Under the pieces are notes generated by a model. That model saw only the letters and a program-made list of their open reading frames with translations. It ran no database searches and was not told the DNA's origin. Made by a program: the position numbers and the translations under genes. A stretch of DNA of 64,000 nucleotides, taken from Virgisporangium aurantiacum. Lineage in GTDB: Bacteria > Actinomycetota > Actinomycetes > Mycobacteriales > Micromonosporaceae. Shown piece after piece: positions 1-64,000 of the stretch (position 1 is its first letter; each line of letters opens with the position of its first letter). The DNA lies in assembly GCF_016863635.1 (NCBI RefSeq), contig NZ_BOPG01000004.1:62001-126000 (forward strand), written 5' to 3'.

Positions 1-2828
1 GCGAGCGCGGCGGTGCCGGCGATGGTGACCGCGGCGGCGGCCAGGTCGGAGCCGTCGAGCCGCTGGCCGAAGAGGTCGCGGTCGTCCATGCTCGGCGCGA
101 GCCAGAGCAGCACCGCGCTGCCGAGCAGCAGCAGGGTCACGACGATGTCGATCGAGGTGGCCTCGTCGACCATCAGCGTCGCGATCGTGACCACGCCGGC
201 CGCGCCGATGGCACCGGACACGACCGGCGGGATCGCCCGTCGCTGCACTACCTGCACGAGGGCCGCGTAGGCGAGCACCACGGACAGCGCGAGGTACGTG
301 ACGACCAGCACCGCCGTCGCGGCGAACGCCTGATCGGAGGCCCGTCCGACGACGAACGTCGCGGTCAGCGCGGCCACCGCGCCGGGGAACGCGAACACCG
401 CGCCGCCGGCCGCGGCGTCGGACGCGATCCGGGCCACCATCTCGGCGCGGGGGTCGGTCACCGCGGCCCGCCGGCCGACCGCCACCGCGAACCCGGCGAT
501 CGTGATCGCGGCGAGCGTCAGCGCGGTCGCGGCCGGCCGGGTGAGGCTGGCGGCGGCCGCCCAGGCGCCGACGACGAGTGCCGCGCCGAGGCAGATCCAC
601 GCGGTACGGACGAGCGGGTCGGCGTTGTCGGCGGTGGCGCCGTAGCGGTCGGAGACCAGGTTCGTGGTCGGGCGGGGTTGGCCCCATCCGGCGTTGCGCT
701 GGCCGGGCCGGGTCGGGTCGACGGACACCCGGCCGGTCAACGGATCGATCGAGGGCCCGGGCGGGTCGACGTGGGCCGGCCGTGCCCTGGCGCGCTGGAC
801 CTGCCCGACGCGGGGGGCGGCAACGCCGGCCACGATCGCGGCGGCCACCGCGACCGCGGGCGTCATCACCCAGTTCAGGCCGAGGGCCGCGGGTGCGGTC
901 AGCGCCGTGAGCCCGCCGCCGATCACGATGGCGTCGATGCGGTACTCGACCGGGAACAGCAGCGCGGCGGCCACCGTGAGCAGCATCGCCGCTACCAGCA
1001 GTTGCCAGGTGGCGCCCTCGGACAGCGTCGACACGCGCTGTTCGTAGGTGGCGAGCTCGGTGTCCCAGTAGGGCGAGGCGGCGCGGATCGGCGCGCCGAT
1101 CGCCGGCATGGCCGCCCAGAGCCAGAACAGCACGGTGATGGCGCCGGCCAGGCCACCGGCGACCGCCGGGCCGCGGCGTGCGCGGTCCGGCAACACGGGG
1201 ACGAGCGCAGCGGCGAGCGCCACGGCCGCCGCCGTCACCACCAGGGCATATCCGGGGACGGACACCGTGGCGACCCGGGCCGCGGCGGCGACCACGGCGA
1301 GGACGGCGAGGCCGCCGGTCAGGTCGCCGATCGGCTGCCGCCGCTGCTGCAGGGCACCGGCCACCCCGACGGCCGCGGCCAGCACCAGCACGCCGGCGGC
1401 CCGCACCACCTGTGGCACGCCCTCGGCGTCGACGAGTGCGGTGGCGGCGAAGGCGATCGCGGCACCGTAGGCCAGCGCGAACAGCACCCAGGTGGCGTCG
1501 CGGAGGAACGCCGCCCAGCGCCCCTCGCCGGGCAGCACCACCAGCCCGAACAGCGGCCGGTCGGCCGACACGCCGAGCCCGAAGCCGAGGTTCATCACCG
1601 CGACGCCGACGAGCGCGAGCGCCCAGCCGGTCGGGTCGGTGACGAACGGGTACGCGAGCAGCGGGATCACCGGCTGCAGCACGAGCAGCGCGGCGTACCG
1701 GGGGGCCAGCAGGTGCGTCAGGTACTGGTACCCGAGGCAGATCGCGGCGGTGAGCATGCACACGATCGCGATGTAGATCTGCGGGGGCACGTCGGCGTCG
1801 CCGAACAGGCCCTCGGTGTACGCGACATACCCGTCGACCAGCACCATGAGCAGGGCGACCGCGGCGAGCGTCTCGGCGGTGGCGATCAGTTGCCGGCCGG
1901 CGAGGATCACCGGCAGCACGAGCAGAACGAGCGTGATCAGCCCGAGAACGGCCATCCGCCCGACGGCGCCGAGGCCGGTGAACGAGAACGTCATCACCAC
2001 CACGGCGGCGGCGAGCAGCAGCCCGCCGAGCGTGAACAGGACCGTCTGGTTGGCGCCGGAGCTGGTCTCGACGCCGACGAGCCGGCCGCGCGGCGCGCGG
2101 GGCCGGTCCTCGTCGAGCGGTGCCACGCGGCTGGACCCGGGCGGCAGACCGGGTTCGTCGAAATCGTCGTCGGAGCGGTTGCCGCCGAAGCCGGCCCGTA
2201 GCCGGCTGAGTCGGGCGAAGCGGGCGAAGCGGCCGGGTGGTTCGAACCGGCCGGGGCGAGCGGTCGGTCCGCCGCCGGTCTGGCCGGCTCCGGCGCGACC
2301 CGGCCCACCGCCGGGACCGCCGCTCGGGCCGCCACCGGGGCCGGTCGCCCGGCCCGGCCGGCGCCGCGCTGTTCCGCCCGGGCCACCCGGCGTTCCGGGG
2401 GCACCCGGCCGGCGCGGCGAGAATGTTCCGTCTGGCAGCGGGGTGCCGCCGGGACCGCCGGCGCGGGCCCGCGACCCCCGGGCAGCACTTTCCCGTGCCG
2501 CGCTTTCGCGCGCCGTGCTCTCCCGGGCCGCGCTGCCTTCCCAGGCCGCGCTGCCTTCCCGGGCCGGGCCGCTTTCCCGGGCCGGGCCGCTTTCCCGGGC
2601 CGGGCCGCCTTCCCAGACCGCGCCGTCGTCGTCCCAGGCGGGGGTCTCCTCCGCGGCTGCTCCGGACCGGCGGGGTGGAGTGCCGGGACGGAAGCCGGCG
2701 GCCGGCAGGTCGGTCTCGGGCCGCTCGCGTTCATCCGACGGCGGCGCGAGCTCCTCCCCGCAGTGGGGGCATTCGGTCGCGCCGCCGGGAACGGCTTCGG
2801 AACAGTACGGACACGGGTACGGCTCCAC
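1..2828 (-). CDS. Large multispanning membrane protein with N-terminal zinc ribbon (3' end outside window)
   Basis: The frame runs without a stop from a GTG at 2828 to the window edge, so the C-terminus is missing. A GGAGGGAG ribosome site sits just upstream. Residues 1-30 form a double CxxC zinc ribbon (CPYC then CPHC). Then comes a disordered linker with hexapeptide repeats and Pro/Gly-rich sequence, a short Arg/Phe-rich segment, and from about residue 230 onward one hydrophobic helix after another. This layout resembles the large actinobacterial membrane proteins labelled SCO7613 C-terminal domain proteins; the match is from memory. The function is unknown. It lies directly downstream of the deacetylase/glycosyltransferase gene on the same strand, so a cell-envelope role is possible but inferred. 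Confidence 0.75.
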   Translation of the reverse strand, partial: MEPYPCPYCSEAVPGGATECPHCGEELAPPSDERERPETDLPAAGFRPGTPPRRSGAAAEETPAWDDDGAVWEGGPARESGPARESGPAREGSAAWEGSAARESTARESAARESAARGSRARAGGPGGTPLPDGTFSPRRPGAPGTPGGPGGTARRRPGRATGPGGGPSGGPGGGPGRAGAGQTGGGPTARPGRFEPPGRFARFARLSRLRAGFGGNRSDDDFDEPGLPPGSSRVAPLDEDRPRAPRGRLVGVETSSGANQTVLFTLGGLLLAAAVVVMTFSFTGLGAVGRMAVLGLITLVLLVLPVILAGRQLIATAETLAAVALLMVLVDGYVAYTEGLFGDADVPPQIYIAIVCMLTAAICLGYQYLTHLLAPRYAALLVLQPVIPLLAYPFVTDPTGWALALVGVAVMNLGFGLGVSADRPLFGLVVLPGEGRWAAFLRDATWVLFALAYGAAIAFAATALVDAEGVPQVVRAAGVLVLAAAVGVAGALQQRRQPIGDLTGGLAVLAVVAAAARVATVSVPGYALVVTAAAVALAAALVPVLPDRARRGPAVAGGLAGAITVLFWLWAAMPAIGAPIRAASPYWDTELATYEQRVSTLSEGATWQLLVAAMLLTVAAALLFPVEYRIDAIVIGGGLTALTAPAALGLNWVMTPAVAVAAAIVAGVAAPRVGQVQRARARPAHVDPPGPSIDPLTGRVSVDPTRPGQRNAGWGQPRPTTNLVSDRYGATADNADPLVRTAWICLGAALVVGAWAAAASLTRPAATALTLAAITIAGFAVAVGRRAAVTDPRAEMVARIASDAAAGGAVFAFPGAVAALTATFVVGRASDQAFAATAVLVVTYLALSVVLAYAALVQVVQRRAIPPVVSGAIGAAGVVTIATLMVDEATSIDIVVTLLLLGSAVLLWLAPSMDDRDLFGQRLDGSDLAAAAVTIAGTAAL
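2485..2620. repeat. In-frame tandem repeat, 15- and 18-bp units
   Basis: Three 15-bp units are followed by five imperfect 18-bp units. On the minus strand they encode repeats of the type G-P-A-R-E-S and S-A-A-R-E in the linker of the membrane protein. All units are multiples of 3 bp, so copy-number change would not break the frame. Confidence 0.8.
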
Positions 2829-2872
2829 GCGGCTCCCTCCCGTGTCCGTGCGACTACCGCACGCCCACCCCT

Positions 2873-5200
2873 CTAAGGAAGAATGCCGTGTTTCGACGCC
2901 TGAAGGAAGTCTTGATCGCGTTGTGCCGGCGTGTCGAGATACGGGTTCGGTGGCACGCTGGCGACGCCGCGCGGGCGGACCAGCTCATCGCGTCCCAGAG
3001 GTTTTACCGGATCCACCACCGGAACCGGCCCGACTGCCTGGACCCCCGCGACGCCGGCCGGCGCGGCGGCGCCCGCCGTGCCAGCCCGGCGGAGCTTGTG
3101 CCAGCGCAGCCGGGCGCCGGTGAGCGCGGTGAGCCCGCTCTGGATCAGCACCAGGTACATCAGCTGCCGGTAGGCGAACTGCTGCAGCGGCAGCGTCCAG
3201 AGCGGTGTGATCTTCTCCTTGTCCAGGCGGAACGCCACCGCCGCGGTGATGAACTGCAGGCCGAGCATGGCCACCCAGGCGATCAGGGTCTCCGTGCGGT
3301 CGAGGAACACCAGGCCGTAGATGGTGAGCAGGTCGATGATCGGCGCCAGCAGCGGCAACGCCACCCCGAACAGCGCCACCAGCGGCAGCCCCAGCCGGCC
3401 GAACCGGCCCGACGGCCCGCGCTCGAACAGCGACCGGCGGTGCTTCCACATCGCCTGCATGGTGCCGTAGCTCCAGCGGTACCGCTGGGTCCACAGTTGC
3501 TTGAGCGTGGCCGGCGCCTCGGTCCACGCCCGGGCCCGCTCCTCGTAGACGACGTGCCAGCCCGCGCGGCACAGCGCCATGGTGACGTCGGTGTCCTCGG
3601 CGAGCGTGTCGTGGCTCATGCCGCCGGCCTGCCGTAGCGCCTCGCGGCGGAACGCGCCGATCGCGCCCGGGATCGTGGGCATGCACCGGAGGACGTCGTA
3701 GAGGCGACGGTCGAGGTTGAACCCGATCACGTACTCGATGTGCTGCCAGCGCGCCACCAGGCTGTTCCGGTTGCCGACCTTCACGTTGCCGGCGACCGCG
3801 CCGACGCGCGGATCGGCGAACGGCTGCACCAGGCGGCCGAGCGACTCCTTCTCGAACACGGTGTCGCCGTCGACCATCACGATCAGGTCGTGGCTGGCCA
3901 TCGCGACGCCCGTGTTCAGCGCGTTCGGCTTGCCGCCGTTGGGGATCTGCACCACCCGCACGTTCGGCAGCCGCATGGCCCGGACCAGGTCGGCGGTGTT
4001 GTCGCTCGAACCGTCGTCGACGACGACCACCTCGATGCCGCCCACGTGGTCGCCGTCGGCGAGCGACTGCACGGCCGCCTCGATGCCCTCCTTCTCGTTG
4101 TAGGCGGGCACGATCACCGACACCGGGTCGGTCACCCTTTCGCCCCAGGTCCAGGCCGCGCTGCGCCGCTTGCGGGCGTGCCGGGCGGCGAGGATGAACA
4201 GCGCCAGCGTCCGGATCACGGTCAGCACACCGACGATCAGGAACAGCACCGCCAGGCCGTCGACGGTGCGGTCGGCGATGGCGATGGCCGCCGTCAGCGC
4301 GAGGCCGCGCTGCCGGTCGGCCTTGGTCGCGGGCGGATTTCCGGTGACGGACGCAGCGGGGTCACGTTCGGCGAGGGTGCGGCGCAGCCCCTCGGAGACG
4401 GTGACGAACTCGAATCCCCGCTCCTTCATCAGCGGAATGAACCGGTCGAGCGCCGCAACCGTCTGCGACCGGTCACCGCCCGCGTCGTGCCACAGCGAGA
4501 TGGTGCCGGTGTCGTCCTTCGGTGTGGCATTGTCGAGGATCTTGTCGACGCCGGGCTTGTCCCAGTCCTTCGAGTCGGACTCGGTGAGGATCGTGAGGTA
4601 GCCGAGCCGGCCGGCGTCCCGCATCAGCTTCCAGTTGTCGTCGTCGATCGCGGCGACCGTCGACGAGTACGGGAACCGCAGCAGGTTCGACTTGCGCCCG
4701 GTGGCGTTCACGATCGCCATCTGGGTGTGCGAGTACTCGATCTCCTGCCGCCACTTCGGCAGCTTGACCATCTGCGGGTGGGTGAAGCTGTGGATGCCGA
4801 TCTCGTCGCCGGCGTTCACGAGGTCACGCACGATGTCGGGGTGCCGGGCCACCTGGGTGCCCACCACGAAAAACGTGCCCGGCACGTGGTGCTTGCGCAG
4901 CACGGCGTCGATCGCCGGGGTCCACCGCGGGTCGGGCCCGTCGTCGAACGTGAGCGCGATCGTCTTCTTCGGCAGCCCGAACGAGCGCGCCCCACCGTTG
5001 GTGGTGTCGATGATCGGGCCACCGTTCTGCACCGACTCCGGAATCGAGCCGGCGCCGCCGGTCGTCTGCGCGGAGTCGGGCGCGAACTCGGCGTTCACGT
5101 ACGCCTCGACCATGAGGACGCTGGCGAACATCAACACGAGCACGGTAGCGACCACCCAGCGGCCGATCCCGAACCGCGACCGGCCCGGCGGAGCGGTCAC
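2873..5200 (-). CDS. Bifunctional polysaccharide deacetylase (NodB) / family 2 glycosyltransferase
   Basis: A predicted 775-residue membrane enzyme. A signal-anchor helix at about 13-33 is followed by a NodB deacetylase domain with TFDDGP (84-89), HSFTH (137-141), RFPYS (175-179), DSKDW (209-213) and SLWHD (235-239), so all five motifs are present. After a helix near 315-340 comes a processive GT2 domain with DDGSSD (395-400), DGDT (444-447), EDTD (535-538) and QRYRW (572-576), then C-terminal membrane helices. These are the motifs of hyaluronan, chitin and cellulose synthase-like enzymes, so it probably makes and N-deacetylates an extracellular polymer. The start is the GTG whose GTGA overlaps the stop of the preceding gene, indicating coupling. 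Substrate sugar is not decidable from sequence. Confidence 0.9.
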
Positions 5201-6153
5201 TCCCGGCCCCGGACGCGCCGGCCGGGCACGGTGACCGACTCGGCCCACTTGTTGGCCGGCGCCGCGGCCACCTGCGCGGGCGGCGCCGCAGGTTCGACGG
5301 GCGCTGGTGCCGGCTGACTGACCGGCGTGGATGAGCCGGAGCCGGTGCCCGCGCCGGAGCCGGTGCCCGTGCTTCCGGTGCCGGTTCCGGTGCCTGAGCT
5401 TCCGGTGCCCGTGCTTCCGGTGCCGGCGCCCGTTCCGGACCCGCCGGTTCCCGTCCCGGCGCCGGTGCCGCCGGTGCCGGATCCGGTCTGAGTGCCGGTC
5501 GTGGTGGTGCCTCCGGTCCCCACGCCGGTGCCCTCCGGCACGGGTCCGATCGGCGCGGTCGTTCCGCCACCGCCCGTTCCGCCTCCGCCGGTGCTGCCTC
5601 CGCCCGTGCCGCCCCCGCCAGTGCCACCCCCGCCGGCGCCTCCGCCGGGCGGCGGGACCTCGCTCGGCGCCGGGTTCGCCGACGGCGCTGTCGACGGCGG
5701 TTGCGAGGCCGGTGGCTGCGACGGCGCGGCCGACGGGGCGACGGTCCCCTCGGGAACGGCGGGCCCGGGCGGGCCGACCGCCGGTACGCCGGACTGCCCG
5801 GCCTGGCCCGGCTGCCCCGGTGATGCCCCGCCACCCTGGCCGGGGCGGCGCCCGTCACCCGGCCGGTCGGTGCCGGTCGGTACCGGCTGCGCCGGTTCGG
5901 GCGTCGACTCCGCCGCGGGGCGGTTGATCAGCAGATCGGGGAACGGCAGCAGCGTCTCGGGGTTGAGCGGTCCACCGGCGAGACTCATCGCCACCATTCC
6001 GGCGTAGGTGAGGCTCAACCCACCGATGCCGTAGAAGGCGAAGCGGATTCGCCGGCCCCGACGGCCGGTGGAATCCACGAATACCGGAGCGGATTCGTCC
6101 GGCAGTTCGAGCGGACGGGTTTCATCGTCGTCGGTGGGTTTTTCGGGAGTCAC
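5197..6153 (-). CDS. Membrane-anchored Gly/Thr/Ser/Pro-rich low-complexity protein
   Basis: No known family recognised. A cytoplasmic acidic stretch and a basic RRGRR patch precede one hydrophobic helix at about 37-60. The rest of the 318 residues is low complexity: a Pro/Ser/Ala section and then long runs of GTGGG and GTGSG type, with a short ordered-looking tail. The topology suggests an extracellular, flexible, possibly wall-spanning stalk. A TATGTT hexamer lies exactly 6 nt before the GTG at 6153, so that start is chosen over upstream alternatives. It overlaps the deacetylase/glycosyltransferase gene by 4 bp and is probably a partner of it; this is inference. Confidence 0.7.
5325..5650. 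repeat. Low-complexity repeats encoding Gly/Thr/Ser runs
   Basis: Imperfect 6- to 18-bp repeats of the kind ggtgccggtgccc and ccgcccgtgccg. They encode the Gly-Thr-Gly and Gly-Gly-Gly-Thr runs of the anchored protein. Confidence 0.8.
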
Positions 6154-6159
6154 GCCGGA

Positions 6160-6165
6160 AACATA
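6160..6165 (-). promoter_or_regulatory. Putative -10 element TATGTT of a leaderless mRNA
   Basis: TATGTT ends 6 nt before the GTG start at 6153, and no Shine-Dalgarno sequence is present. It lies in a locally AT-rich stretch (6160-6240). No clear -35 box. Confidence 0.45.
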
Positions 6166-6333
6166 GAAAACGGCGCCTAAACGAATCCAGGAAACCGATC
6201 TATTAGGTACCCGTAACCTTTTCCTAAATCTCCGGCAACAGCACTTATTGAAATGCGTCGGTACGCATTTCACCCTTTCGGGATAGGCCGGCGAGCCCAC
6301 CCGGATGAACGGATCGGCCGCACATGAACAGCC

Positions 6334-7743
6334 CTACCGACCCATTCCCCGGTACTCCCAGCCGGCGCGCCGCCACAGCACCGGATCGAGGCAGTTGCGC
6401 CCGTCGATCACGACCTTGCCGGCGACGAGGTCGGCCAGAACCACCGGATCGGCGGTGCGGAACTCTTCCCACTCGGTGAGGACGCACACCAGGTCGGCGC
6501 CGGTGACCGCCTCCACCACCGAGCGGGCGTAGGTGGCGTCGGGCACCTCGCGGCGGGCGTTCTCCATGCCCTCCGGGTCGTACACCGACACCTCGGCACC
6601 GCTGCGGCTGAGCTTGCGCACCACCGACAGCGCCGGCGAGTCGCGCACGTCGTCCGAATTGGGTTTGAACGTGGCGCCGAGCACCGCGACCTTCACGCCG
6701 CTGAGGTCGGGACCGGCCGGGCCGAAGGGCCGGCCGAGCAGTTCGGCCGCGAGCTGCACCACCCACTGCCGCCGCCGCTGGTTGATGAGGTCGACCTCGT
6801 GCAGGAACCGCAGCGCCTCACCGACGCCGAGTTCCTGGGCCCGGGCCTGGAACGCGCGGATGTCCTTGGGCAGGCAACCGCCGCCGAAGCCGACGCCCGC
6901 GCGCAGGAACCGGTTGCCGATGCGGGCGTCGTAGCCGATCGCGCGGGCGAGTTGCGTGACGTCGGCGCCGGCCGGTTCGCAGATCTCCGCCATCGCGTTG
7001 ATGAACGAGATCTTGGTGGCGAGGAACGCGTTCGCGGCCACCTTCACGAGTTCGGCGGTGGCGAAGTTGGTGATCACCACCGGCACCTCGCGGTCTTCGG
7101 TGGTGGCGAGGTCGAAGACGCCCTTGTGCGCGGCGAACAGCATGTCGTTGGCCCACTCGCTGCGGACGCCGAAGATGACCCGGTTCGGGCGCAGCACGTC
7201 TTCGACCGCGTGCCCCTCCTGGAGGAACTCGGGGCTCCAGGCGACCTCGACGTGCGACCCCGCCGGCGCGTGCCGGCGCACCAGTTGCTCGACCCACTCC
7301 GCGGTGCCGACGGGCACCGTCGACTTGCCCGCGATCAGCGCCTTGCGGTGCAGGTGCGGCGCCAGCCGCACGACCACGTCTTCGACGTGGGAGAGGTCGG
7401 CGGCCATGCTGTCGGCGCGCTGCGGGGTGCCGACGCAGATGAAGTGGATGTCGCCGAAGGCCGCGGCCTCCTCGATCGAGGTGGTGAACTTCAGCCGGCC
7501 GGCCGCCAGGTTCTTGCGCAGCATCTCGTCGAGGCCGGGCTCGTGGAACGGCACCTCGCCGCCGGTGAGCTTGGCGATCTTGGGCGCATCGACGTCGTAG
7601 CCGAGCACCTCGTACCCGAGTTCGGCGAAGCAGACCGCGTACGTGGCACCGAGGTAGCCGGTGCCGAGGAAGGTCAGCCGGGGCCGCGCCGCGCCGGACG
7701 GCACCGCCAACGTGGCGCCCGGCGTCATGTACTGGATCGTCAC
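6334..7743 (-). CDS. ugd: UDP-glucose 6-dehydrogenase
   Basis: Oxidises UDP-glucose to UDP-glucuronate with NAD. The Rossmann motif GTGYLG is at 27-32 and the catalytic Cys is Cys290 in FGGGCLPKD. The C-terminal UDP-binding domain is complete; 469 residues is slightly long for the family because of an N-terminal extension of about 20 residues. In-frame starts at 7752 (GTG), 7743 (GTG) and 7728 (ATG) are all possible; 7743 is a compromise. A TATCCT hexamer at 7786-7791 would give an untranslated leader of roughly 30 nt. It is followed on the same strand by the anchored protein and the GT2/deacetylase fusion, so UDP-glucuronate may be a precursor for their polymer (inference). Confidence 0.92.
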   Translation of the reverse strand: MTIQYMTPGATLAVPSGAARPRLTFLGTGYLGATYAVCFAELGYEVLGYDVDAPKIAKLTGGEVPFHEPGLDEMLRKNLAAGRLKFTTSIEEAAAFGDIHFICVGTPQRADSMAADLSHVEDVVVRLAPHLHRKALIAGKSTVPVGTAEWVEQLVRRHAPAGSHVEVAWSPEFLQEGHAVEDVLRPNRVIFGVRSEWANDMLFAAHKGVFDLATTEDREVPVVITNFATAELVKVAANAFLATKISFINAMAEICEPAGADVTQLARAIGYDARIGNRFLRAGVGFGGGCLPKDIRAFQARAQELGVGEALRFLHEVDLINQRRRQWVVQLAAELLGRPFGPAGPDLSGVKVAVLGATFKPNSDDVRDSPALSVVRKLSRSGAEVSVYDPEGMENARREVPDATYARSVVEAVTGADLVCVLTEWEEFRTADPVVLADLVAGKVVIDGRNCLDPVLWRRAGWEYRGMGR

Positions 7744-7836
7744 GCTGCTCACTTTCGTCCGTTCGGAGGGAGCGACGAAGCGTCGAGGATAGCTCCACAT
7801 CATCCGGTCGGCCTCCGCGATCCGGTTACTGGCGAG

Positions 7837-7842
7837 TATCCT
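7837..7842 (+). promoter_or_regulatory. Putative -10 element TATCCT of a leaderless mRNA
   Basis: TATCCT ends 6 nt before the GTG of the acyl-CoA dehydrogenase gene at 7849. No ribosome site is present between them. The divergent ugd gene has the same hexamer on the other strand at 7786-7791. Confidence 0.5.
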
Positions 7843-7848
7843 TAACGC

Positions 7849-8994
7849 GTGTTCAACGTCTACGAACTGCCCGAGGAGCATCGGGAGCTGCGTGACGCGG
7901 TGCGGGAGCTGTGCACCGGGAAGGTGGCGCCCAACGCCGCCGCCGCCGACGAACTGGCCGAGTTTCCGCAGGCCTCCTACGACGCCCTGCGGGCCGGCGA
8001 CTTCCACGCCCCGCACGTCCCCGAGGAGTACGGCGGGGTCGGAGCCGACGCGCTGGCCACCGCGATCGTGATCGAGGAGGTGGCCCGGGCGTGCGCGTCG
8101 TCGTCGCTCATTCCCGCGGTCAACAAGCTGGGGTCCCTGCCGCTGCTCCTGGCCGGCACCGACGACCTCAAGCGCCGCTACCTCACCCCGCTCGCCGCCG
8201 GTGACGCGATGTTCTCGTACTGCCTGTCGGAGCCCGAGGCCGGCAGCGACGCCGTCTCGATGAAGACGCGCGCGGTTCCCGACGGCGACGGCTGGCTGCT
8301 CAACGGCGTCAAGCGGTGGATCACCAACGCCGGGGTGTCGGAGTACTACACGGTGTTCGCCGTCACCGAGCCGGACGCCCGTTCGAAGGGCATCTCGGCG
8401 TTCGTGGTCGAGAAGGGCGACCCCGGGGTCAGCTTCGGCGCGCCGGAGAAGAAGCTGGGCATCAAGGGCTCGCCGACGCGCGAGGTCTACCTCGACAACG
8501 TCCGCCTGCCCGCCGACCGCATGATCGGCGCACCCGGCACCGGTTTCGGCACCGCGATGCGCACGCTCGACCACACCCGCGTCACGATCGCGGCGCAGGC
8601 GGTGGGCATCGCACAGGGCGCGCTCGACTACGCGACGAGCTACATGCAGGAGCGCAAGCAGTTCGGCCGGCGGATCGCCGACTTCCAGGGCCTGCAGTTC
8701 ATGCTCGCCGACATGGCCATGCAACTCGACGCGGCCCGCCAGCTCACCTACGTCGCGGCGGCGAAGAGCGAACGCAACGATCCCGACCTGACCTACTTCG
8801 GCGCCGCCGCCAAGTGCTTCGCGTCCGACGCAGCCATGAAGATCACCACCGACGCCGTGCAGCTCCTCGGCGGCTACGGCTACACGCGCGACTTCCCCCT
8901 CGAGCGCATGATGCGGGATGCCAAGATCACCCAGATCTACGAGGGCACCAACCAGGTCCAGCGCGTGGTGATGGCGCGGCAACTGCTCGGCTGA
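7849..8994 (+). CDS. Acyl-CoA dehydrogenase
   Basis: A 381-residue FAD flavoprotein for alpha,beta-dehydrogenation of acyl-CoA in the cytoplasm. N-terminal helical, middle beta and C-terminal helical domains are all present. The FAD-binding signature is seen around CLSEPEAGSDA, and the catalytic base is Glu365 in QIYEGTNQ, as in short- and branched-chain enzymes. The GTG start has no ribosome site but has a TATCCT hexamer 6 nt upstream, so the mRNA is probably leaderless. It stands alone, divergent from ugd, with its stop 3 bp from the stop of the convergent gene. The acyl chain cannot be told from sequence. Confidence 0.95.
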   Translation: MFNVYELPEEHRELRDAVRELCTGKVAPNAAAADELAEFPQASYDALRAGDFHAPHVPEEYGGVGADALATAIVIEEVARACASSSLIPAVNKLGSLPLLLAGTDDLKRRYLTPLAAGDAMFSYCLSEPEAGSDAVSMKTRAVPDGDGWLLNGVKRWITNAGVSEYYTVFAVTEPDARSKGISAFVVEKGDPGVSFGAPEKKLGIKGSPTREVYLDNVRLPADRMIGAPGTGFGTAMRTLDHTRVTIAAQAVGIAQGALDYATSYMQERKQFGRRIADFQGLQFMLADMAMQLDAARQLTYVAAAKSERNDPDLTYFGAAAKCFASDAAMKITTDAVQLLGGYGYTRDFPLERMMRDAKITQIYEGTNQVQRVVMARQLLG

Positions 8995-8997
8995 GCG

Positions 8998-11088
8998 CTA
9001 TCGGCGGCTGGCGAGCACGGTCCGTGCGACGTCGGCCGGGTCGCTCAGGCGGGGCAGTACCGCCATGCCGTCCCGGTCCGGTTCGGTGCGTGGCTCGGCG
9101 CGGCGGCGGGTTGGGATCTCGATGGCCGGGCTGCCATCAAGGCGCAGCGCGGCCGGTGCGTGGCCGGCGGCGCGCAGGGCGGCCAGCGTTTCGGCCGGTG
9201 GTTTCGCGCTCGCGAGGACGGTCGGAGCGAGCCGGACCAGGTGCAGTGCCTGCAGCGAGCGGGTGTGCAGGATCTCGGTGAGCAGGGTTTCGTCGTCGCT
9301 GCACAGGCAGCAGCCGGCCGGGCGCACCTGTACCTGGCCGTAGCGGCGGGCGACGTCGTCGATGAGGTAGGCGAGCGTCTGGGGCAGCCGACCGCCCTCG
9401 GCGGCCTCGGCGATCCGGGCGTGCAGGTCGGCGGCGGTGGCGCCCGCGTCGAGGGCGGCGCGGATGCTGGCCGGGGAGAATCGCCAGGTCCAGGCGCCGC
9501 TGCGGGACTCGGCGGTGGCGGCGCTGGTCAGCAGGGCGAGCAGGTCGGCCGAGGGGGTGCCGGTCGCCACGGCGGTGAGGTCGTTCTGCAGCAGCACCGT
9601 GCTGCGTGGCCGGGGCAGCATGGCCTCGGCGTGCCGGTGGGGCGCGTCGGCGTCACCGGTCAGCAGGCTGCGGCCGAGCCCGGTGACGGTTCCGTGGGCA
9701 AGCAGACCCAGCCGGTGGGCTTCACGCCAGATGCCGGTGACGTACCGCTCCAGGTCCTCGTCGGCCTCGTCGGTCAGCACCGGGTTCTGCCAGGCCAGCC
9801 GCTCGGCGAGCCGGCCCGGTTCGACGGCCTGCCCTTCCGGCGCGGCGTCGGCAAGAGTGCGCAGGATCAGGCTGCGGAGACCGGTCAGGCGCAGTTCCTC
9901 TTCCTCGTCCCAGTAGAGGGCACGGACGGAGACGCCGGTCGGGTCGGGTGGGGCGAGCGGGCACGCGGGCATCGCCAGCCAGGTCTCGACGAGGTCGAGC
10001 AGTCGGTCGGCGGGTTCGGTGGCGGCGAACTCGTCGTATGCCGCGGACAAGCTGAGGCCGTCGTCCGACGCTCCGGTGAGGCCGTCCGCCGCGAGCAGTT
10101 CGATGGTCAGTCGGGTACGGTCCTCGTCCTGCCCGGCCGACTTCGCGATCCGGCGCAGTTCGCGTACGCCGAGCCCGCCGGTCTTGAGCAGCGGCACCGG
10201 GCCACCGCTGACGGCGTCGGCGACCATGGTGACCGCGGCGAGGGTTTCCGTGGCTGCGGCGGCGGCCTCGCGCTCGGCGGCCGCCGGCTCGATCGGAGTG
10301 GTGGGCACGGCCGGCGGCGACGGGTCGAACGGGGCGGCGGCACCGTCCCGCAGCGCGAGGGCGACCTCGCGTGGCATCTGCTCGCCGCCCCACGGGGAAC
10401 CGATCACGAGCCCGCGCTCGGCGGCCCACGGCAGCGTGGTACCGGACGCGCCGGACATGATCGCGTACATGCCGTAGGGGGAGGCATGACGCCGGGCCAG
10501 CGCCGCGAGTCGGGCACGGACGTCGGCGGGGGCCGGTGCCACGAGCGAACGGACGTTCTCCGGCCGGGCCAGCCAGGCTGCCAGGTCGGCGATCAACTCG
10601 TCCTTGCCGCGGCCGGTGCCGGGAACCCCGTACCGCTTCGCGAGCTTGCGCAGCTCGTTCATGTTCCGGGTGAGCAGCAGCTGGGCGGCACCGGGCCCGA
10701 GGCCCAGCGGCTGGGGCCAGATCGCACTCAGATGCGCTGCGGCGAAGCCTTCGGCGCGGGCGTCGGTGCGGGGCCAGACCAGGACCAGCTCGGTGAGCCG
10801 TTGCAGCGCCGCCGCCAGGTTCGGGTCATCCTCCGGTACGCGCAACAGCGACGCCAGCCGCGGCCCGGTGCAGCCGTCGCCCACCGCGGCAGCGGCCTCG
10901 CCCACCTGAAGCTGCGGCCGGGTCAGCAGCGAACAGGCGGCGGCAATCGACGACGGGTGGAGCAACCGCGCCGCGAGCTGGTCGACGGTCTTCGGCGCAG
11001 GTTCGAGAGTCGCGTCCCGACGGTGCGCAACCAGGCCGGTGAGCCGATCCTGGCTCAGGGCACGAAGGTGAGCGGCAAGCGATCGCAC
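8998..11088 (-). CDS. Helicase-associated-domain protein (XPB/Ssl2-like N-terminal domain)
   Basis: A 696-residue protein without ATPase motifs. Residues 1-200 look like repeated winged-helix units, and the C-terminal part (from about residue 480, starting VLLQNDLTAVATG) matches the helicase-associated domain found at the N-terminus of XPB-type helicases. In actinobacteria such proteins are common and often lie near an XPB helicase gene; no helicase gene of that type is visible here. A role in DNA repair or transcription is inference. The GTG start at 11088 has TAGGTT 6 nt upstream, which points to a leaderless transcript. Ala/Leu-rich composition is high but the frame is well supported. Confidence 0.85.
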   Translation of the reverse strand: MRSLAAHLRALSQDRLTGLVAHRRDATLEPAPKTVDQLAARLLHPSSIAAACSLLTRPQLQVGEAAAAVGDGCTGPRLASLLRVPEDDPNLAAALQRLTELVLVWPRTDARAEGFAAAHLSAIWPQPLGLGPGAAQLLLTRNMNELRKLAKRYGVPGTGRGKDELIADLAAWLARPENVRSLVAPAPADVRARLAALARRHASPYGMYAIMSGASGTTLPWAAERGLVIGSPWGGEQMPREVALALRDGAAAPFDPSPPAVPTTPIEPAAAEREAAAAATETLAAVTMVADAVSGGPVPLLKTGGLGVRELRRIAKSAGQDEDRTRLTIELLAADGLTGASDDGLSLSAAYDEFAATEPADRLLDLVETWLAMPACPLAPPDPTGVSVRALYWDEEEELRLTGLRSLILRTLADAAPEGQAVEPGRLAERLAWQNPVLTDEADEDLERYVTGIWREAHRLGLLAHGTVTGLGRSLLTGDADAPHRHAEAMLPRPRSTVLLQNDLTAVATGTPSADLLALLTSAATAESRSGAWTWRFSPASIRAALDAGATAADLHARIAEAAEGGRLPQTLAYLIDDVARRYGQVQVRPAGCCLCSDDETLLTEILHTRSLQALHLVRLAPTVLASAKPPAETLAALRAAGHAPAALRLDGSPAIEIPTRRRAEPRTEPDRDGMAVLPRLSDPADVARTVLASRR

Positions 11089-11094
11089 CGAGCC

Positions 11095-11100
11095 AACCTA
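11095..11100 (-). promoter_or_regulatory. Putative -10 element TAGGTT of a leaderless mRNA
   Basis: TAGGTT, a 6-nt spacer, then the GTG of the helicase-associated-domain gene. No Shine-Dalgarno sequence. Confidence 0.45.
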
Positions 11101-11242
11101 CGAGGCGCTGATTCGCCCCGCACGAGTGACCCCCTGCGGCCCGTGTCGGGGTCCCAGCGCGACCCGGCCGGTGCGCCGATCAGATCCGGACCGTCGCGGT
11201 TGGAGAAAAAGAGGGAACCGGGCCGGTCGGCGCCGCGTCCGA

Positions 11243-12067
11243 ATGTATATGAAGGTCCGGATTGCACTCGCAACGGTCTTGGCACTCGCGCTCGCCGGCT
11301 GTGCCGGCGACGGACCCAACGCTCCGGTCGACCCGGCGGCACCGGCCGACACCGGTCCGATCTCGCTGGTCGGCCTGTGGACGGTCGCCGACGCCGGGGA
11401 GGAAGCCGGCACGGTGCTGCGCATCGCCCCGAAGAAGCAGCTGTCGCTGTGGCGGACGTGCGGCGCGTTGACCGGTTCCTGGGCCGCCGCCCAGGACCTC
11501 TTCCTCGGGGAGCTGACCAGTGGCGGCGAGAACTGCCAGCCCGTGGAGAACCCGTCCTGGCTGCGGGACGCGAGCGGCTACCAGTCCGTCGGCGACACCA
11601 AGATCCTGGTCGACCGGAACGGCAAGCAGCTGGCCCGGCTCGTTCCCGGCGGCAAGCCGAAGGTCGGGTCGGGCGTCGACCCGGCCGAGGCCGCACCGCC
11701 GGTGATCACCGACGAGGACCGGGCCGAACTCACCCGGACCCCGCAGGTGCCGGCCACGCTGACCCGGGTCGAGCCGACACAGATCGTCGGCCGGTGGGTG
11801 CCGGTGGCCGCCGGTGGCCGGGCGTACGTCGAGTTCAAGGACGACCGCACCTGGACCGGCTCCGACGGCTGCAACGGCAACGGCGGCCGGTGGACCGCCA
11901 CCGGCAGTTCGATGCTGGCCACGGCCGGGCCAAGCACGCTGATCGCGTGTGACGGCGCGCCGGTCCCCGCGTGGCTGACCAGCACGGCCGCGGCAGGGCT
12001 CGCCGACGGCGTCCTGGTGCTGCTCGATCCGACGGGTGCCGAGGTGGCTCGCCTCAAGAAGGGTTGA
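11243..12067 (+). CDS. Lipoprotein with META/HslJ-like domains
   Basis: About 274 residues. A short signal peptide ends in a lipobox (LALAGC, Cys20), so the protein should be lipidated and exported. The C-terminal half has the META-domain pattern, IVGRW then VEF and GSDGCNG. The first half has a weaker version ([15 protein letters not shown]), which suggests a diverged duplication. META proteins such as HslJ are linked to stress and envelope homeostasis; the function here is unknown. Starts at 11243 (ATG) and 11249 (ATG) are equally good and neither has a clear ribosome site. The 3' end overlaps that of convergent purE by 14 bp. Confidence 0.8.
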
Positions 12068-12551
12068 CGGCCTTCTGCAGGGCGGCGTCCTTCTGAGCGA
12101 CCAGGTCGCGCAGCGACGCCTGGAACTGCTCCATCTTCGCGAGCAGGTGCGGATCAGCGGCGGCGAGCATGCGGACGGCCAGCAGGCCGGCGTTGCGCGC
12201 ACCGCCGATCGACACCGTGGCCACCGGCACCCCGGCCGGCATCTGCACGATCGACAGCAGCGAGTCCATGCCGTCGAGGTACTTCAAGGGCACGGGGACG
12301 CCGATCACCGGCAACGCCGTTGCCGACGCGACCATACCGGGCAGGTGAGCCGCTCCCCCGGCGCCGGCGATGATCACCCGCAGCCCGCGGCCGGCTGCGG
12401 AACCGGCGTAGTCGAGCATCGTCTGCGGCGTGCGGTGCGCGGAGAGCACCCGCACCTCGTAGGGGACGTCGAACTCGCCCAGCGCCTCGGCGGCGGCCTG
12501 CATCGTCGGCCAGTCCGAGTCGCTGCCCATGATCACGCCAACGGTCGTCAT
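12054..12551 (-). CDS. purE: N5-carboxyaminoimidazole ribonucleotide mutase
   Basis: Converts N5-CAIR to CAIR in purine synthesis. The 165-residue protein has the MGSDSDW start motif, the SAHRTP loop with the catalytic His, and the [11 protein letters not shown] and GGARNAG segments. ATG at 12551 overlaps the purK stop in an ATGA and has GAGGG 6-7 nt upstream, so the two are translationally coupled. Order purK-purE is usual in actinobacteria. Confidence 0.97.
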
Positions 12552-13720
12552 GAGAAACCCTCGCTCAACCACTTCGCGGCGCGAGCCGCACTCGCCCGGA
12601 CCGAAGAAAGATCGTCACCCAGCGCGGTGACGTGGCCGATCTTGCGGCCGGGGCGCACCTGCTTGCCGTACAGGTGCACCTTCACGCCCGGCTCGGCGGC
12701 GAACATGTGGTGCAGCCGCTCGTCGATCGTCATCGGGTTTCCGTTGGTGCCGCCGAGGACGTTCGCCATCACGACGACCGGCGCGGTGAGCGACGTGTCG
12801 CCCATCGGATAGTCGAGCACCGCGCGCAGGTGCTGCTCGAACTGCGAGGTGCGCGCGCCCTCGATGGTCCAGTGGGCCGAGTTGTGCGGCCGCATCGCCA
12901 GTTCGTTGACGAGCAGGTCGACGCCGGTGTCGAAGAGCTCGACGGCGAGCAGGCCGACCACGTCGAGTTCGGTGGCGATCCGGATCGCGAGGTTCTGCGC
13001 CCGCACCGCCCGCTCGTCGCTGAGCCCGGGCGCCGGCGCGATCACCTCGACGCAGATCCCGTCCTCCTGCACGGTCTCCACCACCGGGTAGACGGCCACC
13101 TGCCCGAACGGCGAGCGGGCCACCACCGCGGCCAGCTCCCGGACCAGCGGAACCTTCTCCTCGACGATGAGGTTGACAGCAGCCGGTTTGTCGCCGAGTG
13201 AGGCGACGGTGCGGGACGGTGCCTCGGCGGGCGATCCGACCACCCACACGCCGCGCCCGTCGTACCCGCCCCGCTCGGCCTTGACCACGACCGGCCAGCC
13301 GACGCGCGATCCGAACTCCGCCAGGTCGTCGGCCGACCGGACCGGCGCCCACCGCGGCACCGGGACGCCCAGACCGCTCAGCCGCTCGCGCATCACCCGC
13401 TTGTCCTGGGCGTGCAGCAGGGCGTCGGCACCGGGCCGGACCACCGCACCGGCCGCCACCAGCGCCCGGATGTGGTCGCCCGGCACGTGCTCATGGTCGA
13501 ACGTCACCACGTCGCACTCCTTGGCGAAGGCCAGCAGCGCGTCGAGGTCGGTGTGGGCGCCGATCATGGTGTCGGCGGCGACCAGCGCCGCCCCGTCGTC
13601 CGGGCTGGCCGCCAGCACGCGTAGCGACTGGCCGAGCGCGATCGCGGCCTGGTGGGTCATGCGGGCCAACTGGCCGCCGCCGATCATGCCGACGACGGGC
13701 AGCCCGGTCCTGGTGTCCAT
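12548..13720 (-). CDS. purK: N5-carboxyaminoimidazole ribonucleotide synthase
   Basis: An ATP-grasp enzyme of 390 residues that carboxylates AIR with bicarbonate and ATP, feeding PurE. The N-terminal [11 protein letters not shown] loop, the ATP-grasp centre ([14 protein letters not shown]) and the metal site near [10 protein letters not shown] are all seen. It is first in a purK-purE pair. TACCCT lies 8 nt before the start codon; this may be a near-leaderless promoter but the spacing is less typical. Confidence 0.97.
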
Positions 13721-13768
13721 CGCCAGCCAGGGTAGTGACGGCGCCGCCGGCCCCGATCAGCAGGTCTC

Positions 13769-14359
13769 CTACAGCTCGGGGCCCCGCTTCCGGAGATCGT
13801 CGACGGCACCCATGGCGCCGCGGAGTTCGCTCAGCCAGGTCTCGGCGTGCTGGCCCACGAGCCGCACGCACCAGGCCAGCGCGTCGGACCGCGACCGGGC
13901 CACCCCGGCCGCCACCAGCGTGTCGAGCACCTGCCGCTCGGCCTGGCGCAGCCGCGTCATGACCGGCGCCGAGAGCGTGGTGAACAGTTCGTGGGTGTCG
14001 CCGGCGGCCGCGCCCCAGGCCACCTTGCGCTGGTAGCGGTGCTCGAGCTGACGGGCGATCTGGATCCGCCGCTCGCGGGTCGCCTCCCGGAACGACGCGA
14101 TCCGGCCCTGCTCGGCCGAGGCCCGGTCGGCGTCGCTGGCGCCCTCGTCGAGCTTCGGCGCCGGCAGCGTGCCGACGATGATGATCTCGTCACGGTCGAT
14201 GGACACGTCGGCCGGCCCGGTGAACCAGTCGTCGGGCAGCGCGCCCTGGATGAACGCCGGCGCGTCGTCGGCCGACGGCGGTTCCGCCCCGCCGCGCCCG
14301 CGTCCGCCGCCGCCGAAGAACCCCGGGCCGCGCCCTTCCCAGCCGCCAAACTTCCGCAT
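13769..14359 (-). CDS. Hypothetical protein, Gly-rich head and helical tail
   Basis: Family not recognised. The 196-residue protein starts with a Gly/Arg-rich segment (FFGGGGRGRGG) and continues into a mainly helical body. The last 60 residues (LVAAGVARSRSDALAWCVR) look somewhat like a ribbon-helix-helix or small helical bundle. ATG at 14359 has AAGGAG 6 nt upstream, which is why the longer start at 14392 is not used. It lies between purK and the DUF255 gene on the same strand, separated from the latter by a terminator. Confidence 0.75.
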   Translation of the reverse strand: MRKFGGWEGRGPGFFGGGGRGRGGAEPPSADDAPAFIQGALPDDWFTGPADVSIDRDEIIIVGTLPAPKLDEGASDADRASAEQGRIASFREATRERRIQIARQLEHRYQRKVAWGAAAGDTHELFTTLSAPVMTRLRQAERQVLDTLVAAGVARSRSDALAWCVRLVGQHAETWLSELRGAMGAVDDLRKRGPEL

Positions 14360-14426
14360 CGGTTGCTCCTTCACGTGTTGCAGACGTTGCATTGATTACA
14401 GCATTACACCGCTTCCGGGTAAGAAG

Positions 14427-14457
14427 AAGCCGCGTTCACCACGGGCGAACGCGGCTT
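14427..14457 (-). terminator. Intrinsic terminator after the DUF255 gene
   Basis: An 11-bp perfect stem (left arm at 14427-14437, right arm 14447-14457) with a 9-nt loop. On the minus strand it is followed by TTCTTCTT. It lies just past the stop of the gene at 14462. Confidence 0.8.
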
Positions 14458-14461
14458 TCTG

Positions 14462-16438
14462 TCAGCTCAGGGCGGCGGCCAACGCCTCCACCGTGGTCAC
14501 CGGTGCGTCACAGACGAAGTCGCGGCACACGTAGGCGGTGCTCACGCCGTCCCGTAAAGATCTTTTGGACAGGAGCGGGACACCCGCGGCGTCCGGCGGA
14601 CCCGCGACCACGACGGCGCCGGGTGGCGCGAGCCGCCAGGCGGCCCGGACCAGCGGGTCGGCCTGCGGCTCGGCGGTGGCGACCGCGATCCCGAACGGGC
14701 CGCTGAGCAGCGCCTCGCCGACCGCGCAGGCGTAACCCATGAAGCGGCCGTGTTTGCCGGCGAGCCCGGCGACCGTGGCGAGCGCCCGCTCGGCGACCTC
14801 GCGGTAGGCGGGCTCGCCGGCCAGCGCCGAGTAGGTGACCAGCGCCGCCGCCACCGACGACAGCCCGGACGGCGTGGCGTTGTCGGTGGGGTCGGCCGGC
14901 CGCGCGATGAGGTGCTCGGCGTCGTCGGCGGTGTCGTAGAAGCCGCCGTCGCCGGTGCCGAAGTGGGCGATCGCGGCATCGAGCACGCTCTTCGCGCTGG
15001 CCAGCCAGCGTCCCTCGCCGCTCACCTGGTGCAGCGCGCACAGCGCCTCGGCGACCGCGCCGTAGTCGTCGAGCACGCCGGCGTGCGGGCCCGGCCGGCC
15101 GTCGCGCGATACCCGGCGCAGCCGCCCGCCCTCGGTGAGGTGCCGTTCGACCAGGGCGTCGGCGGCGGCGAACATCGCCAGGCCCACCCGGGGCCGCGGT
15201 TCGGGGCTGATCGACACGTACTCGGCCAGCGCGGTGATCGCCAGGCCGTTCCAGGCCGCGACCACCTTGTCGTCGCGCGCCGGTTGCGGCCGCGCGGCCC
15301 GTGCTTCCAAAAGCCTTTCGCGGACGCCGAGCCAGCGCTCCCGATCCTCCGGATCGGTCGCCAGTTGGAGGACGCTCGTGCCGTGCTCGAACGTTCCGTC
15401 GTCGGTGACGCCGAAGATCTCTGTCGCGTGGTCGTCGCCGGTGATCTCGCGCAGTTGCCGCGGCGTCCACACGTAGGTGAGGCCCTCGCGGCCGTCGGTG
15501 TCGGCGTCGAGCGCCGACGCGAACCCGCCGTCTGCGGTGCCGAGGTCGCGGGCGATGAACGCCGCGGTCTCGTCGGCGATCCGGAGCGCGAGCGGGTCGC
15601 CGGTGAGCCGCCACAGGTGCGTGTAGACGCGCAGCAGCAAAGCGTTGTCGTACAACATCTTCTCGAAGTGCGGCACGGTCCACGTCGCGTCGACGGAGTA
15701 CCGGGCGAACCCGCCGGCCAGCTGGTCGTACATCCCGCCGCGGGCCATGCGTTCGCAGGTCTGGCGCACCATCTCGAGGCTCTGCGGGTCCTTGGTTCGC
15801 TGGTGGTGACGCAGCAGGAACAGCAGGGCCAGGTGCGGCGGAAACTTGGGCGCGCCGCCGAACCCGCCGTTCACCGGGTCGAAGTCGGCCTTCAGCGACC
15901 CGGCCGCCGCGTTGAGTGCCGCGCTTGTGAGTGGTTCGGCGGGAAGCCCGTGAGCGGACGCGCGCGCGATGGCCTCGGCGACGGCGCCGCCCTGCTGTTC
16001 GACCGCGGCGCGCTGCCCCGTCCACGCCTCGTCGACGGCCCTGACGAGTTGCACGAACTGTTGCGGCGGGAAGTAGGTGCCGCAGAAGAACGGTTTGCCG
16101 TCGGGGGTGGCGAACACGGTCATCGGCCAGCCGCCGTGCCCGGTCATCGCCTGCGTGGCGGTCATGTAGACGGCGTCGACGTCGGGGCGCTCCTCGCGGT
16201 CGACCTTCACCGGCACGGTGAGTTCGTTGACGATGCGCGCCACCGCCTCATCCTCGAACGATTCGTGCGCCATGACATGGCACCAGTGGCAGGCCGCGTA
16301 CCCGATGGAGATCAGCACCGGCACGTCGCGCCGCCTCGCCTCGGCGAACGCGTCGGCCGACCACGGCCACCAGTCGACCGGGTTGTCGGCGTGCTGTTCC
16401 AGGTACGGCGAGGCGGACCCCGCGAGCCGGTTACCCAT
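14462..16438 (-). CDS. Thioredoxin-fold DUF255 protein (YyaL/SSP411 family)
   Basis: A 658-residue protein with an N-terminal thioredoxin-like domain carrying CHWC (Cys50-Cys53), followed by a six-hairpin glycosidase-like all-alpha domain. This is the architecture of bacterial YyaL and animal spermatogenesis-associated protein 20. The biochemical role of the family is not settled. ATG at 16438 has GGGAGGG upstream at 8-9 nt; upstream in-frame codons read through unrelated sequence. Complete, no broken motif. Confidence 0.93.
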
Positions 16439-16488
16439 GATGCCGACCCTCCCATGAGCTGACGCAGCCCGCACCGCCGGCTGGCGCG

Positions 16489-17046
16489 TCAGCCCAGGTG
16501 ATCGGACGGCTTGGTGTTGAGCACCCAGGCGAGCGGCATGGTCAAGCACGTCTTGTACGTGTCGCCGGCCAACTCGTACATGGTGACGGTATTGGCCGGG
16601 TCGCAATCGACGGTCCAGTACCGGGGAATGCCCGCCCCGGCGTACTCGTCGGGCTTGACACTCTTGTCGGTCGCCTTCGAACTGGGCGAGATGACCTCGA
16701 CCACGAGAGCGACGTCGGTGACCGGCATCCAGCCGGCCCGCGGCACGGGCGGCCGGTTCCAGACGATGAGGTCTGGGATGCGTCCGCCGGCCCCACCGGC
16801 ACGGCCAGAGATCCGCAACCCGACGGCCTGGTAAACCTGCTTCAGCGTCCATCCCGCCGCGAGGAGCCACCCGATCACATCGTTGATGATCTGGGCATGC
16901 ACGAACTCCGGGGACGGCACGACGGACAGGGCTCCCTCGGGGCTCATCTCGTACCGGTGACCGTACGTGTCTAGCTCGTTCATCACCGAAAGGTCGTCAA
17001 GCGTCAGAACGGCCGGCATGTGGCGGGCAATCGCCTCTACGCTCAT
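16489..17046 (-). CDS. Uma2 family (DUF820) putative restriction-like endonuclease
   Basis: 185 residues with the PD-(D/E)xK-type core of the Uma2 family: PDLIVW, then VVEVISPSS, then [10 protein letters not shown]. The family is abundant in actinobacteria and cyanobacteria, and its biological role is unknown. ATG at 17046 has TACGAT exactly 6 nt upstream and no ribosome site, so a leaderless mRNA is likely. A second, clearly different Uma2 gene is at 54409-54966. Confidence 0.88.
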
Positions 17047-17052
17047 ACGACG

Positions 17053-17058
17053 ATCGTA
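17053..17058 (-). promoter_or_regulatory. Putative -10 element TACGAT of a leaderless mRNA
   Basis: TACGAT, 6-nt spacer, then the ATG of the Uma2 gene. Confidence 0.45.
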
Positions 17059-17136
17059 ATCCGACCCACCATCACTCCGCTGCCCCACAAGTCACGCATT
17101 GTAATTGCTGGTCAGAGATGGCGATAGTGGTCGGCC

Positions 17137-17772
17137 TCAGGTAAGGCCGGCCTCGCGGGCGGCTATTGCGGCCTGCACCCGGGTCCGGACGCCGAGTTTG
17201 CCCAGCACCCGGCTCACGTGCGTCTTCACGGTCGACTCGGCCATGCCCAGGTCCGTCGCGATCTCCGCGTTCGAGCGGCCCTGGCCGATCGCCGCCAGCA
17301 CGTCGCGTTCGCGCGCGGTCAGCGTGGCGAGCGCCGCCAGGTCGAGGGCCGGGGTCGTGGCCGCGAACGCGGCGATCAGCCGACGGGTGACAGCGGGTGC
17401 GATCACGCCGTCGCCCCTCGCCACGGTGCGGACGGCGTCGATCAGGCCGGTGGCGTCGACGTCCTTGAGGAGGAAGCCGGCGGCGCCGGCGCGCAGCGCG
17501 CCGAACACGTACTCGTCGATGTCGAACGTGGTGAGGATCAGCACGGAACCGCCCTCGGCGACGATGTCGCGGGTGGCGGCGATCCCGTCTCGGCCGGGCA
17601 TCCGGACGTCCATCAGCACCACGTCGGGGCGGAGGTCGCGGGCGACGGCCACGGCCTGGAGGCCGTCGCGGGCCTCGCCGACCACCTCGATGTCGGGCGC
17701 CGTGCCGAGGATCAGCACCAGGCCGGACCGCACGGCGTCCTGGTCGTCGGCGACGACCACACGGGTCGTCAC
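17137..17772 (-). CDS. NarL/LuxR-type response regulator
   Basis: 211 residues: receiver domain with Asp9/Asp10, phospho-acceptor Asp55 (LMDVRMPG) and Lys103 (LLKDV), then a LuxR-type helix-turn-helix (TARERDVLAAIGQG, AESTVKTHVSRVL). The GTG overlaps the kinase stop in a GTGA, so kinase and regulator are coupled. It resembles the many actinobacterial NarL-type regulators; target genes are not evident. Confidence 0.96.
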   Translation of the reverse strand: MTTRVVVADDQDAVRSGLVLILGTAPDIEVVGEARDGLQAVAVARDLRPDVVLMDVRMPGRDGIAATRDIVAEGGSVLILTTFDIDEYVFGALRAGAAGFLLKDVDATGLIDAVRTVARGDGVIAPAVTRRLIAAFAATTPALDLAALATLTARERDVLAAIGQGRSNAEIATDLGMAESTVKTHVSRVLGKLGVRTRVQAAIAAREAGLT

Positions 17773-18968
17773 GACGGGAGCTCCGCGCGGACGCGCCAGG
17801 CCGTTTCGTGGTCACAAACGGGTGGACCCGCGGAGAACTCGCCGCCCAGCAGCGTCACCCGTTCCCGCATCCCGCGCAGGCCCATGCCGGCGCCCGCCAC
17901 CGGCGGCACCGCCGACGCCGGCGCGGACGAGTCGACCGTGACCACCACGCTCGCCGGCAGGTACTCCAGCCGCACCGCGGCCGTTCCGCCCGGTGCGTGC
18001 TTGCCCGCGTTGGTCAACGACTCCTGCACGATCCGGTACGCCGCATGGTCGACGTCGGGCGGCAGCGGACGCGGCTCGCCGACCCGCTCCACCGTCACGT
18101 CGACACTGGACGCGGCCGCGAGGCGCGGCAACGCCTCGACCAGCCCTTGCGACAGCACCAGATCGTCGCCGGGTTCGCGGAGCACCTCGACCATGCGACG
18201 CATCTCGGCCAGCCCCTGCACGCTGTTCTCCCGGATCACGCCGAGAATGTCGGCGAGCTTCGACGGGTCGACGCCCAGCAACGACTGCGCCGCCGTCGCG
18301 TGGATCGCCACCGCGCTCAGGTGGTTGGCGACGACGTCGTGCAGTTCCCGCGCCATCCGGGCCCGTTCATCGGCCAGCGCCTGGCGACGCGACAGTTCGG
18401 CGAGCCGGGCGATCTGCTCCGCCCGTTCCCGCTCCCGTTCGGCCCGTTCCCGGTACTGCCGCACCGGCACCGACGTGGCCACCGGCACCACGAACACCAG
18501 CGTCAACGTGACGCCCACCGCCGCGCCGAGCGCGAAGTTCCGCGACGCGAAGAACGTGCCGAGCGTCGCCACCACCGTGCTCGCCACCGACGCCCGCAGC
18601 AGCCACGGCAGCACCTCCCGCCGGCCGTACAGCGCGACGTCGTACGCCAACTGCCCGAACACGAGCCACGTGGCCAGCGACGGCCCGAGCGTCAGGTCCC
18701 ACACCCCGGCCACGATGCCGACGCACAGGCCCGCCAGCGGTGCGATCCGGCGCAGCAGCAGGGCCAGGCACACCAGCAGCAGCGGCAGCGCCCGCCACCA
18801 CCCGGCGTGGAGGCCGAAGCTGTTCACGTCGAGCGCGAGCACGAGCAGGCCGCCGCCGAAGCAGATCAGCGCGAGGCGGACGTCGCGGCGCGGGCCGGTG
18901 GGGTCGCTCCACTCGGCCGGCACCGCGCCGGTGACCCGGGCAATCCGCGTCGCGTTCACGCCCTCCAT
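17769..18968 (-). CDS. Two-component sensor histidine kinase (HisKA_3 type)
   Basis: 399 residues. Five to six membrane helices (about 30-165) lead into a coiled region and the HisKA_3 dimerisation box with phospho-His210 (ARELHDVVANH). The HATPase domain has the N box (QESLTNAGKHA) and a G box (GMGLRGMRERV). There is no large extracellular domain, so the input is probably membrane-related. ATG at 18968 has AAGG upstream. It is divergent from a small membrane protein at 19087, which might be its accessory or target (inference). Confidence 0.95.
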   Translation of the reverse strand: MEGVNATRIARVTGAVPAEWSDPTGPRRDVRLALICFGGGLLVLALDVNSFGLHAGWWRALPLLLVCLALLLRRIAPLAGLCVGIVAGVWDLTLGPSLATWLVFGQLAYDVALYGRREVLPWLLRASVASTVVATLGTFFASRNFALGAAVGVTLTLVFVVPVATSVPVRQYRERAERERERAEQIARLAELSRRQALADERARMARELHDVVANHLSAVAIHATAAQSLLGVDPSKLADILGVIRENSVQGLAEMRRMVEVLREPGDDLVLSQGLVEALPRLAAASSVDVTVERVGEPRPLPPDVDHAAYRIVQESLTNAGKHAPGGTAAVRLEYLPASVVVTVDSSAPASAVPPVAGAGMGLRGMRERVTLLGGEFSAGPPVCDHETAWRVRAELPS

Positions 18969-19086
18969 CAGATCACCCTTCGCGGCGCGGAGAATCCGTC
19001 CGGAGCCGGACCGGGGTCCGTCGAAGGATGTACGCCGCGAATCGTCATGCGCGCCGACGATTCGACCACGTGGAGACGGCAGCGTA

Positions 19087-19674
19087 ATGAGCATGCTGAT
19101 CGCACTCATCATCGCGGCCGAGATCGGGTTCTGGGTCACGCTCGGCGCCGGACTGGCCGCGCGGTACCTGTTGCGCTGGCGACGGGTCAGCACGGTCCTT
19201 CTGGTGTGCGTCCCCCTGATCGACGTCGTGCTGCTCGTCGCCACGATCATCGACCTGCGGCGGGGCGCCGAACCGGAGTGGGGACACGGGCTGGCCGCGC
19301 TCTACATCGGGTTCTCGGTGGCGTTCGGCAAGGACATGATCCGCTGGGCCGACGAGCGCTTCGCGCGCCGCTTCGCCGGCGGCCCCGAGCCGTGGAAGCC
19401 GCCGACGCACGGCTGGGCGAAGACGGCCTACGAGTGGAAGGCGTGGGGCAAGGCGATGCTCGGCTGGGCCGTGGCCGCGGTGCTGCTCGGGCTCGGTTAC
19501 CTGCTGGTCGACGATCCCGACAAGGGGCGGACGCTGCTCGGCTGGGCGCTGAAGCCGGCCGTGCCGCTGGCGATCTGGTTCATCTTCTGGCCGCTGTGGG
19601 AGACGATGTTCCCCAGCAAGCCTAAGAAGGCGAAAGCGCCGCTCGAGCGTATGAAAGATCTTCTGGACCGTTAA
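19087..19674 (+). CDS. Small integral membrane protein, about four helices
   Basis: 195 residues, family not recognised. Hydrophobic helices fall at about 3-22, 35-55, 120-140 and 155-172, and the tail is Lys-rich (KPKKAKAPLERMK). GGAGA precedes the ATG by about 10 nt. The divergent position next to the histidine kinase is suggestive only. Its last 53 bp overlap the 3' end of the convergent HAD gene. Confidence 0.75.
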   Translation: MSMLIALIIAAEIGFWVTLGAGLAARYLLRWRRVSTVLLVCVPLIDVVLLVATIIDLRRGAEPEWGHGLAALYIGFSVAFGKDMIRWADERFARRFAGGPEPWKPPTHGWAKTAYEWKAWGKAMLGWAVAAVLLGLGYLLVDDPDKGRTLLGWALKPAVPLAIWFIFWPLWETMFPSKPKKAKAPLERMKDLLDR

Positions 19675-20242
19675 ATCGCAGTGCCGACAGCCCGGCCGCA
19701 CGTGCCCCGCGCACGTTGCGGTCGGCGTCGTCGATGAGCAGGCACTCCGACGGAGACGCGTCCACCATCGAACACGCGGCGAGGAAGAACTCCTTCTGCG
19801 GCTTGTACGAGCCGAGCACCGACGAGTTGGCGACGGCGTCGAAGTCGCCGGTCAGCCCGAACGCGTCGAGGTCGAGGTCCAGGGCGTCGGTGGCGTTGGT
19901 GGCCAGCACCACGCGGACGCCGGCCTGCCGCACCGACCGCACGAACGTCAGCACCTCGGTGACGATCCCGCCGTGGTAGGCGTCGTACTCGACCATCAGG
20001 TTGCGCGCCGTATCCGGCCCGCCGACCCGGTCGGCCAGGGTGTCGGCGATGCCCAGCAGCCAGTCCGCGTGCGAAACGCGACCGGTGATCACCGGCTCGA
20101 TGCGGGGCCACTCCAGGGCCACGGACAGCACGGTGCCGGGTTCAAGGCCGTACCGGGTCTCGGCAACGGCGGTCACCGCCGGGTCGAACCGGCGCAACAC
20201 ACCATCGAAATCGATCAGAAGAACGGAGGGACGAGCCCTCAT
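19622..20242 (-). CDS. HAD-family hydrolase
   Basis: 206 residues with the four HAD motifs: DFDGVL (Asp11, Asp13), VLATNATD, the Lys in SYKPQKEFF, and LLIDDADRNVRGA. A helical cap sits between motifs I and II, as in epoxide-hydrolase-like or phosphoglycolate-type phosphatases. The substrate is unknown. ATG at 20242 has GGAAGG upstream. It follows smc by 61 bp, so it may be co-transcribed with it. The C-terminus is encoded opposite the membrane-protein gene. Confidence 0.9.
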   Translation of the reverse strand: MRARPSVLLIDFDGVLRRFDPAVTAVAETRYGLEPGTVLSVALEWPRIEPVITGRVSHADWLLGIADTLADRVGGPDTARNLMVEYDAYHGGIVTEVLTFVRSVRQAGVRVVLATNATDALDLDLDAFGLTGDFDAVANSSVLGSYKPQKEFFLAACSMVDASPSECLLIDDADRNVRGARAAGLSALRFNGPEDLSYARAALSPS

Positions 20243-20303
20243 GCTGTGCCTTCCGAATCCCGCACAAGACCGCGGCGTGCCAGCCTTCGCTTCGCTACGG
20301 CAG

Positions 20304-23300
20304 TCACGCCGCCTCATCGGTATCGCGCGCCAGGCGCTGGCTGATGACCTCGGTGACGCCGCTGCGCATCGTCACCCCGTACAGCGCGTCGGCGACCTCC
20401 ATCGTGCGCTTCTGGTGCGTGATGATGATCAGCTGCGACTTCTCCCGCAGCTGCGCGAACAGGAGGATGAGCCGGCCGAGATTGACGTCGTCGAGCGCCG
20501 CCTCGACCTCGTCCATGATGTAGAACGGGCTGGGCCGCGCCCGGAAGATCGCGACGAGCATCGCCACCGCCGTCAGCGATCTTTCCCCGCCCGACAGCAG
20601 CGACAGCCGCTTGATCTTCTTGCCCGGCGGCCGCGCCTCCACCTCGACGCCGGTGGTGAGCATGTCCTCGGGGTCGGTGAGCACCAGCCGGCCCTCGCCG
20701 CCCGGGAACAGCACGCCGAACACCTGCTCGAACTCGCGCGCGGTGTCGTGGAAGGCGCTGGCGAACACCTCGAGGATCCGGTCGTCGACGTCCTTGACCA
20801 CGGTGAGCAGGTCGCGCCGCGACTTCTTCAGGTCTTCGAGCTGGTCGGAGAGGAACTTGAAGCGCTCCTCCAGCGCCGCGAACTCCTCCAGCGCCAACGG
20901 GTTCACCTTGCCGAGCAGGGTCAGTTCGCGCTCGGCCTTCGCGGCCCGCTTCTCCTGCGTGGCCCGGTCGAACGGCACCGGATCGGGCACCGGCCGGCCC
21001 TCGGCCTCGGCCGCCGCCACCTCGGGCGCGGTCGGCGGCACCGGTTGCGTAGGCCCGTACTCGGCCATCAGCAGTTCGGGGTCGAGCCCGTGCTCCTCGG
21101 CCGAGCGGGCCTCCAACTGTTCGATGCGCAGCCGCTGCTCGGCCCGCGCGACCTCGTCCCGGTGCACCGCGCTCGTCAGGCGGTCGAGCTCGCCGGTGAG
21201 CTGCCGGCTCGTCCCCCGGATGCCGGAAAGTTCCTGCTCCCGCTCGGCCCGCGCCGCGGCGAGGTGATCGCGTTGTTCGGACGCCGCCGCCGAACTGATG
21301 GCGATGGCCTCCAGCGCCCGCTCGGCACCGACCACGACCGCCCGGGCGATCGCCGCGCCGCGGGCCCGGGCGGCCCGCGCGGCGGCGGCACGTTCGCGGG
21401 CGGCGCGCTCGGCCTGGGCCTGTCGCGTGAGGGCGTCCGCGCGTCCGGCCAGCGCCGCGACGCGTTCTTCGGCCGTGCGGACCGCGAGGCGCACGTCCAT
21501 CTCGCGTTGACGGGCCTGCGGGACGGCCACCGCGAGCTCGTCACGCTCCACAGTGGACGGTTCTTCCTCGACCGGCGCGTCCTCGGCCATGGCCAGCCGC
21601 TCTTCGAGTGCCTCCACCGCGAACAGCGCTTCCTCGCGGGAGTTCTCGGCCTTGGCGCGGGCGGCGGCGAGGCGGTCGGCCTCGGCCTTCGCGCCGCGGC
21701 TGGCGGCGCCGAGCTCTGCGAGCTTGCGGGCGACGGCGTTGCGCGCGCCCTCCGCGTGCCGGCGGGCCGTGTTGGCCTCGGCGACCTTCTCCTTCGCCTC
21801 GGCGGCCGCCTCGCGGGCCTCGGCCAGCTCGGCGCGCAGCGTGGCGGCGCGGGCGTCGGCTTCGTTCTTGTGCGTGCGGGCTTCCTCGACCGCGGCCTGC
21901 ACTTCGAGGTAGCTGGGCTGCTTGCCCGAGCCGCCGGCCGCGGCGTAGGCGCCGATGATGTCGCCGTCCGGGGTCACCGCGCGCACGGTGGGCGCGTAGC
22001 CGGCGATGTGTCGTGCGGTTTCGAGGTCGGGCGCGAATGCGACGCCCCGCAGGGCGGTGTCGACGGCCGGCTTGAGTTCCGCGGGCGCGTGCACGAGTTC
22101 GGTGGCCCAGCGGGCGCCTTCCGGCAGCGCGGGCCGGTCGTCGTCCGTCCCGGTGGTCGGCGCCGACCCGACGAGCAATGCGGCCCGGCCGCCGTCGTCG
22201 TTCTTGAGGAGTGCGATCGCGTCCCTGGCGGCGTCGAGCCCGTCGACGGCCACCGCGTCGGCGAGCACGCCCAGCGCGGCGGCCAGCGCGGCCTCGTACC
22301 CGGGTTCCACCGACAGCAGCGCGGCGACGCTGCCGAGCAGGCCCGGTATCTCACCGGCCTTGGCGAGCAGCGCACCGGCGCCGTCCTTGCGACGCAGGCC
22401 CATCGCGAGGGCCTCCTCGCGCGCCTTCCACTGCGCCGCTTCCTTCTCCGCGGCGCGCTCGGCCGCTTCGACCTGCCGCGACCTGGTCTGGAGCTGATCG
22501 TGTTCCTGAACCGCTTCCTTGTGCCGCACGTCGAGGTCGGCGGTGTCCTGCTCGGCCTCGGTGGCACCGTCGGCGGCGAGGTCGTACTCCTCCTGCGCGG
22601 TGTCGGCGCGGCCCTTCGCCTCGGCGTAGGCGACTGCGAGCCGCTCCATCTCCTCCGCGCCGGCGTGGGCGCGCGTTCGCGCCGACTGCACCTGCCCGGC
22701 CAGCTTGGCGAGCCCTTCGCGCCGGTCGGCGACCGCCTTGTGCGCGGCCACCAGGGCTTTCTCGGCGGCGGCGAGGGTGCGTTCGAGGTCCTGCCGCTCG
22801 CTCACCGCCTGGGCCAGCCGGTCCTGGCTGGTCTCCAGGGCGGCGCGCAGTTCGTTCTCCTGCTCGCGCACCCGGTCGGCCTCGGCGTCGAGCTGGTCCG
22901 GGTCGCGGCCGGGCCGCTGCTCCTCGACCGTGTTGAGGTGCTTGAGCCGCTCGGAGGCGAGCTGGTGGGTGGAGCGCAGCCGTTCCTGCAGGCCGGAGAG
23001 CTGGTACCAGGTGTCCTGCGCCTTGGCGAGCACCGGCGCCTCGGCGGCCGCCCGGCTCTCCAGTTGGCTCAGGCGCTCGTCGACGGCCGCCAGCTTCTGC
23101 TCGACCTCTTCGCGCTTGGACCGGAGCGCGGTCTCGTCGGCGATCTCCCGGTTCAGGGTCTCGCGCATCGCGGTGAGCTCGTCGGCGAGCAGCCGCAGCC
23201 GCGCGTCGCGGAGGTCGGCCTGGATCGTGGCGGCCCGCCGGGCGACCTCGGCCTGGCGGCCGAGCGGCTTCAGCTGCCGCCTGAGCTCGGCGGTGAGGTC

Positions 23301-23876
23301 GGTGAGCCGGTTCAGGTTGGCCTGCATCGCTTCGAGCTTCCGCAGCGCCTTTTCCTTGCGCTTACGGTGTTTCAGGACGCCGGCGGCCTCTTCGATGAAC
23401 GCGCGCCGGTCCTCCGGCTTGGCGTGCAGCACCGCGTCGAGCTGCCCCTGCCCGACGATCACGTGCATCTCCCGGCCGATGCCGGAGTCGGAGAGCAGCT
23501 CCTGGATGTCGATGAGCCGGCACCGGTTGCCGTTGATCTCGTACTCGCTCTCGCCGGAGCGGTACATGCGCCGGGTGATCGAGACCTCGGTGTAGTCGAT
23601 CGGCAGGGCACCGTCGTTGTTGTCGATGGTCAACGTGACCTCGGCCCGGCCGAGCGGCGCCCGGCCGGTGGTGCCGGCGAAGATCACGTCTTCCATCTTG
23701 CCGCCGCGCAGCGCCTTCGCACCCTGCTCGCCGAGCACCCAGGCGATGGCGTCGACAACGTTGGACTTGCCCGACCCGTTCGGGCCCACCACGCAGGTGA
23801 TGCCGGGTTCGAGCTTCAACGTTGTTGCGGTGGCGAAGGACTTGAAGCCCTTGACCGTCAGACTCTTGAGATGCAC
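20304..23876 (-). CDS. smc: Chromosome segregation protein SMC
   Basis: 1190 residues, normal for bacterial SMC. The N-terminal head has Walker A GPNGSGKS (31-38). Two long coiled-coil arms flank a hinge at about 510-680. The C-terminal head has the signature LSGGERSLT and Walker B YIMDEVEAALDD. SMC acts with ScpA/ScpB in chromosome compaction. The GTG start has GGAG upstream. In mycobacteria smc also lies near mutM and rnc. Confidence 0.99.
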   Translation of the reverse strand: MHLKSLTVKGFKSFATATTLKLEPGITCVVGPNGSGKSNVVDAIAWVLGEQGAKALRGGKMEDVIFAGTTGRAPLGRAEVTLTIDNNDGALPIDYTEVSITRRMYRSGESEYEINGNRCRLIDIQELLSDSGIGREMHVIVGQGQLDAVLHAKPEDRRAFIEEAAGVLKHRKRKEKALRKLEAMQANLNRLTDLTAELRRQLKPLGRQAEVARRAATIQADLRDARLRLLADELTAMRETLNREIADETALRSKREEVEQKLAAVDERLSQLESRAAAEAPVLAKAQDTWYQLSGLQERLRSTHQLASERLKHLNTVEEQRPGRDPDQLDAEADRVREQENELRAALETSQDRLAQAVSERQDLERTLAAAEKALVAAHKAVADRREGLAKLAGQVQSARTRAHAGAEEMERLAVAYAEAKGRADTAQEEYDLAADGATEAEQDTADLDVRHKEAVQEHDQLQTRSRQVEAAERAAEKEAAQWKAREEALAMGLRRKDGAGALLAKAGEIPGLLGSVAALLSVEPGYEAALAAALGVLADAVAVDGLDAARDAIALLKNDDGGRAALLVGSAPTTGTDDDRPALPEGARWATELVHAPAELKPAVDTALRGVAFAPDLETARHIAGYAPTVRAVTPDGDIIGAYAAAGGSGKQPSYLEVQAAVEEARTHKNEADARAATLRAELAEAREAAAEAKEKVAEANTARRHAEGARNAVARKLAELGAASRGAKAEADRLAAARAKAENSREEALFAVEALEERLAMAEDAPVEEEPSTVERDELAVAVPQARQREMDVRLAVRTAEERVAALAGRADALTRQAQAERAARERAAAARAARARGAAIARAVVVGAERALEAIAISSAAASEQRDHLAAARAEREQELSGIRGTSRQLTGELDRLTSAVHRDEVARAEQRLRIEQLEARSAEEHGLDPELLMAEYGPTQPVPPTAPEVAAAEAEGRPVPDPVPFDRATQEKRAAKAERELTLLGKVNPLALEEFAALEERFKFLSDQLEDLKKSRRDLLTVVKDVDDRILEVFASAFHDTAREFEQVFGVLFPGGEGRLVLTDPEDMLTTGVEVEARPPGKKIKRLSLLSGGERSLTAVAMLVAIFRARPSPFYIMDEVEAALDDVNLGRLILLFAQLREKSQLIIITHQKRTMEVADALYGVTMRSGVTEVISQRLARDTDEAA

Positions 23877-24216
23877 GAAACTCCGCAGCTCGACCGGGGC
23901 AACTACCGTGTGTCACCCGTTACCTGGTTACATCGGGCAGGGTACCGCTCGATGCTTACCCTCCCCCGCATTCCCCCACACACTGGCGCGCCCATCCACC
24001 GAGCGCCACCGACCCCTGACCAGCGGTTGCCCCGGCGACCGGGCATGGGAATGGCGCCGCACGGTGGGCGGCGCCATGGGGTGGGCACGCAAGCGCGCCG
24101 GTCGCATTAGCGACGGCGCGCGGGTTTGCGTGTGTTCAGTTGTGGGACTGCTGAGAATCGAATACTTCCGGCGGGTCGGCGATCAGCGGGCCCGCCGGGA
24201 AGGGTTACGACGCGAT
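23877..24216. other. 340-bp intergenic region upstream of smc
   Basis: No convincing coding sequence. Open frames here are short, Pro/Arg/Gly-rich and lack ribosome sites. It should hold the smc promoter. Visible features are a direct repeat GTTAC-CTG-GTTAC at 23919-23931 and a strong hairpin at 24093-24121. Confidence 0.6.
24093..24121. terminator. GC-rich hairpin, probable terminator of the 62-residue gene
   Basis: Arms 24093-24105 and 24110-24121 pair over 12 bp with a single bulged G at 24100 and an ATTA loop. There is no U-tract on the minus strand. It lies about 95 bp past the stop at 24217. Confidence 0.45.
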
Positions 24217-24405
24217 TCAGGCCATTGCCGGCTCGGGCAGGCGGAGCAGTTCCGCCTCAGCCGCCGCGGCGAGCCTGTCGTTCTCAGCACGGAGCCGAGT
24301 AAGTTCGATCTCAAGCGCCCGTACCTTGGTACGCAGAAGCGTGACCTCGTCGAGCAGGCGCCGGTCAGGCGCGTTGCCGACGTGGCCGTAGAGGGCCTTC
24401 GCCAT
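24217..24405 (-). CDS. Small coiled-coil protein (62 aa)
   Basis: The protein begins MAKALYGHVG and then forms a continuous heptad pattern (LLRTKVRALEIELTRLRAE). GAGGAG sits 6 nt before the ATG, an unusually good ribosome site for this window. From memory, small proteins with this MAKALYGHVG start recur in actinobacteria; no function is known to me. The gene has its own promoter and is separated from mutM and smc by long gaps. Position beside smc makes a chromosome or division role possible, but that is speculation. Confidence 0.8.
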   Translation of the reverse strand: MAKALYGHVGNAPDRRLLDEVTLLRTKVRALEIELTRLRAENDRLAAAAEAELLRLPEPAMA

Positions 24406-24520
24406 ATCGTCTCCTCGTATTGCGCGACCGGTGTGCGGCCTACGCGCGCCCAGCTTTCCGCGTCCCTGCACATGACACGACTTGTCACGGGCGTGATTGG
24501 GCGCGACTGGCGACTTTTCT

Positions 24521-24549
24521 ATAGTCCGCCGTACGCGGCGAGTCGTCAA
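24521..24549 (-). promoter_or_regulatory. Promoter of the 62-residue coiled-coil gene
   Basis: TTGACG (24544-24549), a 17-bp spacer and GACTAT (24521-24526). The spacer contains the inverted repeat CGCCG-CGTA-CGGCG, a possible operator. The predicted untranslated leader is about 105-110 nt. Confidence 0.55.
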
Positions 24550-24618
24550 GCTCCACGGCTGCGTGGGATCCGTGGCGGGCGAACATCACAATTGTCAGCC
24601 CGGGTCCACGCAGACGAT

Positions 24619-24640
24619 ACCGTGCCTCCGACGGCACGGT
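24619..24640 (-). terminator. Hairpin after mutM
   Basis: An 8-bp perfect stem (accgtgcc / ggcacggt) with a 6-nt loop lies 7 bp past the mutM stop. It has no U-tract, so termination is inferred from position. Confidence 0.45.
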
Positions 24641-24646
24641 TACCGA

Positions 24647-25501
24647 TTAAAGGCGGGCTCGCCGGGGGCGAGGCTGGCATTTGGGGCAGCTGAAGCTCGA
24701 CCGGTTCATGAACGGATCACGGCGCACCGGTGACGCACATCGCGAGCACGGTTCACCTTCCCGCCCGTACACCGCCAGCGCCCGGTCGAAGTAGCCGCTC
24801 TCGCCGTTGACGTTGACGTACAGCGAGTCGAAGCTCGTGCCACCGGCACCGATCGCCGCGGTGAGCACGTCGCGCACGTGGCCCAGCAACAGCCGCGCGG
24901 CCGGCCTGGTGAGGGTGTCGGTCGCGCGGGCCCAGTGCAGGCGGGAGCGCCACAGCGACTCGTCGGCGTAGATGTTGCCGACCCCGGAGATCAACGTCTG
25001 GTCGAGCAGCGCCCGCTTGACACCGGTCTTGCGCCGGCGCAGGGCGGCCACGAAGTCCTCGTCGACGAAGAGCGGATCGATCGGGTCGAGCGCGATGTGG
25101 GCCAGCTCGGCCGGCAGCTCGGCGCCGCCCGGCGAGACGGCCAACCCGCCGAACGTCCGCTGGTCGACGAACCGCAGCTCGGGACCGCCGTCGGTGAACG
25201 TGAACCGCACCCGCAGATGGATCTCGTCCTCGGTACCGGCGGGCTGCACCAGCAGCTGGCCCGACATGCCGAGATGCCCGTACATGGCCGCGCCGTCGTC
25301 CAGCGGGAACCAGAAGTACTTGCCGCGCCGCGAAACCCCCAGCACGGTCCGTCCGAGCAGCTGGGCGGCGAAATCGAGCGGGCCGGTGACGTGCCGGCGG
25401 ATCGACCGCGGGTGGTGCACCTCCACCGCGGCGATCGTGCGCCCGGTCACCCACTTCTCCAGGCCCCGTCGCACGGTCTCGACCTCGGGCAACTCCGGCA
25501 C
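24647..25501 (-). CDS. mutM: Formamidopyrimidine-DNA glycosylase (Fpg)
   Basis: Removes 8-oxoguanine and other oxidised purines and cuts the abasic site. The mature N-terminus PELPEVE supplies the nucleophile Pro2 and Glu3. The helix-two-turn-helix segment ([15 protein letters not shown]) and a C-terminal four-Cys zinc finger (CSRC and CPKC) are intact. 284 residues, a normal length. GTG at 25501 is fixed by the required PELPE start; GGGGGG lies upstream. It is 14 bp past the mannosyltransferase gene, so it is in the rnc operon. Confidence 0.98.
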
Positions 25502-25515
25502 CGAACCCCCCAAAC

Positions 25516-26739
25516 CTAGATCGCGTACCGCCACACCATGATCATGTGCGCGCCGTACCACAGGCCGAACAGCCCGAATCCCACCAGCCACGCGATCGCG
25601 GTGCGCGGGCGGGCCCGGCCGAGCGCGATCGCGGGTGGTACGAGCGTCAGGAGGACGGGCACCATGAGGCGCGGCTTGGAATGGTAGTAGCCCGCCTGCC
25701 CCACGACGAGCGCGAGTGCCACCAACCCGTACACCACCAGCGGTGGCCAGATCTCGCCCCGGAACATCATGTAGATCGAGAGCAGCACCAACCCCATGGC
25801 CGCCACCAGGAGGATCGCCACGCTCATCTGCACCCAGCCGTCGCCGGCCCGGAACGAGTCGCGGAGGAACCTGAACACCATCACGCCGTAGTCGGTGCTG
25901 GTTCCCCAGCCGGCCGACTGCACCTTGAACCACCCCGCCGGGTCACCCACCCGGTGGCCGACCCAGATCAGGTACGCCGGCACACCGAGACACGCGATGA
26001 ACGCACCCACCGGGGCCAGAAAGCGGCGCCGCCCGGACGTTGACCGCACGTGGAGCACCGCCGCCACGAGCAGCGCCAACGCCAGTGCCGCGCCGGTCGG
26101 CCGCGTCAGCCCGGCCAACAGGCCGAAGAGCCCCGCGAGCAGCCACCGGTTCTGGTGCGCGAGGAGCAGGCTGGCCAGCACCAGGGCCAGGAACATCGGC
26201 TCCGAGTAGGCCATCGTGAACACCACCGACATCGGCTGCACGCACACCAGCGCCACCAGCGCGAGCGCGATCCGCCGGTTCCACAGCCGGGTGGCCAGCG
26301 CGCACAGCAGCAGCGCCACCGCCGCGCCGAAGATCCAGGCCAACGCGATCGCCGTATTGGCGTGGTCGGTCCGCGTCACCGCGGCGACCGCCTTGATCAG
26401 CAACGGATAGCCGGGGAAGAACGCGAGCGTCGACCCGAGCAGTTCACCGTTCGGCCCGTACTGGTACGCCTTCGGGTAGCCGCCCTCGGCCAGCCGCACG
26501 AACCACGACGCGTCCCAGGCCAGCAGCTTGTCGCGCATCAGCGAGCCGGGCGGCAGCATCCACTCCAGCAGCCAGAACTGCACGATCCGCGTCGCCAGGT
26601 AGATCGACAGTGGCGCGCCGATCCAGGCCACCCGCTCGAACAACGAGGTCTCGTACGTCAAGGCCCCGTCATGCGGGGTGACGTCGTGAGCACCGTCCTC
26701 CGAGTCCTCACCCACGAAATCAGTCTGCTCGGTGGTCAT
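25516..26739 (-). CDS. GT-C mannosyltransferase-like membrane protein (PIG-V related)
   Basis: 407 residues, about nine to ten membrane helices after an acidic head of 30 residues. The WDASWF motif in the first external loop matches the WDxxW of PIG-V-type mannosyltransferases, and the loop SGLTRPTG-like segment ([11 protein letters not shown]) is also typical. It should use a polyprenyl-phosphate mannose donor outside the membrane; the acceptor is unknown. Its ATG overlaps the rnc stop (ATGA) and mutM follows after 14 bp. In mycobacteria rnc and mutM are direct neighbours, so this gene looks inserted into the operon. Confidence 0.85.
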
Positions 26740-27551
26740 GCTTCCGGCTGATCAGAACCGGGCGGATCGTCGGAGCCGGTCGCCGCGGCCCCCGCAGCCG
26801 CCGCCACCGCCTCGGTCGCGTCGTCGGGGGCCACGTCGGCCGCCGCCGCCACCGCGCGGGCCTTCAGTTCCTGCCAGGCCGATGCCGCCGCACGCTGCTC
26901 GGCCTCCTTCTTGCTGCCGCCGTCGGCGCCGCCGAACCGCTCGCCGGCGACCAGGACCCAGGCGGTGAACGTCTTCGCGTGGTCGGGGCCGGCGTCTTCG
27001 ATGCGGTACTCCGGCACGCCCAGCCCGAGTTCGGCGGTGAGCTCCTGGAGGCTGGTCTTCCAATCCAGCGCCGGACCACCGCCCGCCGCCTCGATCATCA
27101 GCGGGTCGAAGATCTTGTGGATCACCTCGCTGGCCCGGTCGAGCCCGTGCTGCAGGTAGATCGCGCCGAGCAGCGCCTCCAGCGTGTCGGCCAGGATGCT
27201 GGACTTGTCGCGGCCGCCGGTGGCCTCCTCGCCCTTGCCCAGCCGCAGGTACGGGCCGATGCCGCCCTGGCCGAGGTTGCGCGCCACACCGGCGAGCGCC
27301 CGCGAGTTGACCACGCTGGCGCGCAGCTTCGCGAGTTGGCCCTCGGGCAGGTCGGGGTGGTTGTGGTAGAGCGCGGTGGTGATCACGACGCCGAGCACGG
27401 CGTCGCCGAGGAACTCCAGCCGCTCGTTGGTGGGCAGGCCACCGTTCTCGTACGCGTAGGAGCGGTGGGTCAGTGAGCGTTCGAGCAGGTCGGGTTCGAA
27501 GGCGACCCCGAACGCGGCTTCCAGATGGACGACGGACGGCCTTCTCTTCAC
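26736..27551 (-). CDS. rnc: Ribonuclease III
   Basis: Cuts double-stranded RNA, including rRNA precursors. The catalytic signature [13 protein letters not shown] is at 42-54, the second metal site lies in [12 protein letters not shown], and the dsRNA-binding domain spans about 155-225. A tail of some 45 Ala/Asp-rich residues follows and is probably disordered. The GTG overlaps the plsX stop in a GTGA. Confidence 0.98.
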
Positions 27552-28543
27552 GGGCGAACCTCCGCGACGACGGGTGCGTGGGCCGGCGGGTCCAGCGCGG
27601 CGGCCATGCGGCCGGGCAGGCCGAGGTGATGCAGGGTGGTGGCGAGCGCGATGCCGTCGGCGACGTCCTTGCCGTTGGCGGCGCCGTGGCAGACGACCAC
27701 GATGCCGGGAACACCGAGCAGCACCGCGGCGCGCGGCACCGACACGGGCGGCCCGCTGGCCGTCTCGTGGCCGGCGGCCAGCGCGTAGGCGCCCTCGATG
27801 CCCTTGAGCAGGACGTTGCCGGTGAATCCGTCGGTGACGACGACGTCGGCGTGCCCGCCGAGCGTCACATCGTGACCTTCGACGTACCCCGTGTAGCGGG
27901 CGCCGGGCGGCAGCGTGGCGTCGGCCAACGCCACCGCGGCCACCTTGCGGAGCTTGTCGCCCTTGCCGGGCTCGGCCCCGATCGACAGGAGCCCCACGCG
28001 CGGGGCGGTGATGCCGTGCACGACGGCGGCGTACATGGCGCCGAGCTGGGCGAATCGGGCCAGTTCCGACGGCATCAGGTCGAGCCCGGCACCGACGTCG
28101 AGCAGCACGACGGGCCCGCGCAGCGCGGGCAGGGTCACGCAGAGAGCGGGGCGACGCACCCCGGGCTGGCGGCCGAAGCCGTGCACGGCTGCCGTGACCG
28201 CCGCACCACTGGCTCCGGCGGTGACCAGCGCGTCGGCCCGCCCGGTGACGACCGCGGCGACACCGGCCCGGACGGTGGTGTCGGAGCGGACCGCGCGCAG
28301 CGGCGAGTCGGCCATGCCGACGACCCGCCGCACGGCGTCGACCTCGACGTCGGAGCGGCGGGCGGGTGGGAGCGCGGCAATGACCTCGTCGGCCACCTCA
28401 CGGGGGCCGACGAGGAGCAGCGAGAGGTCGGTATCGGCGGTGGAGGCGCGTAGAGCGCCGTCAACCACGACGGCGGGAGCGGCGTCCCCGCCGAGGAGGT
28501 CGACGGCGATCCGCGCGGCGCCACGCCGCGAGGAGTCCGTCAC
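27548..28543 (-). CDS. plsX: Phosphate acyltransferase PlsX
   Basis: Makes acyl-phosphate from acyl-ACP for phospholipid synthesis. 331 residues. Recognised by [19 protein letters not shown] and [10 protein letters not shown] and by its place between rpmF and rnc. The usual Asn-x-Gly-Glu-Glu segment reads SIGAEPGKG here, a slightly divergent version. The GTG start lies 14 bp after rpmF with no clear ribosome site, so translation probably depends on the operon. Confidence 0.95.
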
Positions 28544-28557
28544 CCGGGCGTCGGGTG

Positions 28558-28731
28558 TCAGACCTCAAGGACCTGGCGACCGTTGTATGTGCCGCAGACC
28601 GTGCACGCCGCATGCGGCAGCTTCGGCGAACGGCACTGCGGGCACGCCACGGTCTGAACCGCTTTCGCCTTCCACTGCGAGCGGCGCGAGCGGGTGTTGG
28701 CGCGCGACATCCTGCGCTTCGGAACAGCCAC
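28558..28731 (-). CDS. rpmF: 50S ribosomal protein L32
   Basis: 57 residues. Starts AVPKRRMSR and carries CPQC and CTVC, so it is the zinc-binding form of L32. GAGGAG lies 7-8 nt before the GTG. It sits 5 bp after the yceD stop, the usual yceD-rpmF-plsX order. Confidence 0.98.
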
Positions 28732-28736
28732 CGGAT

Positions 28737-29297
28737 CTACTCCTCGGTTCTCAGTTGCGTCAGCGCGGCCCAGCGCGCGTCGATCTGGTCGTGCGTGTGA
28801 TCGGCCGGAAGATCGTCCCAGGGCTCGCCGCACTCGGCGCACAGCCCCGGGCAGTCCTCCCGGCACAGCGGGTTCGTCGGCAGTGCTGTGACCACCGCGT
28901 CCCGCACCACCGGCTCCAGGTCGATCAGGTCGCCCTGTAGCCGGCGTACTTCGTCTTCATCTGTCGTCTCGTCGGTGGTGCTGTTCTCGTACGCGAACAA
29001 CTCCTGGATGCGCACGGTGAGCGTCTCGCCGAGCGCCGCGAGGCAGCGCCCGCACTCCCCCTCGACCGCTCCGGTGACGGTGCCCGATACGAGCACCCCC
29101 TCCGACACGGACTCGAGCCGCAGGTCAAGGTCGAGCGTGGCGCCCTTCGGCACCCCGATGAGGTCGAGACCGAGACGGTCCGGCGCCTCAACGGCCCGGC
29201 TGACTGTACGCATCGCCCCAGGGCGGCGCGGCAGTTCTCGGGTGTCGAGAACGAGCGGCGACCGGGGGTTCAGGTGGGTCTTGGGTTGCTGCTGCAT
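28737..29297 (-). CDS. YceD family protein (DUF177)
   Basis: 186 residues. The YceD core is seen around EGECGRCLA, with a C-terminal Cys-rich motif ([15 protein letters not shown]) typical of actinobacterial and plant members. The family is linked to 23S rRNA or large-subunit assembly in plants and E. coli; the bacterial role is not firmly known. GGGAG precedes the ATG by 7 nt. Located directly upstream of rpmF. Confidence 0.95.
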
Positions 29298-29370
29298 CGT
29301 TTAGCTCCCGGCCAGGGTGAGGCCGACGGACAACCTTACCCGACGGACCTGCCCGGCCCGAAATCCGCGG

Positions 29371-29877
29371 TCAGAACGGCAGCGGCCGGTCGTCGACCTC
29401 CTGGCCGCCGCCACCGTAGGAGCCCATCTCGCGCAGCGCGTGCATCTTGTCGCGGCCCCGCTCGATCGACGCGAGAGACCGCGTGAGCAGCTGCTCGAAG
29501 TTCGCCAGCGCGGTGTCGACGTAGTCGTCGACCTCCTCGCGCAGGCGCTGCGCCTCGGCGCGGGCGTCGGCCAGCACCCGGGCGCCCTCGTGCTCGGCCG
29601 ACACCACGATCTCGTTGATCGACACCAGCCGGGCGTGCTCGGACTCGCCCTCGGAGATGATGCGCTCCGCCTCGCGGCGTCCGGCGTCGATGATCTTGTC
29701 GCGCTCTTCCAGCAGCGCGACCGCCCGGCGGACCTCGCTGGGCAGCTCGGCGCGCAACTCCTGCAGCTCGTTGATGGTATGAGCCCGGTCCACCACACAG
29801 TTCGCACGCGACATCGGCATAGAGCGCGCGTTCTCGATGAGCGCGATCAGCTCATCGACCCGATCGAGCGGATCCAC
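29371..29877 (-). CDS. DivIVA-like coiled-coil protein
   Basis: 168 residues, nearly all helical. Starts DPLDRVDELIALIENARSMP, then a long coiled coil rich in Glu/Arg, and ends in a Gly-rich SYGGGGQ tail. This corresponds to the conserved actinobacterial protein next to yceD and rnc (Mycobacterium Rv2927c-like), sometimes mislabelled as an ATP synthase B subunit. A DivIVA/Wag31-like cytoskeletal role is possible. The GTG has GGAG 9 nt upstream. Confidence 0.88.
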   Translation of the reverse strand: MDPLDRVDELIALIENARSMPMSRANCVVDRAHTINELQELRAELPSEVRRAVALLEERDKIIDAGRREAERIISEGESEHARLVSINEIVVSAEHEGARVLADARAEAQRLREEVDDYVDTALANFEQLLTRSLASIERGRDKMHALREMGSYGGGGQEVDDRPLPF

Positions 29878-29980
29878 CGCGTTGTTCTCCCTTGTCGGCA
29901 GTCACACCGGCCCCCTGCAAGGCCTCCCTCATCATGCCGCCTGAGAGCCGATTAGGCCCGACCTGAAACTTCCGCGTTTC

Positions 29981-30481
29981 TTAGTCCCGTGGTTTCGCGA
30001 GTTTTTCTCGCAACCGCGTGGCGACCGTGTCGGGCACGTGCGGGGTGACGTCGCCGCCCCACTTCGCCACGTCTTTGATCAGGCTCGACGACACGAACGA
30101 GAACTGCGGGCTGGTGGGCATGAACAGGGTCTCCACGCCGGCCAGGCCCCAGTTCATCTGCGCCATCTGCAACTCGTAGTCGAAGTCGCTGGCGACCCGC
30201 AGGCCCTTGATCACCACCGGGATGTCGTTCGCGCGGCAGAAGTCGACGAGCAGCCCACGGAACTTGCGGACCGACACGTTCGGGTACGTCGCGGTGACCT
30301 CGGTGAGCATCTCGATCCGCTCGTCGACGGTGAACAGCCCCACCTTGGACTCGTTCACCAGGACCGCCACGACGACCTCGTCGTACAGGGTCGACGCGCG
30401 GCCGATCACGTCGAGGTGGCCGAGCTGTACCGGGTCGAAGGAGCCGGGACAGGCCGCCCGCCGTGGCCGCTGCTCACTCAT
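29981..30481 (-). CDS. coaD: Phosphopantetheine adenylyltransferase
   Basis: Fourth step of coenzyme A synthesis. 166 residues with GSFDPVQLGHLDVI and SSSLIKDVAKWGG. The nucleotidyltransferase His is kept, but the family's usual PxTxGH reads PVQLGH, so a conserved Thr is replaced by Gln. ATG overlaps the rsmD stop in an ATGA. In mycobacteria coaD (kdtB) also follows rsmD. Confidence 0.97.
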   Translation of the reverse strand: MSEQRPRRAACPGSFDPVQLGHLDVIGRASTLYDEVVVAVLVNESKVGLFTVDERIEMLTEVTATYPNVSVRKFRGLLVDFCRANDIPVVIKGLRVASDFDYELQMAQMNWGLAGVETLFMPTSPQFSFVSSSLIKDVAKWGGDVTPHVPDTVATRLREKLAKPRD

Positions 30482-31038
30482 GATCGGCGACCGTACCAAA
30501 GGGTGGTCTCGCCGTACCGCCGACCACGCCCCGGTGTAACCACATCGGGCCACGTGGGCTCCGGTGACCTGGTTGACCGCTCGACCACGAGAAGCCCGTC
30601 GGTGGCCAGCCACCCGTTGGCGCCGATCGCCGCAAGAACCGATGCGAGCGCGTCGTCGGGAAGGTCGTACGGTGGGTCGGCGAAGATCACGTCGTACGGC
30701 TCGGGGGGCGGGGCCGCGACCGCCTGTTCCACCCTGGTGGTGACCAGGGTGCAGGCCTCGCCCACCCCTAGCGCGGCGATGTTCGCCCGGACGGCCCGGC
30801 CCGCCGCCGGCGCGGACTCCACCAGCGTGACGCGCGCGGCGCCCCGGCTGGCGGCCTCCAGCCCGACGGCACCCGACCCGGCGTACAGGTCGGCGAACCA
30901 CGCGTCTTCCAGGTGCGTCAGCGAGTCGAGCGTGCTGAACAGGGCCTCCCGCACCCGGTCGGACGTGGGCCGGGTGCCCTGCCCGGGCGGGGTCTGCAGC
31001 CGGCGCCCGCCGAAAACACCGGCGATCACGCGGCTCAC
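30478..31038 (-). CDS. rsmD: 16S rRNA (guanine966-N2)-methyltransferase
   Basis: 186 residues. SAM-binding fold with ADLYAGSGAVGLEA and the catalytic DPPYDLP. It methylates G966 of 16S rRNA. The GTG overlaps the recG stop (GTGA), with AGAAGGG upstream. Confidence 0.97.
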   Translation of the reverse strand: MSRVIAGVFGGRRLQTPPGQGTRPTSDRVREALFSTLDSLTHLEDAWFADLYAGSGAVGLEAASRGAARVTLVESAPAAGRAVRANIAALGVGEACTLVTTRVEQAVAAPPPEPYDVIFADPPYDLPDDALASVLAAIGANGWLATDGLLVVERSTRSPEPTWPDVVTPGRGRRYGETTLWYGRRS

Positions 31039-33209
31039 CCCTTCTCCAGGTACTCGGCGCGCTCGTCGTCGACCAGGCGGGCCACCGAAGCGGCGAGGTC
31101 GGGGTGCTTCTCCAGCTCCGGGTCCTCCTTCACCAGGTCGATCGCGGCGACGCGCGCCTCGCCGATCAGCTTGGTGTCCTTGCGGAGCGACAGGAGCCGC
31201 AGGTGGGACCGCCGGCCGCTCTGCGCGGCGCCCAGCACGTCGCCCTCGCGGCGCTGTTCCAGGTCGAGTTCGGCGAGCCGGAACCCGTCGAGCGTGGAGG
31301 CCACCGAGTCGAGCCGCTCGCGGGCCGGCGTGCCGGCCATCGCCTCGGTGACCAGCAGGCACAGCCCGGGAGCGGAGCCACGGCCGACCCGGCCGCGCAG
31401 CTGGTGGAGCTGGGAGACCCCGAACCGGTCGGCGTCCATGATCATCATCATCGTGGAGTTGGGCACGTCGACACCCACCTCGATCACGGTGGTGGCGACC
31501 AGGACGTCGGTCTCGGCGGCCGCGAACGCGCGCATCACGGCGTCTTTCTCGTCGGCGGGCAGCCGGCCGTGCAGCACACCGATGCGCAGGTCGGGCAGCA
31601 GCTCGCCGCGCAGCATCTCGACCACGTCGAGCACCGCCAGCGGTGGCCGCGCCTTCTCGCTGTCGTTGTCGGCAGGCGGCTCGTCCTCGTTCTCGTTGTC
31701 GCCGATCCGGGGGCAGACGATGTACGCCTGGTGGCCCTTCTGGACCTCCTCGCGCACGCGGCGCCAGGCCCGTTCGAGGAACTGCGGCTTCTCCGCCACC
31801 GGCACGACGTGGGTGGCGATCGGCGACCGGCCGCGCGGAAGCTGGCTGAGCGTCGAGACCTCGAGGTCGCCGAAGACGGTCATCGCGACCGTGCGCGGGA
31901 TCGGGGTGGCCGTCATGACCAGCACGTGCGGCGGCTTGTCGGCCTTGGACCGCAGCTTGTCGCGCTGCTCGACGCCGAACCGGTGCTGCTCGTCGACGAC
32001 GATGAGGCCCAGGTCGGCGAAGTCGACACCGTCGTAGAGCAGCGCGTGCGTGCCGACCACGATGCCGGCCTCGCCGGAGGCGACGTCGGCCGCCACCGCC
32101 CGCCGGGCCGCCGCGCCGAGCGAGCCGGTGACCAGCGCGACCTTCGTGCCGTCGGGATGCCCGTCGAGCTCGCCCGCCCGCCCGTACGCGCCGAGCAGGT
32201 CGCGCAGGCCGCGGGCGTGCTGCCCGGCGAGCACCTCGGTGGGCGCGAGCATGGCCGCCTGCCCACCGGCGTCGACCACCTGCAGCATCGCGCGCAGCGC
32301 GCACAGCGTCTTGCCGGAACCGACCTCGCCCTGCAGCAGCCGGTGCATCGGGTGGGCGTTCGCCAGGTCGTCGGCGATCTCGTCTCCGACCCGGAGCTGC
32401 CCCTCGGTGAGCTCGTACGGCAGTGTCGTCTCGAACGCCGCGAGCACGCCGGTCTCCCGGCGTGGCCGGGGCACCGCGGGCAACAGTTCGGCCCGCTTGC
32501 GGCGCTGCGCGAGCGTCAACTGGACGGCGAACGCCTCGTCCCACTTCAACCGCCGCCGCGCCAGCTCGAGCGCGCCGCGGGTGGCCGGCCGGTGGATGTC
32601 GCGCAGTGCCGGCCCGATGCCGGCGAGGTTGTGCTCGGCCCGCAGGCCGGCCGGCAGCGGGTCGTCGGGCGGCTCGAACGTGTCGAGCACCACCCGGACG
32701 GTGCGGGCGATGGTCCAGGTGGGCAGCGCGGCGGCGGCCGGATACACCGGGATCAGCGCGCCGGCGAACTCCTCGACCTCCTCCTCGGCGTCGGCGTCGG
32801 CACTCAGCAGCACGTAGTCGGGGCCGTTGAGCTGGCGCTTGCCGCGGAAATCGGTCACCTTGCCGGCGAACAGGCCCCAGCGGCCGGTCTGCAGGTCGCG
32901 CTGGCGCCACGCCTGGTTGAAGAACGTGCAGGTGAGCACGCCGCCGGTGCCGTCGCCCACCACCACTTCGAGCAGGTTGCCGCGCCGGGCCCGCATCGGC
33001 CGCAGGTTGACGCTCTTGACCTGCGCCATCACGGTGACCTGTTCGCCGATCTCCAGGCCGCGGATGTCGGTGTGCTCGCCGCGCTCGTCGTAGCGGCGCG
33101 GGAAGTGGTAGAGCAGGTCGCCGCACGTGTTCAGGTCGAGGTGGTCGGCGAACGCCTTGCCGGTCTTGGCACCGACCACTTTGGACAGTGGCGTGTCCAC
33201 GAGACTCAT
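31035..33209 (-). CDS. recG: ATP-dependent DNA helicase RecG
   Basis: 724 residues. N-terminal wedge OB-fold domain, then superfamily 2 helicase core with GEVGSGKT, DEQHRFG, TATPIPRT and the QLRGRVGRG motif VI. RecG remodels stalled forks. A Glu/Asp-rich stretch (NENEDEPPADND) is inserted between motifs IV and V, which is a common actinobacterial feature as far as I recall. The ATG overlaps the preceding stop in an ATGA, with GGGGG upstream. Confidence 0.98.
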   Translation of the reverse strand: MSLVDTPLSKVVGAKTGKAFADHLDLNTCGDLLYHFPRRYDERGEHTDIRGLEIGEQVTVMAQVKSVNLRPMRARRGNLLEVVVGDGTGGVLTCTFFNQAWRQRDLQTGRWGLFAGKVTDFRGKRQLNGPDYVLLSADADAEEEVEEFAGALIPVYPAAAALPTWTIARTVRVVLDTFEPPDDPLPAGLRAEHNLAGIGPALRDIHRPATRGALELARRRLKWDEAFAVQLTLAQRRKRAELLPAVPRPRRETGVLAAFETTLPYELTEGQLRVGDEIADDLANAHPMHRLLQGEVGSGKTLCALRAMLQVVDAGGQAAMLAPTEVLAGQHARGLRDLLGAYGRAGELDGHPDGTKVALVTGSLGAAARRAVAADVASGEAGIVVGTHALLYDGVDFADLGLIVVDEQHRFGVEQRDKLRSKADKPPHVLVMTATPIPRTVAMTVFGDLEVSTLSQLPRGRSPIATHVVPVAEKPQFLERAWRRVREEVQKGHQAYIVCPRIGDNENEDEPPADNDSEKARPPLAVLDVVEMLRGELLPDLRIGVLHGRLPADEKDAVMRAFAAAETDVLVATTVIEVGVDVPNSTMMMIMDADRFGVSQLHQLRGRVGRGSAPGLCLLVTEAMAGTPARERLDSVASTLDGFRLAELDLEQRREGDVLGAAQSGRRSHLRLLSLRKDTKLIGEARVAAIDLVKEDPELEKHPDLAASVARLVDDERAEYLEKG

Positions 33210-34798
33210 TCGACCCCCACGAGCAGCGGGTAGTGCGGCTGGCCGCCCTCGTGGGCCTGCGCCTCGACGAACTTCCACCGCTGTTCGAGGTGGCCGGTGA
33301 GGTCGTCGGCCAGCCCGGGCGGCGCCGCCGCGCCGGTGACCAGCGTGACCAGCTCGCCGCCACCGGAGAGCATGCGGTCGAGCAGGTCGCGGCAGACCGT
33401 GGTGAGGTCGGTGCCGATGAGGTTCACCTCGCCCTCGATCAGCGCGATCACGTCGCCGGGCTCGCAGGGGCCGGCCATCGTGAGCGCGGCCCGGCTCGCG
33501 ACCGTGACCTCGCCGTACCGGCAGGCGCCGGCGGCCTCGGCCATCCCGATCACGTCGTCGTCGAACCGCTGGCCCGGATCGCGCACCGCGAGCGCCGCCA
33601 GTGCCTGCACCGGCGACCGGGTGCGGATGACCGCGACGTTGATCTTCTCGGCGCGCGCCTCGGTGGCGGCCGCCGTGGCGACCGCGGCGGCGTTCGGGTC
33701 GTTGGGCAGCACCACCACGTTGCCGGCGCCGGTGGCCTTGACCGCCGCCAGGATCTCGGCCGTCGACGGCGTGCCGCCGGCGGTGGCGGTGACCACGACC
33801 GCGCCCTCCCCCGCGAACAGGTCGGCGATGCCGTCGCCGGCGCACAGCACCACGACGGCGCGCGCGTCGGGATCGGTGCCCACCTGATCTTCGAACCGGG
33901 TGACGGCGATGCGGTACGGCCGGCCCGCGACGACGCCCGCCTCGATCGCGCCGCCGACGTCGTTGACGTGCACGTGCACGTTCCAGGTGCCGTCACCGGT
34001 GCCGACCACCACCAGCGAGTCGCCCAGCCCGCCGAGCGCGGCCCGCAGCCGCTCGACCGCGGTGTCGGACGCGTCGAGCAGGTACTGCACCTCGTACGCG
34101 TACTCCTCCGAACCCGCCTCGCGGACCCGTAGCCGTTCCCGCGCCACCGCCGCCGTCTTCGGCGGCGGATACACCTCGTCGGTGCCGGTGACCCCGGTGA
34201 CCACCTCGGCCAGCGCGTCGAGCAGGACGCACAGCCCGCGCCCGCCCGCGTCGACCACCCCGGCCCGGGCCAGCGCCGGCAACTGCTCCGGCGTGCGGGC
34301 CAGCGCCTGCCGGGCGGCCATGGCCGCGGCGGCCACCACCACGGCCAGATCGTCGGACTCCGTCTCCGCCGCCGCCGTGGCCGCCGCCCGGGCCACCGAC
34401 AGCACCGTGCCCTCGGCCGGCACCGCCACCGCCCGGTACGCCGCGTCGGCGGCGGCGACCAGCGCCGCGGCGAAGGCCAGCCCACCCGGGGACGGGCTGG
34501 TGGCGAGCCCGTCGGCCAGGCCGCGCAGCAACTGGGAGAGGATCACGCCGGAGTTGCCCCGGGCACCGAGGAGGGCACCGCGCGCGAGGGCGCGCAGCAG
34601 TTCGGGGGTGATCGCCTCCCGATGAAGCGCGATCGCCTCGACCGCCGCCGAGACCGTGAGCACCAGGTTGGTACCGGTGTCGCCGTCGGGAACCGGGTAC
34701 ACGTTGAGATCGTCGATCTCGCGCTGGTGCCGGCGCAGCGCGTCGAGGCCGAGCGCGCACCACTGGCGCACGGCGACCGCATCGAGACTGTCCGGCAC
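33206..34798 (-). CDS. DAK2-domain protein, fatty-acid-kinase FakA-like
   Basis: 530 residues. The N-terminal DAK2 (DhaL) kinase domain has NVYPVPDGDTGTNL and GARGNSGVILSQ, which bind Mg-ADP. The C-terminal part is the FakA middle and C-terminal region. Such proteins phosphorylate fatty acids bound to DegV/FakB partners; no FakB gene is visible here. First gene of the recG-rsmD-coaD operon. The GTG start has TAGGGT 6 nt upstream, compatible with a leaderless mRNA, although AGGG could also act as a weak ribosome site. Confidence 0.92.
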   Translation of the reverse strand: MPDSLDAVAVRQWCALGLDALRRHQREIDDLNVYPVPDGDTGTNLVLTVSAAVEAIALHREAITPELLRALARGALLGARGNSGVILSQLLRGLADGLATSPSPGGLAFAAALVAAADAAYRAVAVPAEGTVLSVARAAATAAAETESDDLAVVVAAAAMAARQALARTPEQLPALARAGVVDAGGRGLCVLLDALAEVVTGVTGTDEVYPPPKTAAVARERLRVREAGSEEYAYEVQYLLDASDTAVERLRAALGGLGDSLVVVGTGDGTWNVHVHVNDVGGAIEAGVVAGRPYRIAVTRFEDQVGTDPDARAVVVLCAGDGIADLFAGEGAVVVTATAGGTPSTAEILAAVKATGAGNVVVLPNDPNAAAVATAAATEARAEKINVAVIRTRSPVQALAALAVRDPGQRFDDDVIGMAEAAGACRYGEVTVASRAALTMAGPCEPGDVIALIEGEVNLIGTDLTTVCRDLLDRMLSGGGELVTLVTGAAAPPGLADDLTGHLEQRWKFVEAQAHEGGQPHYPLLVGVE

Positions 34799-34804
34799 GC
34801 CGTA

Positions 34805-34810
34805 ACCCTA
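34805..34810 (-). promoter_or_regulatory. Putative -10 element TAGGGT of the DAK2-recG-rsmD-coaD operon
   Basis: TAGGGT, 6-nt spacer, GTG. Ambiguous because AGGG may instead be a ribosome site. Confidence 0.4.
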
Positions 34811-34935
34811 ATGGCGCGGTATGACAGCCCGCCGCCACCAGCGGCCGATTTCGGCTCCGTGGCGGGCTCGGGTAGTCTTACCGGGTTGCCCGTCATCCGG
34901 GCCTGCATTCGTTCGAGCAAATCCAGGAGATTCCC

Positions 34936-35127
34936 GTGGCTAGCGTGTGCGACGTCTGTGGCAAGAAGCCCGGCTTCGGCAACAACGTGTCCCACTCGCA
35001 CCGCCGTACGCGGCGTCGGTGGAACCCGAACATCCAGAACGTGCGCACCCCCGCCGGTGGCGGTAACACCAAGCGGGTGCAGGTCTGCACGTCCTGCCTG
35101 AAGGCCGGCAAGGTCGTCCGCGCCTAA
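34936..35127 (+). CDS. rpmB: 50S ribosomal protein L28
   Basis: 63 residues. [20 protein letters not shown] and a C-terminal CTSC make this the zinc-binding form. AGGAG lies 7 nt before the GTG. Single gene between the DAK2 operon and thiL, with a strong terminator behind it. Bacteria of this group often carry a second, zinc-free L28 under Zur control elsewhere. Confidence 0.99.
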
Positions 35128-35143
35128 CGGCGCACGCATACTT

Positions 35144-35181
35144 ACCAACAGGGGACGGGCGCACGCCCGTCCCCTGTTGGT
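35144..35181. terminator. Bidirectional terminator between rpmB and thiL
   Basis: A perfect 17-bp stem (35144-35160 with 35165-35181) and a GCAC loop. It serves rpmB on the plus strand and thiL on the minus strand; U-tracts are weak. Confidence 0.85.
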
Positions 35182-35185
35182 GTTC

Positions 35186-36133
35186 CTATCTGAAGTGGTC
35201 CCAGCCGCCGGTGCCGTCGCCGAACACCCGGCCGTCGACCGTGACCGCGGGCATTGCGGAGTCCTGGACCTGGCCCACCACCAGCCAGCGCTCGGGCAGA
35301 TCGGTGTCGGCCGGGAACGTCGCGGCGAGCGCGTGGTCGTCGCCGCCGGAGAGCAGCCACGTGTACGGGTCGACGCCGAGCGCCGCGGCCGCGTCGCGCA
35401 TCTGGCCCGGCAACGGGAACGTCTCCCGGCGCAGGTCGATCGCCACTCCGCTGGCGGTGGCGATGTGGCCCAGGTCGGCGAGCAGCCCGTCCGACACGTC
35501 GATCATCGCGGTGGCGCCCAGCACAGCGGCCTCCGGGCCGGCGCGGTACGGCACTTCGGGGCGCCGGTGGGCGTCCACGAGGATCTTCGGCGTCCGGAAA
35601 CCCCGGCACAGCACGGTGTAGCCGGCCGCGGCGTGGCCGAGGCGGCCGGCGACCGCGACGACGTCGCCGGGTCGCGCACCGCCGCGCGTCACCGGCGCGC
35701 GGCCGTCGAGGTCGCCGAGCGCGGTGACGGCGATCGTCAGCGTCGGGCTCGACGAGATGTCGCCGCCGACAACGGCCGCGCCGGCGCTCGCCGCCTCCGC
35801 GCCCAGCCCGTCGGCCAGTTCCTCGGCCCAGTTCAACGGCAGGTCGGGTGGCGTGCACAGGGCCACCACCAGTGCGGTCGGCACGGCACCCATCGCGGCG
35901 ATGTCGGCGAGGTTCGCCGCGGCCGCGCGGTGTCCGACGTCTTCCGCGGTCGACCAGTCCCGCCGGAAGTGGCGGCCGTCGACGAGCACGTCCGTGGATA
36001 CCACCACCCGCCGGTCGGGAGCGGCCACCACCGCGGCGTCGTCGCCGGGGCCGAGCAATGTGGACGGACCGGCGGGAAGCCGTCGGGTGATCCGGGCAAT
36101 CAACCCGAACTCGCCCGCGTTGGCAACGGTCAT
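35186..36133 (-). CDS. thiL: Thiamine-monophosphate kinase
   Basis: 315 residues of the PurM/ThiL fold. GPGDDAAVV, GGDISSSP, MIDVSDGLLADL and LLSGGDDHAL are the nucleotide and metal sites. It makes thiamine pyrophosphate from the monophosphate. ATG at 36133 has AGGTA upstream. No TPP riboswitch is seen in the 126-bp gap to the divergent gene. Confidence 0.97.
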   Translation of the reverse strand: MTVANAGEFGLIARITRRLPAGPSTLLGPGDDAAVVAAPDRRVVVSTDVLVDGRHFRRDWSTAEDVGHRAAAANLADIAAMGAVPTALVVALCTPPDLPLNWAEELADGLGAEAASAGAAVVGGDISSSPTLTIAVTALGDLDGRAPVTRGGARPGDVVAVAGRLGHAAAGYTVLCRGFRTPKILVDAHRRPEVPYRAGPEAAVLGATAMIDVSDGLLADLGHIATASGVAIDLRRETFPLPGQMRDAAAALGVDPYTWLLSGGDDHALAATFPADTDLPERWLVVGQVQDSAMPAVTVDGRVFGDGTGGWDHFR

Positions 36134-36259
36134 GTACCTACCTCGCTCGTGGGAGTGAGCCGAATCCGCTCTGTGCTGTAGTTTCACAGGGCTTGCTGTG
36201 GTCTCGGGCGAATGCGGTGGGAAACGAACGGATAGGAAACCAGGGATAGGAGCATTGTC

Positions 36260-36493
36260 GTGGTCCAGGCGTACATCCTCATCCAAACCGAGGTGGGAAA
36301 GGCGCGTGACGTGGCCGCGGCGATCCGGGATGTTGCGGGAGTCGTTCGGGTCGACGCGGTGACCGGTCCGTACGACGTGGTGGTGCTCACCGAGGCACGC
36401 ACCGTCGACGAGCTCGGAAAAATGATCGTCAGCAAGGTTCAGCTGGTACCGGGCATCACGCGCACGGTCACCTGCTCCGTCGTCCACCTGTGA
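36260..36493 (+). CDS. Stand-alone Lrp/AsnC ligand-binding (RAM) domain protein
   Basis: 77 residues that match only the C-terminal RAM domain of Lrp/AsnC regulators (VQAYILIQTEVGKA, GPYDVVVLTEA). There is no DNA-binding helix-turn-helix and no upstream remnant of one. AGGAG precedes the GTG. Short RAM proteins of this kind are known; they may sense amino acids or modulate full-length Lrp proteins. Overlaps the DUF3515 gene, so the two are coupled. Confidence 0.93.
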   Translation: MVQAYILIQTEVGKARDVAAAIRDVAGVVRVDAVTGPYDVVVLTEARTVDELGKMIVSKVQLVPGITRTVTCSVVHL

Positions 36494-37041
36494 TGGCCGA
36501 CCCCGATACGAGGCGCGCGGCGCGGATCGCCGCGATGATCGCGATTCCCGTGGCGGTCGTCGCGGGCGTCGTCGCGTTCCAGATCATGTCGCCCGGCGAG
36601 CCGGCCGAGCGGAACAACCCGGCCGCGTCGCCGAAGCCGGTGCCCTCGACGCCGGTCGAGATGGCGGCACCGCCGCTGGCCGACCGGCCGGCCGCGGTCT
36701 GCCGCGCCCTGCTGTCGAAGCTGCCCGACCACTTCGGCGACCTGCCCCGTCGCCCGGTGACGGCCGGCCCGGAGCAGAACGCCGCCTACGGCGAGCCGGC
36801 GGTCACCGTCGCCTGCGGCGCCAGCGCACCCACCCCGCCCGACGGCGCCCAGTACTTCCAGATCGAGGGACCCTGCTGGTACCAGGACGACCCGGCCGGC
36901 GCGCGCCGGTGGAGCCTGCAGGGGCGCGAGGTGCCGCTGGTGGTCATGGCGCCGTCCGGTTTCCTCGGGCAGGACCTGGTCGACCTGGCGAAACCGATCA
37001 CGGAAGCGATTCCCGAGGTCAAGCAGGTCTGCAAGGGCTAG
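36493..37041 (+). CDS. DUF3515 membrane-anchored protein
   Basis: 182 residues: one N-terminal helix (about 12-32), a short Pro/Ser linker, then an extracellular domain with conserved Cys residues (VCRALL, VACGAS, GPCWYQ, VCKG). Typical of the actinobacterial DUF3515 family found between thiL and ddl; function unknown. GTG at 36490 and ATG at 36493 are both possible, the first overlapping the upstream stop as GTGA and the second as TGATG. The stop codon shares a CTAG with ddl. Confidence 0.92.
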
Positions 37042-38138
37042 TGCAGGCCCGTGCCGCGCCGCAGCGCGGTGCGGATCAGGCGCGACACCAGCTTCGAGTA
37101 GTCCAGGCCCGAGGCCGCCCACATGCGCGGGAACAGCGAGATCGGCGTGAACCCGGGCATGGTGTTGATCTCGTTGAGGTACACCTCGTTGTCGGGCGTC
37201 ACGAAGAAGTCGACCCGGGCGAGACCCGCGCAGTCGAGCGTCACGAACGTGCGCACGGCCAGTTCCCGCACCCGCTCGGTGACCTCGGCCGGCAGGTCGG
37301 CCGGAACGGAGACCTCGGCGACGTCGTCGAGATACTTGGCGTCGAAGTCGTAGAACCCGCCCGGCACCCGGATCTCGCCGACCACGCTGGCCTCGGGCGC
37401 ACCGCCGTGCTCGCCCTCCAGCACGCCGCACTCGACCTCGCGGCCGACCACCGCGCCCTCGACGATCACCTTCGGGTCGATCTCGCGGGCCTTGGCGACG
37501 GCCGCGTCGAGGTCGGCCCAGTCGGCGACGCGCGTGATGCCGATGCTCGACCCCGCCCGGGACGGCTTCACGAACACCGGCAGCCCCAACCGGTCGCGGT
37601 CGGCCGCCGACAGCGACTGGCCGGCCCGCAGCACGGTGTAGGGGCCGACCGGGATGCCGTCGGCCGCGGCGAGGCGCTTGGTGAACTCCTTGTCCATGCC
37701 GGCTGCCGAGGCGAACACCCCGGCGCCGACGTACGGCAGCCCGGCCATCTCCAGCAGGCCCTGGATCGTGCCGTCTTCGCCGTAGGCGCCGTGCAGCAGC
37801 GGGAACACCACGTCGACGCCGGTGAGGGCCTGCACGCCCTGCCGGGCGTCGACGACCTCGATCTGCCCGATGGTCGGGTCGGCCGGCAGCACCACTGCGG
37901 TACCGGACGCATCCGTCACCGCCGGTAGCCGGCGGCCCTCGATCGCCGTCGCGGCGCCGCCGGTGGTGAGCACCCATCCGCCGGCCTTGGTGATGCCGAC
38001 CGGCACCACGTCGAACTCGTCCGGATCGAGTGCGGCCAGCACGTTTCCGGCGCTGACGCACGAGATGGCGTGTTCGGTGCTGCGACCGCCGAAAACGACC
38101 GCGACACGGGGTTTCGCTGGAACCGACGAGTCAGCCAC
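37038..38138 (-). CDS. ddl: D-alanine--D-alanine ligase
   Basis: 366 residues, ATP-grasp fold. FGGRSTEH binds the first D-Ala, and [13 protein letters not shown] and [11 protein letters not shown] are the ATP and product sites. It makes the peptidoglycan dipeptide. GTG at 38138 is chosen because TATCGT lies exactly 6 nt upstream; further upstream starts lack support. Order DUF3515-ddl (convergent) is conserved in actinobacteria. Confidence 0.96.
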
Positions 38139-38144
38139 GCGCCG

Positions 38145-38150
38145 ACGATA
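38145..38150 (-). promoter_or_regulatory. Putative -10 element TATCGT of a leaderless ddl mRNA
   Basis: TATCGT, 6-nt spacer, GTG of ddl. No ribosome site. Confidence 0.45.
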
Positions 38151-38259
38151 CCGGCCGCGCACCATACGCACAGTGCTCGCCCTGCCGGGACCGAACTCTT
38201 AACACGGGCGGAAGCCAGCCGATGGAAGGAGCGTAACGGACCGACTACCGAGGAGACCG

Positions 38260-40971
38260 ATGGCGGAGCACGGACGGCGGTCACCCGACCGGCTCGTGCG
38301 GCTACTGCCCGCGGTCGCGGTCGGGGTCGTGGGGCTGGCGATCCTGCTGTACGTCGCGCGCGCGACCGGTGTCGTGGACCGTGGCGGCAACCTCCTGGCC
38401 GGCCTGCTGAGCATGACGAACTGGACGCTGGGCACGGTCGTGGCGGTCGACACCGCCCGCGCGGCCGGGCGCACCGGTACGGCGTCGGGCCCCGGGGTGC
38501 GCCGGTCGTGGCTGCTGCTCGCCTGGTCGATGGGGCTCACCGCGGCCGGTGCGGCCGTCGGCGGCGCGACCGGCCGGTCCGACGGCGCGGCCGATGGCCA
38601 GGTCAGCTCCGTGCCGATGGCCGCGTTCGTGCTGTACATCGTGGGCCTGCTGATGTTCGTGGCGGCGATGGCGGTCCTGCCGGTGCCGTGGCACCAGTTG
38701 CGGAACCGGCGGACGGTCGTCCTCGACCTGGCGGTCGTCGGCTGCGCGACCGTCGTGATGATGTGGTACCTCGCCACCCAGCTGCTGCACGCCACCGGGC
38801 GGTCGGGTGCCCTGGAACTCACGCTGATCCTGGGGTGCGTCACCGGCTGCGGCCTGGTCGCGGTCGGCAAGCTCATGATCACCGGCGCCGAGCCGCTCGA
38901 CCAGGTGTCGATGCGGCTGCTCGGCGGGTCCCTCGTGATGAGCGCGATGGCGGCCGGCGGTCTGGCCGCGCTGACGCCGTGGACCGGGCTCACCCCGGAG
39001 ACCGTGGTGCTGCCGGTCTCGGCGGTCGGGTGGATGCTGGCGGCCCGCCGGCAACGGGTCGCGCTGGCCGACCCCGACGCGGCCGCCGCCCGCACCCGCC
39101 GGCGACCCTTCAGCGTGGTGCCGTACGCGGCGGTCGTCCTGTTCAACCTGCTCGCGCTGGTGGCCGAGATGCGCGACCTGCCGCGCCACGAGATGCTGCT
39201 GGTCGGGTCCGTCGTCCTGACAACGCTGATCATCGTCCGCCAGATCACCGCGTTCCACGACAACGCCCGGCTGGTCGGCCGCCTCGACGAGAGCCTGCGG
39301 GACGTGCGCGCGCAGGAGCACCGGTTCCGGGCGCTGGTTCGCAACTCGACCGACGTCGTCTCGATCACCGACAGCACCGGCCGGATCACCTACATCAGCC
39401 CGGGCATCGAGAAGATGCTCCAGATCACGCCGGAGCAGGTGCTGGAGGGCTGCCGGATGGTCGTCCACCCCGACGACCGGGAGGCGCTCGCCGAACAGCT
39501 GGCCCCCTCGTACGCCGGGCCGGGCGCGACCGCGCACGGCGAGGCCCGGTTCCGGCGGGCCGACGGCACCTGGCGCCGGCTCGAGGTGCACAGCACCAAC
39601 TTCTTCAACGACCCGGTCATCAAGGGCATGGTGAGCAACGCCCGCGACGTCACCGAGGCCCGGCGGTACCGGGACGACCTCGCCTACCAGGCCACCCACG
39701 ACGACCTGACCGGCCTGCTCAACCGCACCCTGTTCGCGAGCGTCGCCGACGAGGCGCTCGCCACCGACGAGCCCGCCGGCACCGTGATGGTGCTGGTGGA
39801 CCTGGACGACTTCAAGCTCATCAACGACCGGCTCGGCCACGCCGTCGGCGACGCGCTGCTGCGCGACGTCGCCACCCGGCTGCGCGACGGCCTGCGGCCG
39901 CAGGACACGGTGGCCCGCCTCGGCGGTGACGAGTTCGCGGTGCTGCTGCGTGACGTCGTACCGGACGAGCGGATGGAGATCGCCCGCCGGCTCATGGGCG
40001 AACTGGAGCAGCCGGTGACGGCGAAGGGCTACGACCTGCTGGTGCGGGCCAGCGTCGGTGTGGCTCCGGGGACGCCCGGCATCACCGCCGCCGAACTGCT
40101 GCGCCGGGCCGACCTCGCGATGTACGCGGCGAAGAACCAGGGCCGCGGCCGGTGCGTGGAGTTCGACCAGAGCATGGACCAGGCCGCGCAGGAGCACGCC
40201 CAGCTGGCCGCCGACCTGTCCGTCGCGATCGACCGTAACGAGCTGGCGCTGGTGTACCAGCCGATCGTCACGCTGCCGCACGGCGAGCTCAGCGGCGTCG
40301 AGGCGTTGGTGCGGTGGCAGCACCCGGTGCGCGGGTTCGTGTCGCCGGTCGAGTTCATCCCGGTCGCCGAGCGCACCGGGCTGATCACCGCGCTGGGCGC
40401 GTGGGTCCTTTACGAGGCCTGCCAGCAGGGCGCGGCCTGGCTGCGCGAGCTCGGCCCGGCCGCACCGGGCCGGATCAGCGTGAACGTGTCGGCCCGCCAG
40501 CTCATCGAGCCCGACTTCCCGACCGTGGTGGAGGCGGCGCTGCTCGCGTCGGGCCTGCCGGCGGAGAAACTGACCGTCGAGATCACCGAGACCGCGGTGT
40601 TCGACGGCGGCCCGGCGCTCGTCGCGGTCAACGCGATGAAGGACCTCGGCGTCCGGGTGGCGCTGGACGACTTCGGCACCGGTCACTCGTCTCTGGGCCT
40701 GCTCCGCACCGTCCCGATCGACGTGTTGAAGGTGGACAAGTCGTTCGTCGACGGCGTGGGTCAGAGTCCGGAGCAGGAGGCGATCATCACGTCGCTCAGC
40801 CAGATCGGTTCCGCGATGCGGCTGGTCGTGGTCGCGGAGGGCGTGGAGACCGGTGCGCAGGCCGACCGGCTGTACGAGCTCGGGTACCGGTACGCGCAGG
40901 GCTACCACTTCGCGCGTCCCCTGAAGGCGCCCGAGATCGCCGGTTTCGCCCTGAAACCGAGCCCGGTTTAG
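38260..40971 (+). CDS. Membrane PAS-GGDEF-EAL protein (c-di-GMP turnover)
   Basis: 903 residues. About nine membrane helices (12-330) are followed by a PAS domain (about 352-468), a GGDEF domain with intact GGDEF (555-559) and an RxxD inhibitory site (RPQD, 546-549), and an EAL domain with EAL (681-683) and DDFGTG (803-808). All catalytic motifs look intact, so both cyclase and phosphodiesterase activity are possible; the net direction cannot be told. GAGGAG precedes the ATG. Single gene between ddl and the PLP lyase, with its stop overlapping the convergent gene's stop by 4 bp. Confidence 0.95.
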   Translation: MAEHGRRSPDRLVRLLPAVAVGVVGLAILLYVARATGVVDRGGNLLAGLLSMTNWTLGTVVAVDTARAAGRTGTASGPGVRRSWLLLAWSMGLTAAGAAVGGATGRSDGAADGQVSSVPMAAFVLYIVGLLMFVAAMAVLPVPWHQLRNRRTVVLDLAVVGCATVVMMWYLATQLLHATGRSGALELTLILGCVTGCGLVAVGKLMITGAEPLDQVSMRLLGGSLVMSAMAAGGLAALTPWTGLTPETVVLPVSAVGWMLAARRQRVALADPDAAAARTRRRPFSVVPYAAVVLFNLLALVAEMRDLPRHEMLLVGSVVLTTLIIVRQITAFHDNARLVGRLDESLRDVRAQEHRFRALVRNSTDVVSITDSTGRITYISPGIEKMLQITPEQVLEGCRMVVHPDDREALAEQLAPSYAGPGATAHGEARFRRADGTWRRLEVHSTNFFNDPVIKGMVSNARDVTEARRYRDDLAYQATHDDLTGLLNRTLFASVADEALATDEPAGTVMVLVDLDDFKLINDRLGHAVGDALLRDVATRLRDGLRPQDTVARLGGDEFAVLLRDVVPDERMEIARRLMGELEQPVTAKGYDLLVRASVGVAPGTPGITAAELLRRADLAMYAAKNQGRGRCVEFDQSMDQAAQEHAQLAADLSVAIDRNELALVYQPIVTLPHGELSGVEALVRWQHPVRGFVSPVEFIPVAERTGLITALGAWVLYEACQQGAAWLRELGPAAPGRISVNVSARQLIEPDFPTVVEAALLASGLPAEKLTVEITETAVFDGGPALVAVNAMKDLGVRVALDDFGTGHSSLGLLRTVPIDVLKVDKSFVDGVGQSPEQEAIITSLSQIGSAMRLVVVAEGVETGAQADRLYELGYRYAQGYHFARPLKAPEIAGFALKPSPV

Positions 40972-42056
40972 ACCGCCTTCAGCGCCGCCTGGAGGTCGGC
41001 GACCAGGTCGGCCTCGTCCTCGATCCCGCACGACAGCCGCACCAGGCCGGGCGACACGTCGTCGCCCCACTGCTCGCGCCGGTCGGCGGTGGTGTGCAGG
41101 CCGCCGAAGCTGGTGGCGGCGGCGATCAGCGTGCTCGCGGTGAGGAACCGGTCGACGGCCGCCTTGTCGGCCAGCGTGAACGTCACCACGCCCGGCACCC
41201 GGCGCAGTTGCTTCCGGGCGAGGTCGTAGGCCGGATCCGCCGGGCGTCCCGGCCACCGCACCGAGACGACGGCCGGATGGGCCGCGAGAACCTCGGCCAC
41301 GGCGGCGGCGTTGGTGCTCTGCCGGGCCAGCCGCAGGTCGAGCGTGCCCATCGAGCGGTGCACCAGCCAGGCCTCGAACGGGCCCGGAATCGCGCCGCCG
41401 AGCGCGCGCCAGGAGCGGAACTTCTCCGCCAGGCCGGCGTCGCGGGTGGCCACGTAGCCGATCAGCACGTCGGAGTGGCCGGCCAGCGCCTTGGTGCCGG
41501 ACGCGACGGAGACGTCGGCACCGAGGTCGAGCGGCCGCTGGCCGAGCGGCGTCGCCGTGGTGTTGTCCACCGCGACCAGCGCTCCCGCCGCGTGGGCTGC
41601 CGCGCTCAGCGCGGGCAGGTCGCACATGTCCAGGCCCGGGTTGGCCGGGCTTTCCAGGAGGACGAGGGAGACGCCGGCGAAGTCGGGCGCGGGACCCGCC
41701 GTGGGGGCGTACCGGACGCTCGGCAGCATCTGCTCCGCCAGCGCCCGGCCGGCGAAGTACCCGTCGGACGGCACGACGACGCTGCCGTTCCGCCCGCACA
41801 CCTGGAAGACCGCCGCGATCGCGGCCATGCCGCTGGCGAACGCGACGCACTCGCCGCCTTCGAGTTCGCCGATGGCGGCTTCCAGCGCGACGCGGGTGGG
41901 GTTGTCGGGCCGGCCGTAGCCGGGCGTGCCCGGTTGCGGCCCCGCGACGGGGTCGAGGTGGTACGGGGCGGCGAACACCGGACCGGGCAGGAACGGCTGC
42001 CCCGGTACGGGATCCGGCAGCCCGGCATGGGCGACGCGCGTTCCGTCTCCGGTCAC
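40968..42056 (-). CDS. PLP-dependent cystathionine gamma-lyase/synthase-like enzyme
   Basis: 362 residues of the Cys/Met-metabolism PLP family. PLP-binding Lys189 lies in [12 protein letters not shown], and the cofactor Asp is in [10 protein letters not shown]. Members cleave or form cystathionine and related thioethers; which reaction is used here cannot be decided. GTG overlaps the gpsA stop (GTGA), an unusual partner for gpsA. Confidence 0.92.
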
Positions 42057-43048
42057 TCCGGTTTCACACTCCTGCCCATCAGGGCGCCGACGGCGATCCG
42101 CGGGTCGAGGCCCTCGTGACAGACCCGCTCGACCTGCGCGGTGATCGGCATCTCGACGCCGTGCCGTTGGGCCAGGTCACGGATCGCCAGGCAGCTCTTG
42201 ACGCCCTCGGCCGTCTGCCGGGTGGCCGCCTGCGCCTGCTCCAGCGTCTCGCCCCGGCCGAGGTGCTCGCCGAACGTGCGGTTCCGCGACAGCGGCGACG
42301 AGCAGGTGCCCACCAGGTCGCCGAGGCCGGCCAGGCCGGCGAACGTCAGCGGGTCGGCGCCGAGCGCCACGCCCAGCCGGGCCGTCTCGGCCAGCCCGCG
42401 GGTGATCACCATCGCCCGGGTGTTGTCACCGAACCCGAGCGCGGTGGCCATCCCGTACGCCAGCGCGATCACGTTCTTCACCGCGCCACCGAGTTCGCAG
42501 CCGACGACGTCCTCGTTCGTGTACGGGCGCAGGTACCGGGTGGTGATCGCCTTCTGCACGAGTTCCGCGCGGCCGGTGTCGCGGCAGGCCACCACGGTTG
42601 CGGCGGGCTGCTCGGCGGCGATCTCGGCGGCCAGGTTGGGGCCGCTGACCACCACCACCCGCTCGTCGGGCACGTCGGCGGCCTCGGCGATGACCTGGCT
42701 CATCCGCTTGGTGGTGCCGAGCTCGATGCCCTTCATGAGGCTGATCAGGGTGGCGTCGGACTCGATCACCGACGACCAGTCGGCGAGGTTGCCGCGCAGC
42801 GTCTGCGACGGCACGGCGAGCACCACCAGCTCGGCGCCGCGGATCGCCTGCCGCGGGTCGGTGGTGGCGGTGACGCCCACGGGCAGCCGCAGCGCCGGCA
42901 GGTAGTCGGGGTTGGTGCGCTGTTCCCGGATCGCCGCGGCGACGGCCGGCCGGCGCGCCCACACGGTGACGTCACAGCCGGCGTCGGCCATGATCTTCGC
43001 GAACGCCGTCCCCCACGACCCGGCGCCCAGAACGGCGGCACGCGTCAT
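42053..43048 (-). CDS. gpsA: Glycerol-3-phosphate dehydrogenase [NAD(P)+]
   Basis: 331 residues. NAD-binding GAGSWG (8-13) and the C-terminal domain with [13 protein letters not shown] and GLGDLVGTC. Makes sn-glycerol-3-phosphate for phospholipids. GGAG precedes the ATG. It is 76 bp after a PlsC-like acyltransferase, so two steps of phospholipid synthesis are adjacent. Confidence 0.98.
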
Positions 43049-43124
43049 GCCGGGTCTCCACTTCGTGGCGACCCGCCCTGACCGGGGCGGCTCTGCTGAA
43101 TGGTGCCCTCGCACAAGTGCTCGG

Positions 43125-43859
43125 TCACGACGGCTCCTCGGCCTTCGAGTCGGCCTTGGCGGCCGAGGACGGGCTCCAGATCGGCGGCGCCGGTTCCCCG
43201 CGCAGTTCGGAGATCATCTCGCGGAGCCGGTTCATGATCTCGGTGGTCATCTCGTTGAGCACCGGGCTGGTGGGCGGCTGCCCGGCCCAGCGCGACAGGT
43301 CGACCGGCGGACCGGCGGCCAGGGTCACCGGGGTGCGCGGCCGCACCCGCCACTTCTTGGTACGCGGGTCGAAGATCTTCTGCGCGCCCCAGCTCACCAG
43401 CGGCACCACGGGCGCGCCGGTGGCGAGCGCGAGCCGCGCCGCGCCGGTCTTGCCGCGCATCGGCCACAGGTCGGGCTCCTTGGTGGTGGAGCCCTCCGGG
43501 TAGATGACCACCGCCCCGCCGGCCTCGATCACCGCGACGGACGCCTCCAGCGCACGGGCCGCGTCGGTGGTTCCGCGCTCCACCGGAATCTGCTGCCACC
43601 GGTGCATCAGGTTGCCGAGCACCGGCACCTTGAACACCGAGCCCTTGATCATGAACTGCGGCCAGCGGCCGGAGTCGTAGACGTAGTGCGCGACGGCGAC
43701 CGTGTCGGCATGCGAAATATGGTTCACGACGATGATCACCGGACCGGTCTGCGGGACGTGCTCGAACCCGCTCCACGTCCGGCGCGTGAACACCGTCAGT
43801 GGTGGCTTGATCGCCATCACCGCGAACCGCCGCCAGAAACCCAAGCCACGCCCGGCCAC
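43125..43859 (-). CDS. 1-acyl-glycerol-3-phosphate acyltransferase-like (PlsC family)
   Basis: 244 residues. Acyltransferase motif H(x4)D with His47 and Asp52 (NHISHAD), and PEGS at 121-124 in place of the usual PEGT. A disordered Ser/Lys/Ala tail follows residue 220. GTG at 43859 is chosen because AGGAGG lies 5 nt upstream; the GTG at 43874 would include the ribosome site in the coding region. Together with gpsA it fits phosphatidic acid synthesis. Confidence 0.93.
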
Positions 43860-43992
43860 GTGTGCCTCCTCCACGCGGAGCCCCACCCGGTTTCGGCCGT
43901 CCGGCCAGCCACTCCGCCGGCCAAACCTTACCGGCGTGGCGCTGGTCACCGCGAGCGACAACCGCCGTGCCGGGTAGGGCACTATCGGGCGG

Positions 43993-44670
43993 GTGGAGTG
44001 GTCGGTGCTCGTCCCGGTGAAGCGGCTGGCCGCCGCCAAGACCCGGCTGCGCGGCGCGGTGGGCGCGGAGCGGCACGAGCCGCTCGTGCTGGCGATGGCG
44101 CAGGACACCGTCGCGGCGGCGTTGGCGGCGCCGGGCATCGCCGATGTGCTGGTGGTCACGGCGGATCCGCTGGTCTCGGCCGCCGTCACGGCGCTGGGCG
44201 CCCGGACCGTCGCGGAACCGGGTCCGGAGTCGGTGCCCGGGGCCGGGTCCGGGGCCGGGTCTGGGGCCGGGTCCGGCGGCCTCAACGCGGCGTTGCGGCA
44301 CGCGGCCGCCACCGCGAGCACAGCCGTGGTCGGCCGCATCGCGGCGCTGCCGGCCGATCTGCCCGCTCTTCGGGGTGACGAGCTGAGCGCGGCCCTGAGC
44401 GCCCTGGCGACCGCCGCCGGTGGCGGGTACGTCCCCGACGCGTCCGGCACCGGCACGGTGCTGCTGGTCGCCGCGGCCGGCGGTCGGCTGGTGCCCAGGT
44501 TCGGCCCGGGTTCGGCGGCCGCGCACGGCCACGCCGGCGCCCGCCGCGTCGAGGGCGACTGGCCCTCGCTGCGCCACGACGTCGACACCCCGGCCGACCT
44601 GGCGATCGCCGTCGCCCTCGGGGTTGGCCCGCACACCCGTGCGCTCCTGCGTGCCGGGATCGCGGTCTAG
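43993..44670 (+). CDS. fbiD: Phosphoenolpyruvate/2-phospho-L-lactate guanylyltransferase (CofC/FbiD)
   Basis: 225 residues. Starts [16 protein letters not shown], the nucleotidyltransferase loop of the family, with ALPADLPAL and the C-terminal HDVDTPADL. It activates phosphoenolpyruvate (or phospholactate) with GTP in coenzyme F420 synthesis, so the organism very likely makes F420. A Gly/Ala/Ser repeat is inserted before the GGLNAAL motif. CACTAT lies 7 nt before the GTG and the ribosome site is weak. Order fbiD-ppk-mutT1 is also found in mycobacteria. Confidence 0.92.
44239..44274. repeat. Three 12-bp tandem repeats inside fbiD
   Basis: Units of the form ggggccgggtcc, the second with one change. 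They encode GAGS repeated in frame. Confidence 0.85.
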
Positions 44671-44679
44671 GGTTTGGGC

Positions 44680-44877
44680 ATGCAGGGGACGGTCAGCGAG
44701 TTCGACTCCGGCACCGGTGCGGGTGCGGTGCTTCTCGACGACGGGCAGCGGCTCGAGTTCCCCGCCGCCGCGTTCGCGGCCTCGGGGCTCCGACTGCTCC
44801 GCGTCGGCCAACGGGTACGCCTCGATCGGGCGCCGAGCGGCGCGGTCGAACGCGTTGGTCTCGTCACGATGCGCTGA
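44680..44877 (+). CDS. Small cold-shock-domain-like protein
   Basis: 65 residues. [22 protein letters not shown] and VGQRVRLD resemble a shortened cold-shock OB fold but lack the usual RNP aromatic residues. AGGG lies about 8 nt before the ATG. A short protein of this kind between fbiD and ppk recurs in actinobacteria (from memory). Nucleic-acid binding is not certain. Confidence 0.8.
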
Positions 44878-44932
44878 GAACCTGCTGTCCGGATCCGTGT
44901 TGTTCGAGCCGCTGACCGGTCATGATGATCCT

Positions 44933-47224
44933 GTGGACGCGAGCGCCTTTCACCCCGATGACCGGAACGGCACCGAGGCGACGGGTGCGGGGAGCAAGCG
45001 GTCCGCGTCCCGTCGCCGCAAGCGCGTCCTCCCGGCGACCGACGGTCTCCGCCGGGCCGCCACCACCTCCGAACCCGTGGCGGCGCAGGCGCCGGAGCCG
45101 GTGCTGACCGAAGCGCCGCGGAACGACCCCGACGCCGCACCCGATCTTCCGGAACTGCCGGCCGACCGGTACTCGAACCGGGAACTGTCCTGGCTCGACT
45201 TCAACGCCCGGGTGCTGACGCTCGCCGAGGACCCGCGCACGCCGCTGCTGGAGCGGGTGAAGTTTCTCGCGATCTTCGCCGGCAACCTCGACGAGTTCTA
45301 CATGGTGCGCGTCGCCGGCCTGAAGCGACGCATGCAGATGGGCCTACCGGTGCGCGGCACCGACGGCCTGCTCCCCCGCGAGCAGTTGGAACGCATCGCG
45401 GTGCAGTCGTCGGAGCTGATGGCGCAGCACGCCCAGTGCTTCACCGACGACGTGGGCCCCGCGCTCGTCGACGAGAACATCGAGTTCGTGCGCTGGCGCG
45501 ACCTCGACACCGCCGAGCGCACCCAGTTGCGCCGGTACTTCCAGGCGAAGATCTTCCCGGTGCTCACGCCGCTGGCGGTCGACCCGGCCCACCCGTTCCC
45601 GTACATCTCCGGCCTGTCGCTGAACCTCGCGGTGGTGGTGCGCGACCCGGACGGCGGGCCGGAGCTGTTCGCCCGGGTGAAGGTGCCGAACAACGTGCCG
45701 CGGTTCGTGTCCGTCGGCGACAACGCCGGACGGGTGTTCCGGTTCCTGCCGGTGGAGGAGCTGATCGCCGCGCACCTCGGTTCGCTGTTCTCCGGGATGC
45801 AAGTGGTGGAGCACCACGTGTTCCGCGTCACCCGCAACGCCGAGGTGGAGCTCGACGAGGACCGCGACGAGGACCTGCTGCAGGCGCTGGAGCGGGAGCT
45901 GGCCCGCCGCCGGTTCGGCCCGCCGGTGCGGCTGGAGGTCGCCGCGTCGATCTCCGACCACGTGCTCGACGTGCTCGTCGGTGAGCTCGACGTCGACATG
46001 CACGACGTGATCCGGGTGCCCGGTCTCCTCGCCCTGAGCGCGCTGTGGCAGGTGTTCGAGGACGTCGACCGGCCTGATCTCAAGGACAAGCCGTTCGTGC
46101 CGGCCACCCACCCGTACTTCGCCGAGGGCGAGACACCGCGCAGCGTGTTCGCCCGCCTGCGCGACAACGACATCCTGGTCCACCACCCGTACCACTCGTT
46201 CAACACAAGCGTGCAGCGGTTCATCGAGCAGGCCGCCGCCGACCCGAACGTGCTGGCGATCAAGCAGACGCTGTACCGCACGTCGGGTGACTCGCCGATC
46301 GTCGACGCGCTGGTCGACGCCGCGGCGTCCGGCAAGCAGGTGGTGGTGCTCGTCGAGTTGAAGGCCCGCTTCGACGAGCAGGCCAACATCGGCTGGGCGC
46401 GGATGCTGGAGCGGGCCGGCTGCCACGTCGTCTACGGGTTGGTGGGTCTCAAGACGCACTGCAAGACGGCGCTGGTGGTGCGGCAGGAGGGCAACCAGAT
46501 CCGCCGCTACTGCCACATCGGCACCGGCAACTACCACCCGAAGACCGCCCGCATGTACGAGGACTTCGGCCTGCTGACCGCCGACACCGAGGTGGGTGCC
46601 GACCTCACCGACCTGTTCAACGTGCTCACCGGGTACAGCCGGCAGACCGCGTACCGGCGGCTCATGGTCGCGCCGCACGGTGTGCGCAGCGGCCTCATCG
46701 AACGGATCGAACGCGAGGCCGAGCAGGCCGCGGCGGGTACGCCGGGCCTGGTGCAGATCAAGACGAACGCGCTCGTCGACGAGGAGATCATCGACGCGCT
46801 GTACCGGGCGAGCCAGGCCGGGGTGAAGGTCGACCTGGTGGTCCGCGGGATCTGCACGCTCAAGCCGCAGGTGCCGGGGCTGTCGGAGAACATCCGGGTG
46901 CGCTCGATCCTCGGCCGGTTCCTGGAGCACTCGCGGGTGTTCCGGTTCGGCGCCGACGGCGAGACCGCCGAGTGGTGGATCGGCTCGGCCGACCTCATGC
47001 ACCGCAACCTCGACCGGCGCGTCGAGGCGCTCGTCCGGGTGACCGACGCCGACGCCCGCGAGCACCTGGGCCGGATAATCACCCTGTGCATGAGCGGGGA
47101 GACCAGCGCGTTCGAACTGCATGCCGACGGTGAATGGCGGCGACGCGTCGCCGATCCCGACGGTGGACCGCTGCAGAACCCGCAGGAGGCGTTGATCCGT
47201 CGCATCGTCGGCAGGGGTGACTGA
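44933..47224 (+). CDS. ppk: Polyphosphate kinase
   Basis: 763 residues of the PPK1 family. After a disordered Lys/Arg-rich head of about 75 residues come the N domain ([17 protein letters not shown]), head domain and two catalytic domains. The phospho-accepting His lies in GLKTHCK and the second His in [17 protein letters not shown]. It makes polyphosphate from ATP reversibly. GTG codons at 44897 and 44933 are both possible; the disordered head gives no help. Followed directly by the CHAD gene. Confidence 0.97.
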
Positions 47225-48772
47225 ATGCTGGAAGAGGAGCGCAAGTACGACGTCGACACGGCTTTCCGGTTGCCGTTGTTGACCGAGGCGCTGCCGAAGG
47301 GCGGCACGGTCGTCCCGTTGCCGCCGAAGACGCTGCGCGCGACCTACTACGACACCGAGACCGCGCGGTTGGCCCGCGCCGGCATCTCCGTGCGGTACCG
47401 CAGCGGCGAACGCGGCAAGCCGCCGTGGACGGTCAAGCTGCCGACGTCGGGCGCGGCCGAGGCGCGCGACGAGATCAACCGCGACGGCACCAAGGGGACG
47501 ATGCCGGCCGAGCTGGTGACCCTGCTGACCGCGTACCACCGGGGCGCGCCGCTCGTTCCGGCGGTCACCATCCGCACGGTGCGCCGGGCGTACGAGTTGC
47601 GCAGCCGCACCGGTGAGGTGCTCGTCGAGGTCGCCGACGACACGGTCAGCGTGCTCGACGGCCGCGACGTCACCTCGCAGTTCCGCGAGATCGAGGTGGA
47701 ACGCAAGGAAGGCGGCACCAAACTGCTCGACCGGATCGAGGCGATCCTGGTCGACGCCGGCGCGAACCGGGGCGCGTTCCTCCCCAAGCACGCCCGCGCG
47801 ATGGGCGAGCGGGCCGCCGCACCGCCCGATCTGACCCCGCCGACCGCTCCGTCGTCGGGGGGCCGGCCGACCGCCGGCGACATCGTGGTCACCGCGGTGC
47901 GCAAGCACATCGAGAAGATCTTTCAAGCCGATCCGTACCTGCGCCTGCGCACCGCGATGCCGGACGGCGACACCCCCGTGCACCAGATGCGGGTCGGCTG
48001 CCGCCGGTTGCGCAGCGACCTCCGTACGTTCAAACCGCTGCTGGACCCCCAGTGGTCCGACAACCTGCGGGCCGGCGCGAGCTGGCTGGCCGAGGTGCTG
48101 GGGGTCGCCCGCGACGCCGAGGTGCTCCGGGAACGGTTGCAGCGCACGGCCGGCGCCGATCCGGTCGCGCCGCTCGACCCGGCGGCCGTCGCCCGGTTCG
48201 ACGCCGACCTCGCCGCCCGGCACGAGGACGCGTTGCAGGCGCTGGAGAACGTGCTCGGCTCGGAGCGGTACGCCACGCTCCTCGACGTCCTCGTGGAGGC
48301 CGCGCGCGAACCGCAACTGGGCGCGGCGGCCGAGGAGAAGGCGGACGTCGCCCTCACGAGGCTGGTGGCCCGGCCGTGGCGGCAGCTCAGCACCTCCGGC
48401 CGCGGCCGGGTCGGCGCCGGCGACCTCGACGTGCTCGGCCTCGACGACGACTGGCACTCGGTGCGGATCCGGGCCAAGCGCGCCCGGTACGCTGTCGAGT
48501 CCGTCGCCAAGCTGATCGGTGGCTCCGCCGCCGCGCTGGGTGAATCGTTGACGGAGGTACAGGAACTGCTCGGGGAGCACCAGGACGCGGCGATCGCGGC
48601 CGAGACGTGGTTGGCGATCGCGCGGTCCGATGTGGACGATCACGCGCTCGCGGTGGCCGCCGGCCGGTTGGTCGAGCGGGAACGGGCGGCGGTGCGCCGC
48701 GCCCGCGAGCGGTTCCCGGCCGCGTGGGCGCTCGCCGACACCCCGGAACACACCGGCTGGCTGCGCTCGTGA
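47225..48772 (+). CDS. CYTH and CHAD domain protein
   Basis: 515 residues. The CYTH domain (1-200) starts with the EEERKYDV signature and has the tunnel residues typical of triphosphate-binding enzymes (VEVERKEGG-like, EIEVERK). The CHAD domain (about 220-510) has VHQMRVGCRRLRSDLRTF. CHAD domains bind inorganic polyphosphate. The ATG follows the ppk stop with no spacer, so the two proteins are made together and probably act on or with polyphosphate. Confidence 0.95.
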   Translation: MLEEERKYDVDTAFRLPLLTEALPKGGTVVPLPPKTLRATYYDTETARLARAGISVRYRSGERGKPPWTVKLPTSGAAEARDEINRDGTKGTMPAELVTLLTAYHRGAPLVPAVTIRTVRRAYELRSRTGEVLVEVADDTVSVLDGRDVTSQFREIEVERKEGGTKLLDRIEAILVDAGANRGAFLPKHARAMGERAAAPPDLTPPTAPSSGGRPTAGDIVVTAVRKHIEKIFQADPYLRLRTAMPDGDTPVHQMRVGCRRLRSDLRTFKPLLDPQWSDNLRAGASWLAEVLGVARDAEVLRERLQRTAGADPVAPLDPAAVARFDADLAARHEDALQALENVLGSERYATLLDVLVEAAREPQLGAAAEEKADVALTRLVARPWRQLSTSGRGRVGAGDLDVLGLDDDWHSVRIRAKRARYAVESVAKLIGGSAAALGESLTEVQELLGEHQDAAIAAETWLAIARSDVDDHALAVAAGRLVERERAAVRRARERFPAAWALADTPEHTGWLRS

Positions 48773-49647
48773 ACCAGATCGTTCTGGCCGCCGGCGGGGT
48801 GGTGTACCGGTGGCGTCCGGAGGGCGACGCCGAGATCCTGCTGGTGCACCGCCCGCGGTACGACGACTGGAGCCTGCCCAAGGGAAAGCTCGACCCGGGC
48901 GAGCACCGGCTGACGGCCGCGGTGCGCGAGGTACACGAGGAGACGGGCGTCCGGGGTGTGCCGCAGGCGCGGCTGCGCTCGGTCAGCTACCTCACCGGCG
49001 ACCCCGGCGTGGAGAAGCAGGTCGAGTACTGGTCGATGCGCTGCTCCGCCGACCACGGCCACGAGCCCGACCACGAGGTCGACGTCCTGCAGTGGGTGCC
49101 ACTGGCGACGGCCCGCGACCGCCTGACCTACGCGCACGACCGCGGCGTGGTGGCCTCGTTCGTGGCCCTTCCGCCGGTCACCGGCGTGGTGGTGCTGGTG
49201 CGGCACGCCCATGCCGGCCGCCGCGAGGGCTGGTCGGGCCCCGACGACGAACGCCCCCTCGACGAGAACGGACGCCGCGACGCGGAGACCGCCGCGCCGC
49301 TGCTGACCCTGTTCGAGCCGGAGCGCGTGCTCAGCGCGCCGGCCGTGCGGTGCCGCGACACCGTCGCCCCGGCGGCGGAACGGCTCGGATTGCGCCTTGA
49401 GGTCGACGGACGCTTCGCGGAGGCCGGAGACCCCGAGGAGGCACTGCACGCGCTGCAGGAGCTCGCTCAGGCCACGCAGGCGGCCGTTGTGTGCAGCCAG
49501 GGCGGGCTGATCCGGCCGCTGATCGCGTCCGTCCGCCCGGGCGGCGAGCCGCCCACCCCCAAGGGCACGGCGTGGGTGCTGGCGTTCGCGGCGTCCGGCG
49601 AGATCGCGTCGACCGCCCATCTGGATCTGAGAACCCCGGCCGTCTAG
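48769..49647 (+). CDS. mutT1: MutT1-like Nudix hydrolase with histidine phosphatase domain
   Basis: 292 residues. A complete Nudix box (GKLDPGEHRLTAAVREVHEE then TG) in the N-terminal half and a histidine-phosphatase domain with LVRHAHAG in the C-terminal half. This is the architecture of mycobacterial MutT1, which acts on 8-oxo-dGTP and diadenosine polyphosphates. GTG overlaps the CYTH-CHAD stop (GTGA). Confidence 0.95.
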   Translation: MNQIVLAAGGVVYRWRPEGDAEILLVHRPRYDDWSLPKGKLDPGEHRLTAAVREVHEETGVRGVPQARLRSVSYLTGDPGVEKQVEYWSMRCSADHGHEPDHEVDVLQWVPLATARDRLTYAHDRGVVASFVALPPVTGVVVLVRHAHAGRREGWSGPDDERPLDENGRRDAETAAPLLTLFEPERVLSAPAVRCRDTVAPAAERLGLRLEVDGRFAEAGDPEEALHALQELAQATQAAVVCSQGGLIRPLIASVRPGGEPPTPKGTAWVLAFAASGEIASTAHLDLRTPAV

Positions 49648-49745
49648 TACCGCTGGCGTCACCGCGGAGACGGGTGTTGCCGTCACTGTGTTCATCCGGC
49701 CTCTCCGGCACGCTCGTCCACAACGGATCGAGCGGGAGGAATGCC

Positions 49746-50960
49746 ATGTCGGGGAGACGCGTCATCGGTCGTCGAGTGGTTCTGGGCGGCGCCGTCGGAA
49801 GCGCCGTGGGTATCGCCCTTCCGGGTCTGGCCGGGCCGGCTCTCGCGTCGGGTGCCGACGACCTCGTCGCGTTCCGGCGCGACCTGCACAGCCATCCGGA
49901 GACCGCGGGCAACGAGGTGCGCACCGCCGGCCTCGTGGCGCGCCGGCTCCGTGCGGCCGGCCTCGAGGTCACCACGGGCATCGGTGGACACGGGGTGGTC
50001 GGTGTCCTCAGGGGCGCCCGGCGCGGCCGGACGGTCGCCTACCGGGCCGACATGGACGCCGTGCCGCCGAGCGGCCAGGTCGGCGGCGGTACGGAGGCGG
50101 CCCACCTGTGCGGCCACGACCTCCATACCACCATCGGGGTGGGAGTGGCGGAACTGCTCGCGCGCCGGCGGCGCAGGCTTTCCGGCACCGTGATGTTCGT
50201 CTTCCAGCCGGCCGAGGAGTCGCTCGCCGGCGCCGCCGCGATGCTCGCCGACGGTGTGTTCGACGCCGTCCGGCCGGCCGAGATCCACGCGTTGCACTGC
50301 GGCCCGTTCCCGGTCGGGCAGTTCGCGGTCATGCCCGGGTTCGGCCTGCCCGGCCAGGATCGCGGCGTCGTGACGCTCACCGGGCCCGACGCACCGGCCC
50401 GGGCACAGGCGCTGGCCACCGCGATCACAAACCTGAGAACGGTGTCTCAGCCCGCCACACCCGCCGACCTCGAACGCCTGGTGGCCGACCTGCAGACGCC
50501 GGGCACGCCGCTGGCCCGCTTCGTGTCCATCGGTGCACGAGCGGTGGACGCCCAGGTACAGGTCTCCTACCGATGCTGGCCCGAGAACCGTTACGAAGAG
50601 ATTCGCGCGAGCATCACCCGCCTCGCGAACTCCTCTGGCCCGGCCTCGGTGGCATTTCCGACCGACCCTTTCCCCGCGATGGTGGTACCCGAACGGAACG
50701 GCCGGGAGCAGGCCGGTTTCCTCCGGCGGACGCTCGGCGCCAAGGGGGTGACCACGCTGCACGCCTCGGTACCGTTCAACGGCGAGGATTTCGCGCTCTT
50801 CCTCGACCGGATCCCCGGCACGTTCACCTTTGTCGGCGTCCGCCGCCCGGGTTCCCCGATAGAGACGGCCTATCCCCACTTCCCCACGTTCGACCCTGAT
50901 GAGCAGGCCATAGGCGTGGGAGTACGAACAATGTCCGCCTGGTTGAGCAGCCGGACCTGA
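49746..50960 (+). CDS. Exported M20-family amidohydrolase/peptidase
   Basis: 404 residues. The N-terminus has a twin-arginine-like signal (GRRVVLGGAVG, then a hydrophobic core ending ALASG), so the folded protein is probably exported by Tat. The M20D core has DLHSHPET, CGHDLHTT, PAEES and a C-terminal NGEDFALFL. Members remove N-acyl groups from amino acids or cleave small amides. GGAGG precedes the ATG. Single gene followed by a terminator. Confidence 0.92.
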   Translation: MSGRRVIGRRVVLGGAVGSAVGIALPGLAGPALASGADDLVAFRRDLHSHPETAGNEVRTAGLVARRLRAAGLEVTTGIGGHGVVGVLRGARRGRTVAYRADMDAVPPSGQVGGGTEAAHLCGHDLHTTIGVGVAELLARRRRRLSGTVMFVFQPAEESLAGAAAMLADGVFDAVRPAEIHALHCGPFPVGQFAVMPGFGLPGQDRGVVTLTGPDAPARAQALATAITNLRTVSQPATPADLERLVADLQTPGTPLARFVSIGARAVDAQVQVSYRCWPENRYEEIRASITRLANSSGPASVAFPTDPFPAMVVPERNGREQAGFLRRTLGAKGVTTLHASVPFNGEDFALFLDRIPGTFTFVGVRRPGSPIETAYPHFPTFDPDEQAIGVGVRTMSAWLSSRT

Positions 50961-50970
50961 AGACGCGGCC

Positions 50971-51005
50971 GGGGGCCACAACTCCTGCAGTGAGTTGTGG
51001 CCCCC
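50971..51005. terminator. Bidirectional terminator between the M20 gene and hupB
   Basis: A perfect 14-bp stem (50971-50984 with 50992-51005) and a 7-nt loop. No long U-tract on either side. Confidence 0.8.
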
Positions 51006-51025
51006 GAGCCAGAAATCCGGAACTA

Positions 51026-51517
51026 CTAGGCCCGCTTGCGCGGAGCGGCCTTGGCGGTCGTGGTGCGCTTCGCCGGCGTGGCGGCCGCGCGAGTGGCCTT
51101 GGCCGTCGTCTTCTTGGCAGCCGTGGCCTTGGTGGCCGCGGCCTTCGTCGCCGGAGCCTTCTTGGCCGGCGCGGCCTTGCTGGCCGTCGCGGTGGTCTTC
51201 TTGGCGGCGGCGGTCTTCTTGGCCGCGGCGACCTTCGGGACCTTGCCGCTGGCAACCAGCTCACGGAACCCGGCACCCGGACGGAACGCCGGGACCGAGG
51301 TCTTCTTCACCTTCACCGCTTCGCCGGTGCGGGGGTTGCGGGCGGTTCTGGCCGCACGAACCCGCTTCTCGAAGACACCGAAGCCGGTGATGGCAACGCG
51401 GTCGCCCTTGGTGACCGCGTTCTGGATCTCCTTCAGCACGGCGTCAAGGGCGGCAGTGGCCGCTTTCTTGTCTCCGAGACTGACGGCGAGCGCTTCAACG
51501 AGCTCGGCCTTGTTCAC
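51026..51517 (-). CDS. hupB: HU-family DNA-binding protein with Lys/Ala-rich tail
   Basis: 163 residues. Residues 1-90 are HU ([19 protein letters not shown]), and 95-163 form a basic tail of AAKK/PAKK-type repeats, as in mycobacterial HupB and Streptomyces HupS. GGAGG lies 6-7 nt before the GTG. The gene has its own AT-rich promoter region (about 51585-51640). Confidence 0.98.
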
Positions 51518-51543
51518 GTTCTTCCTCCGATACACAGTGGCTG

Positions 51544-51557
51544 GACTCGCGCGAGTC
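51544..51557. promoter_or_regulatory. Perfect 14-bp palindrome in the hupB leader
   Basis: GACTCGC followed by its exact complement, 26 bp before the hupB start. It could be an operator or an RNA hairpin without a loop; only the symmetry is seen. Confidence 0.4.
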
Positions 51558-51660
51558 ATCCCTTCGCGCAACGTATGGCCCTTGTGAGCAGGATACAAAC
51601 ATAAAGCGGAAAAGAAATCCTTGTGTCCTAACGAATTTCTCGCCGAGGCCCGCTGAAAGC

Positions 51661-52248
51661 CTAGGAAACGACCGGAAACCAGGTCTCCCGGGTGCCCTCG
51701 AAGGCGTCGATCGAGGCCTCGTGGCGCAGCGTCAGGCCGATGTCGTCGAGCCCTTCGAGCAGCCGCCAGCGGCTGAAATCGTCGAGCGGAAAGTCCCAGG
51801 ACCGTTGTCCCACAACGACTTTGCGACTTTCAAGATCGACGGTTACCGATACCTTCGGGTCGGCCTCAATGGTGTCCCACAGCTCCGTGACGGCCTCGGC
51901 GGGTAGCTCCACGGGCAGCAGCCCGCCCTTGAGGGAGTTCCCCCGAAAAATATCCCCGAAACGGGGAGCCACAACTGCCCGGAAGCCCCAGTCCTGCAGG
52001 GCCCAGACGGCGTGCTCCCGCGACGAGCCGGTGCCGAACTCGGGTCCGGCCACCAGGATCGTGGCCCCGACGTAGGCCTGGTCGTTCAACACGAAGGCCG
52101 GATCGCCGCGCCAGGCGTTGAAGAGGCCGTCGGCGAAACCGGTGCGGGTGACCCGCTTCAGGTACTCCGCCGGGATGATCTGGTCGGTGTCCACGTTGGA
52201 CCGCCTGAGCGGCACAGCCGTTCCAGTGTGGACGGTGAACTTCTCCAT
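51661..52248 (-). CDS. leuD: 3-isopropylmalate dehydratase small subunit
   Basis: 195 residues. [13 protein letters not shown] and the GTGSSREHA loop are the substrate-binding parts. Works with LeuC in leucine synthesis. GGGAG precedes the ATG and leuC ends 11 bp upstream. Confidence 0.98.
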
Positions 52249-52259
52249 CGTGATCTCCC

Positions 52260-53663
52260 TTACAGATCCGCGGGTGCGGCGAGGTGACCGGCCACAGCGG
52301 TCGCCGCGGCCACCGGCGGCGACACCAGGTGGGTGCGTCCGCCGCGGCCCTGGCGTCCCTCGAAGTTGCGGTTCGACGTGGACGCCGAGCGCTGGCCGGG
52401 CTTCAGCGTGTCGGGGTTCATGCCGAGGCACATCGAGCACCCGGCGAACCGCCACTCCGCGCCCGCCGCGGTGAACACCTCGTGCAGGCCCTCCTCCTCG
52501 GCTCGCGCCCGCACCACCGCGGAGCCGGGAACCACCAACATCCTCACGCCGTCGGCGACCTTGCGCCCACGCAGGACGTCGGCGGCCGCGCGCAGATCCT
52601 CGATGCGGCCGTTGGTGCAGGAGCCGAGGAACACGACGTCGACGGAGATGTCGCGCAGCGGCGTGCCGGCCGTCAGGTCCATGTACTCCAGCGCGCGGGT
52701 GGCGGCCGTGCGGTCGACCGGGTCGGTGAACGACTCCGGGTCGGGCACGGTCGCGTCCAAGGGCGCGCCCTGCCCGGGGTTGGTGCCCCAGGTGACGAAC
52801 GGCGTCAGTGTGGACGCGTCCAGCACCACCTCGGTGTCGAACACCGCACCTTCGTCGGTGCGCAGGCTCTCCCAGTAGGCGACCGCGGCGTCCCAGTCCT
52901 CCGGCGCGTGCTCGCGTCCCTTGAGATAGTCGTAGGTGGTCTGGTCCGGTGCGATGAGCCCGGCCTTGGCGCCCCACTCGATGCTCATGTTCGAGATCGT
53001 CATGCGGCCTTCCATCGAGAGCTTCTCGATGGCGGGGCCGCGGTACTCGACCACGTGCCCGCGTCCGCCGCCGGTGCCGACCTGCGTGATGAGCGTCAGC
53101 ACGAGGTCCTTCGCGGTGACACCGTCCGGCAGTTCACCGGTGACGGTGACGGCCATCTGCTTCGGCTTCGCCTGCGGCAGCGTCTGCGTGGCCAGCACGT
53201 GCTCGACCTCGCTGGTGCCGATGCCGAACGCCAGCGCGCCGAACGCACCGTGCGTCGCGGTGTGCGAGTCGCCGCACACGATCGTCATGCCCGGCTGCGT
53301 GAGGCCCAACTGCGGCCCGATCACGTGCACGATCCCCTGCTGCTCGTGCCCGAGCGGGTGCAGCCTGATCCCGAAGTCGGCGCAGTTCTTGCGCAGCGTC
53401 TCGATCTGCGTGCGCGAGATCGGATCGGAGATCGTGAGCAGGTTGTCGGTGGGCGTGTTGTGGTCCTCGGTGGCGATCGTCAGGTCCGGGCGGCGGACCG
53501 GACGGTTCGCCATCCGCAGGCCGTCGAACGCCTGTGGACTGGTGACCTCGTGCAACAGGTGCAGGTCGATGTAGAGCAGGTCCGGTTCCCCGTCGGCCTC
53601 GCGGACGACGTGGGCGTCCCATACCTTCTGCGCGAGAGTGCGCGGTGACTGTTCTCCCGACAT
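52260..53663 (-). CDS. leuC: 3-isopropylmalate dehydratase large subunit
   Basis: 467 residues, aconitase family. The [4Fe-4S] ligands lie in FLGSCTNGR and GCSMCLGMN. Isomerises 2- to 3-isopropylmalate with LeuD. TAGGAT ends 6 nt before the ATG and no ribosome site is seen, so the leuCD mRNA is probably leaderless. The divergent ndgR gene is only 37 bp away, and NdgR/LtbR-type proteins are known regulators of leuCD in Streptomyces and corynebacteria. Confidence 0.98.
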
Positions 53664-53669
53664 CTGGAC

Positions 53670-53675
53670 ATCCTA
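53670..53675 (-). promoter_or_regulatory. Putative -10 element TAGGAT of a leaderless leuCD mRNA
   Basis: TAGGAT, 6-nt spacer, ATG of leuC. It lies in a 37-bp divergent region shared with ndgR, so an NdgR operator must overlap it or the start regions. Confidence 0.5.
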
Positions 53676-53687
53676 AAATTTGGGAGG

Positions 53688-53693
53688 TAAGTT
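53688..53693 (+). promoter_or_regulatory. Putative -10 element TAAGTT of ndgR
   Basis: TAAGTT, 7-nt spacer, GTG at 53701. Confidence 0.4.
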
Positions 53694-53700
53694 TCGGCTT

Positions 53701-54399
53701 GTGGGACACAGTATGAGCGGCGTCGGCGTCCTCGACAAGGCGGTGACCATCCTGGCCGCCTGCGTCGACGGCGCCAGCCTCGCGGAACTGGTCGAGCGAA
53801 CCAAGCTCCCGCGGGCCACCGCGCACCGCCTCGCACAGGCGCTGGAGATCCACCGGATGCTCGTCCGCGACGCCCAGGGCCGCTGGCGCCCGGGGCCGCG
53901 GCTCGGCGAGTTGGCCAACGCCGCCCCCGACATCCTTCTCACCGCGGCCGAGCCGATCCTCACCGCCCTGCGCGACGCCACCGGCGAGAGCGCCCAGCTG
54001 TACCTGCGCCGGGCCGACGAACGCATCTGCGTGGCCGCCGCCGAACGCGCGAGCGGCCTCCGCGACACCGTCCCGATCGGCGCCGTCCTGCCGATGACCG
54101 CCGGCTCCGCCGCGCAGGTGCTGCTGGCGTGGGAGCCGCCGGAGGCCGTGATGCCGCTGCTCCCCCGCTGCAAGTTCACCGGCCGCACGCTGGCCGAGGT
54201 CCGCCGCCGCGGCTGGGCGCAGAGCGTCGCCGAACGCGAACCCGGCGTGGCAAGCGTTTCCGCCCCGATCCGCGACCGGACCGGCCGCGTCATCGCGTCG
54301 ATCAGCGTGAGCGGCCCGATCGAACGGCTGGGCCGCCGCCCCGGCGACCGCCACGCGATGGCCGTGGTACGCGCCGGCCAACGCCTCTCGGGCCTCTGA
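53701..54399 (+). CDS. ndgR: IclR-family regulator, NdgR/LtbR type
   Basis: 232 residues. The N-terminal winged helix begins SGVGVLDKAV, the hallmark of NdgR (Streptomyces) and LtbR (Corynebacterium). The IclR ligand-binding domain follows (ERASGLRDTVPIGAVLPMTAGSAA is its centre; only the pattern matters). These proteins control leuCD and other amino-acid genes. GTG at 53701 is preferred because of the TAAGTT element; ATG at 53713 is the alternative. Divergent from leuC. Confidence 0.95.
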   Translation: MGHSMSGVGVLDKAVTILAACVDGASLAELVERTKLPRATAHRLAQALEIHRMLVRDAQGRWRPGPRLGELANAAPDILLTAAEPILTALRDATGESAQLYLRRADERICVAAAERASGLRDTVPIGAVLPMTAGSAAQVLLAWEPPEAVMPLLPRCKFTGRTLAEVRRRGWAQSVAEREPGVASVSAPIRDRTGRVIASISVSGPIERLGRRPGDRHAMAVVRAGQRLSGL

Positions 54400-54408
54400 G
54401 GCCCGCGC

Positions 54409-54966
54409 TCACCCCGCCGGGATGAGGTTGGGCACCGGCCCGGTGAGCAGGTCGTCGAGCAGTGCCGTACCGCGCGGCACGTAGGTGGGTGAGCCGTCGG
54501 CACCCGTGCCGAGGCCGAAGAAGTGCACGGTGGCGGCGCCCTCGCGCTCGACCCGCCAGAAGTTCGGAATCTTCGCCGCGGCGTACTCACGCGGCTTGGT
54601 GTGCCGGTCGAGTTCCATCGAACCCGGCGACACGATCTCGATCGCCAGCAACACGTCGGCCGGCTCGATCCACACGGTGCGGACCGAACTCGGGGCGACC
54701 AGCACAACGACGTCCGGGCTCCGACCAGAGTTGCCAACGCGGACTCCGGGGGTTGCGAGAACCCGCCCTTGATATCCGTTGGCGAACAACCAGGCGCTGA
54801 TCCGGACGCTCATCTCCGCATGTTCGGCGTCGGGCGGAGGCATGATGAGGAGGTTCCCTTCCTGTAGCTCGTAGCGGTGGTCGGGATCGCGCTCGGCGAG
54901 TTCGGCGACATCGTCGAGAGTCAGCGGCCGCGCAGCGGCCGGTAGGCGCACACTCACAGTGGTCAT
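54409..54966 (-). CDS. Uma2 family (DUF820) putative endonuclease
   Basis: 185 residues. PDVVVLVAP, AIEIVSPGS and YAAAKIPNFWRV form the PD-(D/E)xK-like core. GAGGAGG precedes the ATG. It resembles the protein at 16489-17046 only in fold motifs, so the two are not a recent duplication. Role unknown. Confidence 0.9.
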   Translation of the reverse strand: MTTVSVRLPAAARPLTLDDVAELAERDPDHRYELQEGNLLIMPPPDAEHAEMSVRISAWLFANGYQGRVLATPGVRVGNSGRSPDVVVLVAPSSVRTVWIEPADVLLAIEIVSPGSMELDRHTKPREYAAAKIPNFWRVEREGAATVHFFGLGTGADGSPTYVPRGTALLDDLLTGPVPNLIPAG

Positions 54967-55024
54967 CGCACCTCCTCTTCTGACACCTCACGATACCGGC
55001 CCAGCCGGTCGGATCGGAGATCGC

Positions 55025-55057
55025 AAAAGGCGCTCCCCGACCGAGTGGGAGAGCGCC
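55025..55057 (-). terminator. Terminator of the tRNA-Gln/tRNA-Glu transcript
   Basis: GGCGCTC-type stem of 10 bp with one bulge (left arm from 55057, right arm to 55029) followed by TTTT on the minus strand, just past tRNA-Glu. Confidence 0.8.
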
Positions 55058-55067
55058 GCACCATGTG

Positions 55068-55140
55068 TAGCCCCGAAGGGATTCGAACCCTCGCTACCGC
55101 CTTGAGAGGGCGGCGTCCTAGGCCGCTAGACGACGGGGCC
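55068..55140 (-). tRNA. tRNA-Glu (CUC)
   Basis: 73 nt. Acceptor stem GGCCCCG with CGGGGCT (one G-U pair), anticodon loop CTCTCAA giving CUC, T loop GGTTCGAATCC. The CCA end is not encoded. Confidence 0.97.
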
Positions 55141-55209
55141 CTAGAAACTTGCCAGTCTGCTGTTGTTCCCGGCCAGAATATCAGGCCACCTCACGAACAA
55201 CATCAGCCG

Positions 55210-55281
55210 CTGGGGTACCAGGACTCGAACCTAGACTAACTGAACCAGAATCAGTTGGGCTGCCAATTACCCCATACCCCA
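55210..55281 (-). tRNA. tRNA-Gln (CUG)
   Basis: 72 nt. Acceptor TGGGGTA with TACCCCA and a G discriminator as usual for tRNA-Gln, anticodon loop TTCTGGT giving CUG, T loop GGTTCGAGTCC. CCA not encoded. Confidence 0.97.
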
Positions 55282-55305
55282 TAGGCGCCGAAGCACCGGA
55301 GAGAA

Positions 55306-55334
55306 ACTGTACAGGGCGCCCCGCGCCCGGCCAA
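55306..55334 (-). promoter_or_regulatory. Promoter of the tRNA-Gln/tRNA-Glu unit
   Basis: TTGGCC (55329-55334), 17-bp spacer, TACAGT (55306-55311), about 25 bp before tRNA-Gln. A good vegetative-type promoter for this genome. Confidence 0.65.
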
Positions 55335-55344
55335 ATCGGTTCCG

Positions 55345-56154
55345 CTAATCCAGGGTCGTCACCGGGTTGGTCAGCTCGCCGATGCCTTCCACGCGGACGG
55401 TCACCGCGTCACCCGCGGTCAGCGGGCCGACGCCCGCCGGCGTGCCGGTGAGGATGACGTCGCCGGGGAGCAGGGTCATCACGTGTGAGACGTACGACAC
55501 CAGGGTCGGGATGTCGAACACCAGGTCCTTGGTGCGGCCGAGCTGGCGCACCTCGGCCACCGCGCCGGGCGGGCCGACCTCGCAGCGCACCTCGAGGTCG
55601 CTGACGTCGAGGCCGGTGACGATCCACGGGCCGAGCGGGCAGAACGAGTCGAAGCCCTTGGCGCGGGTCCACTGGCCGTCGGATTTCTGCAGGTCGCGCG
55701 CGGTGACGTCGTTCGCGCAGGTGTAGCCGAAGATGACCTTCTCGGCGGCGGCGCGGTCGAGGCGGCGGGCCGGGCCCGGGCCGACGCCGATCACCACGGC
55801 GAGCTCGGCCTCGTGGTCGACCTGCTTGCTCTGCGGAGGGAGCCGGATCGCGTCGTTGGGACCGATCACCGACGTCGACGGCTTGAGGAAGATCAGCGGT
55901 TCCTTCGGCACCTCGTTGCCGAGTTCGTGCGCGTGCTCGACGTAGTTGCGACCGACGCACACCACCTTGCTGGAGAAGATCGGCGCGAGCAGCCGGACGT
56001 CGGGCAGGGCCCACCGCTTGCCGGTGTACCGGACCTCCTCGAACGGGATCTTGTCGATCTCGGCGACGGTCAACGCGGAGACCGGCGCACCGGCCTCGCC
56101 CTCGACGACGCCGAACGACATGCCACCGGGGTGCACGAACCGAGCGAACCGCAT
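55345..56154 (-). CDS. Fumarylacetoacetate hydrolase family protein
   Basis: 269 residues. VCVGRNYVEHAHE, DHEAELAVVIG with the metal-binding acids, and LTGTPAGVG define the FAH superfamily. Members hydrolyse or decarboxylate acylpyruvates and related diketo acids; the substrate is open. TATGTT lies 6 nt before the ATG, so the mRNA is probably leaderless. The same family member lies near gltX, leuB and serA in mycobacteria. Confidence 0.95.
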   Translation of the reverse strand: MRFARFVHPGGMSFGVVEGEAGAPVSALTVAEIDKIPFEEVRYTGKRWALPDVRLLAPIFSSKVVCVGRNYVEHAHELGNEVPKEPLIFLKPSTSVIGPNDAIRLPPQSKQVDHEAELAVVIGVGPGPARRLDRAAAEKVIFGYTCANDVTARDLQKSDGQWTRAKGFDSFCPLGPWIVTGLDVSDLEVRCEVGPPGAVAEVRQLGRTKDLVFDIPTLVSYVSHVMTLLPGDVILTGTPAGVGPLTAGDAVTVRVEGIGELTNPVTTLD

Positions 56155-56160
56155 GCCAAC

Positions 56161-56166
56161 AACATA
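56161..56166 (-). promoter_or_regulatory. Putative -10 element TATGTT of the FAH gene
   Basis: TATGTT, 6-nt spacer, ATG. It is only 4 bp from the -10 element of the divergent gene. Confidence 0.5.
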
Positions 56167-56170
56167 GTCG

Positions 56171-56176
56171 TAGGCT
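56171..56176 (+). promoter_or_regulatory. Putative -10 element TAGGCT of the gene at 56183
   Basis: TAGGCT, 6-nt spacer, GTG. Confidence 0.5.
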
Positions 56177-56182
56177 CGACGC

Positions 56183-56938
56183 GTGATGTCCGCGGTCGAG
56201 GAGCATGAGCAGCGGGTCGACGCTCTGCTGCGCGACCACCTGCGCCGCCGGAAAGAGGGCATCAAGCACCCGGTCGAGGACTTCCTCTTCACCTACTACT
56301 CGTACCGCCCGGCGCAGCTACGGAAGTGGCGCCCGGACACGTCCACCGTGGCACCGGAACGGCGACAGACCGTCGGCTGGATCCGCGACCTCCTCGTCGC
56401 CACCGCACGACGACCGCCGCACCTCGGCTGCTTCGGCCTGCACGAGTGGGCCATGGTCTACCGGCTCGGCCAGCAGGAGATCCGGCACACCGCCTGGCCG
56501 CTCCGCCTGCCGCGGCCCGAGATCGCGGCGATGATCGAGGCGAAAGGCGTGCGCTGCAGCCACTTCGACGCGTTCCGGTTCTTCACGCCGCCGGCGCGTC
56601 CGCTGAACCTTCTGCAACCCACCCGCGAAACCCAGCACGAGAACGAGCAACCGGGGTGCCTGCACGCCAACATGGACCTCTACAAGTGGTCTTACAAGCT
56701 CGCGCCGACAGTCGGTTCGGAGACCGTGGTCGACTGCTTCGAACTGGCCCGCGACATCCGCACGCTCGACATGCGCGCCAGCCCGTACGACCTGGCCGGC
56801 CTCGGCTACGCGCCGGTGCGGGTGGAAACCACCGAGGGCCGCGCCGAATACGCCGCCGCGCAGCGGGCGTTCGCCGAACGGTCCGCGCCGTTGCGCCGTC
56901 GCCTCATCGACATTGTCGATCGGGCGTTTACCGCGTGA
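56183..56938 (+). CDS. Conserved actinobacterial protein, annotated elsewhere as 3-methyladenine DNA glycosylase
   Basis: 251 residues. Segments such as KHPVEDFLFTYYSYRPAQL and CLHANMDLYKWSYKLAP are highly conserved in actinobacterial proteins that databases, as I recall, call 3-methyladenine DNA glycosylase. I see no helix-hairpin-helix or AlkA/Tag motif, so this label should be treated with care. GTG at 56183 fits a leaderless transcript; ATG at 56186 is equally possible for translation. Confidence 0.8.
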   Translation: MMSAVEEHEQRVDALLRDHLRRRKEGIKHPVEDFLFTYYSYRPAQLRKWRPDTSTVAPERRQTVGWIRDLLVATARRPPHLGCFGLHEWAMVYRLGQQEIRHTAWPLRLPRPEIAAMIEAKGVRCSHFDAFRFFTPPARPLNLLQPTRETQHENEQPGCLHANMDLYKWSYKLAPTVGSETVVDCFELARDIRTLDMRASPYDLAGLGYAPVRVETTEGRAEYAAAQRAFAERSAPLRRRLIDIVDRAFTA

Positions 56939-56940
56939 GT

Positions 56941-56946
56941 TACCGT
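56941..56946 (+). promoter_or_regulatory. Putative -10 element TACCGT of the gene at 56954
   Basis: TACCGT, 7-nt spacer, GTG. It lies immediately past the stop of the preceding gene. Confidence 0.35.
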
Positions 56947-56953
56947 CGGCCGG

Positions 56954-57919
56954 GTGAACCCGGTCGCTAAGCGTGTGCTCGCCGTCGCCCTGTGGACAGT
57001 CGTCGTGGGATCGGCGGGCTGGTCGGCCACCCGCGTCTTCGGGTGGGAGAGCGGCTGGCCGTGGGTGCAGCTCATGGCGTTCACGCCGTATGTCGCGGCC
57101 GGGTCGGTCGTGGTCGCGGTCGTCGCGCTGGCCACCCGCCGCTGGGTGGCTGGTGCGGTCGCGGTGGTCGCGGCCGCCGCGCTCTGCGCGGTGGTCGCTC
57201 CCCGCGCGATTCCCGATGGTGGACGCACGGCGAACGGCCCGGTTCTGCGCGTGCTCTCGTCGAACCTGTTGGCGGGCAGCGGTGACGAGCGGCAGGTGCT
57301 CGAGCTGGTGCGCCGCCTGAAGGTCGACGTGCTGGCGTTGCAGGAGTTCACCCCGCAGGACCAGGCCGGCCTGGAGGCGGCGGGCGTCACCGATGTGCTG
57401 CCGTACGCGGCGTTCTACCCGCAGGACGGCGTCGTGGGTTCCGCCGTGCTGAGCCGGTATCCGATCACGGAGAAGTCCGTGCGCGTCCACCGTGGCGGCT
57501 TCACGCAGGCACAGGCCACAGTGGACGTTCCCGGCGCCGGCCGGGTGCTGGTCGAGTCGGTGCACCCGACGGCACCGTCGGACCGGAATCGGATGGACTA
57601 CTGGGAACGGGATCTCCGCGACCAGCCGGGGGCCACAGTGGACGGTCCGCTGCGCGTCCTGGCCGGTGACTTCAACGCGACGCTCGACCACGCGGCGCTG
57701 CGGAGGCTCATCGACACCGGCTACCGCGACGCCGCGGCGACGGTCGGCAGCGGGTTCCGGACCACGTGGCCGTACGACGAGAAGTGGTACATCCCCGGTA
57801 CCACGCTCGACCGGGTGCTGGCGGACCGCCGGATCGGCGTCCGATCGGCCCGCCCGTACCGCGTGAAAGGCAGTGACCACAAGGCGTTCTACGCCGAGCT
57901 GGTGCTCCCGAGGGCGTAG
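56954..57919 (+). CDS. Membrane-anchored endonuclease/exonuclease/phosphatase-family protein
   Basis: 321 residues. Three N-terminal helices (about 5-25, 38-60, 65-85) hold an extracellular EEP domain with RVLSSNLLAG, LALQEF, VLAGDFNAT and GSDHKAF, so all catalytic residues of the DNase I-like fold are present. It could act on nucleic acid, a phospholipid or a phosphorylated envelope compound outside the cell. The last 31 bp overlap convergent cimA. Confidence 0.93.
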   Translation: MNPVAKRVLAVALWTVVVGSAGWSATRVFGWESGWPWVQLMAFTPYVAAGSVVVAVVALATRRWVAGAVAVVAAAALCAVVAPRAIPDGGRTANGPVLRVLSSNLLAGSGDERQVLELVRRLKVDVLALQEFTPQDQAGLEAAGVTDVLPYAAFYPQDGVVGSAVLSRYPITEKSVRVHRGGFTQAQATVDVPGAGRVLVESVHPTAPSDRNRMDYWERDLRDQPGATVDGPLRVLAGDFNATLDHAALRRLIDTGYRDAAATVGSGFRTTWPYDEKWYIPGTTLDRVLADRRIGVRSARPYRVKGSDHKAFYAELVLPRA

Positions 57920-59499
57920 GTGCGCGCGAGACCGTAGGTGAGCGCGTCGACGAGGGCGTGCCAGCTCGCTTCCACGACGTTCTCGTGGACGCCGACGGTC
58001 GTCCAGTCCTTGCCGGAGCCACGCGTCTCCACCAGCACGCGGGTGATGGCGCCGGTGCCGTGGCTGCCTTCGAGGATGCGGACCTTGTAGTCCGCGAGCT
58101 CGAAGTCGGCGAGCTCGGGGAAGTGCTTGGTCAGCGCGACCCGCAGCGAGTTGTCGAGCGCGTTGACCGGTCCGTTGCCCTCGGCGGTGGCGATCACCCG
58201 TTCGCCGCGGACGCGGACCTTCACGGTCGCCTCGGAGACGACCGCGCCGTCCTCCCGGTGCTCGACCAGGACACGGTAGGACTCCAGCGAGAACGGGCGC
58301 TGCGCGGCGGCGTCACCGAGTTCCGACCGGATCATCAGCTCGAACGAGGCGTCGGCCGCCTCGAACGACCAGCCCTGCGCCTCCAGTTGCTTCACCTGGT
58401 CGGTGACCCGGGCGAGCGCCTCGGGATGGCCGGCCAGATCCACGCCCAGCTCGCGACTCTTGAGCTCGACGCTGGCCCGGCCGGCCATCTCCGTCACCAG
58501 GATCCGCATGTCGTTGCCGACCACCGTGGGTTCCACGTGGTTGTACAGCAACGGATCCACTTTGATCGCGCTCGCGTGCAGGCCCGCCTTGTGGGCGAAG
58601 GCCGACGACCCGGCATATGCCTGGTGGGTGTCCGGGGCGATGTTGGCGATCTCGGCGATGGCGTGCGAGACGCGCACCATCTGTTCCAGGCATCCGTCCG
58701 GTAGGACCTTCCGCCCGAGCTTGAGTTGCAGGTTCGCGACGACGGCGAACAGGTCGGCGTTGCCGGGCCGCTCGCCGTAGCCGTTGGCGGTGCCCTGGAA
58801 GTGCGGCACGCCGGCCTCGACGGCGGCGATCGTGTTCGCGACGGCGCACGAGGTGTCGTTCTGCGCGTGCATGCCGAGCCGGGTGACGGGGTCGGTGACG
58901 CCGAGCGCGGTCAGCCGCTCGACCACGTCGCCGACCACGCGGGTGACCATCGACGGGAGCATGCCGCCGTTGGTGTCACACATGACCGAGGCCTCCGCGC
59001 CGGCCTCCAGCGCGGTATAGGCCACCAGCGTCGTGTAGTCGGGGTTGAAGTGGAACCCGTCGTAGAAATGTTCGCAGTCGAGGAACACCCGGCGCCCCTC
59101 GCGGACGAGCAGTTCCACGGTGTCGCGCACCATCGCGAGGTTCTCCTCCAGCGTGGTGCGCAGCGCCCGCTCGACGTGCCGCACGTCGGACTTCGCGACC
59201 AGCGTCACCACCGGCGTCTCGGCGTCGAGCAGCGCCTTGACCTGCGGGTCCTTGTCGGCGGTGGTGCCGGCCTTGCGGGTGGAGCCGAACGCGGTGAACA
59301 GGGCGTGCCTGAGGTTGAGCTCGGTGCGCGCCCGGCGGAAGAACTCGGTGTCCTTGGGCAGCGCGCCCGGCCAGCCGCCCTCGATGAAGCCGACGCCGAA
59401 CTCGTCGAGAAGCCGCGCCACGGCGAGCTTGTCGACGACCGAGTACGTGATTCCCTCGCGCTGGGCCCCGTCCCGCAGCGTGGTGTCGTAGACCTGCAT
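57889..59499 (-). CDS. cimA: (R)-citramalate synthase
   Basis: 536 residues. HMGL-like TIM barrel beginning YDTTLRDGAQREG, with HAQNDTSCAVAN as metal site, and a C-terminal LeuA-type regulatory domain. It condenses pyruvate and acetyl-CoA to citramalate in the threonine-independent route to isoleucine. AAGGA precedes the ATG. Between its promoter and its start lie a leader peptide and an intrinsic terminator, suggesting attenuation by isoleucine/leucine supply. It could also be called homologous to 2-isopropylmalate synthase, but the start motif and length favour CimA. Confidence 0.93.
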   Translation of the reverse strand: MQVYDTTLRDGAQREGITYSVVDKLAVARLLDEFGVGFIEGGWPGALPKDTEFFRRARTELNLRHALFTAFGSTRKAGTTADKDPQVKALLDAETPVVTLVAKSDVRHVERALRTTLEENLAMVRDTVELLVREGRRVFLDCEHFYDGFHFNPDYTTLVAYTALEAGAEASVMCDTNGGMLPSMVTRVVGDVVERLTALGVTDPVTRLGMHAQNDTSCAVANTIAAVEAGVPHFQGTANGYGERPGNADLFAVVANLQLKLGRKVLPDGCLEQMVRVSHAIAEIANIAPDTHQAYAGSSAFAHKAGLHASAIKVDPLLYNHVEPTVVGNDMRILVTEMAGRASVELKSRELGVDLAGHPEALARVTDQVKQLEAQGWSFEAADASFELMIRSELGDAAAQRPFSLESYRVLVEHREDGAVVSEATVKVRVRGERVIATAEGNGPVNALDNSLRVALTKHFPELADFELADYKVRILEGSHGTGAITRVLVETRGSGKDWTTVGVHENVVEASWHALVDALTYGLARTYALGSTSSA

Positions 59500-59543
59500 T
59501 GGTGTCCGTCCTTAAGGATTTGACGCTCCTGATTTTGGCCAAC

Positions 59544-59570
59544 AAAAAACCCCTCGCCGGAAGCGAGAGG
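59544..59570 (-). terminator. Intrinsic terminator in the cimA leader (attenuator)
   Basis: CCTCTCGC pairs with GCGAGGGG (8 bp, one G-U) around a TTCCG loop, followed directly by six T. It ends 44 bp before the cimA start codon and lies 42 bp after the leader-peptide stop. Confidence 0.85.
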
Positions 59571-59612
59571 TCTGCGCGCTGCGGAAAGCCGTCCTGGACG
59601 GTCGCGGGCGCG

Positions 59613-59639
59613 CTAGGGGCCAATAATGAGCCGAGTCAC
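59613..59639 (-). CDS. Putative cimA leader peptide MTRLIIGP
   Basis: GTG ACT CGG CTC ATT ATT GGC CCC TAG: eight codons with Leu-Ile-Ile in a row. Both Ile codons are ATT, which is rare in a genome that nearly always uses ATC. A CATATT hexamer lies exactly 6 nt upstream, so translation would begin at the mRNA 5' end. It is followed by a small hairpin (59589-59601) and then the terminator. Leader-peptide attenuation is well known for actinobacterial ilvB and leuA genes; for cimA this is inference from layout. No other leader of this kind was found in the window. Confidence 0.65.
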   Translation of the reverse strand: MTRLIIGP

Positions 59640-59645
59640 GTCGCC

Positions 59646-59651
59646 AATATG
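59646..59651 (-). promoter_or_regulatory. Putative -10 element CATATT of the cimA transcript
   Basis: One mismatch from the TANNNT pattern seen at other starts, with the same 6-nt spacing to the leader-peptide GTG. Confidence 0.45.
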
Positions 59652-59653
59652 CC

Positions 59654-59700
59654 ACGTCGCCCCAGCCCGTGGAAGCAGCTTCCACGAACTGGGACGACGT
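59654..59700. terminator. Long hairpin between ilvE and the cimA promoter
   Basis: A 12-bp outer stem (one G-U), a 2x2 internal loop and an 8-bp inner stem with a 3-nt loop. It starts 11 bp past the ilvE stop and has no U-tract. It overlaps the place where a -35 box for cimA would lie. Confidence 0.6.
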
Positions 59701-59710
59701 GAATACTCGT

Positions 59711-60808
59711 TCAGGAAACCCGGTGCACCCAGCCGTGCGGGTCTTCGGCGCGGCCGCGCTGGATGTCGACCAGCTGCTGGCGCAGTTTCATCGTGACGGC
59801 GCCGCTTCCACCGTCACCCATCACGATCTCGCCCTCGACGGACCGCACGCGGCCGATCGGGGTGACCACCGCGGCGGTTCCGCAGGCGAACGCCTCGCGG
59901 AGCCGGCCGCTGGCCGCGTCCTCCCGCCACTGGGCCAGGCTGTACGGCTCCTCGCGGACGTCGGCGCCGGCGTCGCGGGCCAGCGTGATCAGCGAGTCGC
60001 GGGTGATGCCCGGGAGGATCGTGCCGGTGAGCGGCGGCGTGGTGATGCTGCCGTCGTCGAACACGAAGAAGACGTTCATGCCGCCGAGTTCGTCGATGTA
60101 CTTCCGCTCCACGGCGTCGAGGTAGATGACCTGGTCGCAGCCGTGCTCGATGGCCTCGGCGTGGGCCGAGAGGCTGGCCGCGTAGTTGCCGCCGCACTTG
60201 GCCGCGCCGGTGCCGCCGGGCGCCGCGCGGGTGTAGACGTCGGACACCCACACGGTGACCGGCTTGATGCCGCCCGAGAAGTACGGGCCGACCGGCGAGG
60301 CGATCAGCACGTACAGGTACTCCAGGGCCGGCCGCACGCCGAGGAACACCTCGTTGGCGAACATGAACGGCCGCAGGTAGAGGCTGCCCTCGGCATCGGT
60401 GGGGAGCCAGCCCCGGTCGGCCTTGATGATCTCGTGCAGCGACCCGATGAACAGCTCCTCGGGCAGGTGCGGCATCGCCATCCGGGTGGCCGACTCCTGG
60501 AAGCGGCGGGCGTTGGCGTCGGGGCGGAACATGGTGACGCCGCCGTCGTCGCAGGGGTAGGCCTTCAGGCCCTCGAAGATCTCCTGCGCGTAGTGCAGCA
60601 CCGCGCTGGCCGGGTCCATCGGGATGGGGGCGCGCGCCTCGACGCGGGCGTCGTACCAGCCCTTCCCGTCGGCCCAGCGGATCGTGACCATGTGATCGGT
60701 GAAGATGCGCCCGAAACCCGGGTTCGCGATCAGCGCCGCCCGCTCGGCGGCGGCTACCGGGGCAGGATTCGGACGAATCTCGAAGTCGAGGTGGTCACCG
60801 CCGCTCAT
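59711..60808 (-). CDS. ilvE: Branched-chain amino acid aminotransferase
   Basis: 365 residues, fold-type IV PLP enzyme. PLP-Lys204 lies in GAAKCGGNYAASL, and YLRPFMFA and GITRDSLITLA are typical of BCAT II. Last step of Leu, Ile and Val synthesis. GGAGG lies 6-7 nt before the ATG. It follows leuB by 70 bp. Confidence 0.98.
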   Translation of the reverse strand: MSGGDHLDFEIRPNPAPVAAAERAALIANPGFGRIFTDHMVTIRWADGKGWYDARVEARAPIPMDPASAVLHYAQEIFEGLKAYPCDDGGVTMFRPDANARRFQESATRMAMPHLPEELFIGSLHEIIKADRGWLPTDAEGSLYLRPFMFANEVFLGVRPALEYLYVLIASPVGPYFSGGIKPVTVWVSDVYTRAAPGGTGAAKCGGNYAASLSAHAEAIEHGCDQVIYLDAVERKYIDELGGMNVFFVFDDGSITTPPLTGTILPGITRDSLITLARDAGADVREEPYSLAQWREDAASGRLREAFACGTAAVVTPIGRVRSVEGEIVMGDGGSGAVTMKLRQQLVDIQRGRAEDPHGWVHRVS

Positions 60809-60878
60809 AACGGTCCTCCGGGTAGTTCGGCTGAGTGCCTGAAACTTACCCCGAACGTCCGTTAAGCCGTGAGCGGGT

Positions 60879-61904
60879 TCACGCGTTCGACGCGAGCCGG
60901 TCGCCGACCTCGGCGGTGCGCGGCGTGGCGCCCGGGGTGCGGGACGCGAGTTCCGCCGCGACCGCCTCGGTTACCCGGTTGGCCGCCTCGCCGTTCCCCA
61001 GGTGCTCCAGCAGCAGCGCGCCGGACAGGATCGCGGCGACCGGGTCGGCCACGCCCTTGCCCGCGATGTCGGGTGCCGAGCCATGCACCGGCTCGAAAAT
61101 CGACGGCTTCTCGCGGGTCGGGTTGATCGAGCCGCTGGCCGCCAGCCCGATGCCACCGGTGACGGCGGCGGCGATGTCGGTGAGGATGTCGCCGAACAGG
61201 TTGTCGGTGACCACGACGTCGTACCGCTGCGGGTTCGTCACCAGGAACATCGCGGCCGCGTCGACGTGCTGGTACTCGGTCTCGACGTCGGGGTGCTCGG
61301 CCGCGACGGCCGCGAACGCGCGGGCCCACAGGCCACCGGCGTGGGTGAGCACGTTGGTCTTGTGCACCAGCGTCACCTTGCGGCGCGGCCGCTTCGCGGC
61401 CCGGGCGAACGCGTCCCGGATCGCGCGCTCGGCGCCGTGCCGGGTGTTCAGGCTCTCCTCGGTGGCGACCTCGGCCGGGGTGTCGCGGTGCAGCACGCCG
61501 CCGGCACCCGCGTACAGACCCTCGGTGCCCTCGCGGACCACCACGAGGTCGATCTCACCGGGCTTCACGCCGGCGAGCGGGCTCGTGGTGCCGGGCCACA
61601 GCCGCGACGGCCGGAGGTTCACGTACTGGTCGAACACGAACCGCAGCTTCAGCAGCAGGCCGCGTTCGAGGACGCCGGGCGGCACGCTGGGGTCGCCGAC
61701 GGCGCCGAGCAGGATCGCGTCGTGGCCCTCAAGCTCGCCGAGGACGCTGTCGGGCAGCACCTCGCCGGTGCGGTGGTACCGGGCGGCGCCGAGGTCGTAC
61801 TCGGTGTACTCGAACCCCGGTGCGACCGCGTCGATCACCTTGCGGGCCTCGGCGATCACCTCGGTACCGATTCCGTCTCCGGCGATCACCGCGATGCGCG
61901 CCAC
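60879..61904 (-). CDS. leuB: 3-isopropylmalate dehydrogenase
   Basis: 341 residues. [12 protein letters not shown], and the substrate/metal site with [12 protein letters not shown]. Oxidises 3-isopropylmalate to 2-oxoisocaproate. GGAGG precedes the GTG at 61904; a longer frame to 62024 lacks support. Shorter, actinobacterial type of LeuB. Confidence 0.97.
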
Positions 61905-62032
61905 CCGACACCTCCCTGAGAACCCCTGGTTGACTACGGCCCCAGACCTTACGACTCTTCCCGCTTTGCGGTACGCCGCTCCCACCCAATGAGACCGTTT
62001 ACCGATGGTCATGACCGGGCACACCTGCCAGC

Positions 62033-62263
62033 ATGGCAGTCGTTACCGCAGACGATCTCCGGGTCCTGGCCCAGTCCGACGACCCAGAAGCCGTGCTGGC
62101 CGTGGTGAACAACGAACTCCGGGTGGTGCCCGGCTTCGAGGTGACCGCCGGCCAGGTGATCCTGACGAAGGTTCAGCTTGTCGAGGAGCTGGGCGAAGAC
62201 ATCACCGACGTGGACGCCGAGGTGTTGGCCGCCGGTCTGACGGCCAAACTCCCCACGGACTGA
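62033..62263 (+). CDS. Small acidic hypothetical protein
   Basis: 76 residues, no family recognised. Pattern [21 protein letters not shown] and a C-terminal acidic helix. No ribosome site and no TANNNT element, yet codon usage and composition look like a real gene. It is divergent from leuB by 128 bp and its stop is 1 bp from the convergent serA stop. Confidence 0.65.
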
Positions 62264-62264
62264 G

Positions 62265-63875
62265 TCAGTCGACCGTCAGGTCGACCGTCGACGCGGCGGT
62301 GGCGCCCACCGCGGCCGCGGCCCGGTCGAGCAGTTCCGGCGCCACCGACCCGTCGACGGTGAGCGTCATCAGCGCCTCGCCACCGGCCTCGCGCCGGGCC
62401 ACCTGCATCGCGGCGATGTTCACGCCCGCGTCGCCGAGGATCGAACCCACCGTACCGACGACACCGGGACGGTCGGCGTAGCGGAAGAACAGCAGATGAC
62501 CGACCGCGTCGAGCTCCAGGGCGAAGCCGTCGAGCTCGGTGAGCTTGAGGGCCTCGCGCGGGGTCGTCTGGTGGGTGCCGGACACCGACACCACGCGGCC
62601 GTCGGGCAGGGCACCCCGGATCGTGACCAGGTTCTGGTGGTCGATCGAGTCGGGGCTGGTGGCCAGCACGACCTCGACACCGCGGTCGCTGGCGAGCAGC
62701 GGGGCGTTGACGTAGGTGACCTGGTCTTCGACCACGGTGGCGAACAGGCCCTTGGTGGCGGCCAGCTTGAGCACGGTGACGTCGTTGTTGACGATCTCGC
62801 CACGCACCTCGACGGTGACCGAGGCGGCAACGCCGCCGGCGACCGCGGTGAACACCTGTCCGAGCTTCTCGGCCAGCGGCAGCAGCGGCCGGACGTCTTC
62901 GGCGACGACGCCGCCGGCCTGCACGTTCACCGCGTCGGGCACGAACTCGCCCTGCAGCGCCAGCTTGACGCTACGGGCCACGGCGAGACCGGCCTTGTCC
63001 TGCGCCTCGGCCGTCGACGCGCCCAGGTGCGGGGTGACGACGATGTTGTCGAACCCGAACAGCGGCGACGAGGTGCACGGCTCCTTCGCGTACACGTCGA
63101 TGCCGGCGCCGGCGACCCGGCCCTCGGCCAGCGCCTCGGCCAGCGCGGCCTCGTCGATCAGCCCGCCGCGCGCGGCGTTGATGATGCGGACGGTCGGCTT
63201 GACCTGGTGCAGTTCCTTGGCGCCGATGAGCCCGACGGTCTCCGGGGTCTTCGGCAGGTGGATCGAGATGAAGTCGCTCTCGGCGAGCAGTTCGTCGAGC
63301 CCCACCAGGCGCACGCCGAGCGCGGCCGCGCGGGCCGGCTGGATGTACGGGTCGTACGCGATGAGCCGGGTGCCGAACGCGGCCATCCGCTGCGCGAACA
63401 GCACGCCGATGCGGCCGAGGCCGACAACGCCGACCGTCTTGCCGGCGATCTCGATACCGGTGTACTTGGAACGCTTCCACTCGCCGTTCTTCAGCGCGGC
63501 GCTCGCGCTGGCCGTGTTCCGCGCCACCGCCAGCAGCAGCGCGACGGCCTGCTCGGCCGCCGACACGATGTTGGACGTGGGTGCGTTGACCACCATCACG
63601 CCGCGCGCGGTGGCGGCGGACGTGTCGACGTTGTCGAGCCCGACGCCGGCGCGGGCGACCACCTTCAGGCGCGGCGCGGCCCCGATGACCTCGGCGTCGA
63701 CCTGGGTGGCGCTGCGCACGATGATCGCGTGCGCGTCGGCCAGCGCGGAGAGCAGGGCCGGACGGTCGGTGCCGTCGACATGACGGACATCGAAGTCGTC
63801 GGCGAGCACTTCGAGAGCGGCCGGTGCCAGTTCCTCGGCGATCAGCACGACCGGACGGTCAGCGGAAAACGTCAT
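62265..63875 (-). CDS. serA: D-3-phosphoglycerate dehydrogenase, long ACT-domain form
   Basis: 536 residues. NAD-binding GLGRIG, the catalytic Arg in NAARGG, and the His in TPHLGAST are present. An intervening (ASB) domain and a C-terminal ACT domain (YADRPGVVGTVGSILG) allow serine feedback, as in Mycobacterium SerA1. GAGGAT precedes the ATG. First step of serine synthesis. Confidence 0.98.
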   Translation of the reverse strand: MTFSADRPVVLIAEELAPAALEVLADDFDVRHVDGTDRPALLSALADAHAIIVRSATQVDAEVIGAAPRLKVVARAGVGLDNVDTSAATARGVMVVNAPTSNIVSAAEQAVALLLAVARNTASASAALKNGEWKRSKYTGIEIAGKTVGVVGLGRIGVLFAQRMAAFGTRLIAYDPYIQPARAAALGVRLVGLDELLAESDFISIHLPKTPETVGLIGAKELHQVKPTVRIINAARGGLIDEAALAEALAEGRVAGAGIDVYAKEPCTSSPLFGFDNIVVTPHLGASTAEAQDKAGLAVARSVKLALQGEFVPDAVNVQAGGVVAEDVRPLLPLAEKLGQVFTAVAGGVAASVTVEVRGEIVNNDVTVLKLAATKGLFATVVEDQVTYVNAPLLASDRGVEVVLATSPDSIDHQNLVTIRGALPDGRVVSVSGTHQTTPREALKLTELDGFALELDAVGHLLFFRYADRPGVVGTVGSILGDAGVNIAAMQVARREAGGEALMTLTVDGSVAPELLDRAAAAVGATAASTVDLTVD

Positions 63876-63972
63876 CAGATCCTCAGATTGGCGGGGAGAT
63901 TGGGCGCGTCACAGCGCGCGACTCTTCCGCGATCGTAGGCCGAGGCGACCACCGGGACCCCACCCGAGGCAC

Positions 63973-63986
63973 GTGAGTGCGCTCAC
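63973..63986. promoter_or_regulatory. Inverted repeat upstream of serA
   Basis: GTGAG-TGCG-CTCAC about 100 bp before the serA start. The rest of 63876-64000 shows no gene. A possible operator; only the symmetry is seen. Confidence 0.3.
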
Positions 63987-64000
63987 AGATTGCCGGAAAG

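Follow-up and report, generated by a model that had tools for sequence, protein, structure and literature searches.

What does a polysaccharide synthase make when the gene for UDP-glucose 6-dehydrogenase lies nearby? The question is raised by four genes in Virgisporangium aurantiacum, all on the minus strand within positions 1-7743 of the window (the whole 64,000-nucleotide stretch of DNA analyzed here). The original prediction treated them as one possible locus for a polymer containing uronic acid, supplied by ugd, and did not know the combination as a described system. Its account of four same-strand genes, including their domains, their strands, and a GTGA coupling, was borne out in full. 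The region reads as follows.

7849..8994, plus strand: acyl-CoA dehydrogenase, divergent from ugd (Pfam, synteny)
6334..7743, minus strand: ugd, UDP-glucose 6-dehydrogenase (TIGR03026, synteny in relatives)
6154..6333, minus strand: AT-rich intergenic region between ugd and matA (GC profile)
5197..6153, minus strand: probable matA, with a cytoplasmic conserved motif, one predicted transmembrane (TM) helix, and a long Pro/Gly/Thr/Ser-rich extracytoplasmic tail (motif and TM helix in relatives, MatA profile, start inferred from relatives)
2873..5200, minus strand: probable matB, with the predicted order N-terminal TM, CE4 deacetylase, TM, processive GT2, C-terminal TM helices (Pfam/NCBIfam, alignment, AlphaFold model, fold matches)
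1..2828, minus strand: 5' part of a polytopic membrane protein (weak zinc-ribbon match, helices, synteny)

The source genome (G000) has an estimated contamination of 9%; the same gene arrangement recurs in a congener, G199.

The two middle genes, at 5197-6153 and 2873-5200, are very probably matA and matB, a system for a PNAG-type surface polymer, with ugd and the polytopic gene forming a separate block. The pair corresponds to a system already described, MatAB (PMC4391728, PMC5972031). The domains, motifs, MatAB homology, co-occurrence, and synteny that identify the pair were computed here, while the identity of the polymer and its role in adhesion come from work on S. lividans. There, MatAB makes a PNAG-like polymer, as judged by tests with mAb F598 and dispersin B, and is needed for pellet formation and adhesion to glass (PMC5972031).

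MatB joins an N-terminal NodB/CE4 domain (PF01522, 111 bits) and a C-terminal PgaC-like processive GT2 domain (PF13641, 123 bits) in one polypeptide. The GT2 part carries the motifs DD, DxD, ED, and QRYRW, and in the MatB alignment neither domain shows any variation in its catalytic motifs. The best-scoring NCBIfam model is PgaC/IcaA, which is matched by 12 of 12 aligned members, and the protein is 34% identical to Escherichia coli PgaC over 272 aa. Its score against the PgaC/IcaA equivalog TIGR03937, 187 bits, falls far below the curated cut-off of 422 bits, so that linkage and sugar, including the choice between beta-1,6 and beta-1,4, are not settled by sequence. In an AlphaFold model (pLDDT 79.7; 12 sequences), the deacetylase part matches PgdA-type deacetylases (Z 27). 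Among solved structures, the GT2/TM part comes closest to hyaluronan synthases (Z about 32; 2.7-2.9 A across some 370 residues, at 16-20% identity), a comparison that is one-sided in that matching by sequence brought up no solved PNAG synthase. The likeness is that of a common processive GT2 fold, which leaves the sugar unfixed.

How close is this protein to the MatB of streptomycetes? It is 55% identical over 682 residues to that of Streptomyces coeruleorubidus, a homology that extends over the full length. In that species, a tmRNA is found on the same fragment as matB, and the ORF downstream reads as a putative acyltransferase-type membrane protein resembling SCO2961. The gene for tmRNA likewise belongs to the neighborhood of ftsEX and the mat locus, and this tmRNA-linked locus is taken as the canonical one. 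In an actinobacterial MatB tree, built by a quick method with support by SH-aLRT only, the V. aurantiacum protein clusters with the MatB of two congeners, of G253, and of a Dactylosporangium, inside a Micromonosporaceae clade.

The anchored, Gly/Pro/Thr-rich protein is encoded directly upstream of MatB. Its likely start is the GTG at 6153, because relatives begin there and the preceding stretch is AT-rich. At its other end, the stop codon TGA (5199-5197) overlaps the matB start codon GTG (5200-5198) in the sequence GTGA (5200-5197), and this is the only overlapping pair among the four genes. matA and matB are likewise translationally coupled in S. lividans (PMC4391728). A candidate ORF immediately precedes MatB at 103 loci. 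At 79 of them it has a TM helix followed by a tail rich in P/G/S/T/A, and in nearly all of these 79, PVFVDx[ST]GRR comes right ahead of the helix; L213 is an obvious false positive. Of the 80 named loci, several of them truncated, 51 show the motif upstream of MatB. Across MatA proteins, the motif is near-invariant and predicted to sit at the inner side of the membrane; the disordered tail, on the outer side, varies greatly. Published work reports MatA to be without known domains and states its role as unclear, and literature searches turned up nothing pertinent on either the PVFVD motif or the name of the CE4-GT2 fusion.

A 60-position MatA profile was built from rows at MatB-linked loci and scanned genome-wide, not just at those loci, against 121 Micromonosporaceae genomes, one per species. 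It matches the V. aurantiacum genome at E=4.9e-26. MatA and MatB are present in exactly the same 73 of the 121 genomes (p about 7e-35 by a hypergeometric test that takes no account of phylogeny), and for 110 of the 116 MatA copies there is a MatB copy within 6 kb. Of the 6 matches at a distance from MatB, four were inspected. One, L244, adjoins a short MatB fragment and is a decayed matAB copy; the other three had no MatB-like match in the stretch examined. The anchored protein can accordingly be identified, from sequence and distribution, as the probable MatA, an obligate partner of MatB. The original prediction had proposed a partnership and had named fusions lacking the anchored protein nearby as evidence to the contrary; the co-occurrence in 73 of 73 genomes speaks for the partnership.

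The same cannot be said of ugd and the large membrane gene. UGD matches TIGR03026 at 413 bits (cut-off 190) and Pfam PF03721, PF00984, and PF03720. The polytopic protein starts at 2828 and runs about 2.5 kb past the window, to about position 59453 of contig C4, giving a full length of 1791 aa with about 43 predicted hydrophobic helices. In the part that lies in the window, no Pfam or NCBIfam model scores above its cut-off, the match to the zinc ribbon PF13240 being weak at 17 bits. In the 12 relatives inspected, ugd stands beside a zinc-ribbon membrane gene; the other neighbor of ugd is usually an acyl-CoA dehydrogenase gene, and purE/purK are often near. In 11 of the 12, ugd and the zinc ribbon are 118-269 bp apart with matAB absent between them, as against 3.5 kb in the window; no zinc-ribbon pattern was found in the twelfth. 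The two genes belong to a separate block, acyl-CoA dehydrogenase-ugd-polytopic protein, in which the polytopic gene keeps its place beside ugd across Micromonosporaceae. They do not belong to the matAB unit, and the cluster is matAB set between two neighbors unrelated to it. As it adjoins ugd in relatives without matAB, the polytopic gene was rejected as a part of the system.

Could ugd nonetheless feed UDP-glucuronate to the fusion, yielding a partly de-N-acetylated, uronic-acid-containing polymer like hyaluronan or heparosan? The gene is adjacent and co-oriented in both G000 and G199, and hyaluronan synthases are, as mentioned, the nearest solved folds. A locus of that kind would be expected to keep its ugd, but among the ugd matches listed, a ranking that stops short of distant homologues, only 2 of 118 MatB copies, those of G000 and G199 in one genus, lie within 20 kb of one. 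The remaining 116, with no listed ugd within that distance, represent what the original prediction had named as evidence against itself, namely, fusions without ugd nearby. A third congener, G170, carries matAB on one contig and ugd on another, and among the 80 named MatB loci, a single one has a ugd-like gene, 40% identical and on the opposite strand. ugd is near-universal (116 of 121 genomes), with or without matB, and its co-occurrence with matB is therefore uninformative by itself. The complete genomes G175 and G217 have MatB and lack an orthologue of the window ugd, retaining a relative that is 39% identical. With the best sequence family of MatB being PgaC/IcaA and close ugd linkage confined to two congeners, this reading was rejected as highly improbable. 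What stands of the earlier proposal is the surface polysaccharide system itself, to which a deacetylase-bearing processive GT2 and its obligate, low-complexity anchored partner point; a role for ugd and a uronic acid content find no support.

A subtler alternative keeps the system and changes the linkage, having MatB make a beta-1,4, chitin- or chitosan-like polymer. The CE4 domain does resemble enzymes that act on beta-1,4 substrates (PgdA, NodB), and in G253 a gene for a GH46 chitosanase (L147:11284-12216) directly follows matAB. The GT2 domain, however, scores higher with PgaC/IcaA than with NodC (187 versus 84 bits). In Streptomyces, moreover, the product is recognized by anti-PNAG antibody and attacked by dispersin B, while calcofluor staining of beta-1,4 glycans is independent of matAB (PMC5972031). 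A beta-1,4 product is thus unlikely, if less so than a uronic acid polymer.

The preferred reading, a MatAB system for a PNAG-type polymer, would work as follows in this strain. The cytoplasmic GT2 domain of MatB would polymerize GlcNAc from UDP-GlcNAc, most likely into a beta-1,6, PNAG-type chain, and the chain would be threaded through MatB's own TM helices. Outside, the CE4 domain would remove some of the N-acetyl groups, producing a cationic, adhesive coat through which hyphae could clump together and adhere to surfaces. MatA would be the obligate single-TM partner, holding its PVFVDxxGRR motif at the cytoplasmic side of the membrane and projecting its disordered tail into or through the wall. 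Tentatively, and with the odds somewhat against it, one might go further and picture MatA as a subunit that the synthase cannot do without. Its membrane-adjacent PVFVDx[ST]GRR motif would touch or gate the GT2 domain of MatB, and its variable, disordered tail would carry the polymer, or the whole complex, across the wall. MatA would then be an actinobacterial equivalent of PgaD/IcaD that works on a principle of its own. In any case, the conserved motif offers a handle for testing the role of MatA in PNAG synthesis.

Comparison with known systems places the pair among its relatives. Like MatAB of S. lividans and S. coelicolor (SCO2963-SCO2962), it consists of a TM-anchored MatA followed by a translationally coupled NodB/CE4-GT2 fusion, and the two MatA proteins have the arrangement PVFVDxxGRR-TM-low-complexity tail in common. 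PgaCD/IcaAD with PgaB/IcaB offer the same PgaC-like GT2, deacetylase, and membrane partner; in the window, however, synthase and deacetylase form one polypeptide, MatA is not recognizably PgaD/IcaD, and there is no PgaA porin. Class I hyaluronan synthases are alike in GT2/TM fold at low identity, whereas MatB has a fused deacetylase and no consistent ugd linkage. The matAB of the window is an actinobacterial version of a known polymer pair, with no support for uronic acid.

Where the pair differs from that of Streptomyces is in its site. The published position of the mat locus is near ftsEX (PMC4391728); here it lies between ugd and the polytopic gene rather than in the ssrA/ftsEX region, and no SCO2961-like acyltransferase gene follows matB in the window. 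In the ugd-matA gap of about 180 bp, GC falls to 45%, compared with about 72% in the window. An AT-rich element upstream of matA, AGGAAAAGGTTACGGGTACCTAATAG, is identical in G199 and has a weaker likeness upstream of the G170 matA, at a different chromosomal site. A consensus promoter scan of the gap found no sigma-70 consensus; from its composition and conservation, we infer that matAB probably has its own promoter in 6154..6333. The simpler reading is that matAB was placed into the ugd-polytopic block in an ancestor of the two sequenced congeners, as opposed to being lost in all other relatives.

Outside Streptomyces, the mat pair appears as a self-contained unit: its site varies by genus, while MatA and MatB stay together. 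With the sites varying in this way, a neighboring ugd should not be taken as a clue to the chemistry of the polymer. The neighbors of matAB in relatives include an MFS transporter, a GH46 gene, an aminotransferase-V and mnmA pair, PMT, a GAF kinase, and a phosphotransacetylase, and no further conserved partner gene was found among them. In one genus, all five genomes (G154, G192, G210, G224, and G237) have a second ugd paralogue, about 62% identical, 22-28 kb from matAB (L149:610-1917 and L150 are examples); it is consistent within the genus and not adjacent to matAB. The chitosanase gene beside matAB in a single relative, G253, is a hint on either the linkage of the polymer or its turnover.
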